Positions 1 to 64,000 of a stretch of 64,000 nucleotides of DNA are shown piece by piece. The stretch is from Paraburkholderia sp. Tr-20389 (GTDB lineage: Bacteria > Pseudomonadota > Gammaproteobacteria > Burkholderiales > Burkholderiaceae), in the NCBI RefSeq assembly GCF_017104565.1, contig NZ_JAAGPD010000029.1:1-64000 (forward strand). The letters run 5' to 3'. Numbering within the stretch: position 1 is the first letter of the stretch; the number at the start of each line of letters is the position of its first letter. Position numbers and translations under genes: made by a program. The notes beneath the pieces were generated by a model, which searched no databases, was not told the origin of the DNA, and saw only the letters and a program-made list of their open reading frames with translations.

Positions 1-52
1 ATTCAACAAGCAGGCGCAGATCATCGACCAGCATGGCGATGAAAGTTAACAT
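1..52 (-). other. Left-edge stretch, possible first codons of a leftward gene
   Basis: Reading leftward from an ATG at 52-50, an open frame (MLTFIAMLVDDLRLL...) runs off the window edge. No clear Shine-Dalgarno sequence precedes it. It lies beyond the terminator of the large operon to its right, so any gene here would need its own promoter in the 30 or so bases between. It may be a real partial gene or chance; too little is visible to decide. Confidence 0.2.
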
Positions 53-80
53 CGCCGCGTCCCGTTTACAACCGGTTTGC

Positions 81-123
81 GCCAAAAACAAAATGCCGTT
101 CAGTCGCTTAACTGAACGGCATT
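81..123 (-). terminator. Intrinsic terminator of the 11-gene operon
   Basis: A perfect 12-bp stem (AATGCCGTTCAG at 92-103 pairing with CTGAACGGCATT at 112-123) has an 8-nt loop. Read leftward it is followed by a T-rich tail (TTGTTTTTGG, 91-82). It lies 52 bases past the stop of the decarboxylase gene, the last gene of the leftward operon, as expected for Rho-independent termination. Confidence 0.8.
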
Positions 124-174
124 AGGCCCGCGGGCCGCCCTTTTTCATTTCCGTCTACCGAAACAACGCTGAAA

Positions 175-1626
175 TCAACCAAACGCCAGTGCCATCGCCT
201 CGCGCTCCTGACACAGATACTCGCCATGCACCTGATCCCACACAGCCAGGATCGCATCGGCTGTGCAATCCGCATCGTGCTCCGTCGTGGCCCAGGAAAT
301 GACCGACAGGCGCATCACGGTACGTCCTTGCCAGACTGCCTCGCGCACATCGCAGACGCCCTGCGCCTGAATGCGTTCGACCGTGCGCAACGTCAGCTCG
401 TCGGCGAGCGGGCCGTCGTAGGCCGAGCCGAAGCGCACGATCAACTGGTTCAGTTCGACTTCGTTGAGCAGCGCAACGCCCGGCCCGCGTGCAAGCCGGC
501 GCGCCATGCGGCAAGCAAGCTCGCAATGCCGCGCGATCATCGCCGCGATTCCCTCGCGTCCTAAGGTGCGCACCAGCGCCCACAACGCAAAACCGTGCGC
601 GCGCCGGGAAAGCTCCGGCGCGTAGTGCGCGGGATCGCGTACGCCATCGTCCGCTTGCGGCAGATAGTTCGCGCGGATCGACATCGCGCGCCGGTGCGCG
701 TCGGCGTCGCGCACGAATGCGCAGCCCGTTTCGTACGGTGCCTGCAGCCACTTGTGGGCGTCGGCCGCCCACGAGTCGGCATGCTCGACACCTGCCGCGA
801 GATGCATGCGCTCGGGGCACGCTCGCGCCCACAGCCCGAACGCGGCATCGACGTGCACCCATCCGCCGTGCTCGTGCGCGCACGCGGCGATCTTGCCGAC
901 GGGATCGAACGCGCCCGTCATCATGTGGCCCGCCTGAGCAACGACGATCAGCGGTCCATCGTGCTGCGCGAGCGCCTCGCGCAATGCAGATGGCTGCATG
1001 CGCCCAGCTTCGTCGGCGGGGACCTCAATGACGGACCGCTCCCCGATGCCGAGATAGCGCAGCGCGGCCCGCACGCTGGCATGCGCGCCTTCGCCGACAT
1101 AGACGGAAATGCGCGGCGCGCCGCACAGGCCGTCGGCTTCGACGTCCCAGCCCGCGCGGCGCAACACGGCGTCGCGGGCGGCGGCAAGGCACACGAAGTT
1201 ACTCATCGTCGCGCCCGTCGTGAAACCGACGGAGCAGCCGCGCGGCAGGTCCAGCAGATCGAGGAGCCATTGCGCCACCACCTGTTCGGCGACAGCGGCG
1301 GCGGGGGCGCCGTGGTAGGTCGCGGCATTCTGCCCCCAGACGCTCGTGAGCCAGTCCGCCGCGACGCCCGCGGGATGCGAGCCGCCCGCGACCCAGCCGA
1401 AGAAGCGCGGCCCCGCCGTGCCCAGCAGTCCGGGTTGGGCGATGGCCGCGAGCCGCTCGATGACGGCATCGGCAGGCTCGCCCTGTTCAGGCGTCGGGCC
1501 GCCGAATGCCGCGCGCAGTTCGCCGAAGCTCGCCACCGGACCCGTCGGACGCGACCCGCGCGCGTCATGGAACGCCAGCGCGAGTTGCGCGGCGGTTTCG
1601 AGTGCCTTGCGTGTATCGTCAGCCAT
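175..1626 (-). CDS. Group II pyridoxal-phosphate decarboxylase (aromatic/diaminobutyrate decarboxylase family)
   Basis: This 483-residue protein has the fold-type I PLP decarboxylase layout. Visible marks are an early His for cofactor stacking (H182 in GEGAHAS), Asp260 in VHVDAAFG, which contacts the pyridine nitrogen, and the Schiff-base Lys292 in DAHKWLQ. The family decarboxylates aromatic L-amino acids, diaminobutyrate, glutamate or aspartate; the substrate cannot be read from the sequence. It is the last gene of the purU-sox-gln-glx-folD operon, 27 bases after folD, and a terminator follows it. Its place next to N-demethylation genes suggests it acts on an amino acid or an N-methylated derivative from that pathway, but this is inference only. 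Confidence 0.88.
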   Translation of the reverse strand: MADDTRKALETAAQLALAFHDARGSRPTGPVASFGELRAAFGGPTPEQGEPADAVIERLAAIAQPGLLGTAGPRFFGWVAGGSHPAGVAADWLTSVWGQNAATYHGAPAAAVAEQVVAQWLLDLLDLPRGCSVGFTTGATMSNFVCLAAARDAVLRRAGWDVEADGLCGAPRISVYVGEGAHASVRAALRYLGIGERSVIEVPADEAGRMQPSALREALAQHDGPLIVVAQAGHMMTGAFDPVGKIAACAHEHGGWVHVDAAFGLWARACPERMHLAAGVEHADSWAADAHKWLQAPYETGCAFVRDADAHRRAMSIRANYLPQADDGVRDPAHYAPELSRRAHGFALWALVRTLGREGIAAMIARHCELACRMARRLARGPGVALLNEVELNQLIVRFGSAYDGPLADELTLRTVERIQAQGVCDVREAVWQGRTVMRLSVISWATTEHDADCTADAILAVWDQVHGEYLCQEREAMALAFG

Positions 1627-1653
1627 CGAAGGTCTCCTGCAACGATGCTTGCC

Positions 1654-2553
1654 CTAGCCTGCCGGCACCTGCCAGAAAGGCTGCGGCGGATGAAACGCTT
1701 CCCCGTCCGCGAAACGCTCGGCGGAGCGCAGTGTGTTCTCGATCAGCATCGTGACCGTCATCGGTCCGACGCCGCCCGGCACCGGCGTGATCCACGACGC
1801 CCGCTCGCGCACGGGTTCGAAGTCGACATCGCCAACGATACGCCCATCCGCCATGCGATTGATACCGACATCGATCACGATCGCGCCTTCCTTGACCATC
1901 TCCGCCTTGATGAGCCCCGGCTTGCCGGCGGCGACCACCAGGATGTCGGCATGGATCGTATGCTGCGCGAGGTCGCGTGTCTTCACGTGGCACACCGTGA
2001 CGGTCGCTTCCCGCTGCAGCAGCATCAGCGCCATCGGCTTGCCGACAATATTGCTCGCGCCGACCACCACGACGTTCTTGCCTGCCACGTCGATACCCGT
2101 GGTTTCCAGCAGAAGCTGGACGCCATACGGCGTGCAAGGCGGAAAGATCGAATTGCCGACCACCAGCGCACCGACGTTGTACAGGTGGAAGCCATCCACG
2201 TCCTTGTCGACGACGATGCTCTCGAGCACGCGCCGCGCATTGATCTGCGGCGGCAACGGCAACTGCACGAGAATCCCGTGCGTGCCGCGCTCGACGTTGA
2301 GCGCGGCGATACGGTCGAGCAGTTCCGTCTCGCGACAGTCCGCATGAAAGCGATGCATGAACGAGCGCACGCCGCAGTCGGCACAGGCTTTCACCTTGTT
2401 CGCGACATACAGCTCGGACGCGGGATTGTCGCCGACCAGCACCACGGCGAGACCCGGCACGACACCGCGCGCGGACAGTGCTGCGACGCGCTCGCGAAAG
2501 CGCGCGCGCAGACGCCGCGCGAGATGCCTGCCATCGATCAGTTGCGCTGTCAT
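1654..2553 (-). CDS. folD: FolD, methylene-THF dehydrogenase / methenyl-THF cyclohydrolase
   Basis: The 299-residue product is a full-length FolD. It shows Y49/K53 in ELYVANKVK, the catalytic Tyr/Lys pair of the family, the conserved HGILVQLPLP stretch, the dinucleotide-binding VVVVGASNIVGKP loop, and the C-terminal TPVPGGVGPMTV signature. It oxidises 5,10-methylene-THF to 10-formyl-THF in the cytoplasm. The ATG overlaps the stop of the preceding glutamate-synthase-like gene (ATGA), so translation is probably coupled; a longer open frame upstream is only antisense-like sequence inside that gene. Here FolD would process the methylene-THF made by the Sox enzyme, and PurU, first gene of the operon, would release formate. 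It is probably a second, pathway-dedicated folD. Confidence 0.93.
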   Translation of the reverse strand: MTAQLIDGRHLARRLRARFRERVAALSARGVVPGLAVVLVGDNPASELYVANKVKACADCGVRSFMHRFHADCRETELLDRIAALNVERGTHGILVQLPLPPQINARRVLESIVVDKDVDGFHLYNVGALVVGNSIFPPCTPYGVQLLLETTGIDVAGKNVVVVGASNIVGKPMALMLLQREATVTVCHVKTRDLAQHTIHADILVVAAGKPGLIKAEMVKEGAIVIDVGINRMADGRIVGDVDFEPVRERASWITPVPGGVGPMTVTMLIENTLRSAERFADGEAFHPPQPFWQVPAG

Positions 2554-3917
2554 CGTGCGCCGTTCAGGCCGGGAATCCAGCTCGTCCCGGCGAGCGGAAC
2601 ACGCGCCATCGCCGCCGCTTCGACCGTGAGCGCCACGAGGTCTTCCAGCTCCAGGTGGTGCACGTTCTGCTTGCCGCACGCGCGCGCGATCGTCGTCAGT
2701 TCCATGTTCAGCGTCTTCAGATAGTTCTTCAGACGCTTCGCGCCGACATCGGGCTTCAGACGCTCCTGCAGCACCGCGTCCTGCGTCGTGATGCCGACGG
2801 GGCACTTGCCCGTATGGCAGTGGTGGCAGAAACCGGGCGCGGTGCCGAGGTTCGCGTAATCGTCGAGCGCGGACACGTGCTGACCGTTCTCGACATACGA
2901 CGCGCTATTGCACCCCAGCGACACGAGCACGCCCTGGCCGATCGCAACGGCGTCCGCGCCCATCGCCAGCGCCTTCGCGATGTCGGCGCCGCTGCGAATG
3001 CCGCCCGAAATGATCAGCTGGACCTGGTCCTTCATGTTCAGGTCTTCGAGCGCATCGACGGCCTGGCGCAGCGCGGCGAGTGTCGGAATGCCGACGTTCT
3101 CGATGAAACAGGTCTGCGTCGCCGCCGTGCCGCCCTGCATGCCATCGACGACGATCACGTCTGCGCCCGCATGTACCGCAAGCTTCACGTCGTTGAACGT
3201 GCGCGTCGCGCCGACCTTCACGTAGATCGGCGTCTGCCAGTCGGTCATCTCGCGGAGTTCGAGAATCTTGATCTGCAGATCGTCGGGGCCCGTCCAGTCT
3301 GGATGCCGCGATGCCGAACGCTGATCGATGCCTTCCGGCAGCGTGCGCATCTTCGCGACCCGCGGCGAGATCTTCTGGCCCAGCAGCATGCCGCCGCCGC
3401 CCGGCTTCGCGCCCTGTCCGATCACGACTTCGATCGCGTCGGCCTTGCGCACGTCATCGGGATTGAAGCCGTAGCGCGACGGCAGGCACTGATACACGAG
3501 CGTCTTCGACGAGCGACGCTCTTCCGGCGTCATGCCGCCGTCGCCCGTCGTCGTCGAGGTGCCCATTTCCGTGGCCGCGCGGCCGAGCGACTCTTTCACG
3601 TTCGCCGACAGCGCGCCGAAGCTCATGCCCGCGACGGTGATCGGAATCGCAAGCTCGATCGGCTTCTTCGCGAAGCGCGTGCCGAGCACGGTCTTGGTCA
3701 CGCATTTTTCGCGGTATCCCTCCAGCGGATAGCGCGACAGCGAGGCACCGAGAAACAGCAGGTCGTCGAAATGCGGCACGCGCCGCTTCGCGCCGAGGCC
3801 ACGGATCTCATACAGTCCGTGTGCCGCGGCGTTCTGGATATAGTCGATCGTCTTGCGGTCGAAGCCCCAGGACTCTTCAGTGGCGATGTGTTTCATATGT
3901 ACGGGCTTGATTTCCAT
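2550..3917 (-). CDS. glxD: FMN-binding glutamate-synthase-like subunit (GlxD / MgsC)
   Basis: This 455-residue protein matches the synthase (FMN) domain of the glutamate synthase large chain, here as a separate polypeptide. It carries the GMSFGALS loop, the glycine-rich AKPGGGGMLLGQKIS segment, an FMN phosphate-binding ISGGIRSGADIAKALAMGADAV-type region, and a Cys-rich motif CHHCHTGKCPVG suited to an iron-sulfur cluster. In Rhizobiales the three-gene form is glxBCD; in methylamine users the homologous MgsABC makes N-methylglutamate. It lies 15 bases after glxC and overlaps folD by four bases. It should be the catalytic core of a GlxBCD complex receiving nitrogen from the amidotransferase subunit. 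The name glxD versus mgsC depends on an unproven substrate. Confidence 0.9.
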   Translation of the reverse strand: MEIKPVHMKHIATEESWGFDRKTIDYIQNAAAHGLYEIRGLGAKRRVPHFDDLLFLGASLSRYPLEGYREKCVTKTVLGTRFAKKPIELAIPITVAGMSFGALSANVKESLGRAATEMGTSTTTGDGGMTPEERRSSKTLVYQCLPSRYGFNPDDVRKADAIEVVIGQGAKPGGGGMLLGQKISPRVAKMRTLPEGIDQRSASRHPDWTGPDDLQIKILELREMTDWQTPIYVKVGATRTFNDVKLAVHAGADVIVVDGMQGGTAATQTCFIENVGIPTLAALRQAVDALEDLNMKDQVQLIISGGIRSGADIAKALAMGADAVAIGQGVLVSLGCNSASYVENGQHVSALDDYANLGTAPGFCHHCHTGKCPVGITTQDAVLQERLKPDVGAKRLKNYLKTLNMELTTIARACGKQNVHHLELEDLVALTVEAAAMARVPLAGTSWIPGLNGAR

Positions 3918-3932
3918 GGCGGGGTCCCCGGT

Positions 3933-4631
3933 TCAATATTCCTGATTCGCGTCGGCATTCCAGTGATACAGCGAGCGGGCCGATGCAACGCGTCTGAATT
4001 CCTTGGGATCGATCTCCGCGAAGGCCGGCCCCGCCGCGCGCAGCAGTTGCGCGACGGCTTCCACATCCGCGGGCTGCATCGGCTCTTCGCGCGCATCGGC
4101 GCCAAGCGACTTGACCTTGCCGCGCACATAGATCACCGCCTCGTACAGCGAATCGCCGAGCGCATCGCCGGCATCGCCGCAGATCACGATCCGGCCTGCC
4201 TGCGCCATGAACGCCGAGAAGCTGCCGACCGATCCCTTCACGACGATGTCCGCGCCCTTGAGCGAGATGCCGCAGCGCAGGCCCGCATCGCCTTCGATGA
4301 CGAGCAGCCCGCCATGCGCCGACGCGCCCGCTGCATTCGATGCGAAGCCTTTCACGTGCACGCGGCCGCTCATCATGTTCTCGGCCACACCCGTGCTGGC
4401 GCTGCCCGAGATCGTCACCTTCGCTTCCTTGTTCATGCCGGCGGCGTAGTAGCCCGCGTGGCCGTCGATCTCGACTTCGATGGGACAATCGATGCCAACC
4501 GCGATGTTGTGCGCGCCGTCGGGATTCGAGATCAGCACGCGGCGCGTGCCTGCTTTCGCGGCCTCGCGATGCAGGAAGCCGTTCACGTCCGTCACCGAGG
4601 CGGACGTCAGGTCGAAGTTCACACTGTCCAT
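3933..4631 (-). CDS. glxC: GXGXG-repeat glutamate-synthase-like subunit (GlxC / MgsB)
   Basis: The 232-residue product consists mostly of the right-handed beta-helix built from G-x-x-G-x-x-x-G repeats, as in the C-terminal domain of glutamate synthase (GHAGYYAAGMNKEA, GVAENMMSG, GLLVIEGDAGLRCG, GRIVICGDAGDALGDS). The domain has a structural, subunit-bridging role in the large synthase. Its start lies 13 bases inside the preceding amidotransferase gene, and glxD begins 15 bases after its stop, so the three subunits are translated from one tightly packed message. No catalytic residues are expected here. Confidence 0.88.
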   Translation of the reverse strand: MDSVNFDLTSASVTDVNGFLHREAAKAGTRRVLISNPDGAHNIAVGIDCPIEVEIDGHAGYYAAGMNKEAKVTISGSASTGVAENMMSGRVHVKGFASNAAGASAHGGLLVIEGDAGLRCGISLKGADIVVKGSVGSFSAFMAQAGRIVICGDAGDALGDSLYEAVIYVRGKVKSLGADAREEPMQPADVEAVAQLLRAAGPAFAEIDPKEFRRVASARSLYHWNADANQEY

Positions 4632-5527
4632 ACGTACATCTCCTCAGGTGCCGGTTCGAAAACGCGCGCGTGCTTGATATCGGGCAGATGCGCGAGCGAG
4701 CGGAACTCGGAAGCGATCGCGACGAGATCGTCCGTCTCGGCCACCACGGCCGGCTTGCACGCGAACGGATCGCGGATCAGCGCGAGCTTGTCCGGCGTGC
4801 CCATCAGGAACGTGTAGAAGCCGTCGAGTTGTTCGAAGCCCTTTTGCAGTGCGACTTCGAGGTCGTCGCCTTCGCGCAGCCGGTATTCGAGGAAGCGGCA
4901 CGCGGCTTCCGTGTCGTTGTCGGTATCGAAGCGGATGCCGTGCGGCTCCAGCATGCGCCGCACGCCATTCGGATTCGACAGCGAGCCGTTGTGCACGAGG
5001 CAAAAGTCTTCGCCTGCTGTGAACGGATGCGCGCGATCGGGCGTCACGGCGGATTCCGTCGCCATCCGCGTATGGCCGACCAGATGCGTACCCGTCAGTC
5101 CGCTGAACGCGTAGCGGTCCGCGACCTGGCCGGGCGTGCCCGTGTCCTTGTAGAGGTCGATCATGCGGCCCGTCGACAGCACGTGCAGGCCCGGATGCGT
5201 TTCGCGGATCCAGTGCTTGACCGTCTCGGCGTCGATGGCCACGGTCAGCACGGCGTGATTGTCCTTGACCTGCACCGACGCCTTCGCGCCGAGATGCTGG
5301 TTCAGTTCATGCACCAGGCCTTGCCAGTTGAAGTCCGCGCCCTCTTCCGTCAGACCCGAGTAAAGGCTGATCTTGCGCACGCCGTCGGCGACGGGTTCCG
5401 TGAACACTGCAAGGCCGGCCGAGTCGGGGCCGCGCTCCGTCATGCCCAGCAGCATGGGCACCATCAATTCGCCGAGCCGTTCACGCAACGCCGGCTTCTT
5501 GACGAGTAGTCCGACAATTCCACACAT
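4619..5527 (-). CDS. glxB: Class II glutamine amidotransferase subunit (GlxB / MgsA)
   Basis: The chosen start gives MCGIVGLL, placing the nucleophilic Cys at position 2, the N-terminal catalytic residue of class II (Ntn) glutamine amidotransferases. A strong GAGGAG ribosome-binding site sits eight bases upstream. The 302-residue protein retains the family motifs TERGPDSAG and LVGHTRMATES and a HNGSLSN glutamine-binding loop. It hydrolyses glutamine and passes ammonia (or, in N-methylglutamate synthase, methylamine from gamma-glutamylmethylamide) to the FMN subunit. It follows the type III glutamine synthetase by 50 bases, which fits a glutamine or glutamylmethylamide relay. An in-frame extension upstream lacks homology and was not used. 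Confidence 0.9.
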   Translation of the reverse strand: MCGIVGLLVKKPALRERLGELMVPMLLGMTERGPDSAGLAVFTEPVADGVRKISLYSGLTEEGADFNWQGLVHELNQHLGAKASVQVKDNHAVLTVAIDAETVKHWIRETHPGLHVLSTGRMIDLYKDTGTPGQVADRYAFSGLTGTHLVGHTRMATESAVTPDRAHPFTAGEDFCLVHNGSLSNPNGVRRMLEPHGIRFDTDNDTEAACRFLEYRLREGDDLEVALQKGFEQLDGFYTFLMGTPDKLALIRDPFACKPAVVAETDDLVAIASEFRSLAHLPDIKHARVFEPAPEEMYVWTV

Positions 5528-5577
5528 CGTTATCTCCTCGCGCTCATATTCAAGCGGAAAGCTGTTCAGTTTCTCGA

Positions 5578-6906
5578 TCAGAAAAATTCGAGGTAGGTCT
5601 TCTGTTCCCAGTCCGACACATGGCGCATGTACTCGATCCACTCCATGTGCTTCAGACGCAGGAATTCGCCGCCCGCCGGTCCGAGCGCTTCGAGCATCAC
5701 CTCGTCGCGCTCCAGTGCACACAGTGCCGCTTCCAGGTTTTGCGGCAGGATGCTGATGCCGTTTTCCTTGAGCTGTTCAGGAGTCATCTCGTAGAGATTG
5801 GCGTTACACGGCTTGCCGGGCTCCAGCCGGTTCTCGACGCCATCGAGACCCGCCGCGATCACGGCCGCCGTCGCGAGATACGCGTTGCACGCGGCATCCG
5901 GCAGGCGAAGCTCGATCCGTCCGCCGGGAATGCGCACCATCGACGAGCGGTTGTTGTCGCCGTAGCTGACATACGCGGGCGCCCACGTCGCCCCCGTCAG
6001 CGAACGCCCGACCACGAGCCGCTTGTACGAATTGACCGTCGGCGCGCAGATGGCCGTGAGCGCGGCCGCGTGCTTGAGAATGCCCGCCGTCCAGTGATAC
6101 GCGAGCTTCGACAGGCCGAGGCCGTTCTCGTCGTGATCGTCGGCGAACAGGTTTTTCTTGCCGTCCGAAATCGACATATGCATGTGCATGCCGTTGCCCG
6201 GACGATTCGCGAAAGGCTTCGGCATGAAAGAACAGACGAGGCCCAGTTCGTTCGCGATCTCCGCTGCCGCCATCTTGAAGAACACGTAGTGATCGCAGGA
6301 CTTCAGGCAATCGGTGTACGTGTAATTGATTTCGAACTGGCCGTTCGCGTCTTCGTGGTCGATCTGATAGACGTCGATGCCCGCCTTGATCAGCGCATCG
6401 GTCAGCTTCTCCAGGAACACGCGCGAACGCGACAGGCCCTTGTAGTCGTAGCACGGCTTCGGCAGTGCATCGGTGTGATCGCACGGCACGATCGATCCAT
6501 CAGCGCCCTTGCGCAGCAGCGAGAATTCCGGCTCCAGACCCGTGTTCAGGATCCAGCCGCGATCTTCGAGGCGGCTGACCTGCTTCTTCAGCGTCACGCG
6601 GCTTTCGAACGGCCAGGGCTCGCGCTTCACATGCCCGTCGCAGACGACACGCGCATAGCCCGGCTGCCAGGGCACCAGCTGCAAGGTATTGATATCGCCG
6701 ACGGCCATGAAGTCGGGCCCTTGCGGATCGATACCGAGCCCCCACACGGCGAAGCCGGCAAAACCGGCGCCTGCCGTGAGGATGCTGTCGAGGTGCGCGG
6801 CAGGCACGGATTTCGTCTTCGCGACTCCGTGAATGTCGACGAATTGCGCGAGGATGTATTTCACCTCGTTGTCTTTGAGAAACTTCCGGGCGTCTTCGGG
6901 GGTCAT
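5578..6906 (-). CDS. glnT: Type III glutamine synthetase-like enzyme (GlnT or gamma-glutamylmethylamide synthetase GmaS)
   Basis: The 442-residue protein is a glutamine synthetase of the short GlnT type. The N-terminal beta-grasp half contains [15 protein letters not shown]. The catalytic half shows the Glu metal ligand in [12 protein letters not shown], the [13 protein letters not shown] motif, and NSYKRLVVG for nucleotide and substrate binding. GlnT-type enzymes make glutamine; close relatives (GmaS) ligate methylamine to glutamate. In the N-methylglutamate pathway gmaS lies beside mgsABC and mgdABCD, which is the arrangement seen here. It sits between soxG and glxB. Sequence alone does not separate the two activities. 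Confidence 0.9.
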
Positions 6907-7001
6907 GTAAATGTCCTTAAACGTGATAAGTCCAGGGTTTCGAAAAACGCCGGCCCGCCTTCGCGCCCGCGTCGACTACTTGCTCGCTGCCGGGTTCCCG
7001 G

Positions 7002-7661
7002 CTAGTCGATATCCGTGATTGCAGCGACTCCGACAGGGCCGCCACCCAGCTCGCGAGCGATGCCGGCAAGGCACTCCCACAGATACAAACCGTATGTGCC
7101 GTCGGCCCATATCCGGTAGTAAGGCCTGCCCGCCCGGACGCCCGGCATGACGGTGACGGCGACGCCCGCCATCGAAGTCAGCACGACTGGCCGGGCCGCC
7201 GGATCGAGGGCGGCGAAATTGACATTGCAGGTTTGCAGCAGCAGCTCGTGCACGGCGTCGCCGCACAACACCAGCGCGACGTCCTGATGCAGCACGGGAT
7301 AGACATGCACAGGCGTGTCGAGGTGAGCCATCCTGGCCGAGCTGCCTTGCGTGAGACCGTCTTCGATCAGGTACTCGGAGATGCCGAGCCGCAGCACCAC
7401 GCCGCCGCCTGCAAGCGGCGCCCAGCTGTTCGGCTGCTCCGGCACGGGGATGTCCTGCGCCTGCAGCCACGCCGCCGCGCCCTTGCCCTTGAAGCCCGTG
7501 CGAGGCAGGAACGACACGTCGGCGATGCCGAGCGTCGCCGCGCGCATGGTGTCGGCGGCATCGACCTGTTCCTCGACGCGCATGCCTTCGCGCACGCCCG
7601 ATCGCAAGGTGGGCGCTTTCCATGCATCGCACACCGGGCTCATTCGAAGTGGTGCGTTCAT
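7002..7661 (-). CDS. soxG: Sarcosine oxidase gamma subunit family (SoxG / MgdD)
   Basis: The 219-residue product matches the small gamma subunit of heterotetrameric sarcosine oxidase, a folate-binding-fold protein related to aminomethyltransferase. Recognisable stretches are GVVLRLGISEYLIED, the HVYPVLHQDVALVLCGDAVHELL segment, and the C-terminal WECLAGIARELGG. It overlaps the alpha-subunit gene by four bases (ATGA), which indicates coupled translation and a 1:1 complex. The same family is MgdD of N-methylglutamate dehydrogenase. No cofactor ligands are expected in this subunit. Confidence 0.86.
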   Translation of the reverse strand: MNAPLRMSPVCDAWKAPTLRSGVREGMRVEEQVDAADTMRAATLGIADVSFLPRTGFKGKGAAAWLQAQDIPVPEQPNSWAPLAGGGVVLRLGISEYLIEDGLTQGSSARMAHLDTPVHVYPVLHQDVALVLCGDAVHELLLQTCNVNFAALDPAARPVVLTSMAGVAVTVMPGVRAGRPYYRIWADGTYGLYLWECLAGIARELGGGPVGVAAITDID

Positions 7662-10624
7662 GCTGTCTCCTTCCTCGGCGCAGCAGCTTCTATCGTTACG
7701 GCGTCTTTTTGACGCTCGCTCTCAGGGTCGTAGAACGGTGTCGGCACGACGGTCGCGGACACCATGCGGCCGCCGCTCGAACGGAAGGTGATGCGGGTGC
7801 CGGGCTCCGCCTGGGCGGGCCGCACGAATGCGAGCCCGATGGTCTTTTGCAGCGTCGCGCTCCACGCGACGCTCGTGACCCGCCCCGCAATCTCGCCGCC
7901 TTCGATCACCAGATGACACTCGCGCAGACTGCTGTCGCGCATGCCCGCATCGAGCGCGAAACCGACGAGACACTGTTTGGCCGGCGTCTGATCGATGATC
8001 TGCAAACTGCGTTTGCCGACGAAGAACGGCTTGTCCATCTTCACGGCCCACGCCATGCCGGCATCGCGCGGCGTCGTCAGACCGTCGGTGTCCTGGCTCA
8101 CGATCACGTGACCTTTCTCCAGCCGCAGCAGACGCTGCGCTTCGACGCCGAACGGACGCACGCCATACTCCTTGCCCGTTTCGAGCAGCGCTCGCCAGAG
8201 CGCTGCGCCATACTCGGCCGGGATATGGATTTCGTAGCCCCATTCGCCGACGAAACCCACTCGCATCAGACGCGCAGGCACGCGGTTCTGACCGAGCGCG
8301 ACGCCCGTCACGCGCACGCCGAGGTACGGAAACGCCGCCGTCGACAGATCGAGATCCACGAGCTTGCTGAGCACCGCGCGCGACGCCGGTCCGGCCAGAT
8401 TCACGGCGGCGAACGCGCCCGTCACGTTGACGATGCCGCAGTCGAGCTGCCAGATCGTGTTGAGGCGGGACAACTCGCGATAGATGGCGGCCGCGCCCGA
8501 TGTCGTGGTCGTGAAATAGAAGTGGTCGTCGGCGAGACGGGCGATCACGCCGTCGTCGATCACGACACCGGACTCGTCGCACATCACCGCGTAGCGCGTC
8601 ATACCCGCTTTCAGCCCCGCGTACTTCGACACGTACACGCGTTCGAGAAACTCGGCGGCCTGCGGTCCGCGCACTTCGATCTTGCCGAGCGTGCCGACAT
8701 CGATGATGCCCACGCCGTTGCGCACGGCGAGCGCTTCTTCTTCGATACACGTCGCACGCGCCTTGCCCGCGACCGCGTAATACTCGGGACGCTGCCAGAC
8801 GCCCGCCGGCATCCACACCGCGTTGAGCAACCGATGCTGAGCGTACAGCGGCGTGCGCCGTTCCGGGTTGAAGCCGCGTCCGGCGAGATGCGACATCGGC
8901 ACGGGATGGAAGAACGGCCGCGCCGTGGTCGTGCCGACTTGCTGCGGCTCCTTGCCCGTCAGCCGCGCGAGAATGCGCAAGCCGTTCATGTTCGAGTGCT
9001 TGCCCTGGCTCGGACCCATGCCGTTGGTCGAGAAGCGCTTCAGCAGTTCGATGTTGTCGAAGCCTTCCTGCACGGCATTTTCGAAATCCTTCAGCTGCAG
9101 GTCTTCGTCGAAATCGACGAAGTTCTTGCCCGACGTGTGACCGACGATCGGCCATGAATGCGACGGCGATTCGCGTTCCGCGATTCGTGACTGCATCGTG
9201 CTTGCCGCCTTGCCGTCGCCGAGTCCGCAGTGCGCCGCGGCCTGCATGCCGGCGCGCTCGCCGTCCTGAAGCTTGTGGCCGAGCGTGTACACGCCGTTCA
9301 CGCGGCCGCAGGCGAACACGCCTGGCGGCAATTGTTCAGGCACAAACTGTTCGACAGCGTGGTCGAACTGCATCTTCGTGCCCGCCTGATACAGCAGATT
9401 CGCAGCGGGTGCCCAGCCGACGCTCATCAGCAGCGTGTCGCATTCGATCAGGCGCGTGTTCGCCGTCGAATCGCGCAAGCCGCCTTGCGTCGAGAACGCA
9501 CCAACGCGCACGCCCGTCAGCCGACCGCCCGCTTTGCCTGCCACGGCCTCGACGACGCAGCTCGACGCCAGCACGTCGACGCCCTTCGCCCTGACTTCGC
9601 GTTCGAGATCGCCGCTCCCATGCGATGCGCGCAGATCCACCACGGCCACCACTTCGATGCCGCGCGCGAGCATGTCGAGGGCCGCGCGATAGCCGTCGGC
9701 ATTCGCGGCCAGCACCACCGCGCGCTTGCCGGGCGCGACGGCATAGCGGTAAGCGAGCCGTTGCGCCGCCGACGCCAGCATCACGCCGGGCAGATCGTTG
9801 TTGCGAAACACGGCGGGCTGCTCGAATGCGCCGCTCGCGACGATCACCGCTTTCGCACGCATCTTGGTGATGCGCGTCGAGTCCACCAGCGGCACCCACA
9901 GATCGGCGTAATACGCTGCCGCGAGCGTGTTCGTCATCACGCGGATACGCGGATGCCCGAGCACGCGCATTTCCAGCGAGCAGCTCGTATCGAAGCGCTG
10001 CTCGTCACCGCCCAGCTGATAGCCGCCGCTGCCGCCGATGCGCGCATTCTCGTCGACGACGACGACATCGGCACCTGCTTGCGCCGCCGCCAGCGCCGCC
10101 GACAGACCCGATGGCCCCGCACCGATCACCAGCACGTCGCAGAAGCCGTAGCGCTTCGGCGTGCGGATATGCGGCGCATTGAAATCGACGGTGCCGAGGC
10201 CCGTCATCGCGCGGAACATGCGTTCCCAGCGCGGGAACCAGCGCTTGCTATAGAACGCCTTGTAGTAGAAGCCGACGGGCAGGAACGCCGAGAGCTTGCC
10301 GACGATCCGTGCGCGATCTGCTTCGACGCCACCGAACGTATTCACGGAATGCCAGTTGCCGCCAGGCGTCAGCGCCGTCACATCGGCGCGCACGTTCAGC
10401 CGCTGGCCGTCCTGAAGCATCACGTTGACATCGTGATTGGCAAGCGACAGCACGCCGCGCGGACGGTGATACTTGAAGCTGCGGCCGAGCACGCGCACAT
10501 CCGACGCCCACAGTGCACTTGTGATCGTGTCGCCCGCGAGGCCCGCGTATTGCCTGCCTTCGTATGAGAAGTCGATGCGTGTGTTGCGCTCGATCCATTC
10601 GCCGCGATGAGGAGTCAGACGCAT
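7658..10624 (-). CDS. soxA: Sarcosine oxidase alpha subunit family (SoxA / MgdC)
   Basis: This 988-residue protein has the layout of a heterotetrameric sarcosine oxidase alpha chain. Residues about 1-100 form the N-terminal ferredoxin-like domain (SALWASDVRVLGRSFKYHRPRG). From about 160 lies the NAD/FAD-binding domain (DVLVIGAGPSGLSAALAAA, then VVVDENARIGGSGGY). The C-terminal 380 or so residues form an aminomethyltransferase (GcvT-like) domain that binds THF and captures the methyl carbon as 5,10-methylene-THF. Its start codon immediately follows the stop of soxD. In N-methylglutamate dehydrogenase the homologue is MgdC. The gene order soxB-D-A-G matches both systems. Confidence 0.93.
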   Translation of the reverse strand: MRLTPHRGEWIERNTRIDFSYEGRQYAGLAGDTITSALWASDVRVLGRSFKYHRPRGVLSLANHDVNVMLQDGQRLNVRADVTALTPGGNWHSVNTFGGVEADRARIVGKLSAFLPVGFYYKAFYSKRWFPRWERMFRAMTGLGTVDFNAPHIRTPKRYGFCDVLVIGAGPSGLSAALAAAQAGADVVVVDENARIGGSGGYQLGGDEQRFDTSCSLEMRVLGHPRIRVMTNTLAAAYYADLWVPLVDSTRITKMRAKAVIVASGAFEQPAVFRNNDLPGVMLASAAQRLAYRYAVAPGKRAVVLAANADGYRAALDMLARGIEVVAVVDLRASHGSGDLEREVRAKGVDVLASSCVVEAVAGKAGGRLTGVRVGAFSTQGGLRDSTANTRLIECDTLLMSVGWAPAANLLYQAGTKMQFDHAVEQFVPEQLPPGVFACGRVNGVYTLGHKLQDGERAGMQAAAHCGLGDGKAASTMQSRIAERESPSHSWPIVGHTSGKNFVDFDEDLQLKDFENAVQEGFDNIELLKRFSTNGMGPSQGKHSNMNGLRILARLTGKEPQQVGTTTARPFFHPVPMSHLAGRGFNPERRTPLYAQHRLLNAVWMPAGVWQRPEYYAVAGKARATCIEEEALAVRNGVGIIDVGTLGKIEVRGPQAAEFLERVYVSKYAGLKAGMTRYAVMCDESGVVIDDGVIARLADDHFYFTTTTSGAAAIYRELSRLNTIWQLDCGIVNVTGAFAAVNLAGPASRAVLSKLVDLDLSTAAFPYLGVRVTGVALGQNRVPARLMRVGFVGEWGYEIHIPAEYGAALWRALLETGKEYGVRPFGVEAQRLLRLEKGHVIVSQDTDGLTTPRDAGMAWAVKMDKPFFVGKRSLQIIDQTPAKQCLVGFALDAGMRDSSLRECHLVIEGGEIAGRVTSVAWSATLQKTIGLAFVRPAQAEPGTRITFRSSGGRMVSATVVPTPFYDPESERQKDAVTIEAAAPRKETA

Positions 10625-10882
10625 TCAGGCCTCCCCGTTCGACAGCCACGTGCGCAGCACGAGATCTTTCGCGGTATCGCGCTCGGCGATGAACCACGTG
10701 TTGCTCGGTGTGTGGCACCACCATTCCTGCTTCACAGCCGCTGCGCCATTACGGCAGAACACATAGTCGGCCCATTGCGCGTCGCTGGCCGTCGCCGGGT
10801 CGGGCATCGGGCGAACCTCGCCCCAGTACGCGAATTCCGACACCGGGCGCGCGCCGTTCACCGGACAGGTCATGATCTTCAT
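10625..10882 (-). CDS. soxD: Sarcosine oxidase delta subunit family (SoxD / MgdB), reduced zinc site
   Basis: The ATG at 10882 gives an 85-residue protein (MKIMTCPVNGARPVSEF...), the usual delta-subunit length. In the characterised corynebacterial oxidase the zinc ion is held by Cys6, Cys9, His59 and Cys63. The equivalents here are C6, N9, H57 and N61, so two of the four ligands are missing while the spacing and the WFIAERDT block are kept. This marks a delta-subunit subtype that probably does not bind zinc in the standard way. The gene ends directly against soxA and follows soxB by 14 bases. A much longer open frame in this phase is overlap with soxB and was not used. Confidence 0.9.
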   Translation of the reverse strand: MKIMTCPVNGARPVSEFAYWGEVRPMPDPATASDAQWADYVFCRNGAAAVKQEWWCHTPSNTWFIAERDTAKDLVLRTWLSNGEA

Positions 10883-10896
10883 CGTGATTCTCCAGG

Positions 10897-12138
10897 TCAG
10901 TGACCGACGGATGCCGCGCCCTTCTCGCCCGTCAGCGAGAACTGGCGGAAACGGTCGAGCGAGAAGCCCTCGATAAGCGGATGGGTGGCGTCGTTCGCGA
11001 CCGTGTGGGACATCGTCTTGCCGCACACGGGTGTGGCCTTGAAGCCCCACGTGCCCCAGCCCGCGTCGAGATAGAAGCCTTCGACAGGCGTCTTGCCCAT
11101 GATCGGCGCGAAGTCCGGCGTCATGTCGGCCATCCCGGCCCATTGACGCATCACCTTCGCCTGCGACAGGAACGGGAACATCTCGAGCATGTGCGCCGTG
11201 AGGCCTTCGACGAAATCGAGCGTCGAGCGCGTCGAGTGCAGTTCGTACGGATCGAGCGACGCGCCCATCACGAGTTCGCCGCGCGCCGACTGGCTGATGT
11301 ACACGTGCAGGCTGCCCGACACGAGAATCGGATCGAGCCACGGCTTGAGCGGCTCGCTCACCATCGCCTGCAGCGGATGAATGAAGATGGGAGTCCGCAC
11401 ACCGACCATGTCCGTCACGCGCGGCGTCGAGCCCGCCACTGCGCACAGCACCTTGTTCGTCGAGATGTAGCCGCGCGACGTCTTCACACCCTTGACCTTG
11501 CCGCCCACCACATCGATGCCGAGCACTTCCGTCTGCTGATGGATCTCGACGCCGCGCTGGTCCGCGCCGCGCCCGTAACCCCAGGCAACGGCGTCGTGCC
11601 GCGCGACCGCGCCCGGCGCGTGATACAGCGCACCCATGATGGGTGCGACGCCGCCACACGAGATGTCGATCATCGGTGCGGCTTTTTTCACCTCGTTCGG
11701 ACCCACGACTTCCGAGTCCACCCCGTAGTGCTTGTTGACTTCGGCGCGCCAGCGCATCGTGCGCATCGCCGAATCGGTGTGCGCGAGCGTGTAGTGGCCG
11801 CGCGTCGAATAGAACAGATTGAGATCGAAGTCCTGCGACAGGTCCTGCCACAGCTTCACCGACTCGTCGTAGAACTGCACGCCTTCGGGCGTCAGATAGT
11901 TCGAGCGGATGATGGTGGTGTTACGCCCGGTGTTACCTCCTCCGATATACCCCTTCTCCAGCACGGCGACATTCGTGATGCCGTGCTCCTTCGCGAGATA
12001 GTAGGCGGACGCAAGACCGTGGCCTCCCGCGCCGATGATCACAACGTCATATGAACGACGCAAAGTGTCGTGTCTCGTGAACATCCTCGGTTCCGGATGT
12101 TTCTTCGAGAGAGCGAAGCGGACGAGACGCCAAGGCAT
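10897..12138 (-). CDS. soxB: Sarcosine oxidase beta subunit family (SoxB / MgdA), FAD-dependent N-demethylase
   Basis: The 413-residue DAO-family flavoprotein begins with a short N-terminal segment and then the dinucleotide-binding motif VVIIGAGGHGLASAYYLAKE. Further family blocks are GGNTGRNTTIIRSNY and, near the C-terminus, YLDAGWGTWGFKATPVCGKTM. In heterotetrameric oxidases this subunit oxidises the N-methyl amino acid and carries covalent FMN. A good AAGGAG site seven bases before the ATG supports the start. It is first of the four sox genes and lies 70 bases after purU; a GC-rich hairpin just before its ribosome-binding site might tune expression. The substrate could be sarcosine, N-methylglutamate or a similar secondary amine. 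Confidence 0.92.
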   Translation of the reverse strand: MPWRLVRFALSKKHPEPRMFTRHDTLRRSYDVVIIGAGGHGLASAYYLAKEHGITNVAVLEKGYIGGGNTGRNTTIIRSNYLTPEGVQFYDESVKLWQDLSQDFDLNLFYSTRGHYTLAHTDSAMRTMRWRAEVNKHYGVDSEVVGPNEVKKAAPMIDISCGGVAPIMGALYHAPGAVARHDAVAWGYGRGADQRGVEIHQQTEVLGIDVVGGKVKGVKTSRGYISTNKVLCAVAGSTPRVTDMVGVRTPIFIHPLQAMVSEPLKPWLDPILVSGSLHVYISQSARGELVMGASLDPYELHSTRSTLDFVEGLTAHMLEMFPFLSQAKVMRQWAGMADMTPDFAPIMGKTPVEGFYLDAGWGTWGFKATPVCGKTMSHTVANDATHPLIEGFSLDRFRQFSLTGEKGAASVGH

Positions 12139-12208
12139 AAAACGCTCCTTATGCAGCCCCGCTAGGGGCGGCTGTGCGACGTGTTCGGTTGGGGAAGCGG
12201 CCGCGCGC

Positions 12209-13072
12209 TTAGCGCAACACGATGGTCTTGTTGCCGTGGATCAGCACGCGATCCTCGATGTGATAACGCAAGCCTCGCGCCAACACGGCCTTCTCGATGT
12301 CGCGGCCAAGGCGCACGAGATCGTCCGGCCGGTCCGAGTGACTCACGCGGATCACGTCCTGCTCGATGATCGGCCCCTGATCGAGCTCTTCCGTCACGTA
12401 GTGACAGGTGGCGCCCGTCAGCTTCACGCCTCGGCTATAAGCCTGGTGATAAGGCTTCGCGCCGACGAAGCTCGGCAGGAACGAATGATGGATGTTGATG
12501 ATCCGGCCGGGATAGTCCGCGCACAGCTTCGGCGACAGCACCTGCATGTAGCGCGCGAGCACCATCGTGTCGGCGCGCGCGTCTTCGAACAGGCGCTGCA
12601 CTTCGTCGTAGGCCTGCGCCTTGTTGTCGGGCGTGACGGGCACGTAATGAAACGGAATGCCGTGCCACTCGACGAAGCTGCGCCATGTCTCGTGGTTCGA
12701 GATCACACATGGAATCTCGATGTCCAGCTCGCCCGCTTTCCAGCGCGCCAGCAGATCGTAGAGACAGTGTTCGAGCTTCGACACGAGTATCACGACGCGC
12801 TTCTTGACCGAGTTGTCGGAGATCTTCCAGTCCATCGCGAACTCCTTCGCGATGTGAGCGAAGCGCTCGCGAAAACCGCCGATGCCGAACGGCAGCGACT
12901 CGGCCACGATCTCGTGGCGCATGAAGAAGCGCTTCTCGACCTCGTCCGCGTGATGGGTGGCCTCGATGATCCACCCGCGATGCTCGGCAAGGAACGTGCT
13001 TACAGCCGACACGATGCCGATACGGTCGGGACAGGACAGAGTCAACGTGAAGCGGTGCGTATTGGAGGACAT
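12209..13072 (-). CDS. purU: PurU, formyltetrahydrofolate deformylase
   Basis: The 287-residue protein has an N-terminal ACT domain (RFTLTLSCPDRIGIVSAVSTFL) and a C-terminal formyltransferase-like hydrolase domain with NIHHSFLPSF and the downstream Asp in TEELDQGPI. It hydrolyses 10-formyl-THF to formate and THF. The start MSSNTHRF at 13072 is preferred because longer in-frame starts at 13108 and 13099 fall in or at the edge of the predicted promoter (-10 hexamer 13108-13113). PurU opens the operon, so THF recycling and demethylation are produced together. It is likely a pathway-specific copy. Confidence 0.92.
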   Translation of the reverse strand: MSSNTHRFTLTLSCPDRIGIVSAVSTFLAEHRGWIIEATHHADEVEKRFFMRHEIVAESLPFGIGGFRERFAHIAKEFAMDWKISDNSVKKRVVILVSKLEHCLYDLLARWKAGELDIEIPCVISNHETWRSFVEWHGIPFHYVPVTPDNKAQAYDEVQRLFEDARADTMVLARYMQVLSPKLCADYPGRIINIHHSFLPSFVGAKPYHQAYSRGVKLTGATCHYVTEELDQGPIIEQDVIRVSHSDRPDDLVRLGRDIEKAVLARGLRYHIEDRVLIHGNKTIVLR

Positions 13073-13107
13073 GGTGTAGTCGATTCGAAGAGGAATCATT
13101 GAGCACA

Positions 13108-13136
13108 ACAGTAGCCAGGCTAAATTCGAGTGTCAA
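13108..13136 (-). promoter_or_regulatory. Sigma70-type promoter of the purU-sox-gln-glx-folD operon
   Basis: Reading leftward, TTGACA (13136-13131) is followed by exactly 17 bases and TACTGT (13113-13108). Transcription should begin near 13101, about 30 bases before the preferred purU start. The -35 box is a perfect consensus and the -10 box matches four of six. It is the only strong promoter visible ahead of the operon. Confidence 0.65.
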
Positions 13137-13151
13137 TGTGAATCAACTTTT

Positions 13152-13166
13152 TTTCCTGTCAGGAAA
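13152..13166. promoter_or_regulatory. Perfect palindrome just upstream of the purU promoter, candidate operator
   Basis: TTTCCTG-T-CAGGAAA is a perfect 7-1-7 inverted repeat. Its centre is about 28 bases upstream of the -35 box, near -58 relative to the predicted start, a typical activator position. The XRE-cupin regulator encoded immediately upstream is the most economical candidate to bind it. Confidence 0.5.
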
Positions 13167-13195
13167 CACCCGTACAACTTCCGTATCCGTCGTTC

Positions 13196-13211
13196 TACCC
13201 ACCGGGGGGTA
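13196..13211. promoter_or_regulatory. 7-2-7 inverted heptamer, NarL/FixJ-type site
   Basis: TACCCAC-CG-GGGGGTA places two TACYYMT-like heptamers head to head with a 2-bp spacer, the arrangement bound by NarL-family regulators. It lies in the 307-bp gap between purU and the XRE-cupin gene. A matching site occurs at 15789-15804, on the other side of a NarL-type regulator gene. Apart from the promoter and two operator-like motifs, this gap shows nothing else. Confidence 0.45.
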
Positions 13212-13415
13212 TCGCCAGGCGCATACTCCGAGCGCACGAGCGATAGCTGCCGGCTACCCCAAATGCGCGGCTGGATGGTTTGAAGAAGAGCGAAGGCGCG
13301 CAGCGGTTTCGTTCCGAGGGAACGGCTGCGTATCAGAGGAAGGGAAAAAGATGCCTGCGGCACGCGTGGATGCGTGCGCAGCGTTCGCCCGTCAGTGTGA
13401 CGGGCGCATGGGCGC

Positions 13416-14057
13416 TCAGGTGCCCAGCTCGGGCGACTGGCCGTACATGATCACGGTGATGAAGCGGATGGGAAGCTTGATCAAACGCTCGGGACCGTGC
13501 GCGACCGAACCTTGGAACGTCAGGGCATCGCCTGGCTGCAGCAGATAGCTGCGATTGCCGTGCCGATACTCCATCTTGCCCTGCAGCATGTAGATGAACT
13601 CCGTGCCGGGATGCTCGAAGGTGGGGAACACTTCGGCTTCGTCGTCCATCGTGATGAGGAACGGCTCGAACAGCTTGACGGGCCCCTGGTCGTACGCGAG
13701 CAGATGATACGTATGCCCCTTGGTGGTCCCGCGCCGTACCACCTCCATGCCTTTGCCGGCCTTCACATGCTGTGCATTGCCCTCGCGATGCTCGAAGTTC
13801 TTGAACAGCGCGGAAATGGAAATGCCCAATGCGCGCGCAAGGCTCACGATCGAATCGAGACTGGTCGATACCTGCCCGTTCTCGATCTTCGACACCATGC
13901 TGCGCGACAGGCCGCTTTGCTCGGCGAGGTCGGCAATCGTGAGCCCCTGATTCGTGCGGTGCTCCTTGACGACCTTGCCGAGGAACGACTCAATCGATCT
14001 TCCGTCGCCCGTGTCTTCCAGCTGGGTGGTCAGATCGGGTTCTATCTCGCTCTTCAT
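13416..14057 (-). CDS. XRE-cupin transcriptional regulator
   Basis: The 213-residue protein has an XRE helix-turn-helix at about 26-85 (TIADLAEQSGLSRSMVSKIENGQ) and a C-terminal cupin sensor domain at about 130-205 (FPTFEHPGTEFIYMLQGKMEYRHG, then LLQPGDALTFQGSVAHGPERL). Such proteins control catabolic genes for amines and amino acids by binding a small ligand in the cupin. It is read in the same direction as the purU-sox operon, with a 343-bp gap holding the operon promoter and a perfect palindrome, so it is the likely local regulator. The effector is unknown. Confidence 0.9.
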   Translation of the reverse strand: MKSEIEPDLTTQLEDTGDGRSIESFLGKVVKEHRTNQGLTIADLAEQSGLSRSMVSKIENGQVSTSLDSIVSLARALGISISALFKNFEHREGNAQHVKAGKGMEVVRRGTTKGHTYHLLAYDQGPVKLFEPFLITMDDEAEVFPTFEHPGTEFIYMLQGKMEYRHGNRSYLLQPGDALTFQGSVAHGPERLIKLPIRFITVIMYGQSPELGT

Positions 14058-14175
14058 CGCTTGGCTCTACACTTGGCTATCGGCAATTGGATGACGGGCG
14101 CCGCTCGCTTGCGGCTCCCGTAGTGCGAATAGTACCAGTGGCCAACGATGAAGAGGACGCGGCAATCCCGTACGC

Positions 14176-14838
14176 TCACGCACCCGGCGGATTGCGGCGC
14201 GCAAGATGCTCGTGATGCCACACGACGGCTTCGACCCGCGAGTGCAGATCGAGCTTGTGCAACAGATGTTTGACGTGCACCTTGACGGTTCCGACGCTGA
14301 TGTCGAGCTTGCGGGCAATCTCCTTGTTGCACATCCCTTCGACGAGATAGTCCAGCACTTCCTGCTCGCGCGCGGAAAGGTTCGACTGGTTGGCGGCAGG
14401 CAGCGGCTGCCCGGCCGATAGCGCATGGAAGAGCTTGCCCGTCACCGCCTCGCTGAGCACGGCCGTACCCTGCAGCGCCTTCTGCAGGTTGAGGCACAAT
14501 TCTTCCGGCTCCATGTCCTTCAGCAAGTAGCCGCTCGCGCCGGCGCGCAGCGCAGCGACCACGTCGCGTTCGTTGTCCGACACCGTCAGCATCAGAAAGC
14601 GGGCATCGACGCCGTGCTGCCGCATCATTTCGAGCGTTTCGATCCCATTCATGTCCGGCATGTTCAGGTCGATCAGCACGACGTCCGGCTTGAGCCGAAC
14701 CGCGAGGTCGACGCCCACGCGCCCCGACGACGCCTCGCCTACGACGCGAAACTCCGGGTTCATCTGGATCAGTTGCGCGACGCCCTTGCGGAACAGCGCG
14801 TGATCGTCGATCAGCAGTACGGTATTGACAGACTCCAC
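14176..14838 (-). CDS. NarL/FixJ-family response regulator
   Basis: The 220-residue protein has a receiver domain at 1-125 with the acidic pair in LLIDDH, the phospho-acceptor Asp in VVLIDLNMPDMNG, and the conserved Lys in YLLKDM. A LuxR-type helix-turn-helix at about 150-215 (LSAREQEVLDYLVEGMCNKEIARKLDISVGTVKVHVKHLL) follows. It closely resembles NarL and DNA-binding relatives that recognise TACYYMT heptamers. No sensor kinase is adjacent, so the partner is encoded elsewhere. Heptamer pairs flank the locus at 13196-13211, 15737-15752 and 15789-15804. Confidence 0.92.
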   Translation of the reverse strand: MESVNTVLLIDDHALFRKGVAQLIQMNPEFRVVGEASSGRVGVDLAVRLKPDVVLIDLNMPDMNGIETLEMMRQHGVDARFLMLTVSDNERDVVAALRAGASGYLLKDMEPEELCLNLQKALQGTAVLSEAVTGKLFHALSAGQPLPAANQSNLSAREQEVLDYLVEGMCNKEIARKLDISVGTVKVHVKHLLHKLDLHSRVEAVVWHHEHLARRNPPGA

Positions 14839-14921
14839 GTCTTAATCCTCATACCTGTATCGGCTGGCAAGCGCCCCGCCGACGCATTCATCATAGGCCA
14901 ATCCCGACGACGCTGCGCCTG

Positions 14922-15167
14922 TCATGCGGCTTTCGGACAGGCCATCGCCGGGCGCTCGCGGTCAGGCGGAAACACGCGCCACACGCCGTCGCCATGACGG
15001 AAAAACATGATCGCCACCGGGCACGCGGGACGCGCCACTTCCACGCACACGTAGCGCCGGTTGCTGTCGCGCGTGCGGCTGAAGCGGATCACGCGCACGG
15101 GCGTTGCCGGAGTCGGCGACAACCATTTCTCGATGAGTTGGCGCAAAGTCTGCTGATGGCTGTTCAT
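14922..15167 (-). CDS. Small conserved-looking protein of unknown function (81 aa)
   Basis: The start MNSHQQTLRQLIEKWL is preferred over a TTG 57 bases upstream because an AGGTGA ribosome-binding site precedes it. The product has a helical N-terminus followed by a likely beta-rich core (VRVIRFSRTRDSNRRYVCVEV, then VAIMFFRHGDGVWRVFPP). It has no signal peptide or membrane segment. It lies 57 bases after the 142-residue unknown gene in the same direction and just before the NarL-type regulator. I do not recognise the family. Confidence 0.65.
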   Translation of the reverse strand: MNSHQQTLRQLIEKWLSPTPATPVRVIRFSRTRDSNRRYVCVEVARPACPVAIMFFRHGDGVWRVFPPDRERPAMACPKAA

Positions 15168-15224
15168 GATCGTCACCTCATACGGCAGTTCTTGAATCAC
15201 GTCGAATGCAAGCCCATGCGGCAA

Positions 15225-15653
15225 TCACGCTGCCGCCTTCACCAGGTCTGCCGACAGCGCAAACTGCCGCGCGATCGAATGAAGCCGCTCGCGCCACTCC
15301 CACTTGCCGAACACGTCGTGCACGTTCTGCAGACAGCTGAGCAACTCGATCGTCACCGGATCGTAGACGTTGATATTGGCGCGCAGCAGCGCCTTCTTGA
15401 GCGCCGCGATGCCGACGTCCATGTAGGCGGGTATCGCGTCCGATGAGTCCTTGCCGATGTAACGTACGGGCACCCCTTCCATCGCCGTCATGTAGTCGCG
15501 CGGCCGGATGAAGCTGCCGACAGGACATCCGCCGCAATAACCGCGATACGCGCCGCCTCCATGCGGAAGCAGTGCGGCGCGGCCCTGGTCGAAAAGATGC
15601 TCGACGGCTTGGTCGAAAATCTGCTGATGGGTCAGGAAATGTCGGCTTCCCAT
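15225..15653 (-). CDS. Protein of unknown function with a CGGCP motif (142 aa)
   Basis: Starting at MGSRHFLTHQQIFDQAVEHL, the protein is soluble-looking. It contains a glycine/cysteine cluster GGGAYRGYCGGCPVGSFI at about 32-49, followed by a largely helical second half rich in Leu and Ala. The paired cysteines (C40, C43) could bind metal or be redox-active. Two NarL-type heptamer pairs lie 84-152 bases upstream, so expression may respond to the adjacent response regulator. A longer frame upstream reads through those sites and is not convincing. It probably forms an operon with the 81-residue gene. Confidence 0.65.
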   Translation of the reverse strand: MGSRHFLTHQQIFDQAVEHLFDQGRAALLPHGGGAYRGYCGGCPVGSFIRPRDYMTAMEGVPVRYIGKDSSDAIPAYMDVGIAALKKALLRANINVYDPVTIELLSCLQNVHDVFGKWEWRERLHSIARQFALSADLVKAAA

Positions 15654-15736
15654 GATGCTGCTCCGCTGCAAGGCATTGACGATTCGTGTCTCCAGTATGG
15701 TCGGTCGGCCATGCGTTGCAATCCGCCAGAGGGGGC

Positions 15737-15752
15737 TCCCTCTTTGGGGGTA
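15737..15752. promoter_or_regulatory. NarL-type heptamer pair, weaker copy
   Basis: TCCCTCT-TT-GGGGGTA fits the 7-2-7 arrangement with one mismatch per heptamer to TACYYMT. Its centre lies about 91 bases upstream of the 142-residue gene. Confidence 0.35.
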
Positions 15753-15788
15753 GTGGAGGCAATCGCGGGGGTGATGCGCGCAGCGGAC

Positions 15789-15804
15789 TACCCACCTGGT
15801 GGTA
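15789..15804. promoter_or_regulatory. NarL-type heptamer pair
   Basis: TACCCAC-CT-GGTGGTA is a 7-2-7 inverted pair nearly identical to the site at 13196-13211. Its centre is about 143 bases upstream of the 142-residue unknown gene and 52 bases from the weaker copy. Confidence 0.45.
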
Positions 15805-16287
15805 TCTCCACGTAGGCGTTGCCAGATTCGCGGCCTGAACAGACACTGTGCTTCGACGCCGTTTCTCCGATCGATCGAGCCTGTATTTGCAGGCTCTTCC
15901 ACCAACGCGCCCATTTCAGATGAGACGATCCGATACGCGACGACTGAACGCCGATGTTCGCCAGGACCGTGATGCAACGGCAGCGCTGGCGCTGTACGAC
16001 CGCAGCATCCGGCACGGACACCGGCACATCGCTCTGCTCAGGTACATGGATGCGAGGGACCTCGCAGCCCCTCTCACGCAACATCATCATGAATATGCAC
16101 AGAAGGTCGCTTCGTCGCTGAGCGCGACGGACATAGAACGCCTTTGCGGCCAGGCCGTTGATCGCAGCAGACAACGGCAGCGCGCGGCCTCGAAGAAAAA
16201 TGCCGATGAAGTGTGCGTGAATTCCGTTGAAACTGCCGCGCTATCACAGGGGAGTGCCGGCGGACTCATCTGAAGCCAAGGGTCATC

Positions 16288-16384
16288 GTCATCAACCGTT
16301 GGAGATGGGCTGTCTCCGCAACGGTCGGTCAGGGTGGCGATGTTTGTGGGCCTCGACTTGTTCAGGAAGTCGAGGCTTTTTTTT
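16288..16384 (+). ncRNA. Candidate small RNA ending in a strong terminator
   Basis: No rightward gene explains the strong rightward terminator at 16351-16384. The preceding 60 bases fold into a second hairpin: CCGTTG pairs with CAACGG and extends through GAGA/TCTC after a small bulge. Two adjacent hairpins ending in a U-tract are the usual form of a trans-acting small RNA of about 100 nt. No clear promoter was found, so the 5' end is a guess. Confidence 0.35.
16351..16384 (+). terminator. Intrinsic terminator, rightward
   Basis: A 9-bp perfect stem (CCTCGACTT 16351-16359 with AAGTCGAGG 16367-16375) and a 7-base loop are followed by C and eight T. It points rightward, opposite to the amidohydrolase gene that ends at 16395, so it serves another transcript. 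Confidence 0.85.
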
Positions 16385-16394
16385 GATTTCACGA

Positions 16395-17549
16395 TCAGCC
16401 AGATACCTTCATGGTCGACCCCAGCCGATACACTTCGCTGACCGTCCCTCGAAACAATGCGTCGCGCTCTTCCACACTGGCCTGCGCGGTCAACCGCTTG
16501 AAAGCATTCCAGCCGTTGCTATAGGGATAAGAGCCCTTATCTACCGGAAAATTGCTTTCGAACATGCAGCGATTCGCGCCGAACGCTTCAATGCATGTGT
16601 GCATCCAGGGCCTCCATGCGTCCGCCAGCTGGATCGACGAAGGCGGCCGCTCACCCTTTTCGAAGTCGAATCCGTTGATACGCATTCCCAGTCCGCCAAC
16701 CTTCACATAGACATTGGGCAGCTGCGCCAATTCGCGCATGGACCGCGACCAGCTTTCGAACACCTCTTTGCGATGGTCCGCATAACTGGCGATCCGCACC
16801 ACGCCGCCACAGTGATTGATGATGACTGGCGTGTCGGGATAAGCCTTGGCGAGATCGAACAGTTCGGGAAGCTGCGGGAAGAAAAGCCACGCGTCGTACG
16901 ATAGTCCGAGCGGCCCGAGTTGCGCAACGCCGGCACGGTAGTCGGCATCGAGCAGCAACCCTTTGGGCACGGCCGAAAGCGGATTGACCAGCGTCTGATC
17001 CGCGTCCCAGGTCACGAGGTGCCGTACTCCACGAAACCTGCCTTCCGCGACCTGAAGATGCGCTTCGAGCACGTCGCGCACCGCTGCCCCGCGCCGGAGA
17101 TCCGCGTACCCCACGATGCCTCTGGCGACCTGCGGTTTGCCCGTCTGCGTCGGCGCTGTTGAAACAGCCACATACTCAGTCTCCCCGACCGGCCGCATTG
17201 CATCGGGTCCCGACTGCCGGTAATGAGTGAGCCCCTGCATGAACACCGACGCCGTGATGTTATGGCCGGACTGCGCATCGGCAAGGTACTCATCGAGCAG
17301 ATACGTCCAGCCCGGGCGATCGTAGAAATGATGATGCGCGTCGATGATCGGCAAGTCCGGTTCGAGCGCGGCTTCCGTCCCGGAGGCCAGCCACTCGGAG
17401 CGAACTGGCAGATAGTTGCTGCTCGGCTTCATGGTGCCCGTCTCTTCCTTGGAAAATGCCTGTGTGGTCACAATAGTGGGAATCGCGATCGAAGCAGCGG
17501 CGGCGCGAAGTAGCCGCCTGCGCATCGGCGAGCGCAATGTTGCGTTCAT
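16395..17549 (-). CDS. Tat-exported amidohydrolase family 2 (metal-dependent hydrolase/lactonase)
   Basis: The start at 17549 overlaps the MFS stop (ATGA). The 384-residue product begins with a twin-arginine signal (SPMRRRLLRAAAASIAIP), so it is probably folded before export to the periplasm. The mature part is an amidohydrolase_2 TIM barrel with the metal motif DAHHHFYD, further His in INHCGG, and the late FESNFPVDKGSY block typical of the group. Relatives hydrolyse lactones such as pyrone-dicarboxylate, or decarboxylate. Being last of the HMG-CoA lyase/CoA-transferase/MFS operon, it may open a lactone to the acid that the transporter imports. Confidence 0.85.
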   Translation of the reverse strand: MNATLRSPMRRRLLRAAAASIAIPTIVTTQAFSKEETGTMKPSSNYLPVRSEWLASGTEAALEPDLPIIDAHHHFYDRPGWTYLLDEYLADAQSGHNITASVFMQGLTHYRQSGPDAMRPVGETEYVAVSTAPTQTGKPQVARGIVGYADLRRGAAVRDVLEAHLQVAEGRFRGVRHLVTWDADQTLVNPLSAVPKGLLLDADYRAGVAQLGPLGLSYDAWLFFPQLPELFDLAKAYPDTPVIINHCGGVVRIASYADHRKEVFESWSRSMRELAQLPNVYVKVGGLGMRINGFDFEKGERPPSSIQLADAWRPWMHTCIEAFGANRCMFESNFPVDKGSYPYSNGWNAFKRLTAQASVEERDALFRGTVSEVYRLGSTMKVSG

Positions 17550-18850
17550 TGCGCCTCCCGATTGAATGCGAACAGGGAGAGCGTCAGCATCGTCGTGATC
17601 AGCAGAACGACAGCGAGACCGAACATGCCGGCAGTGAACGTGCCGAAGCTGTCCTTCAGATAACCCACGAGATAAGGTCCGGCAAAGCCGCCAAGGGCGC
17701 CGATGGAATTGATCAACGCGAGGCCGCCAGCCGCCGCCTGGCCAGACAGGAACCGTGCAGGCAGCGTATAGAAAATCGTCCGCCCCGCAATCGTGCCGAT
17801 CAATGCCAACGTGATGCCGACCATCGCGGGCAACAGTTGATCGAAGTGAGTCGACACACCGAGCGCAACCGCGCCGATGAGAAAGCCGGTAGCGAGGTTT
17901 GCGACGTGTCCGCCGCGCCGATCGACGCGCTTCGCCCACCACAGCAAGGCGATCGTCGCAAAGAAATACGGCACCGCCGAAATCCAGCCTGTTTGCGTCA
18001 CGCTCATGCCGTGCGCCTTGAGCATCTGCGGCAGCCAGATACCGATGCCGTACGATCCCATCGTGAAGCCGAACGAAATCATCGCGAGGATATACACGCG
18101 GACGTCCCGGAGTGCCGCGCGGAAATCCTTCTTTTTCTGGGCCGACGAACCTTCGCGGTCAAATGCGCTTTGCAGTGCCGCTCGCTCGTCGCGCGACAGC
18201 CACTGCGCGTCGGCGGGCTTGTCGGCGAGCAACTTCAACACCAGGTAGCCGAGCAGGCACGCGGGAAGTCCTTCGACAATGAACATCCATTTCCAGCCTG
18301 CCAGTCCGAGTACGCCATCCATGTGAAGCAGCCACGACGACAACGGCCCGCCGACCAGCGATGACAACGGCGTCGATACTGTGAACCACGCGAGCACGCG
18401 GGTTCGATAGCTGGAAGGAAACCAGACCGCAAGAAAGAAGATGACGCCGGGAAAAAAGCCCGCTTCGCCGATGCCGAGCAGCAGCCGGATCACGTAGAAG
18501 CTGGTCGGTCCGACCGCGAGCGCGGTCGCTGCCGCCATCAAACCCCACGTGATCATGATGCGGGCGAGCCAGCGCCGCGCGCCGAAGCGATACAGCGCGA
18601 GATTGCTCGGCACTTCGCAAATGCAGTAGCCGGCGAACATGATCCCCGCGCCCCAGCCGAACTGCGTTGCGGTCAGGCCGAGGTCGCGGTTCATCGTCAG
18701 CGCCGCGAAGCCGACACTGGTGCGGTCGAGATAGTTGAAGAAATAGGCCAGTGCGAGCAGCGGGATGAACCGCCATGCCGCTTTTCTGACTGCCTGCTGT
18801 TCGAGGCTGGCGGACGTCTCTGCCGTCATGCCCGAAGTAATGGATGTCAT
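17546..18850 (-). CDS. MFS transporter, anion:cation symporter type
   Basis: The 434-residue protein has twelve predicted membrane segments and the ACS-family signature RFIPLLALAYFFNYLDRTSVGFA in helix 1, with GIGEAGFFPGVIFFLAVWFPS in the helix 4-5 region. A GGAG site precedes the ATG at 18850; a longer frame upstream lacks membrane features. Family members carry organic anions such as tartrate, phthalate or galactarate. It lies between the CoA-transferase and the amidohydrolase and likely imports the acid degraded by this operon. Confidence 0.9.
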   Translation of the reverse strand: MTSITSGMTAETSASLEQQAVRKAAWRFIPLLALAYFFNYLDRTSVGFAALTMNRDLGLTATQFGWGAGIMFAGYCICEVPSNLALYRFGARRWLARIMITWGLMAAATALAVGPTSFYVIRLLLGIGEAGFFPGVIFFLAVWFPSSYRTRVLAWFTVSTPLSSLVGGPLSSWLLHMDGVLGLAGWKWMFIVEGLPACLLGYLVLKLLADKPADAQWLSRDERAALQSAFDREGSSAQKKKDFRAALRDVRVYILAMISFGFTMGSYGIGIWLPQMLKAHGMSVTQTGWISAVPYFFATIALLWWAKRVDRRGGHVANLATGFLIGAVALGVSTHFDQLLPAMVGITLALIGTIAGRTIFYTLPARFLSGQAAAGGLALINSIGALGGFAGPYLVGYLKDSFGTFTAGMFGLAVVLLITTMLTLSLFAFNREAQ

Positions 18851-18938
18851 TGTCGTCTCCAAACAATTCTCATGCGGCCCGGCCGCGAATACGGCTGCGG
18901 CCGCGGCTGCGCAACGTTCTGTGGGAAGCGCGGCGGCG

Positions 18939-20213
18939 TCAGGCGCTGGCAAGCTCGTTGGCGGAAGGACTCGACTGATCGGCCGAGTCCAACTGCTGGC
19001 AGCGGACGACACCGGCGTTCACCAGCTGCATCAGTTCGTCGTCGGCGTAGCCGAGCCCGGACAGCAACGCGCGCGTATCCTGGCCAAGTGCGGGCGGCGC
19101 GGCGCGCAGACGCAGCCGCTCGCCGTCCATCGTCAGCGGCAGCAGCGCCGTGCGCGTCGACACCGCCTCACCTGCGCCGCTCGCATCGGGCGGCAACGTC
19201 ACATCGGCGAGTCCGCCTGTCGCCAGCAGATGCGGATCGTCGAACAGGTCCTGGGGTCGGGTAATCGGCGCGTAGGGCAAGCCGATGTGCTCGAAGATCG
19301 CGCTGATTTCCGCCGCCGTGAACGCTTCCATATGCGAGCGGAGTATTGGCAGCAGCCAGTCGCGGGCCTGCACGCGCTGATTGTTGGTCGCGATCCGCTC
19401 GTCGCATTTCAATCCGGACAAACCGAATGCATCGCAAAACAACGCCCATTGCGTGTCCGATACGACGGCCAGAAAGATCTGCTCGCCGTTCTTCACCGAG
19501 AACACGTCGTAGACCGCCCACGCGGAAATGCGGCTGGGCATCGGCGCGGCGGGCTTGCCCGTCACGGCGTACTGCATCATGTGCTGCGCGACGAGGAACA
19601 CGTTGTTTTCGAACAGCGCGCTCTGCACCTCCTGACCCTTGCCGGTGCGCTCGCGCTGCGCGAGTGCCGCCATCGCGCCGATGGCGCCGAACATGCCGCC
19701 CATGATGTCGTTGACGCTGGCGCCCGCACGCAGCGGCCGCCCTTCGGGGCCCGTCATATAGGCGAGGCCGCCCATCATCTGCACCACTTCATCGAGTGCC
19801 GTCCGATGGTCGTATGGGCCGGGCAGAAATCCCTTGTGGGAGACATAGACAAGACGCGGATTGACCTTCGACAGCGACGCATAGCCAAGACCGAGCTTGT
19901 CCATCGTGCCGCTCTTGAAGTTCTCGCTAAAGACGTCGGCGCCCGCGATGAGTTTGTGCACCACTTCGAGTCCACGCGGGTCCTTGACGTCGACCGCGAT
20001 GCTCTTCTTGTTGCGATTGAAGGTGCCGAAGAACCCGGCCCCCGAGCCTCGCAGCGCACGCGTGCTGTCGCCCGCAATCGGCTCCACCTTGATGACTTCC
20101 GCGCCGAGGTCCGCGAGCACCATGCCGCACGTCGGTCCCATCACCATGTGCGTCATCTCGATCACGCGCACGCCGCTGTACGGCAACGATTGATTCGACG
20201 GCATCTCGCTCAT
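18939..20213 (-). CDS. Class III CoA-transferase (CaiB/BaiF family)
   Basis: This 424-residue protein carries the class III hallmarks: RVIEMTHMVMGPTCGMVLADLGAEVIKVE at the N-terminus, GFFGTFNRNKKSIAVD, ADVFSENFKSGTMDKLGLGY, and the segment holding the catalytic Asp, RAGASVNDIMGG. These enzymes move CoA between carboxylic acids through aspartyl-CoA anhydride chemistry. It overlaps the HMG-CoA lyase gene by four bases. The pairing suggests that it activates a 3-hydroxy-3-methyl dicarboxylate, which the lyase then cleaves. The substrate is not proven. Confidence 0.92.
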   Translation of the reverse strand: MSEMPSNQSLPYSGVRVIEMTHMVMGPTCGMVLADLGAEVIKVEPIAGDSTRALRGSGAGFFGTFNRNKKSIAVDVKDPRGLEVVHKLIAGADVFSENFKSGTMDKLGLGYASLSKVNPRLVYVSHKGFLPGPYDHRTALDEVVQMMGGLAYMTGPEGRPLRAGASVNDIMGGMFGAIGAMAALAQRERTGKGQEVQSALFENNVFLVAQHMMQYAVTGKPAAPMPSRISAWAVYDVFSVKNGEQIFLAVVSDTQWALFCDAFGLSGLKCDERIATNNQRVQARDWLLPILRSHMEAFTAAEISAIFEHIGLPYAPITRPQDLFDDPHLLATGGLADVTLPPDASGAGEAVSTRTALLPLTMDGERLRLRAAPPALGQDTRALLSGLGYADDELMQLVNAGVVRCQQLDSADQSSPSANELASA

Positions 20214-21196
20214 TGCGCCACCCCCAGCAAACAGCCTTCCGGTTGCGGAGCGCTCGGCGCGCGTCCGTCGGCGTAACGGAATCCTTTTGGCAGCCCCGCG
20301 TCCTGCACGTGCCCGTACAGCGCTTCAGACGGCAAGGCTTCCGCGAGAATCGAGCGGGCGGCGACGAGCGCGTCGATATCGATGCCCGTGTCGTAGCCCA
20401 TCGCTTCGAGCAGGAACGCCAGATCTTCAGTGACGATGTTGCCGGTCGCGCCCGGCGCATAAGGGCAGCCGCCGAGACCGGCCTGGCTTGCGTCGATCGT
20501 CGCGACACCGGCTTCGAGCGCGGCGACGACATTCGCCAGTCCCTGACCACGCGTGTTGTGGAAATGCGCGCCGCCCGCCTTGCTGCCCAGTTCCGTCTGC
20601 AGACGGCGGAAGAGGCGCCGGACCTGTGCCGGGTTCGCATAACCGCTGGTGTCGGACAGACCCACTTCGTCGACGCCGCATTCGGCCATCGCCAGACACA
20701 TGCGCATGGTCTGGTCATCGCTGACCGTGCCCGCGATCGTGCAACCGAACGCAACGGAGACGCCGGCCTCGATCTGCACGCCCGGAAACTGCGCATTTCG
20801 CAACGCAACGATCGCGCGTACTTCTTCGATCATCTGTTCGGTCGTCTTGCGGATATTCGCCATCGAGTGCTCGTTCGTGACCGAAACGGGCAACGTGAGT
20901 TTGTGAACGCCGGCTTCGAAGGCGCTCTGCGATCCGCGCAGGTTCGGTGCGAGAACGGCGACGTGCAGGCCCGGAATGGTCAGCGCATGAGCGACGACCT
21001 CCCGAATGTCGGCCATTTGCGGCAACAACCGCGCGGGCACGAACGACCCGACTTCGATCTCTTTCAAACCCGCGGCGGCCAGCGCGGAAATCCAGCGCAG
21101 TTTGGCCGCTGTGGGCATGACGCTCTTGATGCTTTGCAGGCCATCGCGCGGGCCGACTTCGCTGACGAGCACCACGGGGCGAGACAGATTGTCCAA
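20210..21196 (-). CDS. Hydroxymethylglutaryl-CoA lyase family protein
   Basis: The 328-residue TIM-barrel lyase has SEVGPRDGLQ with the catalytic Arg/Asp, metal-binding His in AHFHNTRGQG, and the active-site Cys loop QAGLGGCPYAPGATGN. HMG-CoA lyase splits 3-hydroxy-3-methylglutaryl-CoA to acetyl-CoA and acetoacetate; relatives act on citramalyl-CoA or similar C5-C6 acyl-CoAs. The start is TTG at 21196-21194, supported by a near-perfect AAGGAGGT five bases upstream. It is first of the leftward operon, and two operator copies lie 19-55 bases ahead of its start. Confidence 0.92.
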   Translation of the reverse strand: MDNLSRPVVLVSEVGPRDGLQSIKSVMPTAAKLRWISALAAAGLKEIEVGSFVPARLLPQMADIREVVAHALTIPGLHVAVLAPNLRGSQSAFEAGVHKLTLPVSVTNEHSMANIRKTTEQMIEEVRAIVALRNAQFPGVQIEAGVSVAFGCTIAGTVSDDQTMRMCLAMAECGVDEVGLSDTSGYANPAQVRRLFRRLQTELGSKAGGAHFHNTRGQGLANVVAALEAGVATIDASQAGLGGCPYAPGATGNIVTEDLAFLLEAMGYDTGIDIDALVAARSILAEALPSEALYGHVQDAGLPKGFRYADGRAPSAPQPEGCLLGVAQ

Positions 21197-21214
21197 GATA
21201 ACCTCCTTCGATTC

Positions 21215-21251
21215 GTTCTATCTGAAAGAATGATGTTCCGTTAGATAGAAC
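21215..21251. promoter_or_regulatory. Two tandem IclR-type operators ahead of the HMG-CoA lyase operon
   Basis: Two 17-bp pseudo-palindromes of the form GTTCY-N7-AGAAY lie at 21215-21231 and 21235-21251, with centres exactly 20 bases (about two helical turns) apart. Together they also form a 9-bp perfect inverted repeat, GTTCTATCT with AGATAGAAC. They are just upstream of the TTG start of the lyase gene, in the divergent region shared with the IclR gene. Confidence 0.6.
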
Positions 21252-21319
21252 TATAGGATCGAAATTCGGCCAATTTAAGGTGGGTAAACCCGTAATCTGG
21301 GCGATTTCCTGTGCCTTGC

Positions 21320-21336
21320 GTTCTGCCTAATAGAAC
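21320..21336. promoter_or_regulatory. Third IclR-type operator copy
   Basis: GTTCT-GCCTAAT-AGAAC is a 17-bp site with perfect 5-bp arms and the same spacing as the two copies at 21215-21251. It lies about 70 bases upstream of the iclR-type gene start, a suitable place for autoregulation. Confidence 0.55.
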
Positions 21337-21399
21337 GATAGAGTCGCTTGCATCTGCATCGGATGGGAAAAAGACGTGGTCAGGGAAACGCAGGAATCG

Positions 21400-22182
21400 A
21401 TGTCACCGGAGTCGACGACAGCGAGCGACGGCTCCAGCGGTGTGGCCGTGCTCGATCGCGCATTCGCGATCCTGAGTGCATTTGGTCCGAACGACGACCG
21501 GCTCTCGCTTGCCGAGTTGTCGCGCCGGACCGATCTCTACAAGAGCACGGTGTTGCGTCTGCTGATCGCACTGGAGCATGGCGGATTCATTCGCAGGCTC
21601 AACGACGGGCAATATGCAATCGGGCCGGAACCGTTGCGACTGGCGGCGTTGTACCAACGGTCATTCCAGGTCGGACCGGTTATCGAACCGATCCTTCAGC
21701 AGTTGAGCCGGGACCTCGGGGAGACCGCGTCGCTGTACGTGAGGCAGGGAAGCCAGCGACTGGTGCTGTTCCGCGTCGAGCCGGCGCGCGCCGTGCGTGT
21801 GTCGATCCGCGTAGGCGAAGAATTTCCCATCGACCGCGGCGCCTCCGGCAAAGTCCTGCTGGCGTTCACGGATAAGGACGATCCGCGCTGGAATGCAATT
21901 CGCGAACAGTTGTGGGCCGTCTCGCATGGCGAACGCGATCCGGAAACGGCCTCCGTGTCGGTGCCGGTTTTCGGTGCGACGGGCGAACTGATTGGTGCGC
22001 TGGCGTTGTCCGGACCGAAAGCCCGCTTCGATATGGCGTCGACGATCACCGCTGCACTGACGGCCCTTCTCGAAGCAGCAAGACGCGCGACCGTCGCGTT
22101 GGGAGGCGCGAGCAACCGGTTCGATATCGCCATTCGAGCATCGACAGAGAAGGGGTTTCCAGGTATCGAGGACCTGGCGTAA
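21400..22182 (+). CDS. IclR-family transcriptional regulator
   Basis: From ATG 21400, preceded by CAGGA, the protein has 260 residues. A winged helix-turn-helix is at about 15-75 (LSLAELSRRTDLYKSTVLRLLIALEHGGFIRR). An effector-binding IclR domain follows (GETASLYVRQGSQRLVLFRVE, FPIDRGASGKVLLAF, GELIGALALSGPKARF). A GTG at 21376 is an alternative start. It is divergent from the HMG-CoA lyase operon, and three matching operator copies lie between them, so it most likely controls that operon and itself in response to the pathway acid. Confidence 0.92.
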   Translation: MSPESTTASDGSSGVAVLDRAFAILSAFGPNDDRLSLAELSRRTDLYKSTVLRLLIALEHGGFIRRLNDGQYAIGPEPLRLAALYQRSFQVGPVIEPILQQLSRDLGETASLYVRQGSQRLVLFRVEPARAVRVSIRVGEEFPIDRGASGKVLLAFTDKDDPRWNAIREQLWAVSHGERDPETASVSVPVFGATGELIGALALSGPKARFDMASTITAALTALLEAARRATVALGGASNRFDIAIRASTEKGFPGIEDLA

Positions 22183-22355
22183 CGGCACTTGCCGCCAAAT
22201 ACACAGCGAACGCTCGTATTGGCTAGCCATTGCCGTCGTTTGCATATCGGGTTCAGCAGGATGACTACACAACTGTTTGCGATCGAGAATGACAGGTCTA
22301 TCTGGAACTGGACGCACGATCTCGCCCCTTAGCGGCCGCTAGACCAAGCGCCGTC

Positions 22356-22601
22356 TCAACGACTGCTTCCAAAAAGTGCAACGGCCATCTGCTCTTTCGC
22401 GCCGCTGGCGGTGACGCTTCCGGTGCACGATTTTGCTCCCACCATTCGCGGCATTTTGTTCGGCTCGTTCACGACGCCCATCGACTCACGCCCGCCGGCG
22501 AGATGCGCAAACACCGAAATGGTTTGACCAGCAAGGAAGTGTCGGAGTAAAACGCTCAGACCCGCATCGCCACGTCCGCAGCGTTCGCTCGCGCGTGGCA
22601 T
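22356..22601 (-). CDS. Possible small protein (81 aa), uncertain
   Basis: A leftward frame from ATG 22601 ends in a natural-looking stretch (MGVVNEPNKMPRMVGAKSC..., ending VALFGSSR). No ribosome-binding site is clear, and the start falls in the 23-bp repeat array, so the real start, if any, may be one of the internal Met codons. No family is recognised. It could also be the remnant of a longer gene. The rest of the 518-base gap between the IclR and PI-PLC genes shows nothing else besides the repeats. Confidence 0.2.
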   Translation of the reverse strand: MPRASERCGRGDAGLSVLLRHFLAGQTISVFAHLAGGRESMGVVNEPNKMPRMVGAKSCTGSVTASGAKEQMAVALFGSSR

Positions 22602-22673
22602 GCGCGTTCGGATAACCGTGGAATGCACGTTCGCTTGCGCAGCGAATGAGCGTTCGGTTTGCGTGGAAAACGC
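22582..22673. repeat. Four tandem 23-bp direct repeats (iteron-like)
   Basis: The hexamer CGTTCG occurs at 22582, 22605, 22628 and 22651, exactly 23 bases apart each time. Units share CGTTCG at the start and a GAATG/GCATG-like end, with a more variable middle. The last unit ends 27 bases before the PI-PLC-like gene start. Possible roles are a multi-site operator or a decayed tandem repeat. Confidence 0.6.
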
Positions 22674-22700
22674 ACACTCTCTCTCGGAGGTACGACGGCC

Positions 22701-23858
22701 ATGATCACTTACTACAAGTTGGGTGGCGGCAAGCGGCTCTGCGACATCGTCTTCGCCGGCAGCCACGACGCGGGTATCACGAGCGGCGACGCCAACGTCC
22801 AGACCCAGGACCTCGAAATCTTCGAGCAGGCCCAGGCGGGCGTGCGCCTGTTCGACCTGCGGATCGCGGCAACCAAGAGTTCGACTCTGTCCGCCTCGCC
22901 GGTGTTGCTGAAGGCCTTCCATGCCGACCCGAAGCTGATGCACCAGAAGGATAAGAAGGACAAGACTGTCTTCGACCTGGGCGGCAGGAAGGCTGACGTC
23001 ACCACCACCAAGCTGCCGCTGGACGGCGGGTTCGGCATGCGGCTCGTGGACATGCTGAAACAGGCTAAGGAGTTCGTCAAATACAACGGCAGCGAATTCC
23101 TGCTCCTGAAGTTCGACAAGTGCACGAACTGGACCATCATCGCGGAGATCTGCGTGCGGGAGCTTGGCAGCGCGCTCTACACGGGCACGGGCAGCCTCAA
23201 CGAAAAGACGCTCGACCAGCTGAAGAAGCACGTCGTCGTGCTCTTCACCCCGACGGGCATCGACGAAGTCAGCGGCCAGGGCTACCTGTCGTCGACCGGG
23301 ATCTGGGGTTGCAAGCGCCTCGAGGACGGCACCGGGTACAACAGCGGCTATAACGGCCTGCAGTTCGTCGGCAAGGGCGGCACGAATGCGTTCAACGGCG
23401 ACAGCGACCTGGGCAAGATCGCGTCGAACATCGAGAAGCAGACTGGGCTGATGCAGATCGGCGCCCTCAACTCCGACCCCGAGGTGATGGGGATGATGTA
23501 CTGGACGACCACCGGCCTGAAGCGGAGCATCCGGGAGCGCAACTCGACCATGTGGGGGCCGGACAACCGTCCGACCGCGCTCACCGAACTGTGGATGGCC
23601 GGCTTCGGCGAGGCGATCGAATCGCGGCTGCCGACCTACGTCGCGTCGACCGACTACGCGAACGGTATCGCGCTGAAGGTCTTCATGCCCAACATCGTCA
23701 TGATCGATTTCGCCGACATCGACAAGGGCAAGTTCATCTTCGAATTGAACATGAAGGCGAGCACTGAACTCACTCAGACCGCACGCAAGATCGAGCAGGC
23801 CCGCAAACTGGCGCTGGGCCAGGGCGGCCGACGCCAGCAGCGGCCCGGTCTGTTCTGA
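22701..23858 (+). CDS. PI-PLC X-domain-like phosphodiesterase
   Basis: The chosen ATG at 22701 follows TCGGAGG. The 385-residue protein opens with the PI-PLC X-domain signature: general acid/base His22 in FAGSHDAGIT, Arg49/Arg54 in GVRLFDLRI, and a second His (H74 in KAFHADP) at a reasonable spacing for the catalytic pair. The late PNIVMIDFAD motif also fits. Members cleave phosphatidylinositol or related phosphodiesters. No signal peptide is visible, so it may be cytoplasmic or exported by another route. The tail is strongly basic. Codon thirds are almost wholly G/C, more extreme than in the neighbouring genes. It appears monocistronic. Confidence 0.75.
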   Translation: MITYYKLGGGKRLCDIVFAGSHDAGITSGDANVQTQDLEIFEQAQAGVRLFDLRIAATKSSTLSASPVLLKAFHADPKLMHQKDKKDKTVFDLGGRKADVTTTKLPLDGGFGMRLVDMLKQAKEFVKYNGSEFLLLKFDKCTNWTIIAEICVRELGSALYTGTGSLNEKTLDQLKKHVVVLFTPTGIDEVSGQGYLSSTGIWGCKRLEDGTGYNSGYNGLQFVGKGGTNAFNGDSDLGKIASNIEKQTGLMQIGALNSDPEVMGMMYWTTTGLKRSIRERNSTMWGPDNRPTALTELWMAGFGEAIESRLPTYVASTDYANGIALKVFMPNIVMIDFADIDKGKFIFELNMKASTELTQTARKIEQARKLALGQGGRRQQRPGLF

Positions 23859-24292
23859 TTTCCATCGGCCCCGGATAGCGACTGTTCGCAAGGCATCCAA
23901 CTGTGAATTCAAGTTAAAGATGCCTTGACTATCAAGCCGGTTCCATCACCCAGAGTTCGGTAAAGTGCCCTCACACACAGACTCGAACTCAAAGGATGGA
24001 GACATGAAGATGCTGCACGAACACATCGGCACCGGGCCTACTCCAGCGCACCGCTCGCAGGGACCCGCATAGCTGCCCTGAAGCCGCTAATCGACGCCAC
24101 GGGGCCATGCCTCGCACGCGTCAAGCGCGCCACCCTCTGAATACGGACCCGAAGACCCAGCCGCGCCACGGCTCGGTGGGCTCAACTCGTCCTCACGAAA
24201 ACGCGGTCGTCACGCGGCCGTCCCTCACACACGTCATTGATTTTCGTCCGATCCCTATCGGGCGCAGTCCGAACCGGGCAGGAGAGTTACGG
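23859..24292. other. Intergenic region before the tartrate operon
   Basis: About 430 bases without a firm gene. An 8-bp inverted repeat, AAGGCATC/GATGCCTT, at 23890-23926 has a 21-base loop and no T-tract. A 22-codon frame at 24004-24072 (MKMLHEHIGTGPTPAHRSQG...) has a GGAGA site and could be a leader peptide. An in-frame extension of the pyruvate kinase to 24107 lacks homology. No confident promoter was found. Confidence 0.4.
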
Positions 24293-25711
24293 ATGAGCCG
24301 CAAACGCAACGCAAAGATCGTCGCCACGCTGGGACCGTCGAGCACGAGCCGCGAAACTATCGAGGCTCTCTACCACGCAGGTGCCGACGTCTTTCGGCTG
24401 AACTTCAGTCACGGCAGTCACGACGACCATCAGCAGCGACTGGAAACGATTCGCGCAATCGAAAGGGACACAGGGCGGCCTATTGGTGTGCTGCTCGATC
24501 TTCAGGGACCCAAGCTTCGCATCGGCACATTCGCCAACGGCCCGATTGCGCTCGAGAAAGGCGCCGCGTTCCGCCTCGACCTCGACATCAAGACGCCTGG
24601 TGATGCCACTCGCGTCGCGCTGCCTCATCCCGAGATTTTCGCTGCGCTGAAAGACGGCACCACGCTGCTGCTTGATGACGGCCGCATTCAATTGCGAGTG
24701 GAAAGTTGTGGTGCCGACTTCGCACAGACATCGGTGGTGGTGGGCGGCAAGCTTTCCGAGCGCAAGGGTGTCAACGTGCCCGACGTCGTGCTCCCGCTAT
24801 CAGCGATGACCGACAAGGACAGACGCGACCTTGAGTTCGGTCTGTCGCTCGGTGTCGACTGGGTCGCGTTGTCATTCGTACAGCGTGCAGAGGACATTCT
24901 CGAGGTCCGCGAGATCGTCAAGGACAAAGCGAGCATTCTCGCGAAACTGGAAAAGCCCGCCGCAATCGCCAGCCTCGACGCAATCGTCGATGCCGCCGAC
25001 GCGATCATGGTGGCGCGCGGCGACCTCGGTGTCGAAATGCCGGCGGAACAGGTTCCTGCGATCCAGAAGCGAATCGTTCGCGCGTGCCGCAAAGCCGGTA
25101 AGCCGGTGATCGTCGCGACGCAAATGCTCGAGTCGATGGTCACGGCACCTGTTCCCACGCGTGCAGAGGCGTCGGACGTCGCGACCGCGATCTATGACGG
25201 CGCCGACGCCGTGATGCTCTCGGCGGAATCGGCAAGCGGCAAGTTTCCCGTTGAATCCGTGCGGACAATGGACCTCATCATCGCGCAGACGGAAAGCGAC
25301 CCGTACTACCGCGAAGCCATCGCTGCTTCGCACGCGGCGCCGCGCGCGCAGAGCGCCGACGCAATCGGCTATGCGATGCGTCACGTGACCGCGCTGCTCA
25401 ATGCCGTGGCGACCGTTGCCTATACCAGTTCCGGCTATTCGGCGATCCGCATGGCTCGCGAAAGGCCGTGCGCTCCCATCGTCGGCATGACGCCCCGTCG
25501 AGCGGTAGCGCGTCGCCTTGCACTCGTGTGGGGTGTGCATCCCGTGCTCTGTCACGACGTGGTCGATCTGCTGGAAGTGAGCGAGCTTGCCTGCGACACG
25601 GTGCGCAACGAAGGTCTGGGCGTCGCAGGACAGACGGTCGTCATTTCCGCCGGCATGCCTTTCGCGACGCCGGGTACGACGAACCTGCTGCGCATCGCGC
25701 AGATTCAATGA
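24293..25711 (+). CDS. pyk: Pyruvate kinase, tartrate-operon type (TtuE/PykA-like)
   Basis: From ATG 24293, after AGGAGA, the protein has 472 residues, standard for pyruvate kinase. It has the N-terminal KIVATLGPSS, the substrate-binding FRLNFSHGS, the catalytic Lys and metal region ILAKLEKPAAIASLDAIVDAADAIMVARGDLGVE, and the C-terminal regulatory domain. It transfers phosphate from PEP to ADP. It is the first gene of an operon with an MFS carrier and tartrate dehydratase; a pyruvate kinase (ttuE) is likewise part of tartrate-utilisation loci in Agrobacterium vitis. It is therefore probably a second, tartrate-induced isozyme. Confidence 0.92.
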   Translation: MSRKRNAKIVATLGPSSTSRETIEALYHAGADVFRLNFSHGSHDDHQQRLETIRAIERDTGRPIGVLLDLQGPKLRIGTFANGPIALEKGAAFRLDLDIKTPGDATRVALPHPEIFAALKDGTTLLLDDGRIQLRVESCGADFAQTSVVVGGKLSERKGVNVPDVVLPLSAMTDKDRRDLEFGLSLGVDWVALSFVQRAEDILEVREIVKDKASILAKLEKPAAIASLDAIVDAADAIMVARGDLGVEMPAEQVPAIQKRIVRACRKAGKPVIVATQMLESMVTAPVPTRAEASDVATAIYDGADAVMLSAESASGKFPVESVRTMDLIIAQTESDPYYREAIAASHAAPRAQSADAIGYAMRHVTALLNAVATVAYTSSGYSAIRMARERPCAPIVGMTPRRAVARRLALVWGVHPVLCHDVVDLLEVSELACDTVRNEGLGVAGQTVVISAGMPFATPGTTNLLRIAQIQ

Positions 25712-25775
25712 GCCGATCCGTTCAGACGCACTGTTTTTCAAAACATACGCTGCGCAACCGCCAAGGAGGAGACAC

Positions 25776-27086
25776 ATGCATTCCGATCTCGAATCCCGGG
25801 TGTCCCGGAAACTGATGTGGCGGATCATTCCGTTCATCATGCTGCTCTACTTCGTGAGCTTTCTCGACCGCGTCAACGTCGGCTTCGCGGCAATGACGAT
25901 GAACAAGGCGATTGGCTTGTCTCCAACGGAATTCGGATTGGGCGGCGGTCTGTTCTTCATTGGCTACTTCCTGTTCGAAGTGCCGTCGAATCTGATTCTT
26001 CATCGCGTCGGCGCACGCATCTGGATTGCGCGCGTGATGATCACGTGGGGCATCGTATCGGCGATCTCCGCGTTCGTCGTGGGCCCCACGAGTTTCTACG
26101 TGCTTCGCTTCCTTCTCGGCGTTGCGGAAGCGGGCTTCTTTCCCGGCATCATCCTGTATCTGAGCCTCTGGTTTCCGACCCGGCAACGTGCGGTTGCAGC
26201 AGCATGGTTCATGGCAGCCGCACCGATCTCAACCGCGATCGGCTCACCGCTTTCGGGCGCGATCATGCAATTGCCGCCGATGTTCGGGCTTGCGGACTGG
26301 CAGATGCTTTACATCATCGAAGCGGTCCCGGCTGTGTTGCTCGGCTTCGCCGTGCTCAAGTACCTCACCGATCGTCCGTCCAAAGCGACCTGGCTGAATG
26401 CCGAGGAGCGCGACTGGCTCGTTGCCAAGCTGAAGGAAGAGTCGGATAGCCGCAAATCCCACGCTGGACACACGGCAGGCGCGCTCAGCGCACTGCGCGA
26501 TCCGCGAGTTCTCGCGCTCGCACTCATCTACTTCGGCACTTCCGCAGGCCTTTACACGCTGGGCCTTTGGGCGCCGCTCATCATCCGGCAATTCGGCTTC
26601 ACCGCATTCGAGACGGGTCTTATCAGCGGCATTCCGAGTATCGCCGCAGTCGTCGCGATGATCCTCTGGGCAAAGCACTCCGACCGCACGGGCGAGCGGA
26701 CATGGCACGTCGTTCTGCCCTGTGCGCTGGCATGTCTCGGTTTCATCTTCGCCGGCGGAGCGACTACCGCGCTGCTGATCATTCTTGCGCTCGTTGTCGT
26801 GAACGTTGGCATCAGTGCCGCGAAAGCGCCCCTCTGGGCCATGCCGAGCATGTTTCTGTCGGGTGCAGGCGCGGCTGCCGGCATCGCGATGATCAATTCG
26901 CTCGGCAATCTCGGCGGCTTCGTCGGGCCGTTCGCGATCGGCTGGTTGAAGAACGCGACGGGCGGCTATGCAGCCGGACTCTATGTGGTTGCGGCCACGC
27001 TCGCGGTCTCGGCCGTCGTGACCTTGCTGCTGAGTCGAAAGGGGCATGCCCAATCGACGATGTCACAGGTCAGGCACGACCACTAA
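25776..27086 (+). CDS. MFS transporter, probable L-tartrate carrier (TtuB-like)
   Basis: The 436-residue protein starts at ATG 25776 behind a strong AAGGAGGAG. It has about twelve membrane segments and the ACS-family signature MLLYFVSFLDRVNVGFAAMTMN in helix 1, plus GVAEAGFFPGIILYLSLWFP. The family includes the tartrate transporter TtuB and D-galactonate carriers. It lies between pyruvate kinase and ttdA, which strongly suggests tartrate import. Specificity is inferred from context. Confidence 0.88.
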   Translation: MHSDLESRVSRKLMWRIIPFIMLLYFVSFLDRVNVGFAAMTMNKAIGLSPTEFGLGGGLFFIGYFLFEVPSNLILHRVGARIWIARVMITWGIVSAISAFVVGPTSFYVLRFLLGVAEAGFFPGIILYLSLWFPTRQRAVAAAWFMAAAPISTAIGSPLSGAIMQLPPMFGLADWQMLYIIEAVPAVLLGFAVLKYLTDRPSKATWLNAEERDWLVAKLKEESDSRKSHAGHTAGALSALRDPRVLALALIYFGTSAGLYTLGLWAPLIIRQFGFTAFETGLISGIPSIAAVVAMILWAKHSDRTGERTWHVVLPCALACLGFIFAGGATTALLIILALVVVNVGISAAKAPLWAMPSMFLSGAGAAAGIAMINSLGNLGGFVGPFAIGWLKNATGGYAAGLYVVAATLAVSAVVTLLLSRKGHAQSTMSQVRHDH

Positions 27087-27126
27087 AACGAACTCATCCC
27101 CCAACCCCACAGTACCAGGAGTGAAC

Positions 27127-28026
27127 GTGGACAAGGAAACCAGTATCCAGTCCCTTACCGATACGATGGCCAGATTCACGGCCTATATCGGCAAACGCTT
27201 GCCTAAGGACGTCAAAGCGAAATTGTCCGAACTGCGGACGATGGAAACAAACCCGCTGGCCAAGTCGGTCTACGACTCGATGCACGGCAATCAGGAAGCC
27301 GCCGACAAGCTGAATCGTCCAAGCTGCCAGGACACGGGCGTCATTCAGTATTTCGTCGAAGCAGGCGCGCATTTTCCGCTGCTTGGCCAACTCGAAGAAA
27401 TTCTGCGCGGCGCAACCGAGGGCGCAACGAAGCTGGGGCCTCTGCGTCACAACGCCGTCGAAACGTTCGATGAAAAGAACACCGGGACCAATACGGGCAC
27501 GCAGATTCCCTGGCTGGACTGGCGCATCGTCCCCGAGAAAGACAGTTGCACGATCGACGTCTACATGGCCGGTGGCGGATGCACGCTGCCTGGCGCAGCA
27601 AAGGTCCTGATGCCGGGCCAGGGTTATGAGGGCGTGGCCGAATTCGTGATGGACGTCATCACCGAGCGCGGTGTGAATGCGTGCCCGCCTCTGCTCGTTG
27701 GCGTCGGCGTTTCCACTTCCGTCGAAACCGCCGCGCGGCTTTCCAAGCTTGCCATCCTGCGACCCGTCGACTCGAAGAGCGACAACCCGCGCGCTGCCTT
27801 GATGGAGGAATTGCTCGAACAGGGCCTCAACGAAGTGGGCATCGGCCCGCAAGGGCTCACTGGAAACAACAGCGTGATGGGCGTCAACATCGAATCGTCA
27901 GCGCGTCACCCATCGACGATCGGCGTCGCGATCAACACTGGCTGCTGGGCTCATCGGCGCGGAAAGATCAAGATCAACGCCGATCTGTCGTATGAAATTC
28001 TTTCCCATGAAGGAGTGGTGCTGTGA
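27127..28026 (+). CDS. ttdA: L(+)-tartrate dehydratase alpha subunit
   Basis: The 299-residue protein aligns along its length with E. coli TtdA, sharing [48 protein letters not shown] and [10 protein letters not shown]. With TtdB it forms the iron-sulfur class I hydratase that turns L-tartrate into oxaloacetate. The start is probably GTG 27127, five bases after AGGAG; the track further upstream reads through non-homologous sequence. It follows the carrier by 40 bases. Cys ligands for the 4Fe-4S cluster ([15 protein letters not shown]) are kept. Confidence 0.93.
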
Positions 28027-28631
28027 AGAAGGTCCTTACAACGCCCATCAAGTCCGAAGACCTCGAAGACCTCAACGTCGGCGACGTCGTTTATCTGACG
28101 GGCCGGCTCGTCACCTGCCGGGACGTCGCGCATCGTCGCCTGATCGAACAAGGCCGACAATTGCCCGTCGATCTGGAAGGCGGCGCCATCTTTCACGCAG
28201 GCCCGATCGTTCGAAAGAAGGACGACGGCAGCTTCGAAATGGTGTCGATCGGCCCGACCACCAGCATGCGCATGGAGAAGTTCGAGCGCGAATTCATCGA
28301 ACAGACGGGCGTCAAACTGATCGTCGGAAAGGGTGGCATGGGTCCGGAAACGGCTGCCGGATGTCAGGAGCACAAGGCCGTCCACGCGATCTTTCCGGGT
28401 GGGTGCGCGGTTCTGGCCGCTACGCTGGTCGAGGAAATCGAAGGCGCCGAATGGCAAGACCTCGGTATGCCGGAAACGCTGTGGATCAATCGCGTCAAAG
28501 AGTTTGGCCCGCTGATCATTTCGATCGACACCAAAGGCAACAACCTGATCCAGCAGAACAAAACGTCTTTCAACGAAAAGAAAAAGCCAATTCTGGAGCG
28601 AATCAGCAAGGAACTGAGCTTTATCAAATGA
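28023..28631 (+). CDS. ttdB: L(+)-tartrate dehydratase beta subunit
   Basis: The 202-residue protein matches TtdB closely: [68 protein letters not shown]. Its GTG start overlaps the ttdA stop (GTGA), so the two subunits are translationally coupled. The gene closes the operon. Only a short GC-rich hairpin with no T-tract follows before the convergent gene. Confidence 0.93.
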
Positions 28632-28682
28632 CCATCTACGCGGCGCTCACGCAATGTGAGCACCGCATCGATGAAAGTGCCG

Positions 28683-29696
28683 TCAATCGGGGTTCGGTGA
28701 GTACACGGGAGCCCGATTGGCAAAGAAAATGCCGTGCGGCGAGCGCCCCACCTCGATCGTGTCGATCAGCTTCCGGGTGGACATATCGATGACCCCGACG
28801 TGCCGCGCAAAACGGAAGCCAACCCACAAATAGCGCTTGTCGGATGACAGTTCCATGTCGTCCGGTCCAGGCATCAGGCCGGTGATGTCGCCGACATTGG
28901 TCAGCGTCGTGTAATCGATGATGCTGATCGTGCTGTCCACACGGTTCGATACGACCACGTGTTTGCCGTCGTCGAGATTCCGGAAATTGTGTGCGCCCCG
29001 ACCCGTATGGATGCGCTTCACGACCTGCTGATGATGCCAGTCCACAACGGCCACATCATCCTCTCCCGTCATTCCCACCAACAGATATTTATCGCCAGGC
29101 GTCATCCAGAGTCCTGCCGGCGCGCGGCCTACGCTCATCTTCCAGAGCACAGTCTGTGTTGGAAGGTCGATCGCGGCAAGTTCGCCGCTGTCCTGCAGCG
29201 TCACGAACACCGTCCGGTTATCGGACGAAAACGTAAGGTGACTTGGTGTCTTCGCGAGCGCAATCCGCTTGACGAGCGATACATCGTTTCCGTTGTACGA
29301 GTAGATGTCCACGCGGTCCAACCGCAGCGCAGCCGTCACGAACCACTTGCGATCAGGCGAAAACCCCAACTGATACGGATCCTCGATACCTTCGACCGTT
29401 CGTTGCGGCTGACCGCTTTGAGGGTCGACAAATAAAAGGCTGTTCGATACCGAGTTGGCAACGATGAGCGACTTGCCGTCCGGTGTGATCATCAGGTGAT
29501 GGGGCTCCTTTCCCGTAGGCTCGGTCGCGATCACCTGATGTGATGTTTCATCGATAAGGGATAGTTGCGCTTCACCCGAGTCGAGAACGACGACCCGGTC
29601 GGCGGCAAACACTGAAGACATTCCTGTCAAAAGAAAGAGTGGCAGCACCACCCGAGCGGCGGCCCTTTCAAGAACTAAACGAACATGGCAATGCAT
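28683..29696 (-). CDS. Secreted YVTN-type beta-propeller protein (YncE-like)
   Basis: From ATG 29696 (an alternative lies at 29714) the protein has a signal peptide ending near VFAADR. It is followed by repeated propeller blades of the form LMITPDGKSLIVANSVSNSLLFVD, LGFSPDRKWFV, LTFSSDNRTVFV and WMTPGDKYLLVGM. Such seven-bladed periplasmic proteins serve as binding or scaffold proteins, sometimes in metal or quinoprotein contexts. No enzyme motif is visible. It stands alone, convergent with ttdB, and no partner gene suggests a role. Confidence 0.85.
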   Translation of the reverse strand: MHCHVRLVLERAAARVVLPLFLLTGMSSVFAADRVVVLDSGEAQLSLIDETSHQVIATEPTGKEPHHLMITPDGKSLIVANSVSNSLLFVDPQSGQPQRTVEGIEDPYQLGFSPDRKWFVTAALRLDRVDIYSYNGNDVSLVKRIALAKTPSHLTFSSDNRTVFVTLQDSGELAAIDLPTQTVLWKMSVGRAPAGLWMTPGDKYLLVGMTGEDDVAVVDWHHQQVVKRIHTGRGAHNFRNLDDGKHVVVSNRVDSTISIIDYTTLTNVGDITGLMPGPDDMELSSDKRYLWVGFRFARHVGVIDMSTRKLIDTIEVGRSPHGIFFANRAPVYSPNPD

Positions 29697-29714
29697 AGGC
29701 GAGCCCTGAAGCAT

Positions 29715-30126
29715 TAAAGGGGTTGCAACTAAAGTTCCTCGATAACTCCGCGTAAGGCATACGAAGGAAAGGCACTACTGGAATCGACGTTGCGTCTTCG
29801 AATACCTTCAACGCTCGACGCGCCATTCGGCTGACGAAGGTTTGAGCGAATTTCGGAAATAATCCCGATCAAATTTCGCAAAAAACACCCGCAACGCGGC
29901 AGCGTGACCCGCGTCGTCAAAACGGTCAACTGGATCGGAGAAAACCGGGCATCGAGTTCTCTGATGCTCCCGATTTGTGAAATCCAGTTAATCGCGCTTT
30001 AACTTCGAACGACTATTCAGGTGACGTTCTGGCCGTAAAGTACACGGTTCAGCTGAATTCCCGCTGGTTGAATCTTCCAACCACGAGCCCGTTCAGACGA
30101 CCAAACCGCCCTAACCCGTTCAATGC
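29715..30126. other. Divergent intergenic region
   Basis: About 410 bases of lower GC separate the beta-propeller gene (leftward) and the PBP2 gene (rightward), so promoters for both should lie here. I could not pick a confident -35/-10 pair, and no convincing open frame is present. Confidence 0.4.
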
Positions 30127-32100
30127 ATGCCTGTTTTTCGAAGTCCAGAAATCAAGAAATTTCATCGTCGTTCTGCGTTCGCCTGCCTGTTCGTCATTCT
30201 CTGTTTCGCAGGACTCGTCTCTCGCTTCATCTCCCTTCAAGTGGTGAACTATCGTCGTTACCTGACTGAGGCCAACGATAACCGGATTTCAGTCGTTCCG
30301 TTGCCGCCTCGTCGAGGCACCATCACTGATAGAAACGGGATCGTTCTAGCTCGCAATTACCCTTCCTACACGCTCGAACTTTCGTTGACGAAGCTTAAGG
30401 AACCTCTAAAGGATACGATTGCCGGCCTCTCCGACATACTTCCGATCTCTCCCCAAGACGTTCGCCGGTTCTATCGCGCGGTACAAAACGGCAGCAGACT
30501 GGAGCGCGTTCCACTCCTGCAGCACATGTCATATCAGCAGGTTGCGCGCTTCTCCGTCGAAGCGTACCGCTTCCCCGGCGTACAGGTCCATGCACGCATG
30601 TACCGCTGGTACCCGTTGTCAGATGCTACCGCCCCCGTCCTTGGATACATTGGCAGGGTTTCTGACCGCGACCGCGAGCGCATTGCCAGCCGCAGCGACG
30701 CAAACGACTCGGACACAGACGGACACTTCGACCCACGGCTCGAAGCGAGCAATTACCGTGGGACCGATTACATCGGCAAGGAAGGCATCGAGCAAAGCTA
30801 CGAGACACAACTACACGGTCTGACCGGCAACCGCCAGGTCGAAATCACCGCCGGTGGACGCCCGGTCAGAGAACTATCGCGAACTGCGCCGTCATCGGGA
30901 GACAACCTGGTGTTGTCTTTGGACGCAGGGCTCCAGATCGATGCGCTCCACGCGTTCGCCGGCCGTCGCGGCGCCCTCGTCGCCATCCAGCCGTCAACCG
31001 GAGAGGTACTCGCGTTCGTGTCTTCCCCGAGTTTCGATCCCAGTCTCTTCGTCAACGGAATCGACGAGGATGATTGGAATCAGCTGAGCCACTCTCCCGA
31101 CAAGCCATTGCTTGACCGCCCTCTTCGCGGCACTTATGCGCCGGGTTCGACCTATAAGCCTTTTATGGCACTCGCCGCACTCAAACTCCATGCGCGCACG
31201 CGCGATTGGGGCATGCAGGATCCCGGCTTCTATATGCTCGGCGGTCACAAATTCCGGAACGACGTTATTACGGGGCAAGGCTGGATCGACATGTATCGGT
31301 CCATCGTCGTGTCCAACGACACCTATTACTTCATGCTTGCACACGAACTCGGCGTGGATGTCATTGCGAACTTCATGACGCAATGGGGTTTTGGACGCAA
31401 AACTGGAATAGATATCGAAGGCGAAGCAACCGGCGTGCTGCCCTCGACGCAGTGGAAAATGCATGCGTTCAGAAAGCCATCTCAACAGCGCTGGTATGAC
31501 GGTGAGACAGTTAGCCTGGGAATCGGACAAGGCTACAATTCCTTCACGATACTGCAACTGGCTCACGCGGTAGCGACACTCGCAGATGAAGGCACAATAA
31601 CCACGCCCCACTTCGTGCAAGAGATCGGCAACGCCCGTTCCCATGCAGTCCATCACATAACACCTGCCATAGAGGGGCAAGTCGATGTCAGCAAAAGCGA
31701 CATCGACTTCGTCAAAAGCGCAATGGTCGGCGTTGCAACCGAGGGACTGGCAAAGAAGATCTTCGCCGACGCGCCTTACAGCGTCGGCGCCAAGACAGGG
31801 ACTGCTCAGGTCGTTTCAATCGCGCCGAATCAGCGTTATCACGGGAATGCTTTGCCCGAGGCATTGCGCGACAACTCGTTGTTCGTTGCGTTCGCTCCCG
31901 CAGATCATCCCGTCATCGCACTCGCGCTCGTCGTCGAGAACGGTGGATGGGGTGCGCAAGCCGCAGGCCCCATCGCCCGGGAGGTTCTCGACTACTATCT
32001 TGTCCGCCGAAAGCAGCCAGGAGTCGTAGCAGAAGAAATCAACGAGGCAACCTCCAGGCCGCCTCAAACTGGAATCGGCTCGGTGAATTCGTCGCTGTAG
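30127..32100 (+). CDS. mrdA: Penicillin-binding protein 2 (peptidoglycan D,D-transpeptidase), orphan copy
   Basis: The 657-residue class B PBP has one N-terminal membrane helix at about 16-40, a dimerisation domain with PPRRGTITDRNGIVLARN, and a transpeptidase domain. The domain shows all three active-site motifs: S341-TY-K344 (serine nucleophile), S396-N-D398, and K556-T-G558. It crosslinks peptidoglycan during cell elongation. Unlike the housekeeping gene it has no rodA or mreBCD beside it; the neighbours are an unrelated propeller protein and a small unknown protein. It is therefore probably an additional PBP2, perhaps used under special conditions. Confidence 0.92.
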   Translation: MPVFRSPEIKKFHRRSAFACLFVILCFAGLVSRFISLQVVNYRRYLTEANDNRISVVPLPPRRGTITDRNGIVLARNYPSYTLELSLTKLKEPLKDTIAGLSDILPISPQDVRRFYRAVQNGSRLERVPLLQHMSYQQVARFSVEAYRFPGVQVHARMYRWYPLSDATAPVLGYIGRVSDRDRERIASRSDANDSDTDGHFDPRLEASNYRGTDYIGKEGIEQSYETQLHGLTGNRQVEITAGGRPVRELSRTAPSSGDNLVLSLDAGLQIDALHAFAGRRGALVAIQPSTGEVLAFVSSPSFDPSLFVNGIDEDDWNQLSHSPDKPLLDRPLRGTYAPGSTYKPFMALAALKLHARTRDWGMQDPGFYMLGGHKFRNDVITGQGWIDMYRSIVVSNDTYYFMLAHELGVDVIANFMTQWGFGRKTGIDIEGEATGVLPSTQWKMHAFRKPSQQRWYDGETVSLGIGQGYNSFTILQLAHAVATLADEGTITTPHFVQEIGNARSHAVHHITPAIEGQVDVSKSDIDFVKSAMVGVATEGLAKKIFADAPYSVGAKTGTAQVVSIAPNQRYHGNALPEALRDNSLFVAFAPADHPVIALALVVENGGWGAQAAGPIAREVLDYYLVRRKQPGVVAEEINEATSRPPQTGIGSVNSSL

Positions 32101-32198
32101 TTCCACCGAACCTATTGATTTTTCAGACCAGCATCATTAACTTTATTGCTGACGTCCGGTTCAAGGTGCGATAGCGTGCAACGAGGCGGAGTGAATCC

Positions 32199-32462
32199 AT
32201 GGAAAAAACGTATACGTACAAGGACTTCGAGGTTACCGTGAAGCTCGAGCCGGTGCGGGCAGTATCGAGCGATTTCACCTACGGGCCTCCGTCGGGCTAC
32301 CTCGCTGTGGTGAGTATCTGCACGGCGGAGCCGAGACGGCCAATAGGCGTACCCGTTCGGCTCGTCGCGGAAGGAAACCGCGCGTTCGGCACCGAGGACG
32401 ACGCGTTGGCGACAGGCTTTAGCGCCGCACAGCGCGTGATAGACGACAGATTCGGGCCTTGA
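32199..32462 (+). CDS. Small hypothetical protein (87 aa)
   Basis: ATG 32199 follows a GGCGGAG site at good spacing. The product (MEKTYTYKDFEVTVKLEPV...) looks like a compact alpha/beta protein with no signal or membrane segment. It resembles short unannotated proteins common in Burkholderia, but I cannot name a function. It lies 98 bases after the PBP2 gene and is convergent with the kinase genes. Confidence 0.7.
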   Translation: MEKTYTYKDFEVTVKLEPVRAVSSDFTYGPPSGYLAVVSICTAEPRRPIGVPVRLVAEGNRAFGTEDDALATGFSAAQRVIDDRFGP

Positions 32463-32532
32463 CGCCGCGATTAGCGCGAATCGCGCGCGCTTGCGGGTTC
32501 AACTGCCGTCCGCTTGCACGTCGTTTCGACAA

Positions 32533-34677
32533 TCAGGTCGACGCGACCCCGTCATAGCTTTGCCCCTCATCGCGTGAACTCAGCAAATCGAGCAATACCG
32601 TCAGGTCCGCCGGCTTGACCAGATAGTGATCGACGCCCGCCTCCATCGCCTGGCGGATATTGTCTTCCTGACCATAGCCGCTCAGCGCGATGATCAGAGC
32701 ATCCGCACAGGCGCGCCCCTGACGCAGATATTTCGCCAGTTCATACCCCGTCATGTCCGGCAACCCGATGTCGAGCACGATCACATCCGGCCGCATCTCA
32801 GCGGCCGCCTGCAACGCCGTCGCGCCGTCCATCGCGCATCTGACGATGTACCCATGTATCGTCAGCAGCGCTTCGAGGCTCTCCGCCGATGCGACGAGAT
32901 CGTCGACGACCAGCACACGTATGGCCGCCTTGCGGTTCAGATGGACGACGGGCGCGAGGGCGGGCATCGTGCGCTCGGCCACTGTTCCAGGCAATTGCAC
33001 GATAAATGCCGAACCCTTGCCCAGGCCTTCGCTTTTGCAGCGAACGGCCCCGCCATGAAGCTCCGTCAGATGCCTGACGAGCGTCAGACCAATACCGAGT
33101 CCGCCCAGCGAACGATGCAACGAGCCGTCCGCCTGTGCAAAAAGCTCGAAGACATGCGGCAGAAACGCGGCGTCGATACCTTGCCCATCGTCGGCCACAG
33201 TAATGGTCGCGGTCCCGTCCGCAAAGCGCGTGGTGAGTGAAACATGCCCGCCTTGCGGCGTGAACTTCGATGCGTTGTTGAGCAGGTTCGCGACGATCTG
33301 CGCGAGCCGCACGACATCGCCATTGACGATGATGTCGACGGCCTCTTCATCGCAGGTCAAGGTCTGCGAACGACGTATCAGATGAGGCCGGCTGGTCTCG
33401 ACCGCGCGGCCAATCACGATGGAAAGCGGCACAGGCGTCAGACGCAGCGCAACGGTCCCCCGCGCGATACGCGACACGTCCAGTAGATCCTCGACGATGC
33501 GCACCATGTGCTCGACCTGCGTACCGACGATTTCACTAGCCCAGCGCAGCACTTGCGCATCGCCCTCGCTGGCGCTGCGCATCACGGCGGCCGCGTTCGC
33601 AATCGGTGCGAGCGGATTGCGCAATTCGTGCGCAAGCATCGCGAGAAATTCATTCTTGCGTCTGTCGCCGTCACGAATTGCCGAGAACAACAGTGCATTT
33701 TCGAGCGCAATGGAAGCGCGGCTGACGAACTCCTGGCACAAGATCGTCTGCTCGGCGGGCATCGTCGCCTCCGACGAGCAAAGCACGATCACGCCCCTCT
33801 GGTTGCCCGTCAACAATGGAAAAGCACTGATGCGCCGCACGTCCTCCACGAACGCTGTTTCCCCAACGGCCTCGCTGACGCATTCGCCTACAGTGGGTTC
33901 GACATCTGTCTGGTCTTCATGCAGCAAACGATGCACGAATCGGTCGACGGCGGGAAAGGCCTGTGCGAGCACGTCGGACTGGAAGGCTGAGAAATCCGGC
34001 GCGTTCCCATCGTTTCGTCTCGCCGACTTCACCGTCAGCCCAGTCGAGAACTCGCCGATCCCTCTGACGGCGACGAAAGCAATATCGGCCAGTTCGCTGC
34101 ACGCCAGTTCCGCGATGCGCTGCAAGGTCGCGTCAATTTCGAGCGAACGGGTCAGTGCATGGCTCGCGGCCGCGAGAAAATCCGCGCGTTGCCGCGCCCG
34201 TTCGGCGGCGGCCCTGCCCGCTTCCGCCCGAACGATGGCTTCGCGCTCCTCCGCTCTCGACAACAGTTCATGATGCATGCGGTGCATCTCGACGAAAACC
34301 TTGACCTTCGAGCGCAGGATTTCCGGCACGACGGGTGCGGAAATATAGTCGACGGCACCTAGCGAATAGGCCCGCTTCATCTCCGATTCGTCGATATACG
34401 CAGTCACGAAAATAATGGGCGTTCTCGCCGTGCGCCGATAGGTTCGCAACAGCGACGCCGTTTCGAGGCCATCCATGCCCGGCATGTTCACGTCGAGCAG
34501 AATCACGGCGAAGGCGCGTTCGAGCACGGCCTTCAACGCTTCACGGCCCGATGCGACGGTAATCACGTTCTCCCCGAGTTCTTCGAGGATCGTGCGCATC
34601 ACCACATGCTGTTGCGGCAGATCGTCCACCACCAGAATGTTGACTGGCTGCCGCGAGGAAGCTACTGCATGATCCAT
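32533..34677 (-). CDS. Hybrid histidine kinase, REC-GAF-HisKA-HATPase-REC
   Basis: This soluble 714-residue protein has an N-terminal receiver at about 14-130 (phospho-Asp in VILLDVNMPGMDG), a short coiled coil, and a GAF-like domain at about 175-330. The HisKA H-box MLAHELRNPLAPI is near residue 347, followed by HATPase with GGLGIGLTLVRHL. A C-terminal receiver at about 590-705 (VIVLDIGLPDMTG) ends it. It has no membrane segment, so it probably receives phosphate or a cytosolic signal. It begins 9 bases after the giant HAMP kinase stop, and the two are surely co-transcribed; its N-terminal receiver may take phosphate from that kinase. Confidence 0.92.
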   Translation of the reverse strand: MDHAVASSRQPVNILVVDDLPQQHVVMRTILEELGENVITVASGREALKAVLERAFAVILLDVNMPGMDGLETASLLRTYRRTARTPIIFVTAYIDESEMKRAYSLGAVDYISAPVVPEILRSKVKVFVEMHRMHHELLSRAEEREAIVRAEAGRAAAERARQRADFLAAASHALTRSLEIDATLQRIAELACSELADIAFVAVRGIGEFSTGLTVKSARRNDGNAPDFSAFQSDVLAQAFPAVDRFVHRLLHEDQTDVEPTVGECVSEAVGETAFVEDVRRISAFPLLTGNQRGVIVLCSSEATMPAEQTILCQEFVSRASIALENALLFSAIRDGDRRKNEFLAMLAHELRNPLAPIANAAAVMRSASEGDAQVLRWASEIVGTQVEHMVRIVEDLLDVSRIARGTVALRLTPVPLSIVIGRAVETSRPHLIRRSQTLTCDEEAVDIIVNGDVVRLAQIVANLLNNASKFTPQGGHVSLTTRFADGTATITVADDGQGIDAAFLPHVFELFAQADGSLHRSLGGLGIGLTLVRHLTELHGGAVRCKSEGLGKGSAFIVQLPGTVAERTMPALAPVVHLNRKAAIRVLVVDDLVASAESLEALLTIHGYIVRCAMDGATALQAAAEMRPDVIVLDIGLPDMTGYELAKYLRQGRACADALIIALSGYGQEDNIRQAMEAGVDHYLVKPADLTVLLDLLSSRDEGQSYDGVAST

Positions 34678-34686
34678 TGCGTCCTC

Positions 34687-37600
34687 CTACCGATGCAGCC
34701 AGGCATGCAGCACCGCAAGAAGATCTTCGCGGTTGACCGGCTTCGACAGATAGTCCCACGCACCCGCCTCGATGCAACGCTCGCGATCGCCCTTCATTGC
34801 TTTTGCAGTGACCGCGATGATGGGCAGCGTGCGACCGACGGGCAGCTTGCGGATTGCACTCGTGGTAACGAGGCCATCCATTTCCGGCATCATGATGTCC
34901 ATCAGCACGATGTCGATTTCGGAGTCGGTTTCGACGAGCCTGATCGCATCTCTGCCGTTGTCGGCCCAGACGTGCCGGATTCCATGATCTTCGAGGACGG
35001 TCGCCAGCGCGAAGATGTTGCGCATGTCGTCATCGACGATCAACGCCTTGCGCCCGGCCAGATCCTCGCTGGACCCATGCAGGCTTTCGATGATGTCGCG
35101 TGCCTGCTGCGGCAGCCATTTCCGGTCGCAGTGCAACCATCCGACGGACAGGTCGAGCAACCGGCTCATGTCGGGCGCGACGAACGGATTGAAGCATTCG
35201 ATCTCGCGCGTCCACGGGACGGCCGCCTGACCCGGTGCAAAAACGATCATCGGCAGCGGGGCAAAAGTGCCGCGCTGCGACAGTGCGGCGCTCATCTCGT
35301 CGCTGGAGGCCTGGAACATTTCCGTGCCCATCACGACAGCGGACACTTGCCCGTCGGCAAGTGCGTTCAGCAGTTGTTCGCGCGTGTCGGCGAATACCGG
35401 TGCAATTCTCTCGCCGGAAAGCAACGCGGCGAACTGCTTCCGTTCCGGTGAATCCTCCAGCGCGACGAGCAGCTTGCGCGGCTCCGCACTGGCATGGAGC
35501 GCCAGCACGCGCAACGCATCGTCCAGTATTTCACGCGCCTGGATCGGCTTGGTAAGAAAGGCGAATGCTCCCGCCTTGAGCGCGCGTTCACGCGACTCGT
35601 CCGTCGAAATCACGCAGACGGGGATATGACGTGTCGCCATATCGTTCTTGAGGCGCCCCAGAACACGCCAGCCGTCCATATCGGGCAGGAACAGATCGAG
35701 TGTGATCACATCGGGCTTGAACTGTTCGGCAAGCGTCAACGCCGGTGCGCCGAGCGGTGTGACGAGTCCCTTGAAACCCTGCTCGCGCGCCGCGTCGAGA
35801 AGAAAATGCGCGAACGCCAGATCGTTTTCGACGATCATCAGCACGCGGTCCCCGTCCATGATGCCGAAGCGATCGTCCTCGGGTGTGCTCACCAGGTCGC
35901 GCGTGTCGCTCACGACGGTATCGACGAACTCATGGGCAGCGAGCATATCGAGTTCGCTGACACCGTCATCGAGCACGGCTGCAGGCGCCGCGTCGCCGGA
36001 CACAGAAACACTCTTGCGCGCGACGCGCCCCATTTCAGCGGACAGCGGCAAATAGAGCGTAAACGTACTGCCCTTGTTCGGCGAACTGATGAGCCGGATT
36101 TCACCTCCCAGCAGTTTCGACAGCTCGCGGCTGATCGCGAGGCCGAGGCCCGTGCCGCCGTACTTTCGGCTCGTGCTGCCATCGGCTTGCTGGAATGCCT
36201 CGAAGATGATCTGTTGCTTGTCTGCCGAAATGCCGATGCCCGTGTCCGACACCGAGAATGCGATGCATGCAGGCGCACCATCCAGTCTCTCATTGTCCGC
36301 ACTCCAGCCGCCCGACACTTCGTCGACCGACAGCGTCACGTGACCTCGATGCGTGAACTTGAAAGCATTCGACAGCAAGTTCTTCAGGATCTGTTGCAGA
36401 CGCTTGATGTCGGTGCGAATCGATACGGGCAGATGCGTGCCGAGTTCGATCACGAAGTCGACGTTGCGCGCCTCGGCGACGTGCCGGAACGTACGCTCCA
36501 CATACGACGTCAAATCCGCAAGACGATGCTCCGCAAAATCCATCGCGACCGTACCCGACTCGATCTTCGACAGGTCGAGAATATCGTTGATGAGCATCAG
36601 CAGTTCATTGCCCGACGAATGGATCGTGCGCGAGAACTCGATCTGCCTTGTCGAGAGATTGCCCTCGGAGTTCTTGCATAGCTGATCGGAAAGAATCAAC
36701 AGGCTGTTGAGCGGTGTGCGAAGCTCGTGAGACATGTTGGCCAGAAACTCCGACTTGTACTTCGACGTCAACGCAAGCTGCTTGGCCTTTTCTTCGAGCG
36801 CCTGGCGCGCCTGCTCGACCTCGGTGTTCTTGCGTTCCACTTCCTGGTTCTGGTGCGCCAGCAAACGCGCTTTTTCCTGCAGTTCTTCGTTCGTCGTTTG
36901 CAGTTCTTCCTGACGGCTCTGCAATTCACGCGCGAGAGACTGCGACTGTTTGAGCAGATCCTCCGTGCGGGTGTTGGCCTCGATCGTGTTGATGACGATG
37001 CCGATACTTTCCGTCAGCTGATCGAGAAACGCGAGGTGTGTCGGGTTGAAGCACTCGGACGAAGCGAGTTCGATCACACCCTTGACCTGCCCTTCGAAAA
37101 CGACGGGCAGCACCAGAACGTTGTGCGGCACGATGCTGATCAGACCCGACGCGATGCGGACACGCTCGCTGGGCGACGACTCCAGCAGGATCTTGCGGCG
37201 CTCGACCGCGCATTGACCGATCAGCCCTTCGCCCATCTGCACGCGTTTGCCATGCGCCGAATGACCGCTCGATGCATAGCTCGCCATCAGGCGCAGCGAC
37301 ACGGCATGTTCGGATGAATCGAGTACGAAGAATTCCGCCTGCTGCACGCCGACGACGGGCGCCAGTTCCGACAGGATCAATTGCCCGACCGCGACGAGAT
37401 CCTTCTGCCCCTGGAGCATGCGGCTGAACTTCGCGAGGTTCGTCTTCAGCCAGTCCTGTTCTGTGTTGACCTGTGTCGTGTCCTTGAGGTTACGGATCAT
37501 CTCGTTGATCGTATCCTTCAGCGCTGCGACTTCGCCCAGCGCCTCGACCGTAATCGAGCGTGTCAGGTCTCCCTGTGTAACCGCCGTCGCCACTTCGGCA

Positions 37601-40600
37601 ATGGCGCGGACTTGCGTCGTCAGGTTCGCGGCGAGCTGGTTGACGTTCTCCGTCAAGCCCTTCCATGTGCCCGACGCGCCCGGCACCTTCGCCTGACCGC
37701 CGAGCTTGCCCTCCACGCCGACCTCGCGCGCAACCGTCGTCACCTGATCGGCAAAGGTCGCGAGCGTTTCCGTCATGCTGTTGATGGTGTCCGCGAGCGC
37801 CGCCACTTCGCCTTTGGCCTCGACGGTCAGCTTGCGCGCGAGGTCTCCGTTCGCGACGGCCGTCACCACCTTCGCGATACCGCGCACCTGGCTCGTCAGG
37901 TTGCCCGCCATGAAGTTCACGTTGTCGGTCAGATCCTTCCACGTGCCCGCCACACCCTGCACATACGCCTGGCCGCCGAGCTTGCCTTCCGTGCCTACTT
38001 CACGTGCCACGCGCGTCACTTCCGACGCGAACGAGCGCAACTGATCCACCATCGTGTTGATGGTGTTCTTCAGTTCGAGGATTTCGCCTTTCACATCGAC
38101 GGTGATCTTCTTCGACAGATCGCCCGCAGCCACGGCCTTCGTGACGTCGGCGATGTTGCGCACCTGGCTCGTCAGATTGCCCGCCATGAAGTTCACGTTG
38201 TCGGTCAGATCCTTCCATGTACCGGCCACACCCTGCACATCCGCCTGCCCGCCGAGCTTGCCTTCCGTGCCCACCTCGCGCGCCACGCGTGTCACTTCGG
38301 AGGCGAAGGAACCGAGCTGATCCACCATCGTGTTGATCGTATTCTTCAGTTCGAGGATTTCGCCTTTCACGTCGACGGTGATCTTCTTCGACAGATCGCC
38401 TGCTGCGACGGCCTTCGTGACGTCGGCGATATTGCGCACCTGGCTCGTCAGGTTGCCTGCCATGAAGTTCACGTTATCCGTCAGGTCCTTCCAAGTGCCG
38501 GCCACGCCCTGCACATCCGCCTGCCCGCCGAGCTTGCCTTCCGTGCCTACCTCGCGCGCCACGCGCGTCACTTCGGACGCGAACGAGCGCAACTGATCCA
38601 CCATCGTGTTGATCGTGTTCTTCAGTTCGAGGATTTCGCCCTTCACGTCGACGGTGATCTTCTTCGACAGGTCGCCCGCTGCCACGGCCTTCGTGACTTC
38701 CGCGATGTTGCGCACCTGCGCAGTCAGATTACCGCCCATCGAGTTGACCGAGTCCGTCAGATCCTTCCACGTACCCGCGACGCCCTGCACATCCGCCTGC
38801 CCGCCGAGCTTGCCTTCCGTGCCCACCTCGCGCGCCACGCGCGTCACTTCGGAGGCGAAGGAACCGAGCTGATCCACCATCGTGTTGATCGTGTTCTTCA
38901 GTTCGAGGATTTCGCCTTTCACGTCGACGGTGATCTTCTTCGACAGGTCGCCCGCCGCAACCGCAGTCGTCACGTCGGCGATATTGCGCACCTGTGCGGT
39001 CAGGTTCCCCGCCATCGAGTTGACCGAGTCCGTCAGATCCTTCCACGTACCCGCGACGCCCTGCACATCCGCCTGGCCGCCGAGCTTGCCTTCCGTGCCT
39101 ACCTCGCGCGCCACACGCGTCACCTCGGACGCGAAGGAACGCAACTGATCCACCATCGTGTTGATCGTGTTCTTCAGTTCGAGAATTTCGCCCTTCACGT
39201 CGACGGTGATTTTCTTCGACAGATCGCCCGCTGCAACGGCCGTCGTCACGTCGGCGATATTGCGCACCTGCGCGGTCAGATTGCCGCCCATCGAGTTGAC
39301 CGAATCGGTGAGGTCCTTCCACGTACCGGCCACGCCCTGCACATCCGCCTGCCCGCCGAGCTTGCCTTCCGTGCCCACCTCGCGAGCCACGCGCGTCACC
39401 TCGGACGCGAACGAGCGCAACTGATCGACCATTGTGTTGATCGTGTTTTTCAGTTCGAGGATCTCGCCCTTCACGTCGACGGTGATCTTCTTCGACAGAT
39501 CGCCTGCTGCAACGGCCTTCGTCACCTCGGCGATGTTGCGCACCTGACTCGTCAGATTGCCCGCCATGAAGTTCACGTTATCCGTCAGGTCCTTCCATGT
39601 GCCCGCCACGCCCTGCACATCCGCCTGGCCACCGAGCTTGCCTTCCGTGCCCACTTCGCGCGCCACGCGTGTCACTTCAGAGGCAAACGAGCGCAACTGG
39701 TCGACCATCGTGTTGATCGTGTTCTTCAGTTCGAGGATTTCGCCCTTCACGTCGACGGTGATCTTCTTCGACAGATCGCCCGCCGCCACAGCCATCGTCA
39801 CTTCGGCAATGTTGCGCACCTGGCTCGTCAGATTGCCCGCCATCGAGTTGACCGAGTCGGTCAGATCTTTCCATGTACCCGCCACGCCCTGCACATCCGC
39901 CTGACCGCCGAGTTTGCCTTCCGTGCCCACCTCGCGCGCCACGCGCGTGACTTCGACCGCGAACGTACCGAGTTGCTCGACCATCGTGTTGATCGTCTTG
40001 GCAGTTCTAAAAAACTCGCCTTGCAACGGACGCCCGTCTGCTTCCAGCGCCATGCTCTTCGAAAGATCGCCCTGCGCAACCGCGCCGATGACGCGCGCGA
40101 CTTCGCTCGTCGGATGCACGAGGTCGGCGATCAAAGAGTTCACTGCGTCGATCGAATCGCCCCAGAATCCGCGTGCGTAGGGAAGCGCCGCGCGTTCTTT
40201 CAGCCGTCCCTCCTTGCCGACTACCTTGCTCAACCGCCCAAGTTCTTCCGCGATGCGCACATTTTGTTCGACCACGTCGTTGAAGACGTTCGCGACCTTG
40301 CCGTGAATGCCCGTCCAGTCCTCAGGCAACGACGCCGCTTCGCCTTTCTGAAGTGAAGCCAGCGCGCCGAGGACGGTTTTCGTGCACTCGTTGGCCGTTG
40401 TTACGCTCTCGAACAGAAGATTGACGTGCGATGCGCTGTCGAGCCAGACGCCCGTCAATGCGTCGCTCTCGATTGCAATCTCCTGCTTCAACTCGCCGTG
40501 GCCCGACAGGTGTCGCGAGATCCTGCCGAGACCCTGCCCGATGTGCCGCGTCTGCGACGACAACAGGTTGAACTCGCTTGCAACCTCGGCCGCCTTGCCC

Positions 40601-40719
40601 GTCCAGTTTTCAGGCAGACGATACGACGTGTCGCCCCGCCGCAATGCATTCAACGCCGCCGCGATATGGGAAAGCTGCTCATCGGAATGCAGCGGTGACT
40701 CGACTTCGAACGTATCCAT
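34687..40719 (-). CDS. Giant soluble hybrid histidine kinase with nine tandem HAMP units
   Basis: From ATG 40719 (GAGGA site) the product has about 2,010 residues. Residues 1-250 hold degenerate HAMP-like repeats. About 253-1080 comprise nine 92-residue units of the type [18 protein letters not shown]...WKDLTDxVNxMAGNL...GDLSKKITV...[10 protein letters not shown]; seven or eight are nearly identical and the last two diverge. Then come GAF (about 1085-1250), a coiled coil, HisKA with [11 protein letters not shown] near 1330, HATPase with [13 protein letters not shown], and three receiver domains, the middle one degenerate. No membrane helix is present. The HAMP arrays strongly resemble those of fungal group III kinases (Nik1/Os-1), which sense osmotic stress. 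Ligand unknown. Confidence 0.93.
37700..39975 (-). repeat. 276-bp tandem DNA repeat encoding the HAMP units
   Basis: Within the giant kinase the DNA repeats with a strict 276-bp period; equivalent positions occur at 38054, 38330, 38606, 38882 and 39158. Adjacent copies differ at only scattered sites. The central copies are so similar that recombination or slippage between them could change the number of HAMP units, and short-read assembly could miscount them. The divergent copies at the low-coordinate end mark the boundary next to the GAF domain. Confidence 0.9.
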
Positions 40720-41144
40720 GCGTTCCTCACGTGTCACAAGTAAGCGGTGCGTTATCGTGGACGTTCTCGTTCGAACGTCGTTGGTTTATAGAGACCGGGA
40801 GCGGCTTCAGCAATAGAAGGTTGCGTCGTACTCGATCAGGTAAAGACTCACTACGCGCGCGCTGACGACGATCCCGCGACTGGCAGGATCGAATTTATCA
40901 GGCAGCTTTTGAATTTGCCGCTGAAAATGGTAAATAAGAAATAGGTGGATTTACCGTACGCCGCTGAAAATTTCGCCACGTCGGACTTCCAACGGCGTAT
41001 CAAGCAGAATTATCGGCATCTATTTCCGACGCTTGTCCGCATGCCACGTATTTTTTTCTTTTTTCTTCGCGTGGAATGACTGTGCGGAAGACGGAAACGA
41101 CGAGCCAGCGGCAAGCTCATTCCCACTTACCCATCGTTTGATGC
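40720..41144. other. Promoter region of the kinase operon with a nested repeat
   Basis: In this 425-base gap, GCCGCTGAAAAT occurs twice (40917-40928 and 40960-40971). Between the copies lies the inverted repeat GGTAAAT/ATTTACC (40929-40935 and 40949-40955). The structure is about 200 bases upstream of the giant kinase start and is the most regular feature of the gap. No open frame is convincing. Confidence 0.45.
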
Positions 41145-41354
41145 TTAGGTCCGGGACTGTGAGCCGGAATCCTGCTGAACGTGCGCCGCGTCCAACCCCG
41201 GCAACTGGAGACGCAATTGCGGAACCTTGGTTTCGCCTTCCGCTCCCGAAGCAGGAGCCGGCGCAACCGTCGCTGTCGGAGTCTTCTCTGCCGCCCCGCC
41301 GATAAGAAATCCCGCCGACGTGAAGAAGATTGCCGCTAATAGCAAAAATTCCAT
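41145..41354 (-). CDS. Small single-pass membrane protein (69 aa)
   Basis: ATG 41354 is preceded by GAGGGGAAC. The product has an N-terminal membrane helix or uncleaved signal (MEFLLLAAIFFTSAGFLIGG) followed by an Ala/Pro/Thr-rich linker and a polar tail ending QDSGSQSRT. The family is not recognised. It lies 82 bases upstream of the end of the SulP gene and downstream of the SulP transcript, so it may not be part of that operon. Confidence 0.6.
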   Translation of the reverse strand: MEFLLLAAIFFTSAGFLIGGAAEKTPTATVAPAPASGAEGETKVPQLRLQLPGLDAAHVQQDSGSQSRT

Positions 41355-41436
41355 GATGTTCCCCTCGCTTTAACCTCTCAGGTTGTACCGCGCTTCGCGT
41401 GATGAATACTTCAGGCAGTCGTCACCGTTCGAAGGC

Positions 41437-43227
41437 TCACGCCATCCTGGTTGCATCCGGCAACGGTCCTTTTCCAGTCTCGTCCAAACTGAGGGACGTT
41501 GTGTCGGCGCCTTGCAAGAACGCATCGACCACGTCGCTCACCGTGACACGCCGCCCCAGATGACCGACCCGCTCCTCAAGACCTTCCGCCCGCAGGATGT
41601 CGCGCGCGCCTGCATGGGCCATCACGATCCGCAGAAGCATCCCGCGTTTGGCGAGACCCGCTTGCAGTCCCGCCAACATCCGCGCGCCGGCAAGATCGAC
41701 TAACGGAGAACTGGACAAGTCGCAGATCACCAGCTTGATCGGAGTCGCACTCGATCGGATCTTCTCCCACACCGTTGCCCGGACATGTTCGGTGTTGAAG
41801 TAGAGCAGCGACGCTTCCACGCGAAACATCAGCACGCCTGGCACCGCCTCGTTGTCCGGGTGACGTTCGACATCTGAATAGCGTTGCGTGCCTGGAATGC
41901 GCCCCAGTATCGCTACGTGCGGATGCGCAGCGCGCCTGATGAGCAGCAGCATCGATGCGAGAACCGCGACTATCACACCCTTCAGGATGCCCAGCTCCAG
42001 CACGGCGACGAATGCGAGCATCGACACGAGGAATTCATAGCGGCTCACGCGCCATACATGACGCAATTCGCGGATGTCCACGAGTCCCTTGACCGCAACG
42101 AGTACGATCGCGGCAAGCACCACATTGGGCAGATTGGTAAGCAGTCCCGTCAGGAACAACAGACACAGACCGATTGCGATCGAAGCGAACACGAGCGAAA
42201 GCGGTGTCTTTGCACCGGCCTTGTCATTGACCGACGACTGCGACAAACCGCCCGCCACCGGATAGCCCTGGAAGAAGCCTGCCGCGAGATTGGCCGCGCC
42301 CAACCCCAGCAGTTCCTGACGCGGGTCGATTTCATAACCGTTCTTTTGCGCGATCGCGCGCGCGGCCGATACGCTTTCGACATATGACAGCAGCAGGCAC
42401 GCGAACGCCAAAGGAATGATGCCGTCGACATCGCGTACACGCAGCGCCGGAAAGTGGAATTCGGGCAAGCCGCCGGGTAACGTGCCGACCACCTTGAAAC
42501 CCATCTCGCGAAGCGGCGTCGCCGTAAGCAGGACGATGGACAACAGCACGACAAGCAATGCAACGGGACGACCGGGAAGAAATTTCTCGCCCAATAGCAG
42601 AAGAACGAGCGCGCCGATACCGAAGACGAGTACGACGAGTTGTGTATCGGGAAGCTGTCCGACGAGAATCGTGACGCGCTCGAAGAACTGCTCGCCGCCG
42701 CCTTTGACACCGAACAGCTTCGGCAATTGGGTCAACGCGATAGTCAGCGCCGCACCCGCCTTGAAACCGAGCAATATCGTTTCGCTGATGAAATTCACCA
42801 GTGAACTCAGTTTGAAGATCCACGCCAGCACGCACATCACGGCAACCAGGATTGCGGTCAGCGCCGCAATGGATGCGAATCTCGCGGGATCGCCGCCTGC
42901 CATGTCCGCGATGGTCACACCGACGAGCATCGAAATCGCCGACGTCGGACCGATAGCCAGTTGGCGCGACGATCCGAAAAACGCGTAGAACAGTCCGCCG
43001 ACCAGGTAGCAGTAGATGCCGTATTGCGGCGGCAGTCCTGCCAGCGTCGCGTAGGCGAGCGACACCGGTATCCCATAGGCGGCGAGTGTCACACCGGCGA
43101 TTGCATCGGCGGAAAGCCAGTGCCATTGATAACCCGCGAGCCATTGTGCGGGCGGAACGATTGCACGCCAGCCTGTAGTGGGAGTTTCAATTGCTGCCTC
43201 GGCGGACGGCACCGGTTGATTCGCCAT
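41437..43227 (-). CDS. SulP-family anion transporter with STAS domain
   Basis: The 596-residue protein starts with the SulP signature region (GVTLAAYGIPVSLAYATLAGLPPQYGIY) and has about eleven to thirteen membrane segments. A C-terminal STAS domain at about 470-580 (VLMFRVEASLLYFNTEHV, then VICDLSSSPLVDLAGARML) follows. The family moves sulfate, bicarbonate, C4-dicarboxylates or other anions; no carbonic anhydrase or sulfate gene is adjacent to point to one. The ATG at 43227 follows AGGAGAG. It appears to be monocistronic. Confidence 0.92.
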   Translation of the reverse strand: MANQPVPSAEAAIETPTTGWRAIVPPAQWLAGYQWHWLSADAIAGVTLAAYGIPVSLAYATLAGLPPQYGIYCYLVGGLFYAFFGSSRQLAIGPTSAISMLVGVTIADMAGGDPARFASIAALTAILVAVMCVLAWIFKLSSLVNFISETILLGFKAGAALTIALTQLPKLFGVKGGGEQFFERVTILVGQLPDTQLVVLVFGIGALVLLLLGEKFLPGRPVALLVVLLSIVLLTATPLREMGFKVVGTLPGGLPEFHFPALRVRDVDGIIPLAFACLLLSYVESVSAARAIAQKNGYEIDPRQELLGLGAANLAAGFFQGYPVAGGLSQSSVNDKAGAKTPLSLVFASIAIGLCLLFLTGLLTNLPNVVLAAIVLVAVKGLVDIRELRHVWRVSRYEFLVSMLAFVAVLELGILKGVIVAVLASMLLLIRRAAHPHVAILGRIPGTQRYSDVERHPDNEAVPGVLMFRVEASLLYFNTEHVRATVWEKIRSSATPIKLVICDLSSSPLVDLAGARMLAGLQAGLAKRGMLLRIVMAHAGARDILRAEGLEERVGHLGRRVTVSDVVDAFLQGADTTSLSLDETGKGPLPDATRMA

Positions 43228-43564
43228 CGCACTCTCCTCTCGATCGGTCGATCCAGAGATTCATGTGGCAGACGATACTCATGCGACGTCCCATCAGGTT
43301 TCAAGGACGTGGAGACCTGCCATCAGCGCCAATTCACCGCTCGATTGCCGCGGCATCGAATGAATCGGTCGCTGTATAAAAGTGGGCTCGATACAACGGG
43401 GAGCGATGCACCCGCTGTCATCTATCGCCACGAGAATGATGTCGCCTGACTGACGCCCGACTATGCAAAATGCTTGCGGCGCGTGAAGTCACGCGGATCC
43501 ACATCTGCTACTTTAGGTCACCATGCCGGTTGAGTGGCAATTCATCGCACGGAAGGACGCGAGA
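43228..43564. other. Intergenic region, nothing notable
   Basis: These 337 bases lie between the SulP start and the yaiI stop. They should hold the SulP promoter; no confident hexamers, repeats, RNA or open frame were found. Confidence 0.4.
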
Positions 43565-44032
43565 TTACACAGCGCGGCGGCGCGCGAGGAAACGGTCCAA
43601 TTGTCCTGCGAACACCTTGCCGTCATTGGCGGAATACGGCGTCGGGCCGCCCGTTTCAACACCTGAACTGCGCAGTTGATCCATCACGTCGCGCATCGTG
43701 AGACGCTCCTGGATGTTCTCGCGGCTAAACCAGCTTCCGCGCGGATCGAGCACATGCGCGCCCTTGTCGAGCGCAGCGGCGGCGAGAGGGATGTCCGCCG
43801 TGATCACGAGGTCGCCGTCCTGAACCAGTTCGACGATGCGGTCATCGGCAGCGTCGAAGCCCGACGGCACTTGTATTGCCTTGATGAAGCGGGAAGGCGG
43901 CGTCCGCAGATACTGGTTCGCGACCAGCGTCACGCACACCTCGACACGCCGCGCGGCGCGAAACAGTATCTCCTTGACGACGACTGGGCAGGCGTCCGCG
44001 TCAACCAGCACTTGCATCGAAGTAGCACTCAT
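43565..44032 (-). CDS. yaiI: YaiI/YqxD family protein (UPF0178)
   Basis: Starting at [16 protein letters not shown] (ATG 44032; 44017 is possible) the protein has 155 residues, like E. coli YaiI, with matching blocks [51 protein letters not shown] and GGP. The fold is PIN-like with a cluster of acidic residues, so a nuclease role is often assumed but unproven. It trails the hydroquinone operon by 81 bases; its presence there is probably incidental. Confidence 0.88.
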
Positions 44033-44113
44033 CGAGGGAAAGAGTCGACATCTTACTGCCTGCTCGCGCCTGGTGGGCGGCCTCATGGGTTGCGGCGTGA
44101 TCCGGCGAAAAAC

Positions 44114-44449
44114 TCACAAGCCAACTTCGACGACGGACAGCGTGGCATCCACCCGCACATCGACGGCATCCAGCGCCGCCCCGGCACATGGCCCTTCGAT
44201 GCAGCGTCCGTCCTCGAAACGGAACAATGCGCTGTGATGCGCGCACATCAACACCTGCGCGCGATAACACGACACCTGCCCTTCTTCGAAATCGAGCCGG
44301 ACGGAAAAATGCGGACAGCGGTTCACATAGCCCCACACGCTGTCGCCGCGCCGTACGAGTATCACGGGCCGATCCGCGCGGTCCACGACGCGCGCGCCGC
44401 CGTCGGGCACGTCGCCGAGGCTGCACAGGCGGTTCGTCTCTCCGTTCAT
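44114..44449 (-). CDS. Rieske [2Fe-2S] ferredoxin-like protein
   Basis: The start at 44449 overlaps the YciI-like stop. The 111-residue product has the Rieske ligands C-P-H (in RCPHFSVRLDF) and C-A-H-H (in LMCAHHSALFRF) in the usual C-x-H...C-x-x-H order, then EGPC. It is a small soluble electron carrier with no oxygenase domain. As the last gene coupled to the hydroquinone operon it could reduce the iron of PnpCD or the intradiol enzyme after inactivation, as XylT does for catechol 2,3-dioxygenase, or serve a distant oxygenase. This role is inferred. Confidence 0.88.
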   Translation of the reverse strand: MNGETNRLCSLGDVPDGGARVVDRADRPVILVRRGDSVWGYVNRCPHFSVRLDFEEGQVSCYRAQVLMCAHHSALFRFEDGRCIEGPCAGAALDAVDVRVDATLSVVEVGL

Positions 44450-44757
44450 ACGCGCTGCTCCGGGTTGCCGAGACTCCAGTCCCAAGGGCGCACCTCGACC
44501 CGCTCGAACAGCCCTGCCTGCATGTACGGATCGTTACCGACGAACGCCATCACGTCGCCGATGCCATCCGCCTCGACAACGAGCAGCGTGCCGTTCATCG
44601 CATCGCAATGCGGCGCGAGCGTCGGTCCGCCGAGCCGTACGAACACGCCATGCGACGGCGCGCTGCGCAGATACGCGCGATGACTCGGCCGCACGCGTTC
44701 GCGCACTTCGCGCATCTGCGGCTTGTCGGTTGCGAACACGGCGAAGTAGCGTCTCAT
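44446..44757 (-). CDS. YciI/YCII-family protein (TftG-like)
   Basis: The 103-residue protein is a YciI-family ferredoxin-like-fold protein with a conserved His (PSHRAYLRS) and Asp (FVGNDPYMQAGLFERVEVRPW). It overlaps both neighbours by ATGA. TftG of Burkholderia cepacia AC1100, a YciI relative that dechlorinates 5-chlorohydroxyquinol, is likewise found beside a hydroxyquinol dioxygenase (TftH). A similar role on substituted hydroxyquinols, or as an isomerase in the pathway, is possible but not proven. Confidence 0.82.
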   Translation of the reverse strand: MRRYFAVFATDKPQMREVRERVRPSHRAYLRSAPSHGVFVRLGGPTLAPHCDAMNGTLLVVEADGIGDVMAFVGNDPYMQAGLFERVEVRPWDWSLGNPEQRV

Positions 44758-45635
44758 GACGTGGCGCTCCCATCCAGAACGAAGTCGTAGCGCGCCTCGC
44801 GATAGTTGCCGTCAAAGCCGAAACGGCGAGCGAGTTCGTCGCCTGCGGAGCGTTCGCCGTACGCGACCAGCAGCGAAGGCTTCACGCCGAACACGGCATC
44901 CGATTGCAGATACGGATCGTCCTTGTCGAACAGATGCGTGACGAGCGTACGATAGCCCGGCGCCTTGATCATGAAATGCAGATGCGCGGGACGCCACGGA
45001 TGCCGCCCCGTCGCTCCGAGCATCCTGCCGACCGGGCCATCCGTTGGAATCGGATAGCTGACGGGCACGATCGTCGTGATCGCATAGCGGCCTTCGGCGT
45101 CCGTGCGATAACGTCCGCGCAGATTGCCATGCGGCTGCGCCGTGTCCTGCCCGGAATACATCCCGTTGTCGGCCGTCTGCCACACGTCGAGCAACGCGCC
45201 CGCAACGGGCTCGCCCGTGGTCGTCAGGACCCGGCCATGGACGAGCGCGGGCGCGCCCGGCGTGAAGGCCATGTTCTCGCCGTAAGCGCGCTCCGGCATC
45301 CCTTCGATATAGAACGGCCCGAATACGGTTGTGTCGGTCGCGCCCGTGGCCAGCCGGTGATTGATTGCATCGACGAGCATCGACACACCCAGCGTATCCG
45401 ACAACAGGATGAACTCCTGCCGCACGAGGTCGTCGCACATCTTGCCCGTCGCGGTCAGAAAGCGGATCGCCGCCATCCACTCGGCTTCCGTCGGTTCCAC
45501 TTCGCGCACGAACGCATGCATGTGCCGCACGAGGCTTTGCATCAGCGTGCGCAGCCGTGTGTCTTCCGTGTTCGCGAAGCTCGCCACCACTTGCTCAGTC
45601 AAGGCTCGTTCGGCCTCTCGATCGTCCGTCGTCAT
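44754..45635 (-). CDS. pnpG: Hydroxyquinol 1,2-dioxygenase (PnpG-like intradiol dioxygenase)
   Basis: The 293-residue intradiol dioxygenase keeps all four Fe(III) ligands: Tyr160 (MYSG), Tyr194 (SYPIP), His218 and His220 (AHLHF). The N-terminal helical dimer domain is present. It resembles hydroxyquinol 1,2-dioxygenases more than catechol enzymes by the TDGPVGRML block and the operon context. It cleaves benzene-1,2,4-triol to maleylacetate, which the next enzyme reduces. The gene lies 30 bases after maleylacetate reductase and overlaps the YciI gene. Confidence 0.92.
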   Translation of the reverse strand: MTTDDREAERALTEQVVASFANTEDTRLRTLMQSLVRHMHAFVREVEPTEAEWMAAIRFLTATGKMCDDLVRQEFILLSDTLGVSMLVDAINHRLATGATDTTVFGPFYIEGMPERAYGENMAFTPGAPALVHGRVLTTTGEPVAGALLDVWQTADNGMYSGQDTAQPHGNLRGRYRTDAEGRYAITTIVPVSYPIPTDGPVGRMLGATGRHPWRPAHLHFMIKAPGYRTLVTHLFDKDDPYLQSDAVFGVKPSLLVAYGERSAGDELARRFGFDGNYREARYDFVLDGSATS

Positions 45636-45665
45636 GTCTTCCTCCAGCTTCCTGCTTGGTTGTGT

Positions 45666-46742
45666 TCAGGCGGGCACTACGCCCCGCCATGCGCGCTGCA
45701 GCAGCGCGTGGATCGCGTCGCGCTCGATCGGTCGCGGGTTCGCATACGGATTGCGGCACGCAAGCTCGGCGGCTTCGTCGAGGCCCGCTTCAGGCATGCC
45801 GATCTCCGCGAGCGACAACGGAATGCCGAGCGCGCGGTTCAAATCGTAAAGCAGCGGGCCGGCCTCGCGCGCGTGCTGGCCGCCGAGCGCCCGCGCGACG
45901 CGCGTCAACGCGTCGGGCGCGGCCTCGTGGTTGTAGTGTGCCGTATGCGGCAGCATCGCGGCGTGCGTCTGCGCATGCGGCAAGTTGAACGTGCCGCCGA
46001 GCGTATGACACAGCTTGTGATGCAGCGCCATGCCGACGGCGCCCAGACAACTGCCCGCGAGCCACGCGCCATACAGCGCGCGGCTGCGCGTGTCGGCGTC
46101 GTCCGGCTTGCGCACGATGCCCGGCAACGCTTCGCCCAGCGCGCGGATCGATTCTTCCGCCATCAAACTGATGATGGGGTTCGCGTCCTCGGCATAGAGC
46201 GCTTCGACGGCATGCGCAATCGCGTTCACGCCCGAGGCCGCCGAGATCGACGGCGGCAACGTCAGCGTGAGCGACGGGTCGTAGATCACCGTGCGCGGCA
46301 GCACGCGTGGGTCGCGGCCCGTGCGCTTGACGCGCCCTTCCGTGAGGCCGTAGATCGGTGTCATCTCCGAGCCGGCGTATGTGGTCGGTACGGCGATGAT
46401 AGGCAGCGACGACTCCAGTGAAATCGCCTTGCCGAGCCCGATCGTCGAGCCGCCGCCAACGGCGACACAGCAGTCGGCATCGAGTGACGCTGCCGCTTCG
46501 ACGGCAGCGCGGGCCACGTCGACGGGCACATGCATCACCGCCTGCGCATGCACGCCCGCCGCGCGTTCGCCGAGCACGCGCGCAACGTCGTCGGCCAAAC
46601 CGTGCTGTTCGGGTGTCGAGAGGATCAGCGCACGCCGCGCGCCGAGCCGCTCGACTTCGGCGGACAGTTGCGACAGCGCGCCCCACCCGAACACCACGCG
46701 CGACGGCGTGCCCTGATAGACAAAGTCTTTCATCGCCGTCAT
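45666..46742 (-). CDS. pnpF: Maleylacetate reductase (PnpF-like)
   Basis: The 358-residue iron-alcohol-dehydrogenase-family protein shows VVFGWGALSQL, the NAD-binding VAVGGGSTIGLGKAI, AVPTTYAGSEMTPIYG and the His-rich VGMALHHKLCHTLGGTFNLPHAQTHA metal/active-site stretch. It reduces maleylacetate to 3-oxoadipate with NAD(P)H. Start choice: ATG 46742, or 46733 (355 residues). It follows the aldehyde dehydrogenase by five bases and receives product from both the hydroquinone and the hydroxyquinol branches. Confidence 0.92.
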   Translation of the reverse strand: MTAMKDFVYQGTPSRVVFGWGALSQLSAEVERLGARRALILSTPEQHGLADDVARVLGERAAGVHAQAVMHVPVDVARAAVEAAASLDADCCVAVGGGSTIGLGKAISLESSLPIIAVPTTYAGSEMTPIYGLTEGRVKRTGRDPRVLPRTVIYDPSLTLTLPPSISAASGVNAIAHAVEALYAEDANPIISLMAEESIRALGEALPGIVRKPDDADTRSRALYGAWLAGSCLGAVGMALHHKLCHTLGGTFNLPHAQTHAAMLPHTAHYNHEAAPDALTRVARALGGQHAREAGPLLYDLNRALGIPLSLAEIGMPEAGLDEAAELACRNPYANPRPIERDAIHALLQRAWRGVVPA

Positions 46743-46747
46743 CGCCC

Positions 46748-48214
46748 TTAACGCTTGAAATGCGGCGGCACGTTGCCGTCGACGTTGACCCACACCGAAC
46801 GCGCTTCCGTGTAATCGTGCATCGCCTCGTAGCCCATTTCGCGTCCATAGCCCGACTTTCCGACGCCGCCGAACGGACTACCCGGATTCACGCGCTTGTA
46901 GCAATTGATCCAGCACATGCCCGCTTGAATCTGCCCCGCCGTGCGATGCGCGCGCGACAGATCGCGCGTCCACAGGCCGCTGCCGAGTCCGTAGTCGGTG
47001 CCGTTCGCAATCTTGAGCGCCTCTTCATCGCTGCCGAAACGCAGCACCGTAACGAACGGCCCGAACACTTCTTCCTGCGCGATGCGATCTTGCGGTGTCT
47101 TCGCTTCGACCACCGTGGGCCGCACGTAGTAGCCATTCGCGAGCGATGCATCCTGCGGCGCGCCGCCGCCCGTCAGCACGCGCCCGCCCTGCTCGCGCGC
47201 CACGTCGACATAGGCCTTCACGCGCTCCAGATGTTGCAGCGACGTGAGCGGTCCCATTTCGGTGTCGGGATCGAGCGGATTGCCGACGCGGATCGACGCA
47301 GCGAGCGCGACGAAACGTTCGAGGAACGGGTCGGCAATGCGCTCGTGCAGGATCAGCCGCGAGCCGGCGATGCACGCCTGCCCCTGATTGTGGAAGATCG
47401 CCCATGCCGCGCCATTGATCGCGGCATCGAGATCGGCGTCGTCGAACACGATGTTCGCGCCCTTGCCGCCCAGTTCGAGCTGCACGCGCTTCAAGTTGCC
47501 CTGCGATGCCTCGACGATGCGCCGCCCCGTCGCCGTCGAACCCGTGAACGCGATCTTGCCGACGCCCGGATGTTCGGCGAGCCGCTGACCCGCCGTATGG
47601 CCGTAGCCCGGCACGATGTTGACGACGCCGGCGGGAAAGCCCACTTCAGCCATCAGCTCGACGATGCGCAGCGTGGAAAGCGGTGTGATCTCCGAAGGCT
47701 TCAGCACGACGGTATTGCCCGCCGCGAGCGCCGGGCCCATTTTCCAGCTCGTGAACATCAGCGGAAAATTCCACGGCACGATCTGCCCGACCACGCCGAT
47801 GGGCGCGCGCTGCACGTAGTTGAGAAAGCCGGTTTCGACGGGAATCACCGAGCCTTGCAGCTTGTCGGCCATGCCGCCGAAATAGCGGAAGCATGCCGCC
47901 GTGCGCGGCACGTCGAGCGCACGCGAATCGCGAATCGGATGACCCGTGTCGAACGATTCGAGTTGCGCGAGTTCTTCTGCGTTCGCTTCGATCGCATCGG
48001 CGAGACGCAACAGCAGACGCCCGCGTTCGGCGGCAGCCATTCCCGCCCACTTCGGGAACGCGCGCGTCGCGGCGGCGACAGCGAGATCGACATCGGTGGC
48101 CGTGGCGGCGGCGATCTTCGTGATCAGCGAGCCGTCGTGCGGATTGAGCACATCGATCGTGCCGCCTTCGGCTGCATCGGTGAAGCGGCCGTCGATAAAG
48201 AGTTGGTTTTGCAT
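46748..48214 (-). CDS. pnpE: Aldehyde dehydrogenase, probable 4-hydroxymuconic semialdehyde dehydrogenase (PnpE/HapF-like)
   Basis: From ATG 48214 (AAGGA site) the 488-residue ALDH has the general base Glu in LELGGKGAN and the nucleophilic Cys in FHNQGQACIAGSRL, plus VPWNFPL, GSTATGRRI and EEVFGPFV. By position directly after the hydroquinone dioxygenase and before maleylacetate reductase, it should oxidise 4-hydroxymuconic semialdehyde to maleylacetate with NAD. Specificity comes from context. Confidence 0.9.
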   Translation of the reverse strand: MQNQLFIDGRFTDAAEGGTIDVLNPHDGSLITKIAAATATDVDLAVAAATRAFPKWAGMAAAERGRLLLRLADAIEANAEELAQLESFDTGHPIRDSRALDVPRTAACFRYFGGMADKLQGSVIPVETGFLNYVQRAPIGVVGQIVPWNFPLMFTSWKMGPALAAGNTVVLKPSEITPLSTLRIVELMAEVGFPAGVVNIVPGYGHTAGQRLAEHPGVGKIAFTGSTATGRRIVEASQGNLKRVQLELGGKGANIVFDDADLDAAINGAAWAIFHNQGQACIAGSRLILHERIADPFLERFVALAASIRVGNPLDPDTEMGPLTSLQHLERVKAYVDVAREQGGRVLTGGGAPQDASLANGYYVRPTVVEAKTPQDRIAQEEVFGPFVTVLRFGSDEEALKIANGTDYGLGSGLWTRDLSRAHRTAGQIQAGMCWINCYKRVNPGSPFGGVGKSGYGREMGYEAMHDYTEARSVWVNVDGNVPPHFKR

Positions 48215-48249
48215 GTGAAATCCTTGATTCAAACGAGGCACGCCGTGGT

Positions 48250-49269
48250 TCAGAAGTCGACGGGATACGGCTTCAGTTCGCCGCTTTCATAACGCTTCGG
48301 CAGATTCGGCGTCGCGTTCTCCCACACGAGCAGCATCGAGCGTTTGGTCGAATAGCCTTGATGGCGGATATCGGCGGGCATCGCGCAGATGTCGCCGGCG
48401 CGCATCGTGATGCGGGCACGCGGCGCGCCCGTGTTCTTGTCGCCGATGTCCCAGACGATTTCATCCGACAGCTGCAGGAACCATTCGACGCGATCGTTGC
48501 CGTGGAAGACGGGCAGGATGTATTCCTCGGTGGTCGGGCAGAACAGACTCTGGCCGCATACCGACGTCACAGACGGATTCCACGTCACATCCGAACGCGA
48601 CAGGTACTTGAACAGGCTGAACGCATGCAATTGCCCTTCGAAACCGGGCTCGACGTGCACCTCGGGCTCGTCCTGGGATACGTCGGCGAAAGCGCGGTTG
48701 ATGGGCAGATCGTCGCGCAGCGGCGAGTCGCCTTCGAGGCCCGGCATGCGGCGCGTGGCAATGCGCGTGCGTTCGATCGCAGCATCATTGTCGCCATGCT
48801 TGCGGCCGAATGCCGTGCCCGTTTCCTCGGGCGCCGCGAACGGATCGAAGCCCTCATTGGTCCAGTCGTGCAGGATCGCCTTGAAGGTCGCCATGATGGT
48901 CGGCGTTTCGAAGGTCTCCATGTAGTCGACGCCCGCTTCTTTCATGATGCCGTTGAACGAACCCGCGTAAATGTCCACCTTGCCGTAGTGATTGCGCGTG
49001 CCGAACACGTGATCGAAATTCACCCAGCCGTAGAAGAAGCCCCATGCGACGTCGCGCATCATCGCGCGCAGGAAGGCGTCGGCGGGCACTGCGTGGGTGC
49101 GGGTCTGGCCTTTCGCGGGCCAGTTGATCTTGACGAAATACTCGTCGCGCAGAAATTCGAAGGCGCCGAGCGTGAAGCGCTTATAGCCGGTGACGGGATC
49201 GGGCGCGCTGGCCTTGACGGTGTCGGCCGCGAAACCGGCGGGATGATCGAGCGTGTCGAGGGTAGCCAT
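48250..49269 (-). CDS. pnpD: Hydroquinone 1,2-dioxygenase large subunit (PnpD/HapD-like)
   Basis: The 339-residue product (about 38 kDa) matches the large subunit of two-component hydroquinone dioxygenases. The probable Fe(II) ligands His256, Glu262 and His303 show the same spacing (six and 47) as the His-Glu-His triad I recall for Pseudomonas PnpD. The enzyme opens hydroquinone to 4-hydroxymuconic semialdehyde. The ATG at 49269 begins MATLDTLDHPAGF; a longer frame upstream overlaps pnpC and is not used. It follows pnpC by 44 bases and precedes the dehydrogenase by 35. Confidence 0.9.
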   Translation of the reverse strand: MATLDTLDHPAGFAADTVKASAPDPVTGYKRFTLGAFEFLRDEYFVKINWPAKGQTRTHAVPADAFLRAMMRDVAWGFFYGWVNFDHVFGTRNHYGKVDIYAGSFNGIMKEAGVDYMETFETPTIMATFKAILHDWTNEGFDPFAAPEETGTAFGRKHGDNDAAIERTRIATRRMPGLEGDSPLRDDLPINRAFADVSQDEPEVHVEPGFEGQLHAFSLFKYLSRSDVTWNPSVTSVCGQSLFCPTTEEYILPVFHGNDRVEWFLQLSDEIVWDIGDKNTGAPRARITMRAGDICAMPADIRHQGYSTKRSMLLVWENATPNLPKRYESGELKPYPVDF

Positions 49270-49313
49270 GTCGTGTCTCCTGATGTTGTGGGCGATGTGT
49301 GCGGGAACGTGTG

Positions 49314-49817
49314 TCAGTGCAGGCAGATGTCCGCCCACTTCTCCACCGACAGCTTGCCGAGCATCGTCTGCACGAGCGCCACGCCCGGCTTCTGCGCGCT
49401 GAAGCGATATGCGCAGCCGGCTGGCAGCAGCGCCTGATGGCCGCGGCGCAGCACGACGTGTCCCATCGCGCGGCCTGCGGGCTGCTCGCCTGCGTTCGAC
49501 GCATGGACCGAACCCTGGACGTTCTGCGGCGGCGTATCGAGCTTGATGAAGTCGATGCGTGTTTCGCCGTCCATCAGAATCGCGAACTCGTCGTGTGAAC
49601 TTGCGAACCAGCGCGACTGCCCTTCCGTGCGCAGCACTTCGATCACGTATTCGAGGTTCTTGCCGACGACGACCTTGTCGTAGGGCGCGGATTGCGAAGC
49701 GACTTCGAAGATGTTCGAGAAGACGTAGTGGCGCGCGGCGCCGCTCGTGATTTCGATTTCGCCTTTGCGATAGCCGTCTAGCGAACCGAAGAAGGTGTGA
49801 TACGAGGTGTCGGTCAT
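49314..49817 (-). CDS. pnpC: Hydroquinone 1,2-dioxygenase small subunit (PnpC/HapC-like)
   Basis: From ATG 49817 (GGAG site) the protein has 167 residues, about 18 kDa, the size of the small subunit in Pseudomonas PnpCD and HapCD. It is cupin-like with ARHYVFSNIFEVASQSAPYDKVVVGKNLEYVIEV-type strands and a HVVLRRGHQALLPAGCAYRF core. The metal is held by the large subunit. It is the first gene of the catabolic operon. A LysR-type site lies 85-101 bases upstream. Confidence 0.88.
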   Translation of the reverse strand: MTDTSYHTFFGSLDGYRKGEIEITSGAARHYVFSNIFEVASQSAPYDKVVVGKNLEYVIEVLRTEGQSRWFASSHDEFAILMDGETRIDFIKLDTPPQNVQGSVHASNAGEQPAGRAMGHVVLRRGHQALLPAGCAYRFSAQKPGVALVQTMLGKLSVEKWADICLH

Positions 49818-49901
49818 GGTTGTCTCCAATCGGGTAAGTTGTTGGATTCAACTTTAGGAGCGAGCCACGACATCAACAACCGGCACGGCGCCGATTACGG
49901 C

Positions 49902-49918
49902 ATTTGCGATTCGCGAAC
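49902..49918. promoter_or_regulatory. Probable LysR-type operator upstream of pnpC
   Basis: ATTTGC-GATTC-GCGAAC is an imperfect inverted repeat of the T-N11-A kind, 85-101 bases upstream of pnpC and 66 past the LysR stop. It matches 13 of 17 positions (opposite orientation) with the palindrome ahead of the MFS carrier at 52401-52417. Confidence 0.5.
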
Positions 49919-49983
49919 AATCGCGTGGGAATCAGTGTGGGAAAGGCTTTGAAGCGCGCGTCGAGGTGCGCGCACGGGCGACT

Positions 49984-50913
49984 TCAGCGGATCCAGCCGC
50001 GCTCGATGAGCGGCACATCCCACGACGGTTCGGGCCCGAGCCTGTCGGCGAGAAACTCGACCAGCGCCTTCACCTTGAGCGCCTGGCGCTGCGTCGCGGG
50101 ATACACGGCCGCGAAGTTCAAAGGCGACAGCGCGTAATCGGTGAGAATCGGCACGAGCGAGCCGTCGAGCAGCGCGGCGCTCGCGACGAGCGTCGGCAGG
50201 CACACGACGCCGCCGCCCGTCAGCGCATAGTCGCGCAACAGATGCACGGAGTTCGAGCGGATCATGCCGGGCAATTCCATCTCGACGACCTCGTCGCCGC
50301 GCGTCATCGTCCAGCGGTTGCGCGATGGATAACCCGAATAGAGCGCCGTGGTGTGCTGCAGCAAATCGCGTGGATGCTGCGGCGCGCCATACTCGCTCAA
50401 ATAGGAAGGCGCGGCGCAGAAGAGCCGCCGCACGGTAAACAGGCGCCTTTCGATCAGCGATTCGGAGATGGGCGGGAAGATCTGGAACGCGACATCGAAG
50501 CCTTCTTCGATGGGATCGACCACGCGGTCGTTGACGATCACATCGAGCTGAATGCCGGGATAGCGCCGGTTGAACTCCGCCAGCGACGCGCCGAAATGCC
50601 CGAGCGCGAAGCCCGGCAACATCTGGATGCGCAGCCGGCCCGTGGGCGTCGCGCGCAGTTCGCGCATCTGGTCGGTCAGTTCGTTGACGCGCCCGACTAC
50701 TTCCGCGCATTCGCGGTAGAACGCTTCGCCGACGTCGGACAGCCGCACGTGGCGCGTGCTGCGATGAAAGAGCGGCGCATCGACGAACTTCTCCAGTTGC
50801 TGGATGCGGTTCGTCACGACTGAACTGGTCACGCCGAGTTGCCGTGCGGCCTCGGCGAAGCTGCTGGTTTCCGCCACCCGCACGAAGGCTTCGATGCTCA
50901 GAAAACGATCCAT
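49984..50913 (-). CDS. LysR-family regulator of the hydroquinone operon (PnpR-like)
   Basis: The start MDRFLSIEAFVRVAETSSF at 50913 gives a typical 309-residue LTTR. The winged helix-turn-helix is at about 1-60 (SFAEAARQLGVTSSVVTNRIQQLEK), and a periplasmic-binding-like effector domain follows. It is transcribed in the same direction as the pnp operon, just upstream, instead of divergently. Between them is a T-N11-A site. It likely activates pnpC onward in response to hydroquinone or a related phenol. A 14-bp palindrome, ACGTGCCGGCACGT, lies at 50952-50965 upstream of its start and could serve autoregulation. Confidence 0.9.
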   Translation of the reverse strand: MDRFLSIEAFVRVAETSSFAEAARQLGVTSSVVTNRIQQLEKFVDAPLFHRSTRHVRLSDVGEAFYRECAEVVGRVNELTDQMRELRATPTGRLRIQMLPGFALGHFGASLAEFNRRYPGIQLDVIVNDRVVDPIEEGFDVAFQIFPPISESLIERRLFTVRRLFCAAPSYLSEYGAPQHPRDLLQHTTALYSGYPSRNRWTMTRGDEVVEMELPGMIRSNSVHLLRDYALTGGGVVCLPTLVASAALLDGSLVPILTDYALSPLNFAAVYPATQRQALKVKALVEFLADRLGPEPSWDVPLIERGWIR

Positions 50914-51012
50914 GCTGCGTCCTTGTCCCCGTGTCCAGCACGTCAGTGTATACGTGCCGGCACGTGGGCTGCCGTGCGCGGCGCAAACGGACACCGCGCT
51001 TGTTTCGGGCGC

Positions 51013-52287
51013 TTATTCCGGTTGTTCGACGGCAGGGAAACGCGCGGACTCGTCGACTGACGGTGCGCGGCGGCGCGCTTTGGCGGGCGCTGTCTCTTCA
51101 AGGAGCAGGCTCACGCCGACACCGAGGATCACTGCGCAAATCGGCAGCCACAGGATGTTCTGAATGCCGAAGTGCGTCGCGACGAAACCCGCGAGCGCAG
51201 GCGCGATGCCGCCGCCGAAGATCTCGCCCGCGCCGACCACGATGCCGATAGCCGTCGACACCATGCCGATAGGCGCCGCTTCTGTCGCGACAGGCCCGGA
51301 CAGCAGAGACACGAGGCCCAGCGTGAAGAACGACGCGACGAACAGCACCGCAAACAGCGCGAACGGCTGCGCGCCAAGGCCACGAAACACGTACAGCATC
51401 ACGGCCGTGCCGATGAAACCGACGATGCTCGCAAAGCGCCGCCCGACGAGATCGGATAGTCCCGGCAACCCGAACTGTCCGACGAAGCCGCCGAAGCCGA
51501 TTGCCGACACGACGACGCCCATGCGCTGGGTATCGAGCGAGAGATAGTCGGTCAGGTAGAGCGGCAGCATCGCGCCGAGCACGAATACGCCCGTCATCGC
51601 GCAGAACAGCGCGACCATTGCGACGGGGATGTTGCGGCTCTTCAGCACGTCACGCCAGTTGCCGTGCGGCTTGTGTGCGGACGCGGGCGTGGGCGTGATC
51701 GATTCGGGTTTGGGCTCGCGAATCACGCGGTACATCAGCAGACCGAGGATCAGCCCTGGAATGGACACCAGCGCGAACACCCAGCGCCAGCTCATCACGC
51801 CGAGCAGTTGCGTCGCGATGATGGGCGACAGCGCCAGCCCGAACAGCGCGAAACCGCTTTGCTGCAAGCCCAGGTTGAAACCACGCCGCTTCGGATGCGA
51901 AGCGTCGGCCGTCGCGGCGAAACTCGTCGGACAGAACGAACCTTCCGCCACGCCCATCAGCGCGCGAATCCCGAGCAGCGCCGCCAGCCCGCCCGCGACG
52001 CCAGAGAAGCCGGAGAGCAGCGAGAACGCGATGATCGCGGGGATCAGCACCTTGCGGCGGCCGATCTTGTCGGAGATGCCGCCCATCAGCGCGGCGAACA
52101 CGCCCCACGACAGCCCGAGTATGCCAATGCAGTTGCCGACGTCCTGCGCAGTCAGATGCAGGTCTTTCATGATCGACGGAAAAAGCGGCGCAATGAGCCA
52201 CCGGTCAAGACCTACGAGGCCGAAGCCCAGCGCAAGCAGCGTCACGGCTTTCCATTCGTAGGACACGTCCCACTGATTCGGTTTCAT
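51013..52287 (-). CDS. MFS transporter linked to the hydroquinone operon
   Basis: From ATG 52287 (GGAGACAG site) this 424-residue protein has about twelve membrane segments with the MFS loop motif GGISDKIGRRK and a second copy DLVGRRFASI. It resembles aromatic-acid and anion carriers. It lies 99 bases upstream of the LysR gene in the same direction, and its promoter region carries the pseudo-palindrome also seen ahead of pnpC. It probably imports an aromatic or glycoside precursor of hydroquinone, or exports a toxic phenol. Confidence 0.9.
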   Translation of the reverse strand: MKPNQWDVSYEWKAVTLLALGFGLVGLDRWLIAPLFPSIMKDLHLTAQDVGNCIGILGLSWGVFAALMGGISDKIGRRKVLIPAIIAFSLLSGFSGVAGGLAALLGIRALMGVAEGSFCPTSFAATADASHPKRRGFNLGLQQSGFALFGLALSPIIATQLLGVMSWRWVFALVSIPGLILGLLMYRVIREPKPESITPTPASAHKPHGNWRDVLKSRNIPVAMVALFCAMTGVFVLGAMLPLYLTDYLSLDTQRMGVVVSAIGFGGFVGQFGLPGLSDLVGRRFASIVGFIGTAVMLYVFRGLGAQPFALFAVLFVASFFTLGLVSLLSGPVATEAAPIGMVSTAIGIVVGAGEIFGGGIAPALAGFVATHFGIQNILWLPICAVILGVGVSLLLEETAPAKARRRAPSVDESARFPAVEQPE

Positions 52288-52390
52288 CTCTGTCTCCAAT
52301 GTCATGTTCGCGCCGGCGTGCGTTGTGCGTCTCGCTGCCGGATTGCCAGAGAGTGGACCAAGCTGGGCCTGCTTTGAATGGGGGTGAGGG

Positions 52391-52417
52391 CGAATGCGGC
52401 ATTCGCGAAATGCGAAT
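52391..52417. promoter_or_regulatory. Overlapping palindromes upstream of the MFS gene
   Basis: CGAATGC-G-GCATTCG (52391-52405) is a perfect 15-bp palindrome. It overlaps ATTCGC-GAAAT-GCGAAT (52401-52417), a perfect 6-5-6 inverted repeat of T-N11-A form. They lie about 104-130 bases before the carrier start. The second matches the site ahead of pnpC, pointing to the local LysR protein. Confidence 0.55.
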
Positions 52418-52458
52418 AATGGTGGCAGCTTCGTGATGTGGGAAGCGATGCCGCGACT

Positions 52459-53856
52459 TCAGTATCCGAGCCGCGGCAGCGTAAAAGTCGCCCGCGTGCC
52501 GACGCCTTCGCGTGCAGAGAGGGTGAGCTTGCCGCCATGCGCATCGACGATCGAATGCGAGATCGCGAGGCCCATGCCCATGCCGCTTTCCTTGGTAGTG
52601 AACAGCGGCTCATGAAGCCGATGAGCAATCTCCGGTGCAATGCCGCTGCCCAGATCGTCGACCGTCACGCACACCACGTCGTCCTGTATCGAGCAGGCAA
52701 GCACGAGACGCCGATCGCTGTCGCGCGCCGCCATCGATTCGGCGCCGTTCATCAGCAGATTGATCACGACCTGCTGCAACTGGATCCGATCGCCCCGCAC
52801 TTGCATGCAGCCGTTCAAGCCGCGCAGTTCGAGCGATACCTTCAACGCGTCGAGCTGGACGGCGACGAGCGCCGACGCTTCGCGCAGCGCGTTGCACAGG
52901 TCGAGCGTCGCGAACTGCGGCTCGGCCTTGCGTGCCTTTGCACGCATGCTGTGAATGATGCCGCGCGCGCGGGCCGCACTCACGCCGATGTGCGTGAGCA
53001 TCGCGCGCGCTTCGTCGATGTCGGGCGGACTGCGGTTCAACCAGCGCAATGCGGCGATGGCCGAGGTATCGACGGCGGCGAGCGGCTGTCCGACTTCGTG
53101 CACGATCGACGCCACGAGTTCACCCATGGCATTGAGACGGCTGGCGCGATCGAGGTCGGCGAGCGCGGAGCGCAACTGCTCTTCGGTTCGTGCGCGTTGC
53201 TGATTCTGCTCGACGAGTTCTTCATGGAGCCGCGCAGTTTCGAGCGCAAAAGCGGCCTGGGACGCGATGACTTTCAGCAGCGCCTGCTTTGCTGCAGTGA
53301 ACGCGCCGCGTACCTCGGTGTTCTCCAGATACAGCACTCCCACGAGCGTGCTGGCGCGTGTCAACGGAAGGCACAGCACCGAACGCGGACACTTGCTGCG
53401 CAAATAGGCATCCTGTGCATAGGCCGGCGATGCGTGAGCATCGTCCATCGCCACGCCCTCGCGTGTGCGGGCCACCGCATGCACGAGCGACACAGGCAGC
53501 AGATGACGCGTGAAGGGCCCAGGTTCCTGTTTGACGACGATCGAACCGTTGATCATCTGCGCGCTCGCCGACAGCTGCCATACGCCGCTGCGCAGAAGAA
53601 CCAATGCGCCCTGCCCGGCGCCCGCGCTCTCCAGTGCCGCACGCAACAGGATTTCCATCAGCCGCTCGGGCTTGTCGTGACTCGCCAGCGCTTCCGATAT
53701 CCGCGATACGGCCTGAATACCCTGGTCCTGCTCAGGTCCTGCGGCACACGCGTGCGCGTCGGCCTCGAACGTATCGACAAGGTTTTGGGTATTCAGCTCG
53801 GTCATGCGTCGATGGGCTTGGGCGTATTGAACGTTGAGGGTCGCTGGCGCGGTCAT
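52459..53856 (-). CDS. Orphan soluble GAF-domain histidine kinase
   Basis: The 465-residue protein has a GAF domain at about 65-215 (ALESAGAGQGALVLLRSGVWQLSASAQ...LCLPLTRASTLVGVLYLEN), a coiled coil, an H-box ASIVHEVGQPLAAV near residue 250, and a HATPase domain with NLLMNGAESM and GMGMGLAISHSIVDAHGG. It lacks membrane segments. This GAF type is typical of Burkholderia multidomain signalling kinases. No response regulator is adjacent; the NarL-type regulator at 14176-14838 also lacks a partner, but nothing links the two. Confidence 0.9.
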   Translation of the reverse strand: MTAPATLNVQYAQAHRRMTELNTQNLVDTFEADAHACAAGPEQDQGIQAVSRISEALASHDKPERLMEILLRAALESAGAGQGALVLLRSGVWQLSASAQMINGSIVVKQEPGPFTRHLLPVSLVHAVARTREGVAMDDAHASPAYAQDAYLRSKCPRSVLCLPLTRASTLVGVLYLENTEVRGAFTAAKQALLKVIASQAAFALETARLHEELVEQNQQRARTEEQLRSALADLDRASRLNAMGELVASIVHEVGQPLAAVDTSAIAALRWLNRSPPDIDEARAMLTHIGVSAARARGIIHSMRAKARKAEPQFATLDLCNALREASALVAVQLDALKVSLELRGLNGCMQVRGDRIQLQQVVINLLMNGAESMAARDSDRRLVLACSIQDDVVCVTVDDLGSGIAPEIAHRLHEPLFTTKESGMGMGLAISHSIVDAHGGKLTLSAREGVGTRATFTLPRLGY

Positions 53857-54081
53857 GAGAGGCCTGGCATTGATTCATGCATACGCGATGCCTCAATCAC
53901 TACATTGGCAAAGCCACGCATCGACCTCGGACACCACACTGATGAGACGGTATAGAAAGCAGCCCATTAGCGCCTTGTACGTTCTTGCCTGTTTTGAATA
54001 GAACTGATATTTTTTCGCACCTTGCAGTCAGATGCACCGCATCGTATGGGCGCCAGAATAATCAATCAATGCGGAGGCTGA

Positions 54082-55017
54082 TTGGCCCTGACGAATCGAA
54101 CCGACGCTGCTTCTGCGACGATCCAGCCATCCGCGCAGCCTTACTGGGCCGGCGCATGGGTCGAGAAATTCGACAACAGTTCATTGCGGCAACTTCATCG
54201 GAAGACCTTTGCAGGGCTGTCGGTCGTCTTCGTGGACCTGCAATGCGAAGGGCCGACCAGCCAGGATATCCGCGTCGATTGTGGACGCCTCTGCGTGACG
54301 CTCGACGAACGCGGCGGTCAGATGGAAGGACGCGTCAGTGCATCGCGGCGAGTATCGTCGCGTCTCGACACGATGTATCCGATGTCGTTGACGCCTGCGG
54401 GCATGCCCTTCTGGGCCTATAGCGATACGACTCGCCACGTCACATTTGCGTTGTTCCTGTTCGACTATGCAACGGTGGTGCCGCTGATCGGCGAAGACGT
54501 CGACGTTCGCGCGCTCGCCGAGCCCCGCGTCATGTTTTTCGACGAGCGCGTGCTGATGCTCGCGCGACTGCTCGCGCTGGAATGCAACGACTCGACGAAA
54601 ACCGACCTGCTGTATGGCGACAGTCTCTCCGTGGCTCTGCTGCTGCGGCTTTGCCGTCTCGACAAGCTCGAACGGGCGCCGCAGCGCACGGCCATTGCGC
54701 CGCATCGTCTGCAGCTCGCGCAGGACTTCATGCTGACCGATCTGTCGACGAATGTTCGCCTCGACGACGTCGCCTCGCTCATCGGTCTCTCGCCTGCGCA
54801 TTTTTCCCGGGCGTTCAAGCAGTGCACGGGGTTGTCCCCTCATCAATGGCGCCTGAAGGAACGTCTCGAACACGCGTGCCGCATGCTCATCAAGTCGCCG
54901 CATACGATCGCCCAGATCGCCGTTTCGACCGGCTTTAGCGATCAGGCTCATTTCACGCGCGTTTTCAGGCGTCTTTATGGCGTCACGCCGGCAGCGTGGA
55001 AAAGAGAAGCACGTTGA
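54082..55017 (+). CDS. AraC-family transcriptional regulator
   Basis: The 311-residue protein ends in a double helix-turn-helix at about 205-305 (TNVRLDDVASLIGLSPAHFSRAFKQCTGLSPHQWRLKERLEHACRML, then IAQIAVSTGFSDQAHFTRVFRRLYGVTP). The N-terminal 190 residues form an unassigned sensor domain. The start is TTG, four bases after GGAGG. It is divergent from the GAF kinase gene across a 225-base gap and precedes the protease gene by 169 bases. Its target is not evident. Confidence 0.88.
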   Translation: MALTNRTDAASATIQPSAQPYWAGAWVEKFDNSSLRQLHRKTFAGLSVVFVDLQCEGPTSQDIRVDCGRLCVTLDERGGQMEGRVSASRRVSSRLDTMYPMSLTPAGMPFWAYSDTTRHVTFALFLFDYATVVPLIGEDVDVRALAEPRVMFFDERVLMLARLLALECNDSTKTDLLYGDSLSVALLLRLCRLDKLERAPQRTAIAPHRLQLAQDFMLTDLSTNVRLDDVASLIGLSPAHFSRAFKQCTGLSPHQWRLKERLEHACRMLIKSPHTIAQIAVSTGFSDQAHFTRVFRRLYGVTPAAWKREAR

Positions 55018-55186
55018 GGGTGTGTCTCTTCGTCTGATGTCATAGGCGCCATTCAGCCATATATCGCGCCTCCTCTTCGCCTTCATCAAGCTCCCATCGC
55101 CTCATCCTCTATCGGGCTGCCCGAGTCGTGTATCGTAGCCGCGCAAGCTCCTTCGCATAACCAAAAGAAGACCGACCGGAATACAC

Positions 55187-56044
55187 GTGACTCTCTCCAT
55201 CACCTGGATTGCACTTTTCCTCGCTGCGCCCGCAACCTTGATCGCCAGGATCCGCTGGCCCGGCGCTGCACTGCTGATACTCGCGTGCTGCGCAGCGCTG
55301 GCACTCGGACAACTCGCCCCCGTATCGCTCATCGCGCTCGCATTGCTCATCGTTGCGGCATACGCGATCTCGCCTGAGCGCGCACGGCCGATCCGCTACG
55401 CAGGACACGTTCTTTTCATCGCGCTGGCCGTCGCGCTCAGCATGCACTGGCTGCCGGGTTTTCATAATCAGCGCGTGATCGGACCCGAACGCATCACACC
55501 CGATGCCGTGCCGTTCACGATGTACCTCAATCTCGACAAGCCGCTGATCGGCTTCTGGATTCTGCTTGCGGTGCCGTGGTTGCGCGTCCGGCACGAACCG
55601 CGTACCACCTTGAAAGTGGGCCTGCTTTGCCTGCTCGCCACCACGGCTGCATGCCTGACGGTCGCGCAACTGCTCGGCGTCGTCGGGTGGGCGCCGAAGC
55701 ATCCCGCCGACAGCGGCCTCTGGCTGCTGAACAACCTGTTCCTCGTTTCGATCACCGAAGAAGCCCTGTTTCGCGGTTATCTGCAAGGCGGGCTCGCACG
55801 CCTGCTGGCACGCTGGAAACACGCAGAGCTGATTGCGCTGTGCGTGAGCGCGATCGTGTTCGGGTTAGCTCATGCGCCCGGCGGCTGGCAATGGATCGTT
55901 CTGGCGGCCATCGCGGGCACCGGCTACGGCGTCGCCTGGCGCTATGGCGGATTGCAGGCGTCCGTGCTGGCGCATTTCGGCCTTAATGCTGCGCACTTCT
56001 TCCTCTTTACGTATCCGATGCTGCAAACCGCCGTTCATCGATGA
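55187..56044 (+). CDS. CPBP-family intramembrane glutamic protease (Abi/RCE1-like)
   Basis: This 285-residue polytopic protein has about eight membrane helices and the CPBP motifs: EEALFRGYLQG (catalytic Glu pair and Arg), FGLAHAPGG and HFGLNAAHF. Homologues are intramembrane proteases linked to bacteriocin immunity or prenyl-protein processing. The start is GTG 55187. No bacteriocin gene is nearby. An isolated gene between araC-type and cheV genes. Confidence 0.88.
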   Translation: MTLSITWIALFLAAPATLIARIRWPGAALLILACCAALALGQLAPVSLIALALLIVAAYAISPERARPIRYAGHVLFIALAVALSMHWLPGFHNQRVIGPERITPDAVPFTMYLNLDKPLIGFWILLAVPWLRVRHEPRTTLKVGLLCLLATTAACLTVAQLLGVVGWAPKHPADSGLWLLNNLFLVSITEEALFRGYLQGGLARLLARWKHAELIALCVSAIVFGLAHAPGGWQWIVLAAIAGTGYGVAWRYGGLQASVLAHFGLNAAHFFLFTYPMLQTAVHR

Positions 56045-56138
56045 TGCGCAGGCCAACTGAAAGGGTCGAACCGTCTGAACCGTTCGAACCGAACGTTCGT
56101 TCATTCCTGTTCTATGCGATATGGGGTTTCACCTGCGT

Positions 56139-56165
56139 TCATGTTTTTCGCGCCCAGGCCGATAT
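56139..56165 (+). promoter_or_regulatory. Sigma28 (FliA)-type promoter of cheV
   Basis: TCATGTTT (56139-56146), 11 bases, then GCCGATAT (56158-56165). Against the flagellar sigma28 consensus TAAAGTTT-N11-GCCGATAA this matches six of eight and seven of eight with exact spacing. It lies about 50 bases before the cheV start, and cheV genes are commonly in the motility regulon. Confidence 0.65.
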
Positions 56166-56215
56166 ACGTGTATGCACCGCGCAAGCGCCGCTAAGCGCGT
56201 AAATTTCAGAGCCAC

Positions 56216-57166
56216 ATGATGGACCAACATTCAACCGACGCACGCACGAGTCTGACCAGTTCAAACCAGTTCGAGCTGCTCCTTTTCAGGCTCGGAAGCG
56301 TGCCGGGCGATACCGCACACGAACTGTACGGCATCAACGTATTCAAGGTTCGCGAAATCCTGACGATGCCGACCATCACGCCGATCGTCGGCGCATCGCC
56401 TTGCGTGATGGGCGCCGTCAATATCCGTGGGCAGGTCATTCCCGTCGTCGATCTGCCGAGGTTGATGGGTTGCGAGGCGACTCGCGGACTGAACATCCTG
56501 CTGGTCACCGAGTTCGCCCGGACCACCCAGGGCTTCGCGGTGCAGGAAGTGGACGACATCGTGCGTCTGGACTGGAACCAGGTGCTGCCGGCGGATGCGG
56601 CGGCCGGGTCGGGGCTCGTCACCAGCATTGCGCGGATCGACGGCAATACGGGCGATTCGCGGCTGGCACAGGTGGTCGATGTCGAGCAGGTGTTGCGGGA
56701 CGTGCTGCCGACGCATCAGGTGCCGCCCACCGAAGATTCGGGCAAGCTTCTCCAGTTGCCACCCGGCACCCGCATCCTTGCCGCCGACGATTCCGGTTTC
56801 GCTCGCACGCTGATCCAGCAGGCGCTCGGCGAAATCGGCGCCGAACCCATCATGGCCAAGACGGGCGAAGAAGCGTGGCAAATCCTCGTCAAGCTGGCCG
56901 ACGAAGCAGAGCGAAACAAAACCCGCTTGCGCGATAACGTCACGATGGTGCTCACCGATCTGGAGATGCCCGAGGTGGACGGCTTCACGCTGACACGCCG
57001 GATCCGGGCCGACAACCGGATGCGCGACATGCCTGTCGTGATTCACTCGTCGTTGACCGGCTCCGCGAACGAAGCCCATGTGCGCAACGCAGGCGCCAAC
57101 GGTTTCGTCGCGAAGTTCCAGGCGGCCGAACTGGCGGACGCCATCCGGCGCGCGATTGCGGCTTAA
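56216..57166 (+). CDS. cheV: Chemotaxis coupling protein CheV
   Basis: The 316-residue protein joins a CheW-like domain at about 15-170 (FRLGSVPGDTAHELYGINVFKVREIL, VMGAVNIRGQVIPVVDLP) to a receiver domain at about 185-316 (acidic DD in ILAADDSG, phospho-Asp in MVLTDLEMPEVDG, Lys in VAKFQ). It couples chemoreceptors to the kinase CheA and is itself phosphorylated, tuning adaptation. No other che gene is adjacent, but the upstream sigma28-type promoter ties it to the flagellar regulon. ATG 56219 is an alternative start. Confidence 0.93.
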   Translation: MMDQHSTDARTSLTSSNQFELLLFRLGSVPGDTAHELYGINVFKVREILTMPTITPIVGASPCVMGAVNIRGQVIPVVDLPRLMGCEATRGLNILLVTEFARTTQGFAVQEVDDIVRLDWNQVLPADAAAGSGLVTSIARIDGNTGDSRLAQVVDVEQVLRDVLPTHQVPPTEDSGKLLQLPPGTRILAADDSGFARTLIQQALGEIGAEPIMAKTGEEAWQILVKLADEAERNKTRLRDNVTMVLTDLEMPEVDGFTLTRRIRADNRMRDMPVVIHSSLTGSANEAHVRNAGANGFVAKFQAAELADAIRRAIAA

Positions 57167-57177
57167 TGGGCTCATTC

Positions 57178-57195
57178 GGCGCGCTCACGCGCGCC
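57178..57195. terminator. Hairpin between convergent genes
   Basis: GGCGCGC-TCAC-GCGCGCC is a perfect 7-bp stem with a four-base loop between the ends of cheV and the convergent peptide-binding protein gene. No T-tract is present on either strand, so termination would be inefficient or factor-assisted. Confidence 0.35.
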
Positions 57196-57218
57196 GTCAA
57201 ACTTCAAACTTCCCCACT

Positions 57219-58880
57219 TCACTCGATCGACACGCCATCGAAGCGATGACTGCCCAGCGGCGAAAACACCAGCCCGCTGACGCGCTTCGAAGCCGGTAGC
57301 GAAACGATCGAGTGCGCAACGGGCGTATAAGGCACCTGCTGCTTGAAGATCACCTGTGCCTGTTCATAGAGACGGGTACGCTCTTTCACGTCCGAACTCC
57401 CGCGCGCCTTTTCGACCAGCCCGTTGAACGCGGGATCGCACCATTTGGCGACATTGCTTCCATGCACGGCATCGCAGCCCAGCAAGGTGCCGAGCCAGTT
57501 GTCGGGATCGCCGTTATCGCCGGACCAGCCATACAGAATCGCGTCGTGCTCGCCGCCCTGTTTCGCTCGCCGGTTGTATTCGCCCCATTCGTAACTGACG
57601 ATCTTCGCGCGCACGCCGATGTTCGCCCAGTCCTGCTGGATCAGTTGCGCCATCAGATGCGCATTCGGGTTGTAGGGACGCTGCACGGGCATTGCCCATA
57701 GCGTGAGATCGAAGCCGTCCGGAAAGCCCGCCTGTGCGAGCAGCGCCCTGGCCTTCGCCGGGTCGTGCGGTGCATCCTTCAGGTCCTTGTCGTAGGACCA
57801 TTGCGCAGGCGGCATCGGATTCGTCGCGACTGTCGCGTTGCCGGAAAACACGGCCTGAATGATGGCCGGTTTGTCGATGGCCATGTCAAGTGCACGACGC
57901 ACTTCGAGCCGGTTCAACGGCGCATGCTGCGTGTTGTACGCGACGAAGCCGACGTTGAAGCCGACACCCGACACGAGCGTCAGCGCCGGATTGCGCTTGA
58001 CCACGTCGAGATCCGCGGGCCGTGGAAACACCGATACCTGGCATTCGCCGTTCGCGAGCTTCTGGATGCGCGCCGCCGGATCGGGCGTGATCGAAAACAC
58101 CAGATGCGCGAGCTTGACGTCGCCGGGACGCCAGTAGTCGGGATTCGCATCATAGCGGATCAGCGCGTCCTTCTGATACGAGCGGAACGCGAACGGCCCT
58201 GTGCCCACCGGTAACTGATTGATGTCGGCTTCGCGATGCGCGTCGGCCAGCTTCGCCGCGTATTGCGCGGAGAGAATCGACGCGAAGCTCATTGCCAGAT
58301 TGCGCACGAAGATCACGTCGGGTTCTTTCAAATGGAAGCGCACCGTGTAGTCGTCTACCCGTTCGATGTTCTCGATGTTTTTGTCGAAACCGAGATCGCT
58401 GAAATACGGAAAGCTGGTCGGATAGGCCTTTCGGAATGGATCGTCGGCGTGCAGCATGCGGTTGAAAGTGAACAGCACGTCGTCAGCGTTGAACTCGCGC
58501 GTCGGTTTGAACCATGCCGTTGTCTGGAACTTCACGCCCTTGCGCAAATGAAACGTGTACGTGCGCTGATCGGCGGATACGTCCCAACTGGTTGCAAGCG
58601 CAGGCTCCGGATCGAGCGTGCCGCGCTTGAATTGCACCAGTTCGTTGTAGACCGTGTAGGTGCTGGCGTCGAAATCGGTGCTGGTCGTATGCTGGCCCGG
58701 ATCGAAACCGGCCGGACTGCCCTCGGAGCAAAAGACGAGCGTGCCGGACGGTGCCGCATGAGCCGGAGCGGACAGCGCCGCGAAGCCTGCCATCTGAAGC
58801 GCGGCCAGGCCAAGCACGCATGAAAGACGAGAAAGAGAGCGCGTGAAATGTGCGCGGTCACGAAGCGTTCGGAGAATCAT
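57219..58880 (-). CDS. Periplasmic peptide-binding protein of an ABC transporter (DppA family), orphan
   Basis: From ATG 58880 the 553-residue product has a signal peptide ending APAHA, then the family 5 solute-binding fold: TLVFCSEGSPAGFDPGQ, the signature around LVQFKRGTLDPEPALATSWDVS and TYTFHLRKGVKF, and a C-terminal lobe. It resembles dipeptide-binding DppA. No permease or ATPase gene is nearby, so it must share a distant transporter or serve as a chemosensory or peptide-scavenging receptor; cheV next door is convergent. Confidence 0.9.
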   Translation of the reverse strand: MILRTLRDRAHFTRSLSRLSCVLGLAALQMAGFAALSAPAHAAPSGTLVFCSEGSPAGFDPGQHTTSTDFDASTYTVYNELVQFKRGTLDPEPALATSWDVSADQRTYTFHLRKGVKFQTTAWFKPTREFNADDVLFTFNRMLHADDPFRKAYPTSFPYFSDLGFDKNIENIERVDDYTVRFHLKEPDVIFVRNLAMSFASILSAQYAAKLADAHREADINQLPVGTGPFAFRSYQKDALIRYDANPDYWRPGDVKLAHLVFSITPDPAARIQKLANGECQVSVFPRPADLDVVKRNPALTLVSGVGFNVGFVAYNTQHAPLNRLEVRRALDMAIDKPAIIQAVFSGNATVATNPMPPAQWSYDKDLKDAPHDPAKARALLAQAGFPDGFDLTLWAMPVQRPYNPNAHLMAQLIQQDWANIGVRAKIVSYEWGEYNRRAKQGGEHDAILYGWSGDNGDPDNWLGTLLGCDAVHGSNVAKWCDPAFNGLVEKARGSSDVKERTRLYEQAQVIFKQQVPYTPVAHSIVSLPASKRVSGLVFSPLGSHRFDGVSIE

Positions 58881-59041
58881 CACGATGGGAAAAGTTGCGG
58901 AGCACACGGGAAGCTCGCGCGTTCAAAGACGCGCGGCGAGAATCGAGGTGATTGTCACTGCGCCTTTTGGCATACCGCCACCATTTAATTCGCACATCGT
59001 TATATGCGGTGCTGCTTATCCGGTGACTCAGAGCTTTAGCA
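58881..59041. other. Spacer upstream of the peptide-binding protein
   Basis: This 161-base gap is lower in GC and should contain the promoter of the leftward peptide-binding gene. No clear hexamer pair or repeat was found. With the uncertain 59042 frame and the sequence up to 59483, it makes a 600-base stretch without a certain gene. Confidence 0.4.
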
Positions 59042-59386
59042 ATGCGTCGCTCCACGCGTGATATCGATATCTGCCTTTGTTCGTTTGAGTCGCTTTATGC
59101 GGTCAATAGAAGAGAACTTGCACATCCTGCACACACCGCTGAATTTCTCTCGCAGAGCACAGGCGTGCGACTCGATGTCTGGTCGAGAGCGCTGCCGCGA
59201 CTCGAATGGGGCGTTCACTATCCGCTTACCGATGAAGTCGTGAACGCGCAGCAGGACGCAGCGGATCTGGCTTACCGCGAGCGCGTGATTCCACGACAGG
59301 TCGACGTGCGGGATGCGATCGTCGATATCCGGCAGGATGAATCGCCTACGACTCCGCTTGATTTTCATTCGCAAATCTTGAGCTAA
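59042..59386 (+). CDS. Hypothetical protein (114 aa), uncertain
   Basis: A rightward frame encodes a soluble protein with natural composition (GVRLDVWSRALPRLEWGVHYPL, ending DFHSQILS). No good ribosome-binding site is seen. The opposite strand has a frame of similar length, richer in Arg, Lys and Cys, which looks less natural. The family is not recognised; it may be a chance frame. Confidence 0.35.
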   Translation: MRRSTRDIDICLCSFESLYAVNRRELAHPAHTAEFLSQSTGVRLDVWSRALPRLEWGVHYPLTDEVVNAQQDAADLAYRERVIPRQVDVRDAIVDIRQDESPTTPLDFHSQILS

Positions 59387-59429
59387 ACGAAAGCCCCGCT
59401 TCATCGTGAGGTCGCATTCAGCGCGCACA

Positions 59430-59444
59430 TTACGGCTGCCGTAA
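59430..59444. promoter_or_regulatory. Perfect palindrome upstream of the phosphatase gene
   Basis: TTACGGC-T-GCCGTAA is a 7-1-7 perfect inverted repeat 40 bases upstream of the phosphatase start, a promoter-proximal place for an operator. No local regulator is evident. Confidence 0.4.
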
Positions 59445-59483
59445 CAATTCGTAATCGGTACGCGACAACACGTGAGGTGAATA

Positions 59484-61142
59484 ATGAGTCGACTGATCAG
59501 ATGGGTTGGAGCCGGTGCGTTAGCAGGTTCGATGATTGTCCCGCTAACGATCGCGCACGCGGAGGACGGACAAGGACGTGGTCACGACAACGACGGTAAC
59601 GCGATCAGGCATGTGCTGCTGATCAGTGTCGATGGCCTGCATGAACAGGACGTCGCGCGCTGCATCGGAGCGAACACCTGCCCGAATATCTCACTGCTGG
59701 CGAAGTCCGGCGTGACCTATACGAACGCTTACACGCCGGGCTTATCGGATTCGTTCCCCGGTCTCGCCGCGCTGGTTACGGGTGGATCGCCGAAGTCCGC
59801 GGGGCTCTTCTATGACGTCTCCTACGACCGCACGCTATACGCGCCTTCCGATACGGGTTGTACGGGTACGCAGGGCTGGAACGTCGTATTCGATGAAACG
59901 ACGGGCATCGATGCACAAGGCGGCGGCGCGCTGACTCATCTCGACGGCGGCGGTGCTTTTAATCCGGACGCCATTCCGCGCGCAAAGCGTAATGGCAAAT
60001 GCACGCCCGTTTATCCGCACGACTACATCAAGACGAACACGATATTCGAGGTCGTGAAGGAACACATTCACGACGCGCGTACTGCGTGGGCCGACAAGCA
60101 CGCGTGGGGTTACGACTGGCTGAACGGACCGTCGGGCCGAGGCGTCGACGATCTGTCGCGCACTGAGATCAATTCGATCAATCCGGCGACGGGCAACGAC
60201 TATACGGATCTCTATACGAATACCGAGATCTTCGACAACTTCCACGTGGCGTCGATCATCAGCGAGATCGATGGAAAGGATTCGACGGGCAAACGGAATG
60301 CCCCCGTGCCGACGTTGTTCGGCACGAACTTCCAGACGCTGAGCGTTGCGCAAAAGGCGCCTGTCGCCAAAGACGGCGGCTACGTCGATACGAGCTTTAC
60401 GCCTGGCAAGCAGGTGGCCGCAGCGATCGGATATGTGGACGATTCGATCGGCAAGATGGTTGCGGAATTGAAGGCGCGCAATCTCGCCAGCTCGACGATG
60501 GTGATCGTGACGGCGAAGCATGGGCAGTCACCGACGGACCATTCGAAGCTCGTCAAGAACGGCGATACGCTCACGGCGCTGCTCGAGTCGAAGAGCTACC
60601 TCGACCCGAACGGCAACTTCGGTCAGAACAACAATACCAAAGCACTCAATGACGGTACCGGTCGCGTCGGCACGGGCATGGTGCAAACCGACGACGTAGG
60701 CCTCATCTGGCTGCGCGACCAGTCCCAGCTTTCGCAAGTCGTCGCGACGCTGAACGCGAACCTGACTTGCGGTGCACCCGGCATTTGTGCGGATGGTCCA
60801 CAAGCGTACATTCTCTCGGGCGCACGGCTCGCGTCGATGTTCGGCGATCCGTCGAATGGCCGGACGCCGGACATCATCGTGCAACCGAATCCGGGCGTCA
60901 TCTACACGTCCAGCACGAAGAAGGATGAAGAGCACGGCGGCAATGGGCCCGACGACAGTCACCTCGGGCTGATCGTTTCGTTCCCGGACGGCCGCCATCA
61001 TGGCAAGACGGTCGAACGGCACGTGACCACGACTCAGGTCGCACCGACCATTCTGCGTGCGTTGGGCGTCGCGCCGGAAGAACTGCATTCGGTGCAGGTA
61101 GAAGGTACGCGCGCATTGCCCGGACTTCACACTGACGACTAA
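59484..61142 (+). CDS. Secreted alkaline-phosphatase-superfamily phosphodiesterase
   Basis: The 552-residue protein starts at ATG 59484 (GAGGTGA site) and has a signal peptide ending AHAED. The type I phosphodiesterase/nucleotide pyrophosphatase fold shows a metal Asp in LLISVDGLHEQD, the nucleophile region SDSFPGLAALVTGG (Ser in place of the usual Thr), TAKHGQSPTDH and EEHGGNGPDDSHLG with metal His. The classical DHG motif reads KHG, a variant seen in a bacterial subgroup. Likely role: hydrolysis of extracytoplasmic phosphate esters or diesters. A terminator follows. Confidence 0.85.
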   Translation: MSRLIRWVGAGALAGSMIVPLTIAHAEDGQGRGHDNDGNAIRHVLLISVDGLHEQDVARCIGANTCPNISLLAKSGVTYTNAYTPGLSDSFPGLAALVTGGSPKSAGLFYDVSYDRTLYAPSDTGCTGTQGWNVVFDETTGIDAQGGGALTHLDGGGAFNPDAIPRAKRNGKCTPVYPHDYIKTNTIFEVVKEHIHDARTAWADKHAWGYDWLNGPSGRGVDDLSRTEINSINPATGNDYTDLYTNTEIFDNFHVASIISEIDGKDSTGKRNAPVPTLFGTNFQTLSVAQKAPVAKDGGYVDTSFTPGKQVAAAIGYVDDSIGKMVAELKARNLASSTMVIVTAKHGQSPTDHSKLVKNGDTLTALLESKSYLDPNGNFGQNNNTKALNDGTGRVGTGMVQTDDVGLIWLRDQSQLSQVVATLNANLTCGAPGICADGPQAYILSGARLASMFGDPSNGRTPDIIVQPNPGVIYTSSTKKDEEHGGNGPDDSHLGLIVSFPDGRHHGKTVERHVTTTQVAPTILRALGVAPEELHSVQVEGTRALPGLHTDD

Positions 61143-61165
61143 GTCCCAGTGACCTGATTCGTATC

Positions 61166-61204
61166 GACGTGCGGCATCTGCTTGCCGCACGTCGTTTTAT
61201 TTTT
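61166..61204 (+). terminator. Intrinsic terminator of the phosphatase gene
   Basis: An 11-bp perfect stem (GACGTGCGGCA 61166-61176 with TGCCGCACGTC 61183-61193), six-base loop TCTGCT and the tail GTTTTATTTTT lie 23 bases after the phosphatase stop. Confidence 0.9.
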
Positions 61205-61391
61205 CAGCGCGCGTGTGCGTGTCACACCCGATAGACGCCCCCAAGAAAAAAGAGAATATAGACGAGGCGCGATACAACCCTTTGATCCGTATTCCCGACC
61301 CGCCGTTCGGGAACAGAAATAGCTACTTCGCGGAACGAGGCAGCGGACGGGTTTGCGATAGCAGGGCTATTCGTAGAGGTCCAGTCGCAGT

Positions 61392-61408
61392 GCATATCGC
61401 TGATATGC
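61392..61408. promoter_or_regulatory. Perfect inverted repeat upstream of the PAP2 gene
   Basis: GCATATC-GCT-GATATGC is a perfect 7-3-7 palindrome, 72 bases before the preferred PAP2 start. It could be an operator. The open frame extends back across it, but that extension has no PAP2-like features. The rest of the 61205-61479 gap shows nothing clear. Confidence 0.4.
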
Positions 61409-61479
61409 GTGCACCAGGATCTCCGGGTTCTGCCTGCCGTTTTTTCGTCATTGCTTTGAATCCGGTGGTACTGAAATAC

Positions 61480-62172
61480 ATGCCTAACTTCGATACAACA
61501 ATAGAGACATATCTCACGCACCTTCATCTCGGCCCTTTGCCGAACCTCATTATGCGAGCCCTCACGGACATGTACACATTCCGGGGACTCGTGCTCATAC
61601 CCATCTTATGGTGGATCTGGTTTCAACCAGGCGAACGCCGGAACTGGAACCGCGAAGTGGTGATTGCAACCGTCGTTAGTGGCCTGCTGGCGCTTTTCGT
61701 CGGACGACTGCTTGCGGATTTTCTACCGTTCAGGATGCGCCCGATCTACGATCCCGAGTTGCATCTGCACTTTGCGAACAGTTCGTCGAACGATGCGAGA
61801 CTGTCCAACTGGAGTTCATTCCCAAGCGATCACGCAATGCTGTGGATGGCCGTCGCCACAGGCATCTTCGTTGTCTGGCGCACGGCAGGCATTCTGGCCA
61901 TCGCCTATACTGCATTGTTCATATGTTTTCCGCGCGCTTATCTTGGCTTTCACCACCCCACGGATCTGATCGCGGGCGCGGCGATCGGTATTGTCATTAC
62001 CTGGCTGATGACACGCGCGCCGATTCGAACACGTTATGCCACGCCGACGTTGCATTGGATGGAACGATTTCCAGGACCTGCTTCCGTATTCGCGTTCCTT
62101 TTGTGCTTCGAACTCGTTACACAATTCGATGAGCTTCGCAGGCTTGCGAGTGCTGCTTCAAAGGCGCTTTAG
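61480..62172 (+). CDS. PAP2-family membrane phosphatase
   Basis: From ATG 61480 the 230-residue protein has about five to six membrane helices and the three PAP2 phosphatase motifs: a first motif variant in LADFLPFRMRP, SFPSDHAM (P-S-x-H), and PRAYLGFHHPTD (R-x5-H-x3-D). Relatives dephosphorylate undecaprenyl pyrophosphate, phosphatidic acid or related lipids on the outer face of the inner membrane. An in-frame start at 61213 would add 89 residues without homology. No operon partner. Confidence 0.86.
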   Translation: MPNFDTTIETYLTHLHLGPLPNLIMRALTDMYTFRGLVLIPILWWIWFQPGERRNWNREVVIATVVSGLLALFVGRLLADFLPFRMRPIYDPELHLHFANSSSNDARLSNWSSFPSDHAMLWMAVATGIFVVWRTAGILAIAYTALFICFPRAYLGFHHPTDLIAGAAIGIVITWLMTRAPIRTRYATPTLHWMERFPGPASVFAFLLCFELVTQFDELRRLASAASKAL

Positions 62173-62252
62173 CGAGCGGGTTCGTTGCGTGTTTGCGGGA
62201 CATTCAGCAGCGTGACGCAGCGCCCGTCTGGCGACAGCCGAAAACACGACCT

Positions 62253-62573
62253 CTACAGGTGCTTGCCGAGCCTTGCAACGTCGACACAACAGCGGTCGGC
62301 AAACTCACGGATCGCGGTTTCGTTGCGCGAAAAGAACGTCCACTGCCCGACCTTTTTCGCGTTGATCAGGCCTGCCCGTTCAAGCTGCGAAAGATGGCCG
62401 GACACTGTGGATTGCGACAGGCCGCTTCGCGTGTGCAACATGCCCGCAGAAACGGACCGAAACGCGGCGTACTCCGGCTCGCTAAAGTACCTCTCGGGAT
62501 CGGCAAGCCATTCCAGTACATTTCTGCGAAATGGATGGGCCAATGCCTTGATCACTGCATCGAAGTCAATCAT
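62253..62573 (-). CDS. ArsR-family transcriptional regulator
   Basis: The start MIDFDAVIKALAHPFRRNVLEWL gives 106 residues with a winged helix-turn-helix (HTRSGLSQSTVSGHLSQLERAGLINAKKVGQWTFFSRNE). No CxC metal-binding motif is in the recognition helix; two adjacent Cys near the C-terminus (DRCCVDVARL) could be redox or metal ligands. It starts 16 bases after the acetolactate synthase stop in the same direction, but its target is not evident. Confidence 0.88.
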   Translation of the reverse strand: MIDFDAVIKALAHPFRRNVLEWLADPERYFSEPEYAAFRSVSAGMLHTRSGLSQSTVSGHLSQLERAGLINAKKVGQWTFFSRNETAIREFADRCCVDVARLGKHL

Positions 62574-62589
62574 CTGACTGCTCAGGTTG

Positions 62590-64000
62590 CTAAAACATGT
62601 CCACGACCGGCTGGCGCCCGGCATCCTTGCCGCCGTCTGCCTGCGGCCTGGTCCGCGACGGAATGAACGGCCCCGTGATCATCGTCGCGTAGCTTTGCCC
62701 CGGTCCGACCATCGGATAGACATCGGCATGCTGATCGATCATGACTTCGAGAAACGCGGGCCCGTCGAAATCGAGAAATGCCCTAAGCTTCTCGTCGAGT
62801 TCGCTGACGGCTTCGACGCGACAGGCGAAGCCAAATCCGTCGGCCTGTGCCGCCATCACGAAGTCTTTGCGATGAAGCGTCTTGTCGCTGACGAACAGGC
62901 GCCCTTCGTAATAGAGATGCTGCCACTGCCGGATCATTCCATCGCCGAGATTGTTGAGCAGCAGTACCTTCACAGGAACGCCGTACGTACTGGCCGTTTC
63001 GAGTTCGCCGACGTTCATGCGGATACTCCCGTCGCCGTCGATATCGATCACGAGCGCATCCGGCCGCGCGAATTGAGCGCCGATTGCGGCGGGTAATCCG
63101 AAACCCATCGTCCCCATGCTGCCCGAGGTCAGCAAGCTTCTCGGCTCGACGAAGTCGAAGTACTGCGCAGCCCACATCTGGTGCTGACCGACTCCCGTGC
63201 TGATGATGGCTCGTCCTCCCGTCATCGCACTGAGCCGTTCGACCACCCGTTGCGGTTGAATGGCAGTACTGCTCCTGTCGTAGTTCATGCCATACGTTCG
63301 CTTGAGTTCCGCCACCTGTACAAGCCAGTCAGACGGCGCTTGCACATCCAGGCCAGATTCCATCAGCGAATCAAGCGTGCTGCGGGCATCGCCCACGTGC
63401 GTCCAGTCTGCACGTTTGACCTTGTTGATCTCCGCCTCGTCGATATCGACGTGAGCGACGTAACGCGCATTCGGAGCAAACGCTTCCGGCCGGCCACCCG
63501 CAACGCGATCGTCGAATCGTGCACCTACCGCGATCAGGAAGTCGCAATCTTCGACGGCGTAGTTCGCGCAGGCGCTGCCGTGCATACCCAGCATGCCGAG
63601 CGACAACTCATGTTTGACGGATAGAGCGCCGAGTCCCATCAGTGTCGTTACGACGGGGACACGATAGCGTTCGGCAAATCGGCGCAGTTCGCCCGTCGCA
63701 CCGGATGTAATGACGCCACCGCCGACGTATAACAGTGGCCGCCGGCTCTGCGCCAGCAATTCGAAGAACGTGTTGCGCTTGTCGTCGCCGAGTTGAGCAC
63801 CTTGAGCCACCATGCGAAGACGATCCGAGTAACCTCGAAACTGCAAGGTACCGTGCCCCTCGTAGGTTCCGATCCAGTTCTGGATGTCCTTGGGCACATC
63901 GACGACAACGGGACCCGGACGTCCCGTCCGCGCAACCTCGAATGCCGTCCGCAACGTCTGTTCCAGCTTTGCAGGATCGGTGACCAGAAAGACCTGCTTC
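62590..64000 (-). CDS. ilvB: Acetolactate synthase large subunit-like protein, 5' end beyond the window
   Basis: The frame is open to the right edge and continues with VFLVTDPAKLEQTLRTAFEVARTGRPGPVVVDVPKD, so about 470 C-terminal residues are visible and the N-terminal ThDP domain is missing. The central FAD/NAD-like domain and the C-terminal ThDP-binding motif (GDGSIRMNVGELETASTYGVPVKVLLLNN) are intact, with MWAAQYFDFVEPRSLLTSGSMGTMGFGLPAAIG. It condenses two pyruvates to acetolactate in branched-chain amino acid synthesis or acetoin formation. No small subunit gene is downstream, where an ArsR gene follows by 16 bases, so this may be an accessory isozyme. Confidence 0.92.
   Translation of the reverse strand, partial: KQVFLVTDPAKLEQTLRTAFEVARTGRPGPVVVDVPKDIQNWIGTYEGHGTLQFRGYSDRLRMVAQGAQLGDDKRNTFFELLAQSRRPLLYVGGGVITSGATGELRRFAERYRVPVVTTLMGLGALSVKHELSLGMLGMHGSACANYAVEDCDFLIAVGARFDDRVAGGRPEAFAPNARYVAHVDIDEAEINKVKRADWTHVGDARSTLDSLMESGLDVQAPSDWLVQVAELKRTYGMNYDRSSTAIQPQRVVERLSAMTGGRAIISTGVGQHQMWAAQYFDFVEPRSLLTSGSMGTMGFGLPAAIGAQFARPDALVIDIDGDGSIRMNVGELETASTYGVPVKVLLLNNLGDGMIRQWQHLYYEGRLFVSDKTLHRKDFVMAAQADGFGFACRVEAVSELDEKLRAFLDFDGPAFLEVMIDQHADVYPMVGPGQSYATMITGPFIPSRTRPQADGGKDAGRQPVVDMF

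Follow-up and report, generated by a model that had tools for sequence, protein, structure and literature searches.

Genes of the kind that open the 64-kb stretch of Paraburkholderia sp. Tr-20389 DNA analysed here (the window) are annotated, in the records inspected, as sarcosine oxidase subunits, type III glutamate–ammonia ligase and glutamate synthase. The question raised by the locus is whether this set acts on methylamine or on sarcosine, and what its last gene contributes. The ORF listing of the window places eleven ORFs in series on the minus strand (13072–175), with the positions and the single direction given in the original prediction, and this eleven-gene operon is real. It is composed of purU, for a formyltetrahydrofolate deformylase (12209–13072; TIGR00655, 357 bits against a cut-off of 286); mgdA (10897–12138), mgdB (10625–10882), mgdC (7658–10624) and mgdD (7002–7661), for the putative N-methylglutamate dehydrogenase; gmaS/glnT, for a predicted gamma-glutamylmethylamide synthetase (5578–6906); mgsA/glxB (4619–5527), mgsB/glxC (3933–4631) and mgsC/glxD (2550–3917), for the putative N-methylglutamate synthase; folD, for a methylene-THF dehydrogenase/cyclohydrolase (1654–2553; NF010786, 437 bits against 421); and a putative PLP-dependent amino-acid decarboxylase gene (175–1626). 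The folD gene has a second copy in the genome, on contig C57, with 59% identity. The mgdA start at 12138 is backed by an upstream AAGGAG and by an N-terminus common to loci L046 and L185. The operon had been described as having many ATGA overlaps; overlaps do exist, but only the mgdC/mgdD and mgsC/folD junctions are of this 4-nt type, alongside a 13-nt overlap at mgsA/mgsB and a gap of zero at mgdB/mgdC. The widest intergenic gaps are mgdD–gmaS (95 nt) and purU–mgdA (70 nt), and the decarboxylase gene starts 27 nt after folD.

Downstream of this last gene, the terminator scan detected a strong intrinsic terminator (minus strand, 92–123), a 14-pair stem followed by a T-rich tail, and no terminator-like site on the minus strand inside the operon, in agreement with the one terminator originally proposed. 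The promoter (minus strand, 13108–13136) was read from the sequence as a −35 TTGACA at 13136–13131, a 17-nt spacer and a −10 TACTGT at 13113–13108. Its description as a consensus promoter is borne out by the perfect −35, whose TTGAC is conserved across all 11 aligned purU upstream regions (10 distinct, as L045 and L110 are one contig), but not by the weak −10 or by the consensus promoter scan, whose list does not include it. By comparison with homologs, we infer a single transcript for the eleven genes. Just upstream of the promoter lies a perfect palindrome, TTTCCTGACAGGAAA (minus strand, 13152–13166), identical in eight of the 11 aligned copies (seven of the 10 distinct) and degenerate in L111, L112 and L046. 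Visual inspection of several other genera showed a looser TTTC...GAAA, with AGTTGAC-type DNA after it, in the region upstream of purU or mgdA; a k-mer search across all upstream regions was uninformative. The adjacent gene (minus strand, 13416–14057) encodes an XRE-cupin protein (HTH_3 and Cupin_2 domains), a homolog of which (at least 45% identity) occurs in 66 of 84 fetched loci, where it is usually divergent from the operon's first gene; in the window it is co-directional. Judging from its homologs, this protein is likely the regulator of the operon, and it probably acts at the palindrome as a candidate operator. Neither an Rfam search at the gathering threshold nor a tRNA scan gave a hit in the window.

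The variability of the gene order was assessed across these 84 loci, many of them cut by contig ends; the 80 named ones are the top-ranking 80 among 497 relatives, which skews them towards GmaS similar to that of the query, and several type-2 loci are perhaps redundant with them. The order purU–mgdABCD–gmaS–mgsABC–folD, with identical strand, was found in 12 of the 84 (Zoogloea, Azoarcus, Acidithiobacillus, Dechloromonas, Gallionella and two MAGs), and four more add the eleventh gene. The recurrence of the same set and order in other genera indicates that the arrangement is not due to chance. Loci of these five genera share the ten core genes with the window (in the A. caldus plasmid annotation, nine of ten in order, with an unannotated gap at the expected place of mgdD), but no PLP decarboxylase was found in them, their XRE-cupin gene is divergent where present, and several carry amt. 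An ammonium/methylamine transporter homolog lies within the fetched stretch of 12 of 37 loci with mgd genes, and none was found in the 64-kb window. The eight pathway genes are shared with Methyloversatilis universalis, in whose strain EHg5 (L185) they run mgdABCD–gmaS–mgsABC (83% identity for MgdA, 85% for MgsC, 71% for GmaS), but there the XRE-cupin gene is divergent and no purU, folD or PLP homolog occurs within the fetched 21 kb. In the portions of PMC5023235 consulted, mutation of mgdD or mgsC abolishes growth of M. universalis on methylamine, and the eight genes are 6.6–12.8 times higher on methylamine, with q-values of 0.65–0.75 in the rows inspected. According to excerpts of PMC8292978, Pseudomonas sp. 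C5pp has the same enzyme set as the window, purU and folD included, but in two operons 37.7 kb apart (purU–folD–mgdABCD and gmas–mgsABC–amt), with no PLP gene mentioned in these excerpts; those of PMC5748958 mention no mgd, purU or folD. The presence of purU and folD in the operon, which the original prediction had singled out as built in, is confirmed but is not special, and their integration was rejected as a novelty, the arrangement being widespread.

We consider it highly probable that this single-promoter operon of a soil bacterium enables methylamine use by way of the N-methylglutamate pathway and includes the folate enzymes that release the carbon as formate. With activities assigned from homologs, GmaS would use ATP to ligate methylamine to glutamate, and MgsABC would convert the resulting gamma-glutamylmethylamide to N-methylglutamate; MgdABCD would oxidise the latter, regenerating glutamate, with transfer of the methyl carbon to tetrahydrofolate at the GCV_T domain of MgdC. 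The main product would be methylene-THF rather than free formaldehyde, again as suggested by homologs. FolD would turn methylene-THF into formyl-THF and PurU would release formate and free THF, while the methylamine nitrogen would be passed to glutamate and the XRE-cupin regulator would act at the palindrome. A narrower role, compatible with the methylamine pathway, is that the same enzymes capture nitrogen only, the carbon being lost as formate and CO2. We regard this as somewhat more probable than its opposite: the exit genes lead to formate, a formate dehydrogenase above the family cut-off is encoded in the genome, and in Pseudomonas sp. C5pp these enzymes allow methylamine to serve as the sole source of nitrogen (PMC8292978, in the sections available).

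The eleventh gene was counted in the original prediction and left unnamed; its product is a Pyridoxal_deC family protein (PF00282, 191 bits). The gene is present in all 11 copies seen of the Paraburkholderia/Caballeronia operon clade (the PGU19 copy counted from tblastn matches on one record) and absent from the remaining 79 loci, and it is the sole lineage-specific part of the operon found. Its dN/dS of 0.09–0.23 in eight comparisons indicates purifying selection, and the genome contains no second match to the protein at E ≤ 1e-10. His, Asp and the PLP-binding Lys align with a solved decarboxylase; we take these to be the catalytic residues of group II decarboxylases. No curated family naming a substrate was matched, the best NCBIfam hit reaching 155 bits against a cut-off of 900. 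PDB matches did not discriminate between substrates either (DOPA decarboxylase 167, tryptophan 156, 'pyridoxal-dependent' 133 and glutamate 131 bits), and the neighbours of stand-alone homologs gave no lead. In the alignments, the stretch PRFFGWVAGGSHP differs from the DOPA and glutamate decarboxylase templates. Glycine in particular is not pointed to by the evidence on this protein, and a literature search on methylamine formation from glycine listed medical papers. Our tentative suggestion is that the enzyme decarboxylates an amino acid as an accessory to the metabolism of amines or glutamate. That the gene is a passenger, unrelated to the pathway and linked by chance, seems to us the lesser possibility, if a substantial one: in four other genomes of the genus, homologs with 55–63% identity are not linked to gmaS, Sinorhizobium homologs (54–55%) stand alone, and the gene evolves faster than most genes of the operon, but it accompanies every copy of the operon clade, sits in the window closely behind folD and ahead of the terminator, and is kept in C. 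glathei even though folD is broken there. It is very unlikely that the enzyme makes the pathway substrate (methylamine from glycine or ethylamine from alanine), so that the operon would be an amino-acid-to-C1 route without external methylamine.

For the methylamine pathway, the identity of GmaS is informative. Against the PDB, it reaches 730 bits with 9qur, 'Glutamate--methylamine ligase', the next sequence scoring 343, and in the tree it falls in a clade with 9qur and M. universalis (support 93/88; the GmaS of G087, which has an internal stop, was excluded from A1 and from tree building). We do not favour an ammonia-type GlnT, since the GlnT rows of alphaproteobacteria share about 42% identity with the window protein and group in a separate clade. 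This clade need not be ammonia-specific, because PDB 7cql, which we take to be a GMAS, sits in it, outside the clade of the window protein. The three mgsABC genes adjoin gmaS and encode a class II amidotransferase subunit (GATase_6; N-terminus MCGIVG), a GXGXG subunit (PF01493) and a glutamate-synthase-like subunit (PF01645, 317 bits; CX2CX4C in the translation). Trees were made for MgdA, MgdC and GmaS, and the program warned of long branches.

The dehydrogenase subunits are distinct from sarcosine oxidase (SOX) by several measures. All three SOX-named subunits miss the NCBIfam cut-offs: MgdA, the SoxB-like flavin subunit, scores 492 bits against 529, the SoxD-like delta subunit MgdB 56 against 116, and the large subunit MgdC (Fer2_4, nucleotide-binding, SO_alpha_A3 and folate-binding GCV_T domains) 841 against 1164 for SoxA. 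The gamma subunit MgdD, in the SoxG position, is assigned by position and by homologs in other mgd operons, its product matching neither Pfam nor NCBIfam models at E 0.001. Among 99 genomes, MgdA matches at E ≤ 1e-90 fall into two groups, 11 genomes with 78–100% identity and other matches with 47–51%. In both the MgdA and MgdC trees, a clade of 21 rows with 100/100 support unites the window proteins with those of Methyloversatilis, Methylophaga, Acidithiobacillus and Zoogloea, and the SOX rows of the same genome and the S. meliloti rows lie outside it; the MgdA tree, built after rows named type2 and L109 were dropped, also separates the window protein from 2gag, the solved TSOX beta subunit, while the MgdC tree held own and named SOX rows and no solved structure. 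Gammaproteobacterial and alphaproteobacterial rows inside the MgdA clade are just 53–56% identical to the window protein, near the 47–51% of SoxB. The split is not clean by function, because the SOX side also holds the S. meliloti soxBDAG linked to glnT and glxBCD (L190) and the M. bullatum MgdC (L192), and alphaproteobacterial N-methylglutamate dehydrogenases may sit there. The locus is like TSOX (PDB 2gag) in its four-subunit plan and domains, the folate domain and flavin histidine being kept: MgdA His163 (numbered with the ATG at 12084 as start) aligns with the flavin-binding histidine of TSOX beta, presumably His173. Two cysteines of the SOX delta-subunit pattern are missing from MgdB, which reads CPVNG in place of CPxCG and resembles other mgd operons in its cysteine pattern; A. 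caldus MgdB retains a CPxC motif. A separate soxBDAG, similar to the annotated sox operon of strain PGU19, lies on contig C31 of the same genome.

A sarcosine (glycine betaine) module, in which soxBDAG would be a true sarcosine oxidase and glnT/glxBCD would assimilate ammonia, has the domain content, the family names and the aligned flavin histidine in its favour, but we reject it as extremely improbable on the missed cut-offs, the MgdA identity split, the trees, the MgdB cysteines, the separate soxBDAG and a ligase that is GmaS and not GlnA-type. Domains, trees and gene order uphold the originally proposed components, the N-methylglutamate pathway (mgdABCD, gmaS, mgsABC) plus folate oxidation to formate, and the phylogeny suggested as a check groups MgdA, MgdC and GmaS with mgd and methylamine-ligase clades. 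Of the 'methylamine or sarcosine to formate plus glutamate module', the methylamine part is favoured, very probably, and the sarcosine part is not; the operon is very probably a complete N-methylglutamate pathway, purU–mgdABCD–gmaS–mgsABC–folD.

The pathway may also end in another way. In 47 of the 84 loci, gmaS–mgsABC occurs without mgd genes in the fetched stretch, a limit illustrated by the Acinetobacter plasmid of L106, which has purU–folD–mgdABCD elsewhere. A DAO flavoprotein is nearby in 32 of these 47, versus none of the 37 loci with mgd genes; 27 of the 32 have EtfB and 19 an N-formylglutamate deformylase. Several of the 15 mgd-less loci lacking the flavoprotein are short, but a strict link is disfavoured because L106, L135, L159, L183 and L189 lack it despite 9–10 kb on both sides. 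The pattern suggests a folate-free way to finish the same pathway.

The N-methylglutamate pathway is already known, and what sets this lineage apart is the extra decarboxylase gene at the end of the set. A literature search for Paraburkholderia with methylamine terms listed PMC8292978, PMC10781810 and PMC7320173, none with these terms in title or abstract. Taking these genes together as a methylamine operon revises the physiology to be expected of Paraburkholderia, for example P. phymatum, P. caribensis and P. diazotrophica. Related bacteria may have a second, apparently folate-free end to the same pathway, and the conserved terminal decarboxylase is a defined candidate in which to look for an enzyme activity that may be new.

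Eleven minus-strand genes make up the operon, which occupies the opening 13.1 kb of the window, in the order purU, mgdA, mgdB, mgdC, mgdD, gmaS, mgsA, mgsB, mgsC, folD and a PLP-dependent decarboxylase gene. Of the gene junctions, two overlap by ATGA, a third overlaps by 13 nt and a fourth abuts with zero gap; the widest gaps measure 95 and 70 nt. The overlaps of the original prediction are real, but the ATGA form is found at two junctions rather than many. The promoter 5' of purU, described as consensus, has a perfect -35 element (TTGACA) but a weak -10 element (TACTGT). Just 5' of it lies the palindrome TTTCCTGACAGGAAA (13166–13152, minus strand), and among eleven aligned upstream copies, ten of them distinct, TTGAC is conserved in all and the palindrome is identical in eight. 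The expectation of a single terminator was borne out by a terminator scan, which placed a strong hairpin at the end of the run (123–92, minus strand) and no minus-strand terminator-like site inside it. A G+C-rich inverted repeat lacking a T run was noted by eye in the 70-nt purU–mgdA gap (12139–12208, minus strand) and is possibly an RNA processing or stability element. A domain search identified an XRE-cupin gene at 14057–13416 (minus strand). The loci used for comparison numbered 84, namely the best 80 of 497 relatives in the named genome collection and four plasmid loci; because XRE-cupin homologs occur in 66 of these, mostly divergent from the operon, the protein is a probable regulator of the methylamine operon.

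To distinguish methylamine from sarcosine as substrate, phylogenies of GmaS, MgdA and MgdC were built, and they separate these proteins from the genome's own sarcosine oxidase (SOX) or GlnA, placing them with Methyloversatilis and Methylophaga. The best PDB match of GmaS is 9qur, a "Glutamate--methylamine ligase" (730 bits; runner-up 7cql, 343 bits), and in a 27-row tree both GmaS and 9qur fall with the Methyloversatilis and Methylophaga rows in an 18-row clade (support 93/88), outside which lie alphaproteobacterial GlnT rows, 7cql, and the genome's own GlnA and PuuA-like proteins. In the MgdA and MgdC trees, a 21-row clade (100/100) also includes Acidithiobacillus, Zoogloea and four plasmid rows (Acinetobacter, Pseudomonas, Ruegeria, Paracoccus); the remaining five rows are the own SOX (encoded by a separate operon on contig 31), the PGU19 SOX (a relative annotated as sarcosine oxidase), the S. 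meliloti rows, and the solved sarcosine oxidase 2gag (MgdA) or M. bullatum (MgdC). This split is not a clean functional one, since an S. meliloti row on the SOX side (L190) is linked to glnT and glxBCD; that side may hold alphaproteobacterial N-methylglutamate dehydrogenases. SoxB, SoxA and SoxD family scores of the window proteins are all below the curated cut-offs, and MgdA matches (E ≤ 1e-90) across 99 genomes, including its own, lie at 78–100% identity in 11 genomes, the other matches being at 47–51%. The delta subunit MgdB carries CPVNG where SOX rows have CPxC, whose cysteines bind zinc in sarcosine oxidase; absence of CPxC is common to most MgdB rows, with A. caldus as the exception.

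Judging from homologs, GmaS would form gamma-glutamylmethylamide and MgsABC would convert it to N-methylglutamate, from which MgdABCD would regenerate glutamate and pass the methyl group to tetrahydrofolate via the GCV_T domain, detected in MgdC by domain search; FolD and PurU would then release formate. In M. universalis FAM5, the eight pathway genes were 6.6–12.8-fold up on methylamine, with q-values of 0.65–0.75 in the table rows consulted, and mgdD or mgsC mutants lost methylamine use (PMC5023235). Free formaldehyde is another product considered for the N-methylglutamate pathway (PMC4543880). A second folD and a formate dehydrogenase scoring above its family cut-off lie elsewhere in the genome, which spans 9.0 Mb in 129 contigs. 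No ammonium-transporter homolog was found within the 64-kb window. On a plasmid of Acinetobacter baumannii FDAARGOS_540 (L106, L193), typed as mobilizable, gmaS-mgsABC is accompanied by two amt genes, and purU-folD-mgdABCD lies apart from these.

A different arrangement, gmaS-mgsABC without mgd genes within the fetched stretch, was found in 47 of the 84 loci, for example L158, L161, L047–L055 and the P. sprentiae WSM5005 plasmid (L109, 98434–119756). A 395-aa DAO-family flavoprotein, counted at ≥60% identity to the P. sprentiae protein, lies near gmaS in 32 of the 47, these examples included, alongside EtfB (27), a HutD-like protein (27), ETF-ubiquinone oxidoreductase (ETF-QO; 19) and N-formylglutamate deformylase (hutG; 19); all five are absent from the 37 loci with mgd genes. 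The link is not strict, as five of the 15 mgd-free loci without the flavoprotein have 9–10 kb on each side. Among the 99 genomes, this GmaS type occurs in 22 of the genus, 21 of which have no MgdA match above 51%. The flavoprotein-HutD-EtfBA-HutG-ETF-QO group also adjoins PutA in G001 (L205, 6098–16738; PutA and HutG tested), near a Pot-type ABC transporter, and a gene of PutA-like size and start in G003 (L203, 5217–17410); it is seen in part beside a similarly PutA-like gene in G005 (L204, 9598–19900). The fetched stretches of these three loci lack gmaS, and they possibly represent N-methylproline catabolism meeting the same intermediate. Because N-methylglutamate could arise both from methylamine in the gmaS context and from N-methylproline through PutA, we suggest a candidate folate-free route in the mgd-free loci, whereby ETF-linked oxidation would yield N-formylglutamate and HutG would hydrolyze it to formate and glutamate. 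In the literature library searched, no paper joined N-methylglutamate, N-formylglutamate and methylamine. In the mgd-free locus of a Rhodoferax MAG (L161, 10711–16592), gmaS-mgsABC is followed by DmmA-family, reductase-like, NCBIfam-unmatched and GcvT-like ORFs, probably dmm genes, and then purU-folD, likely a dimethylamine-to-formate extension.

The built-in purU and folD, put forward as distinctive, proved not to be special, since the order purU-mgdABCD-gmaS-mgsABC-folD recurs in 12 of the 84 loci without the PLP gene (in Zoogloea, Azoarcus, Dechloromonas, Gallionella, Acidithiobacillus and two unclassified MAGs) and in four more with it. On a plasmid of A. caldus, nine of the ten core genes are annotated, and a gap stands in place of mgdD. 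The special part of the Paraburkholderia/Caballeronia operon is the PLP decarboxylase gene, present in five of the 84 loci, all from this operon clade, and not found in the other 79, some of which end at contig ends. Each of the eleven distinct copies identified for this group of close relatives has it 3' of folD or of a folD remnant; they come from the window, four further genomes (L042, L043, L044, L046), P. diazotrophica (L045/L110), P. phymatum, P. caribensis MBA4, PGU19, Caballeronia glathei and P. oxyphila. Among plasmid-record relatives, GmaS identity is 99.1% to P. phymatum STM815 pBPHY01, the closest named, 96.2% to P. caribensis MBA4 and 95.5% to PGU19. The dN/dS of the PLP gene against the window copy (0.09–0.23, eight comparisons) indicates a working gene, albeit among the faster-evolving of the operon; in C. 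glathei (L111), where the folD between mgsC and the PLP gene is broken, the latter's reading frame stays open across the aligned stretch. The best NCBIfam match of the PLP protein is far below cut-off. Its homologs of 54–63% identity are located elsewhere without gmaS; those on Sinorhizobium plasmids (L200, L201; 54–55%) stand alone and are annotated as aspartate aminotransferase family proteins. The window operon is a complete predicted methylamine-to-formate set that belongs to the known N-methylglutamate type and carries a single conserved extra gene.
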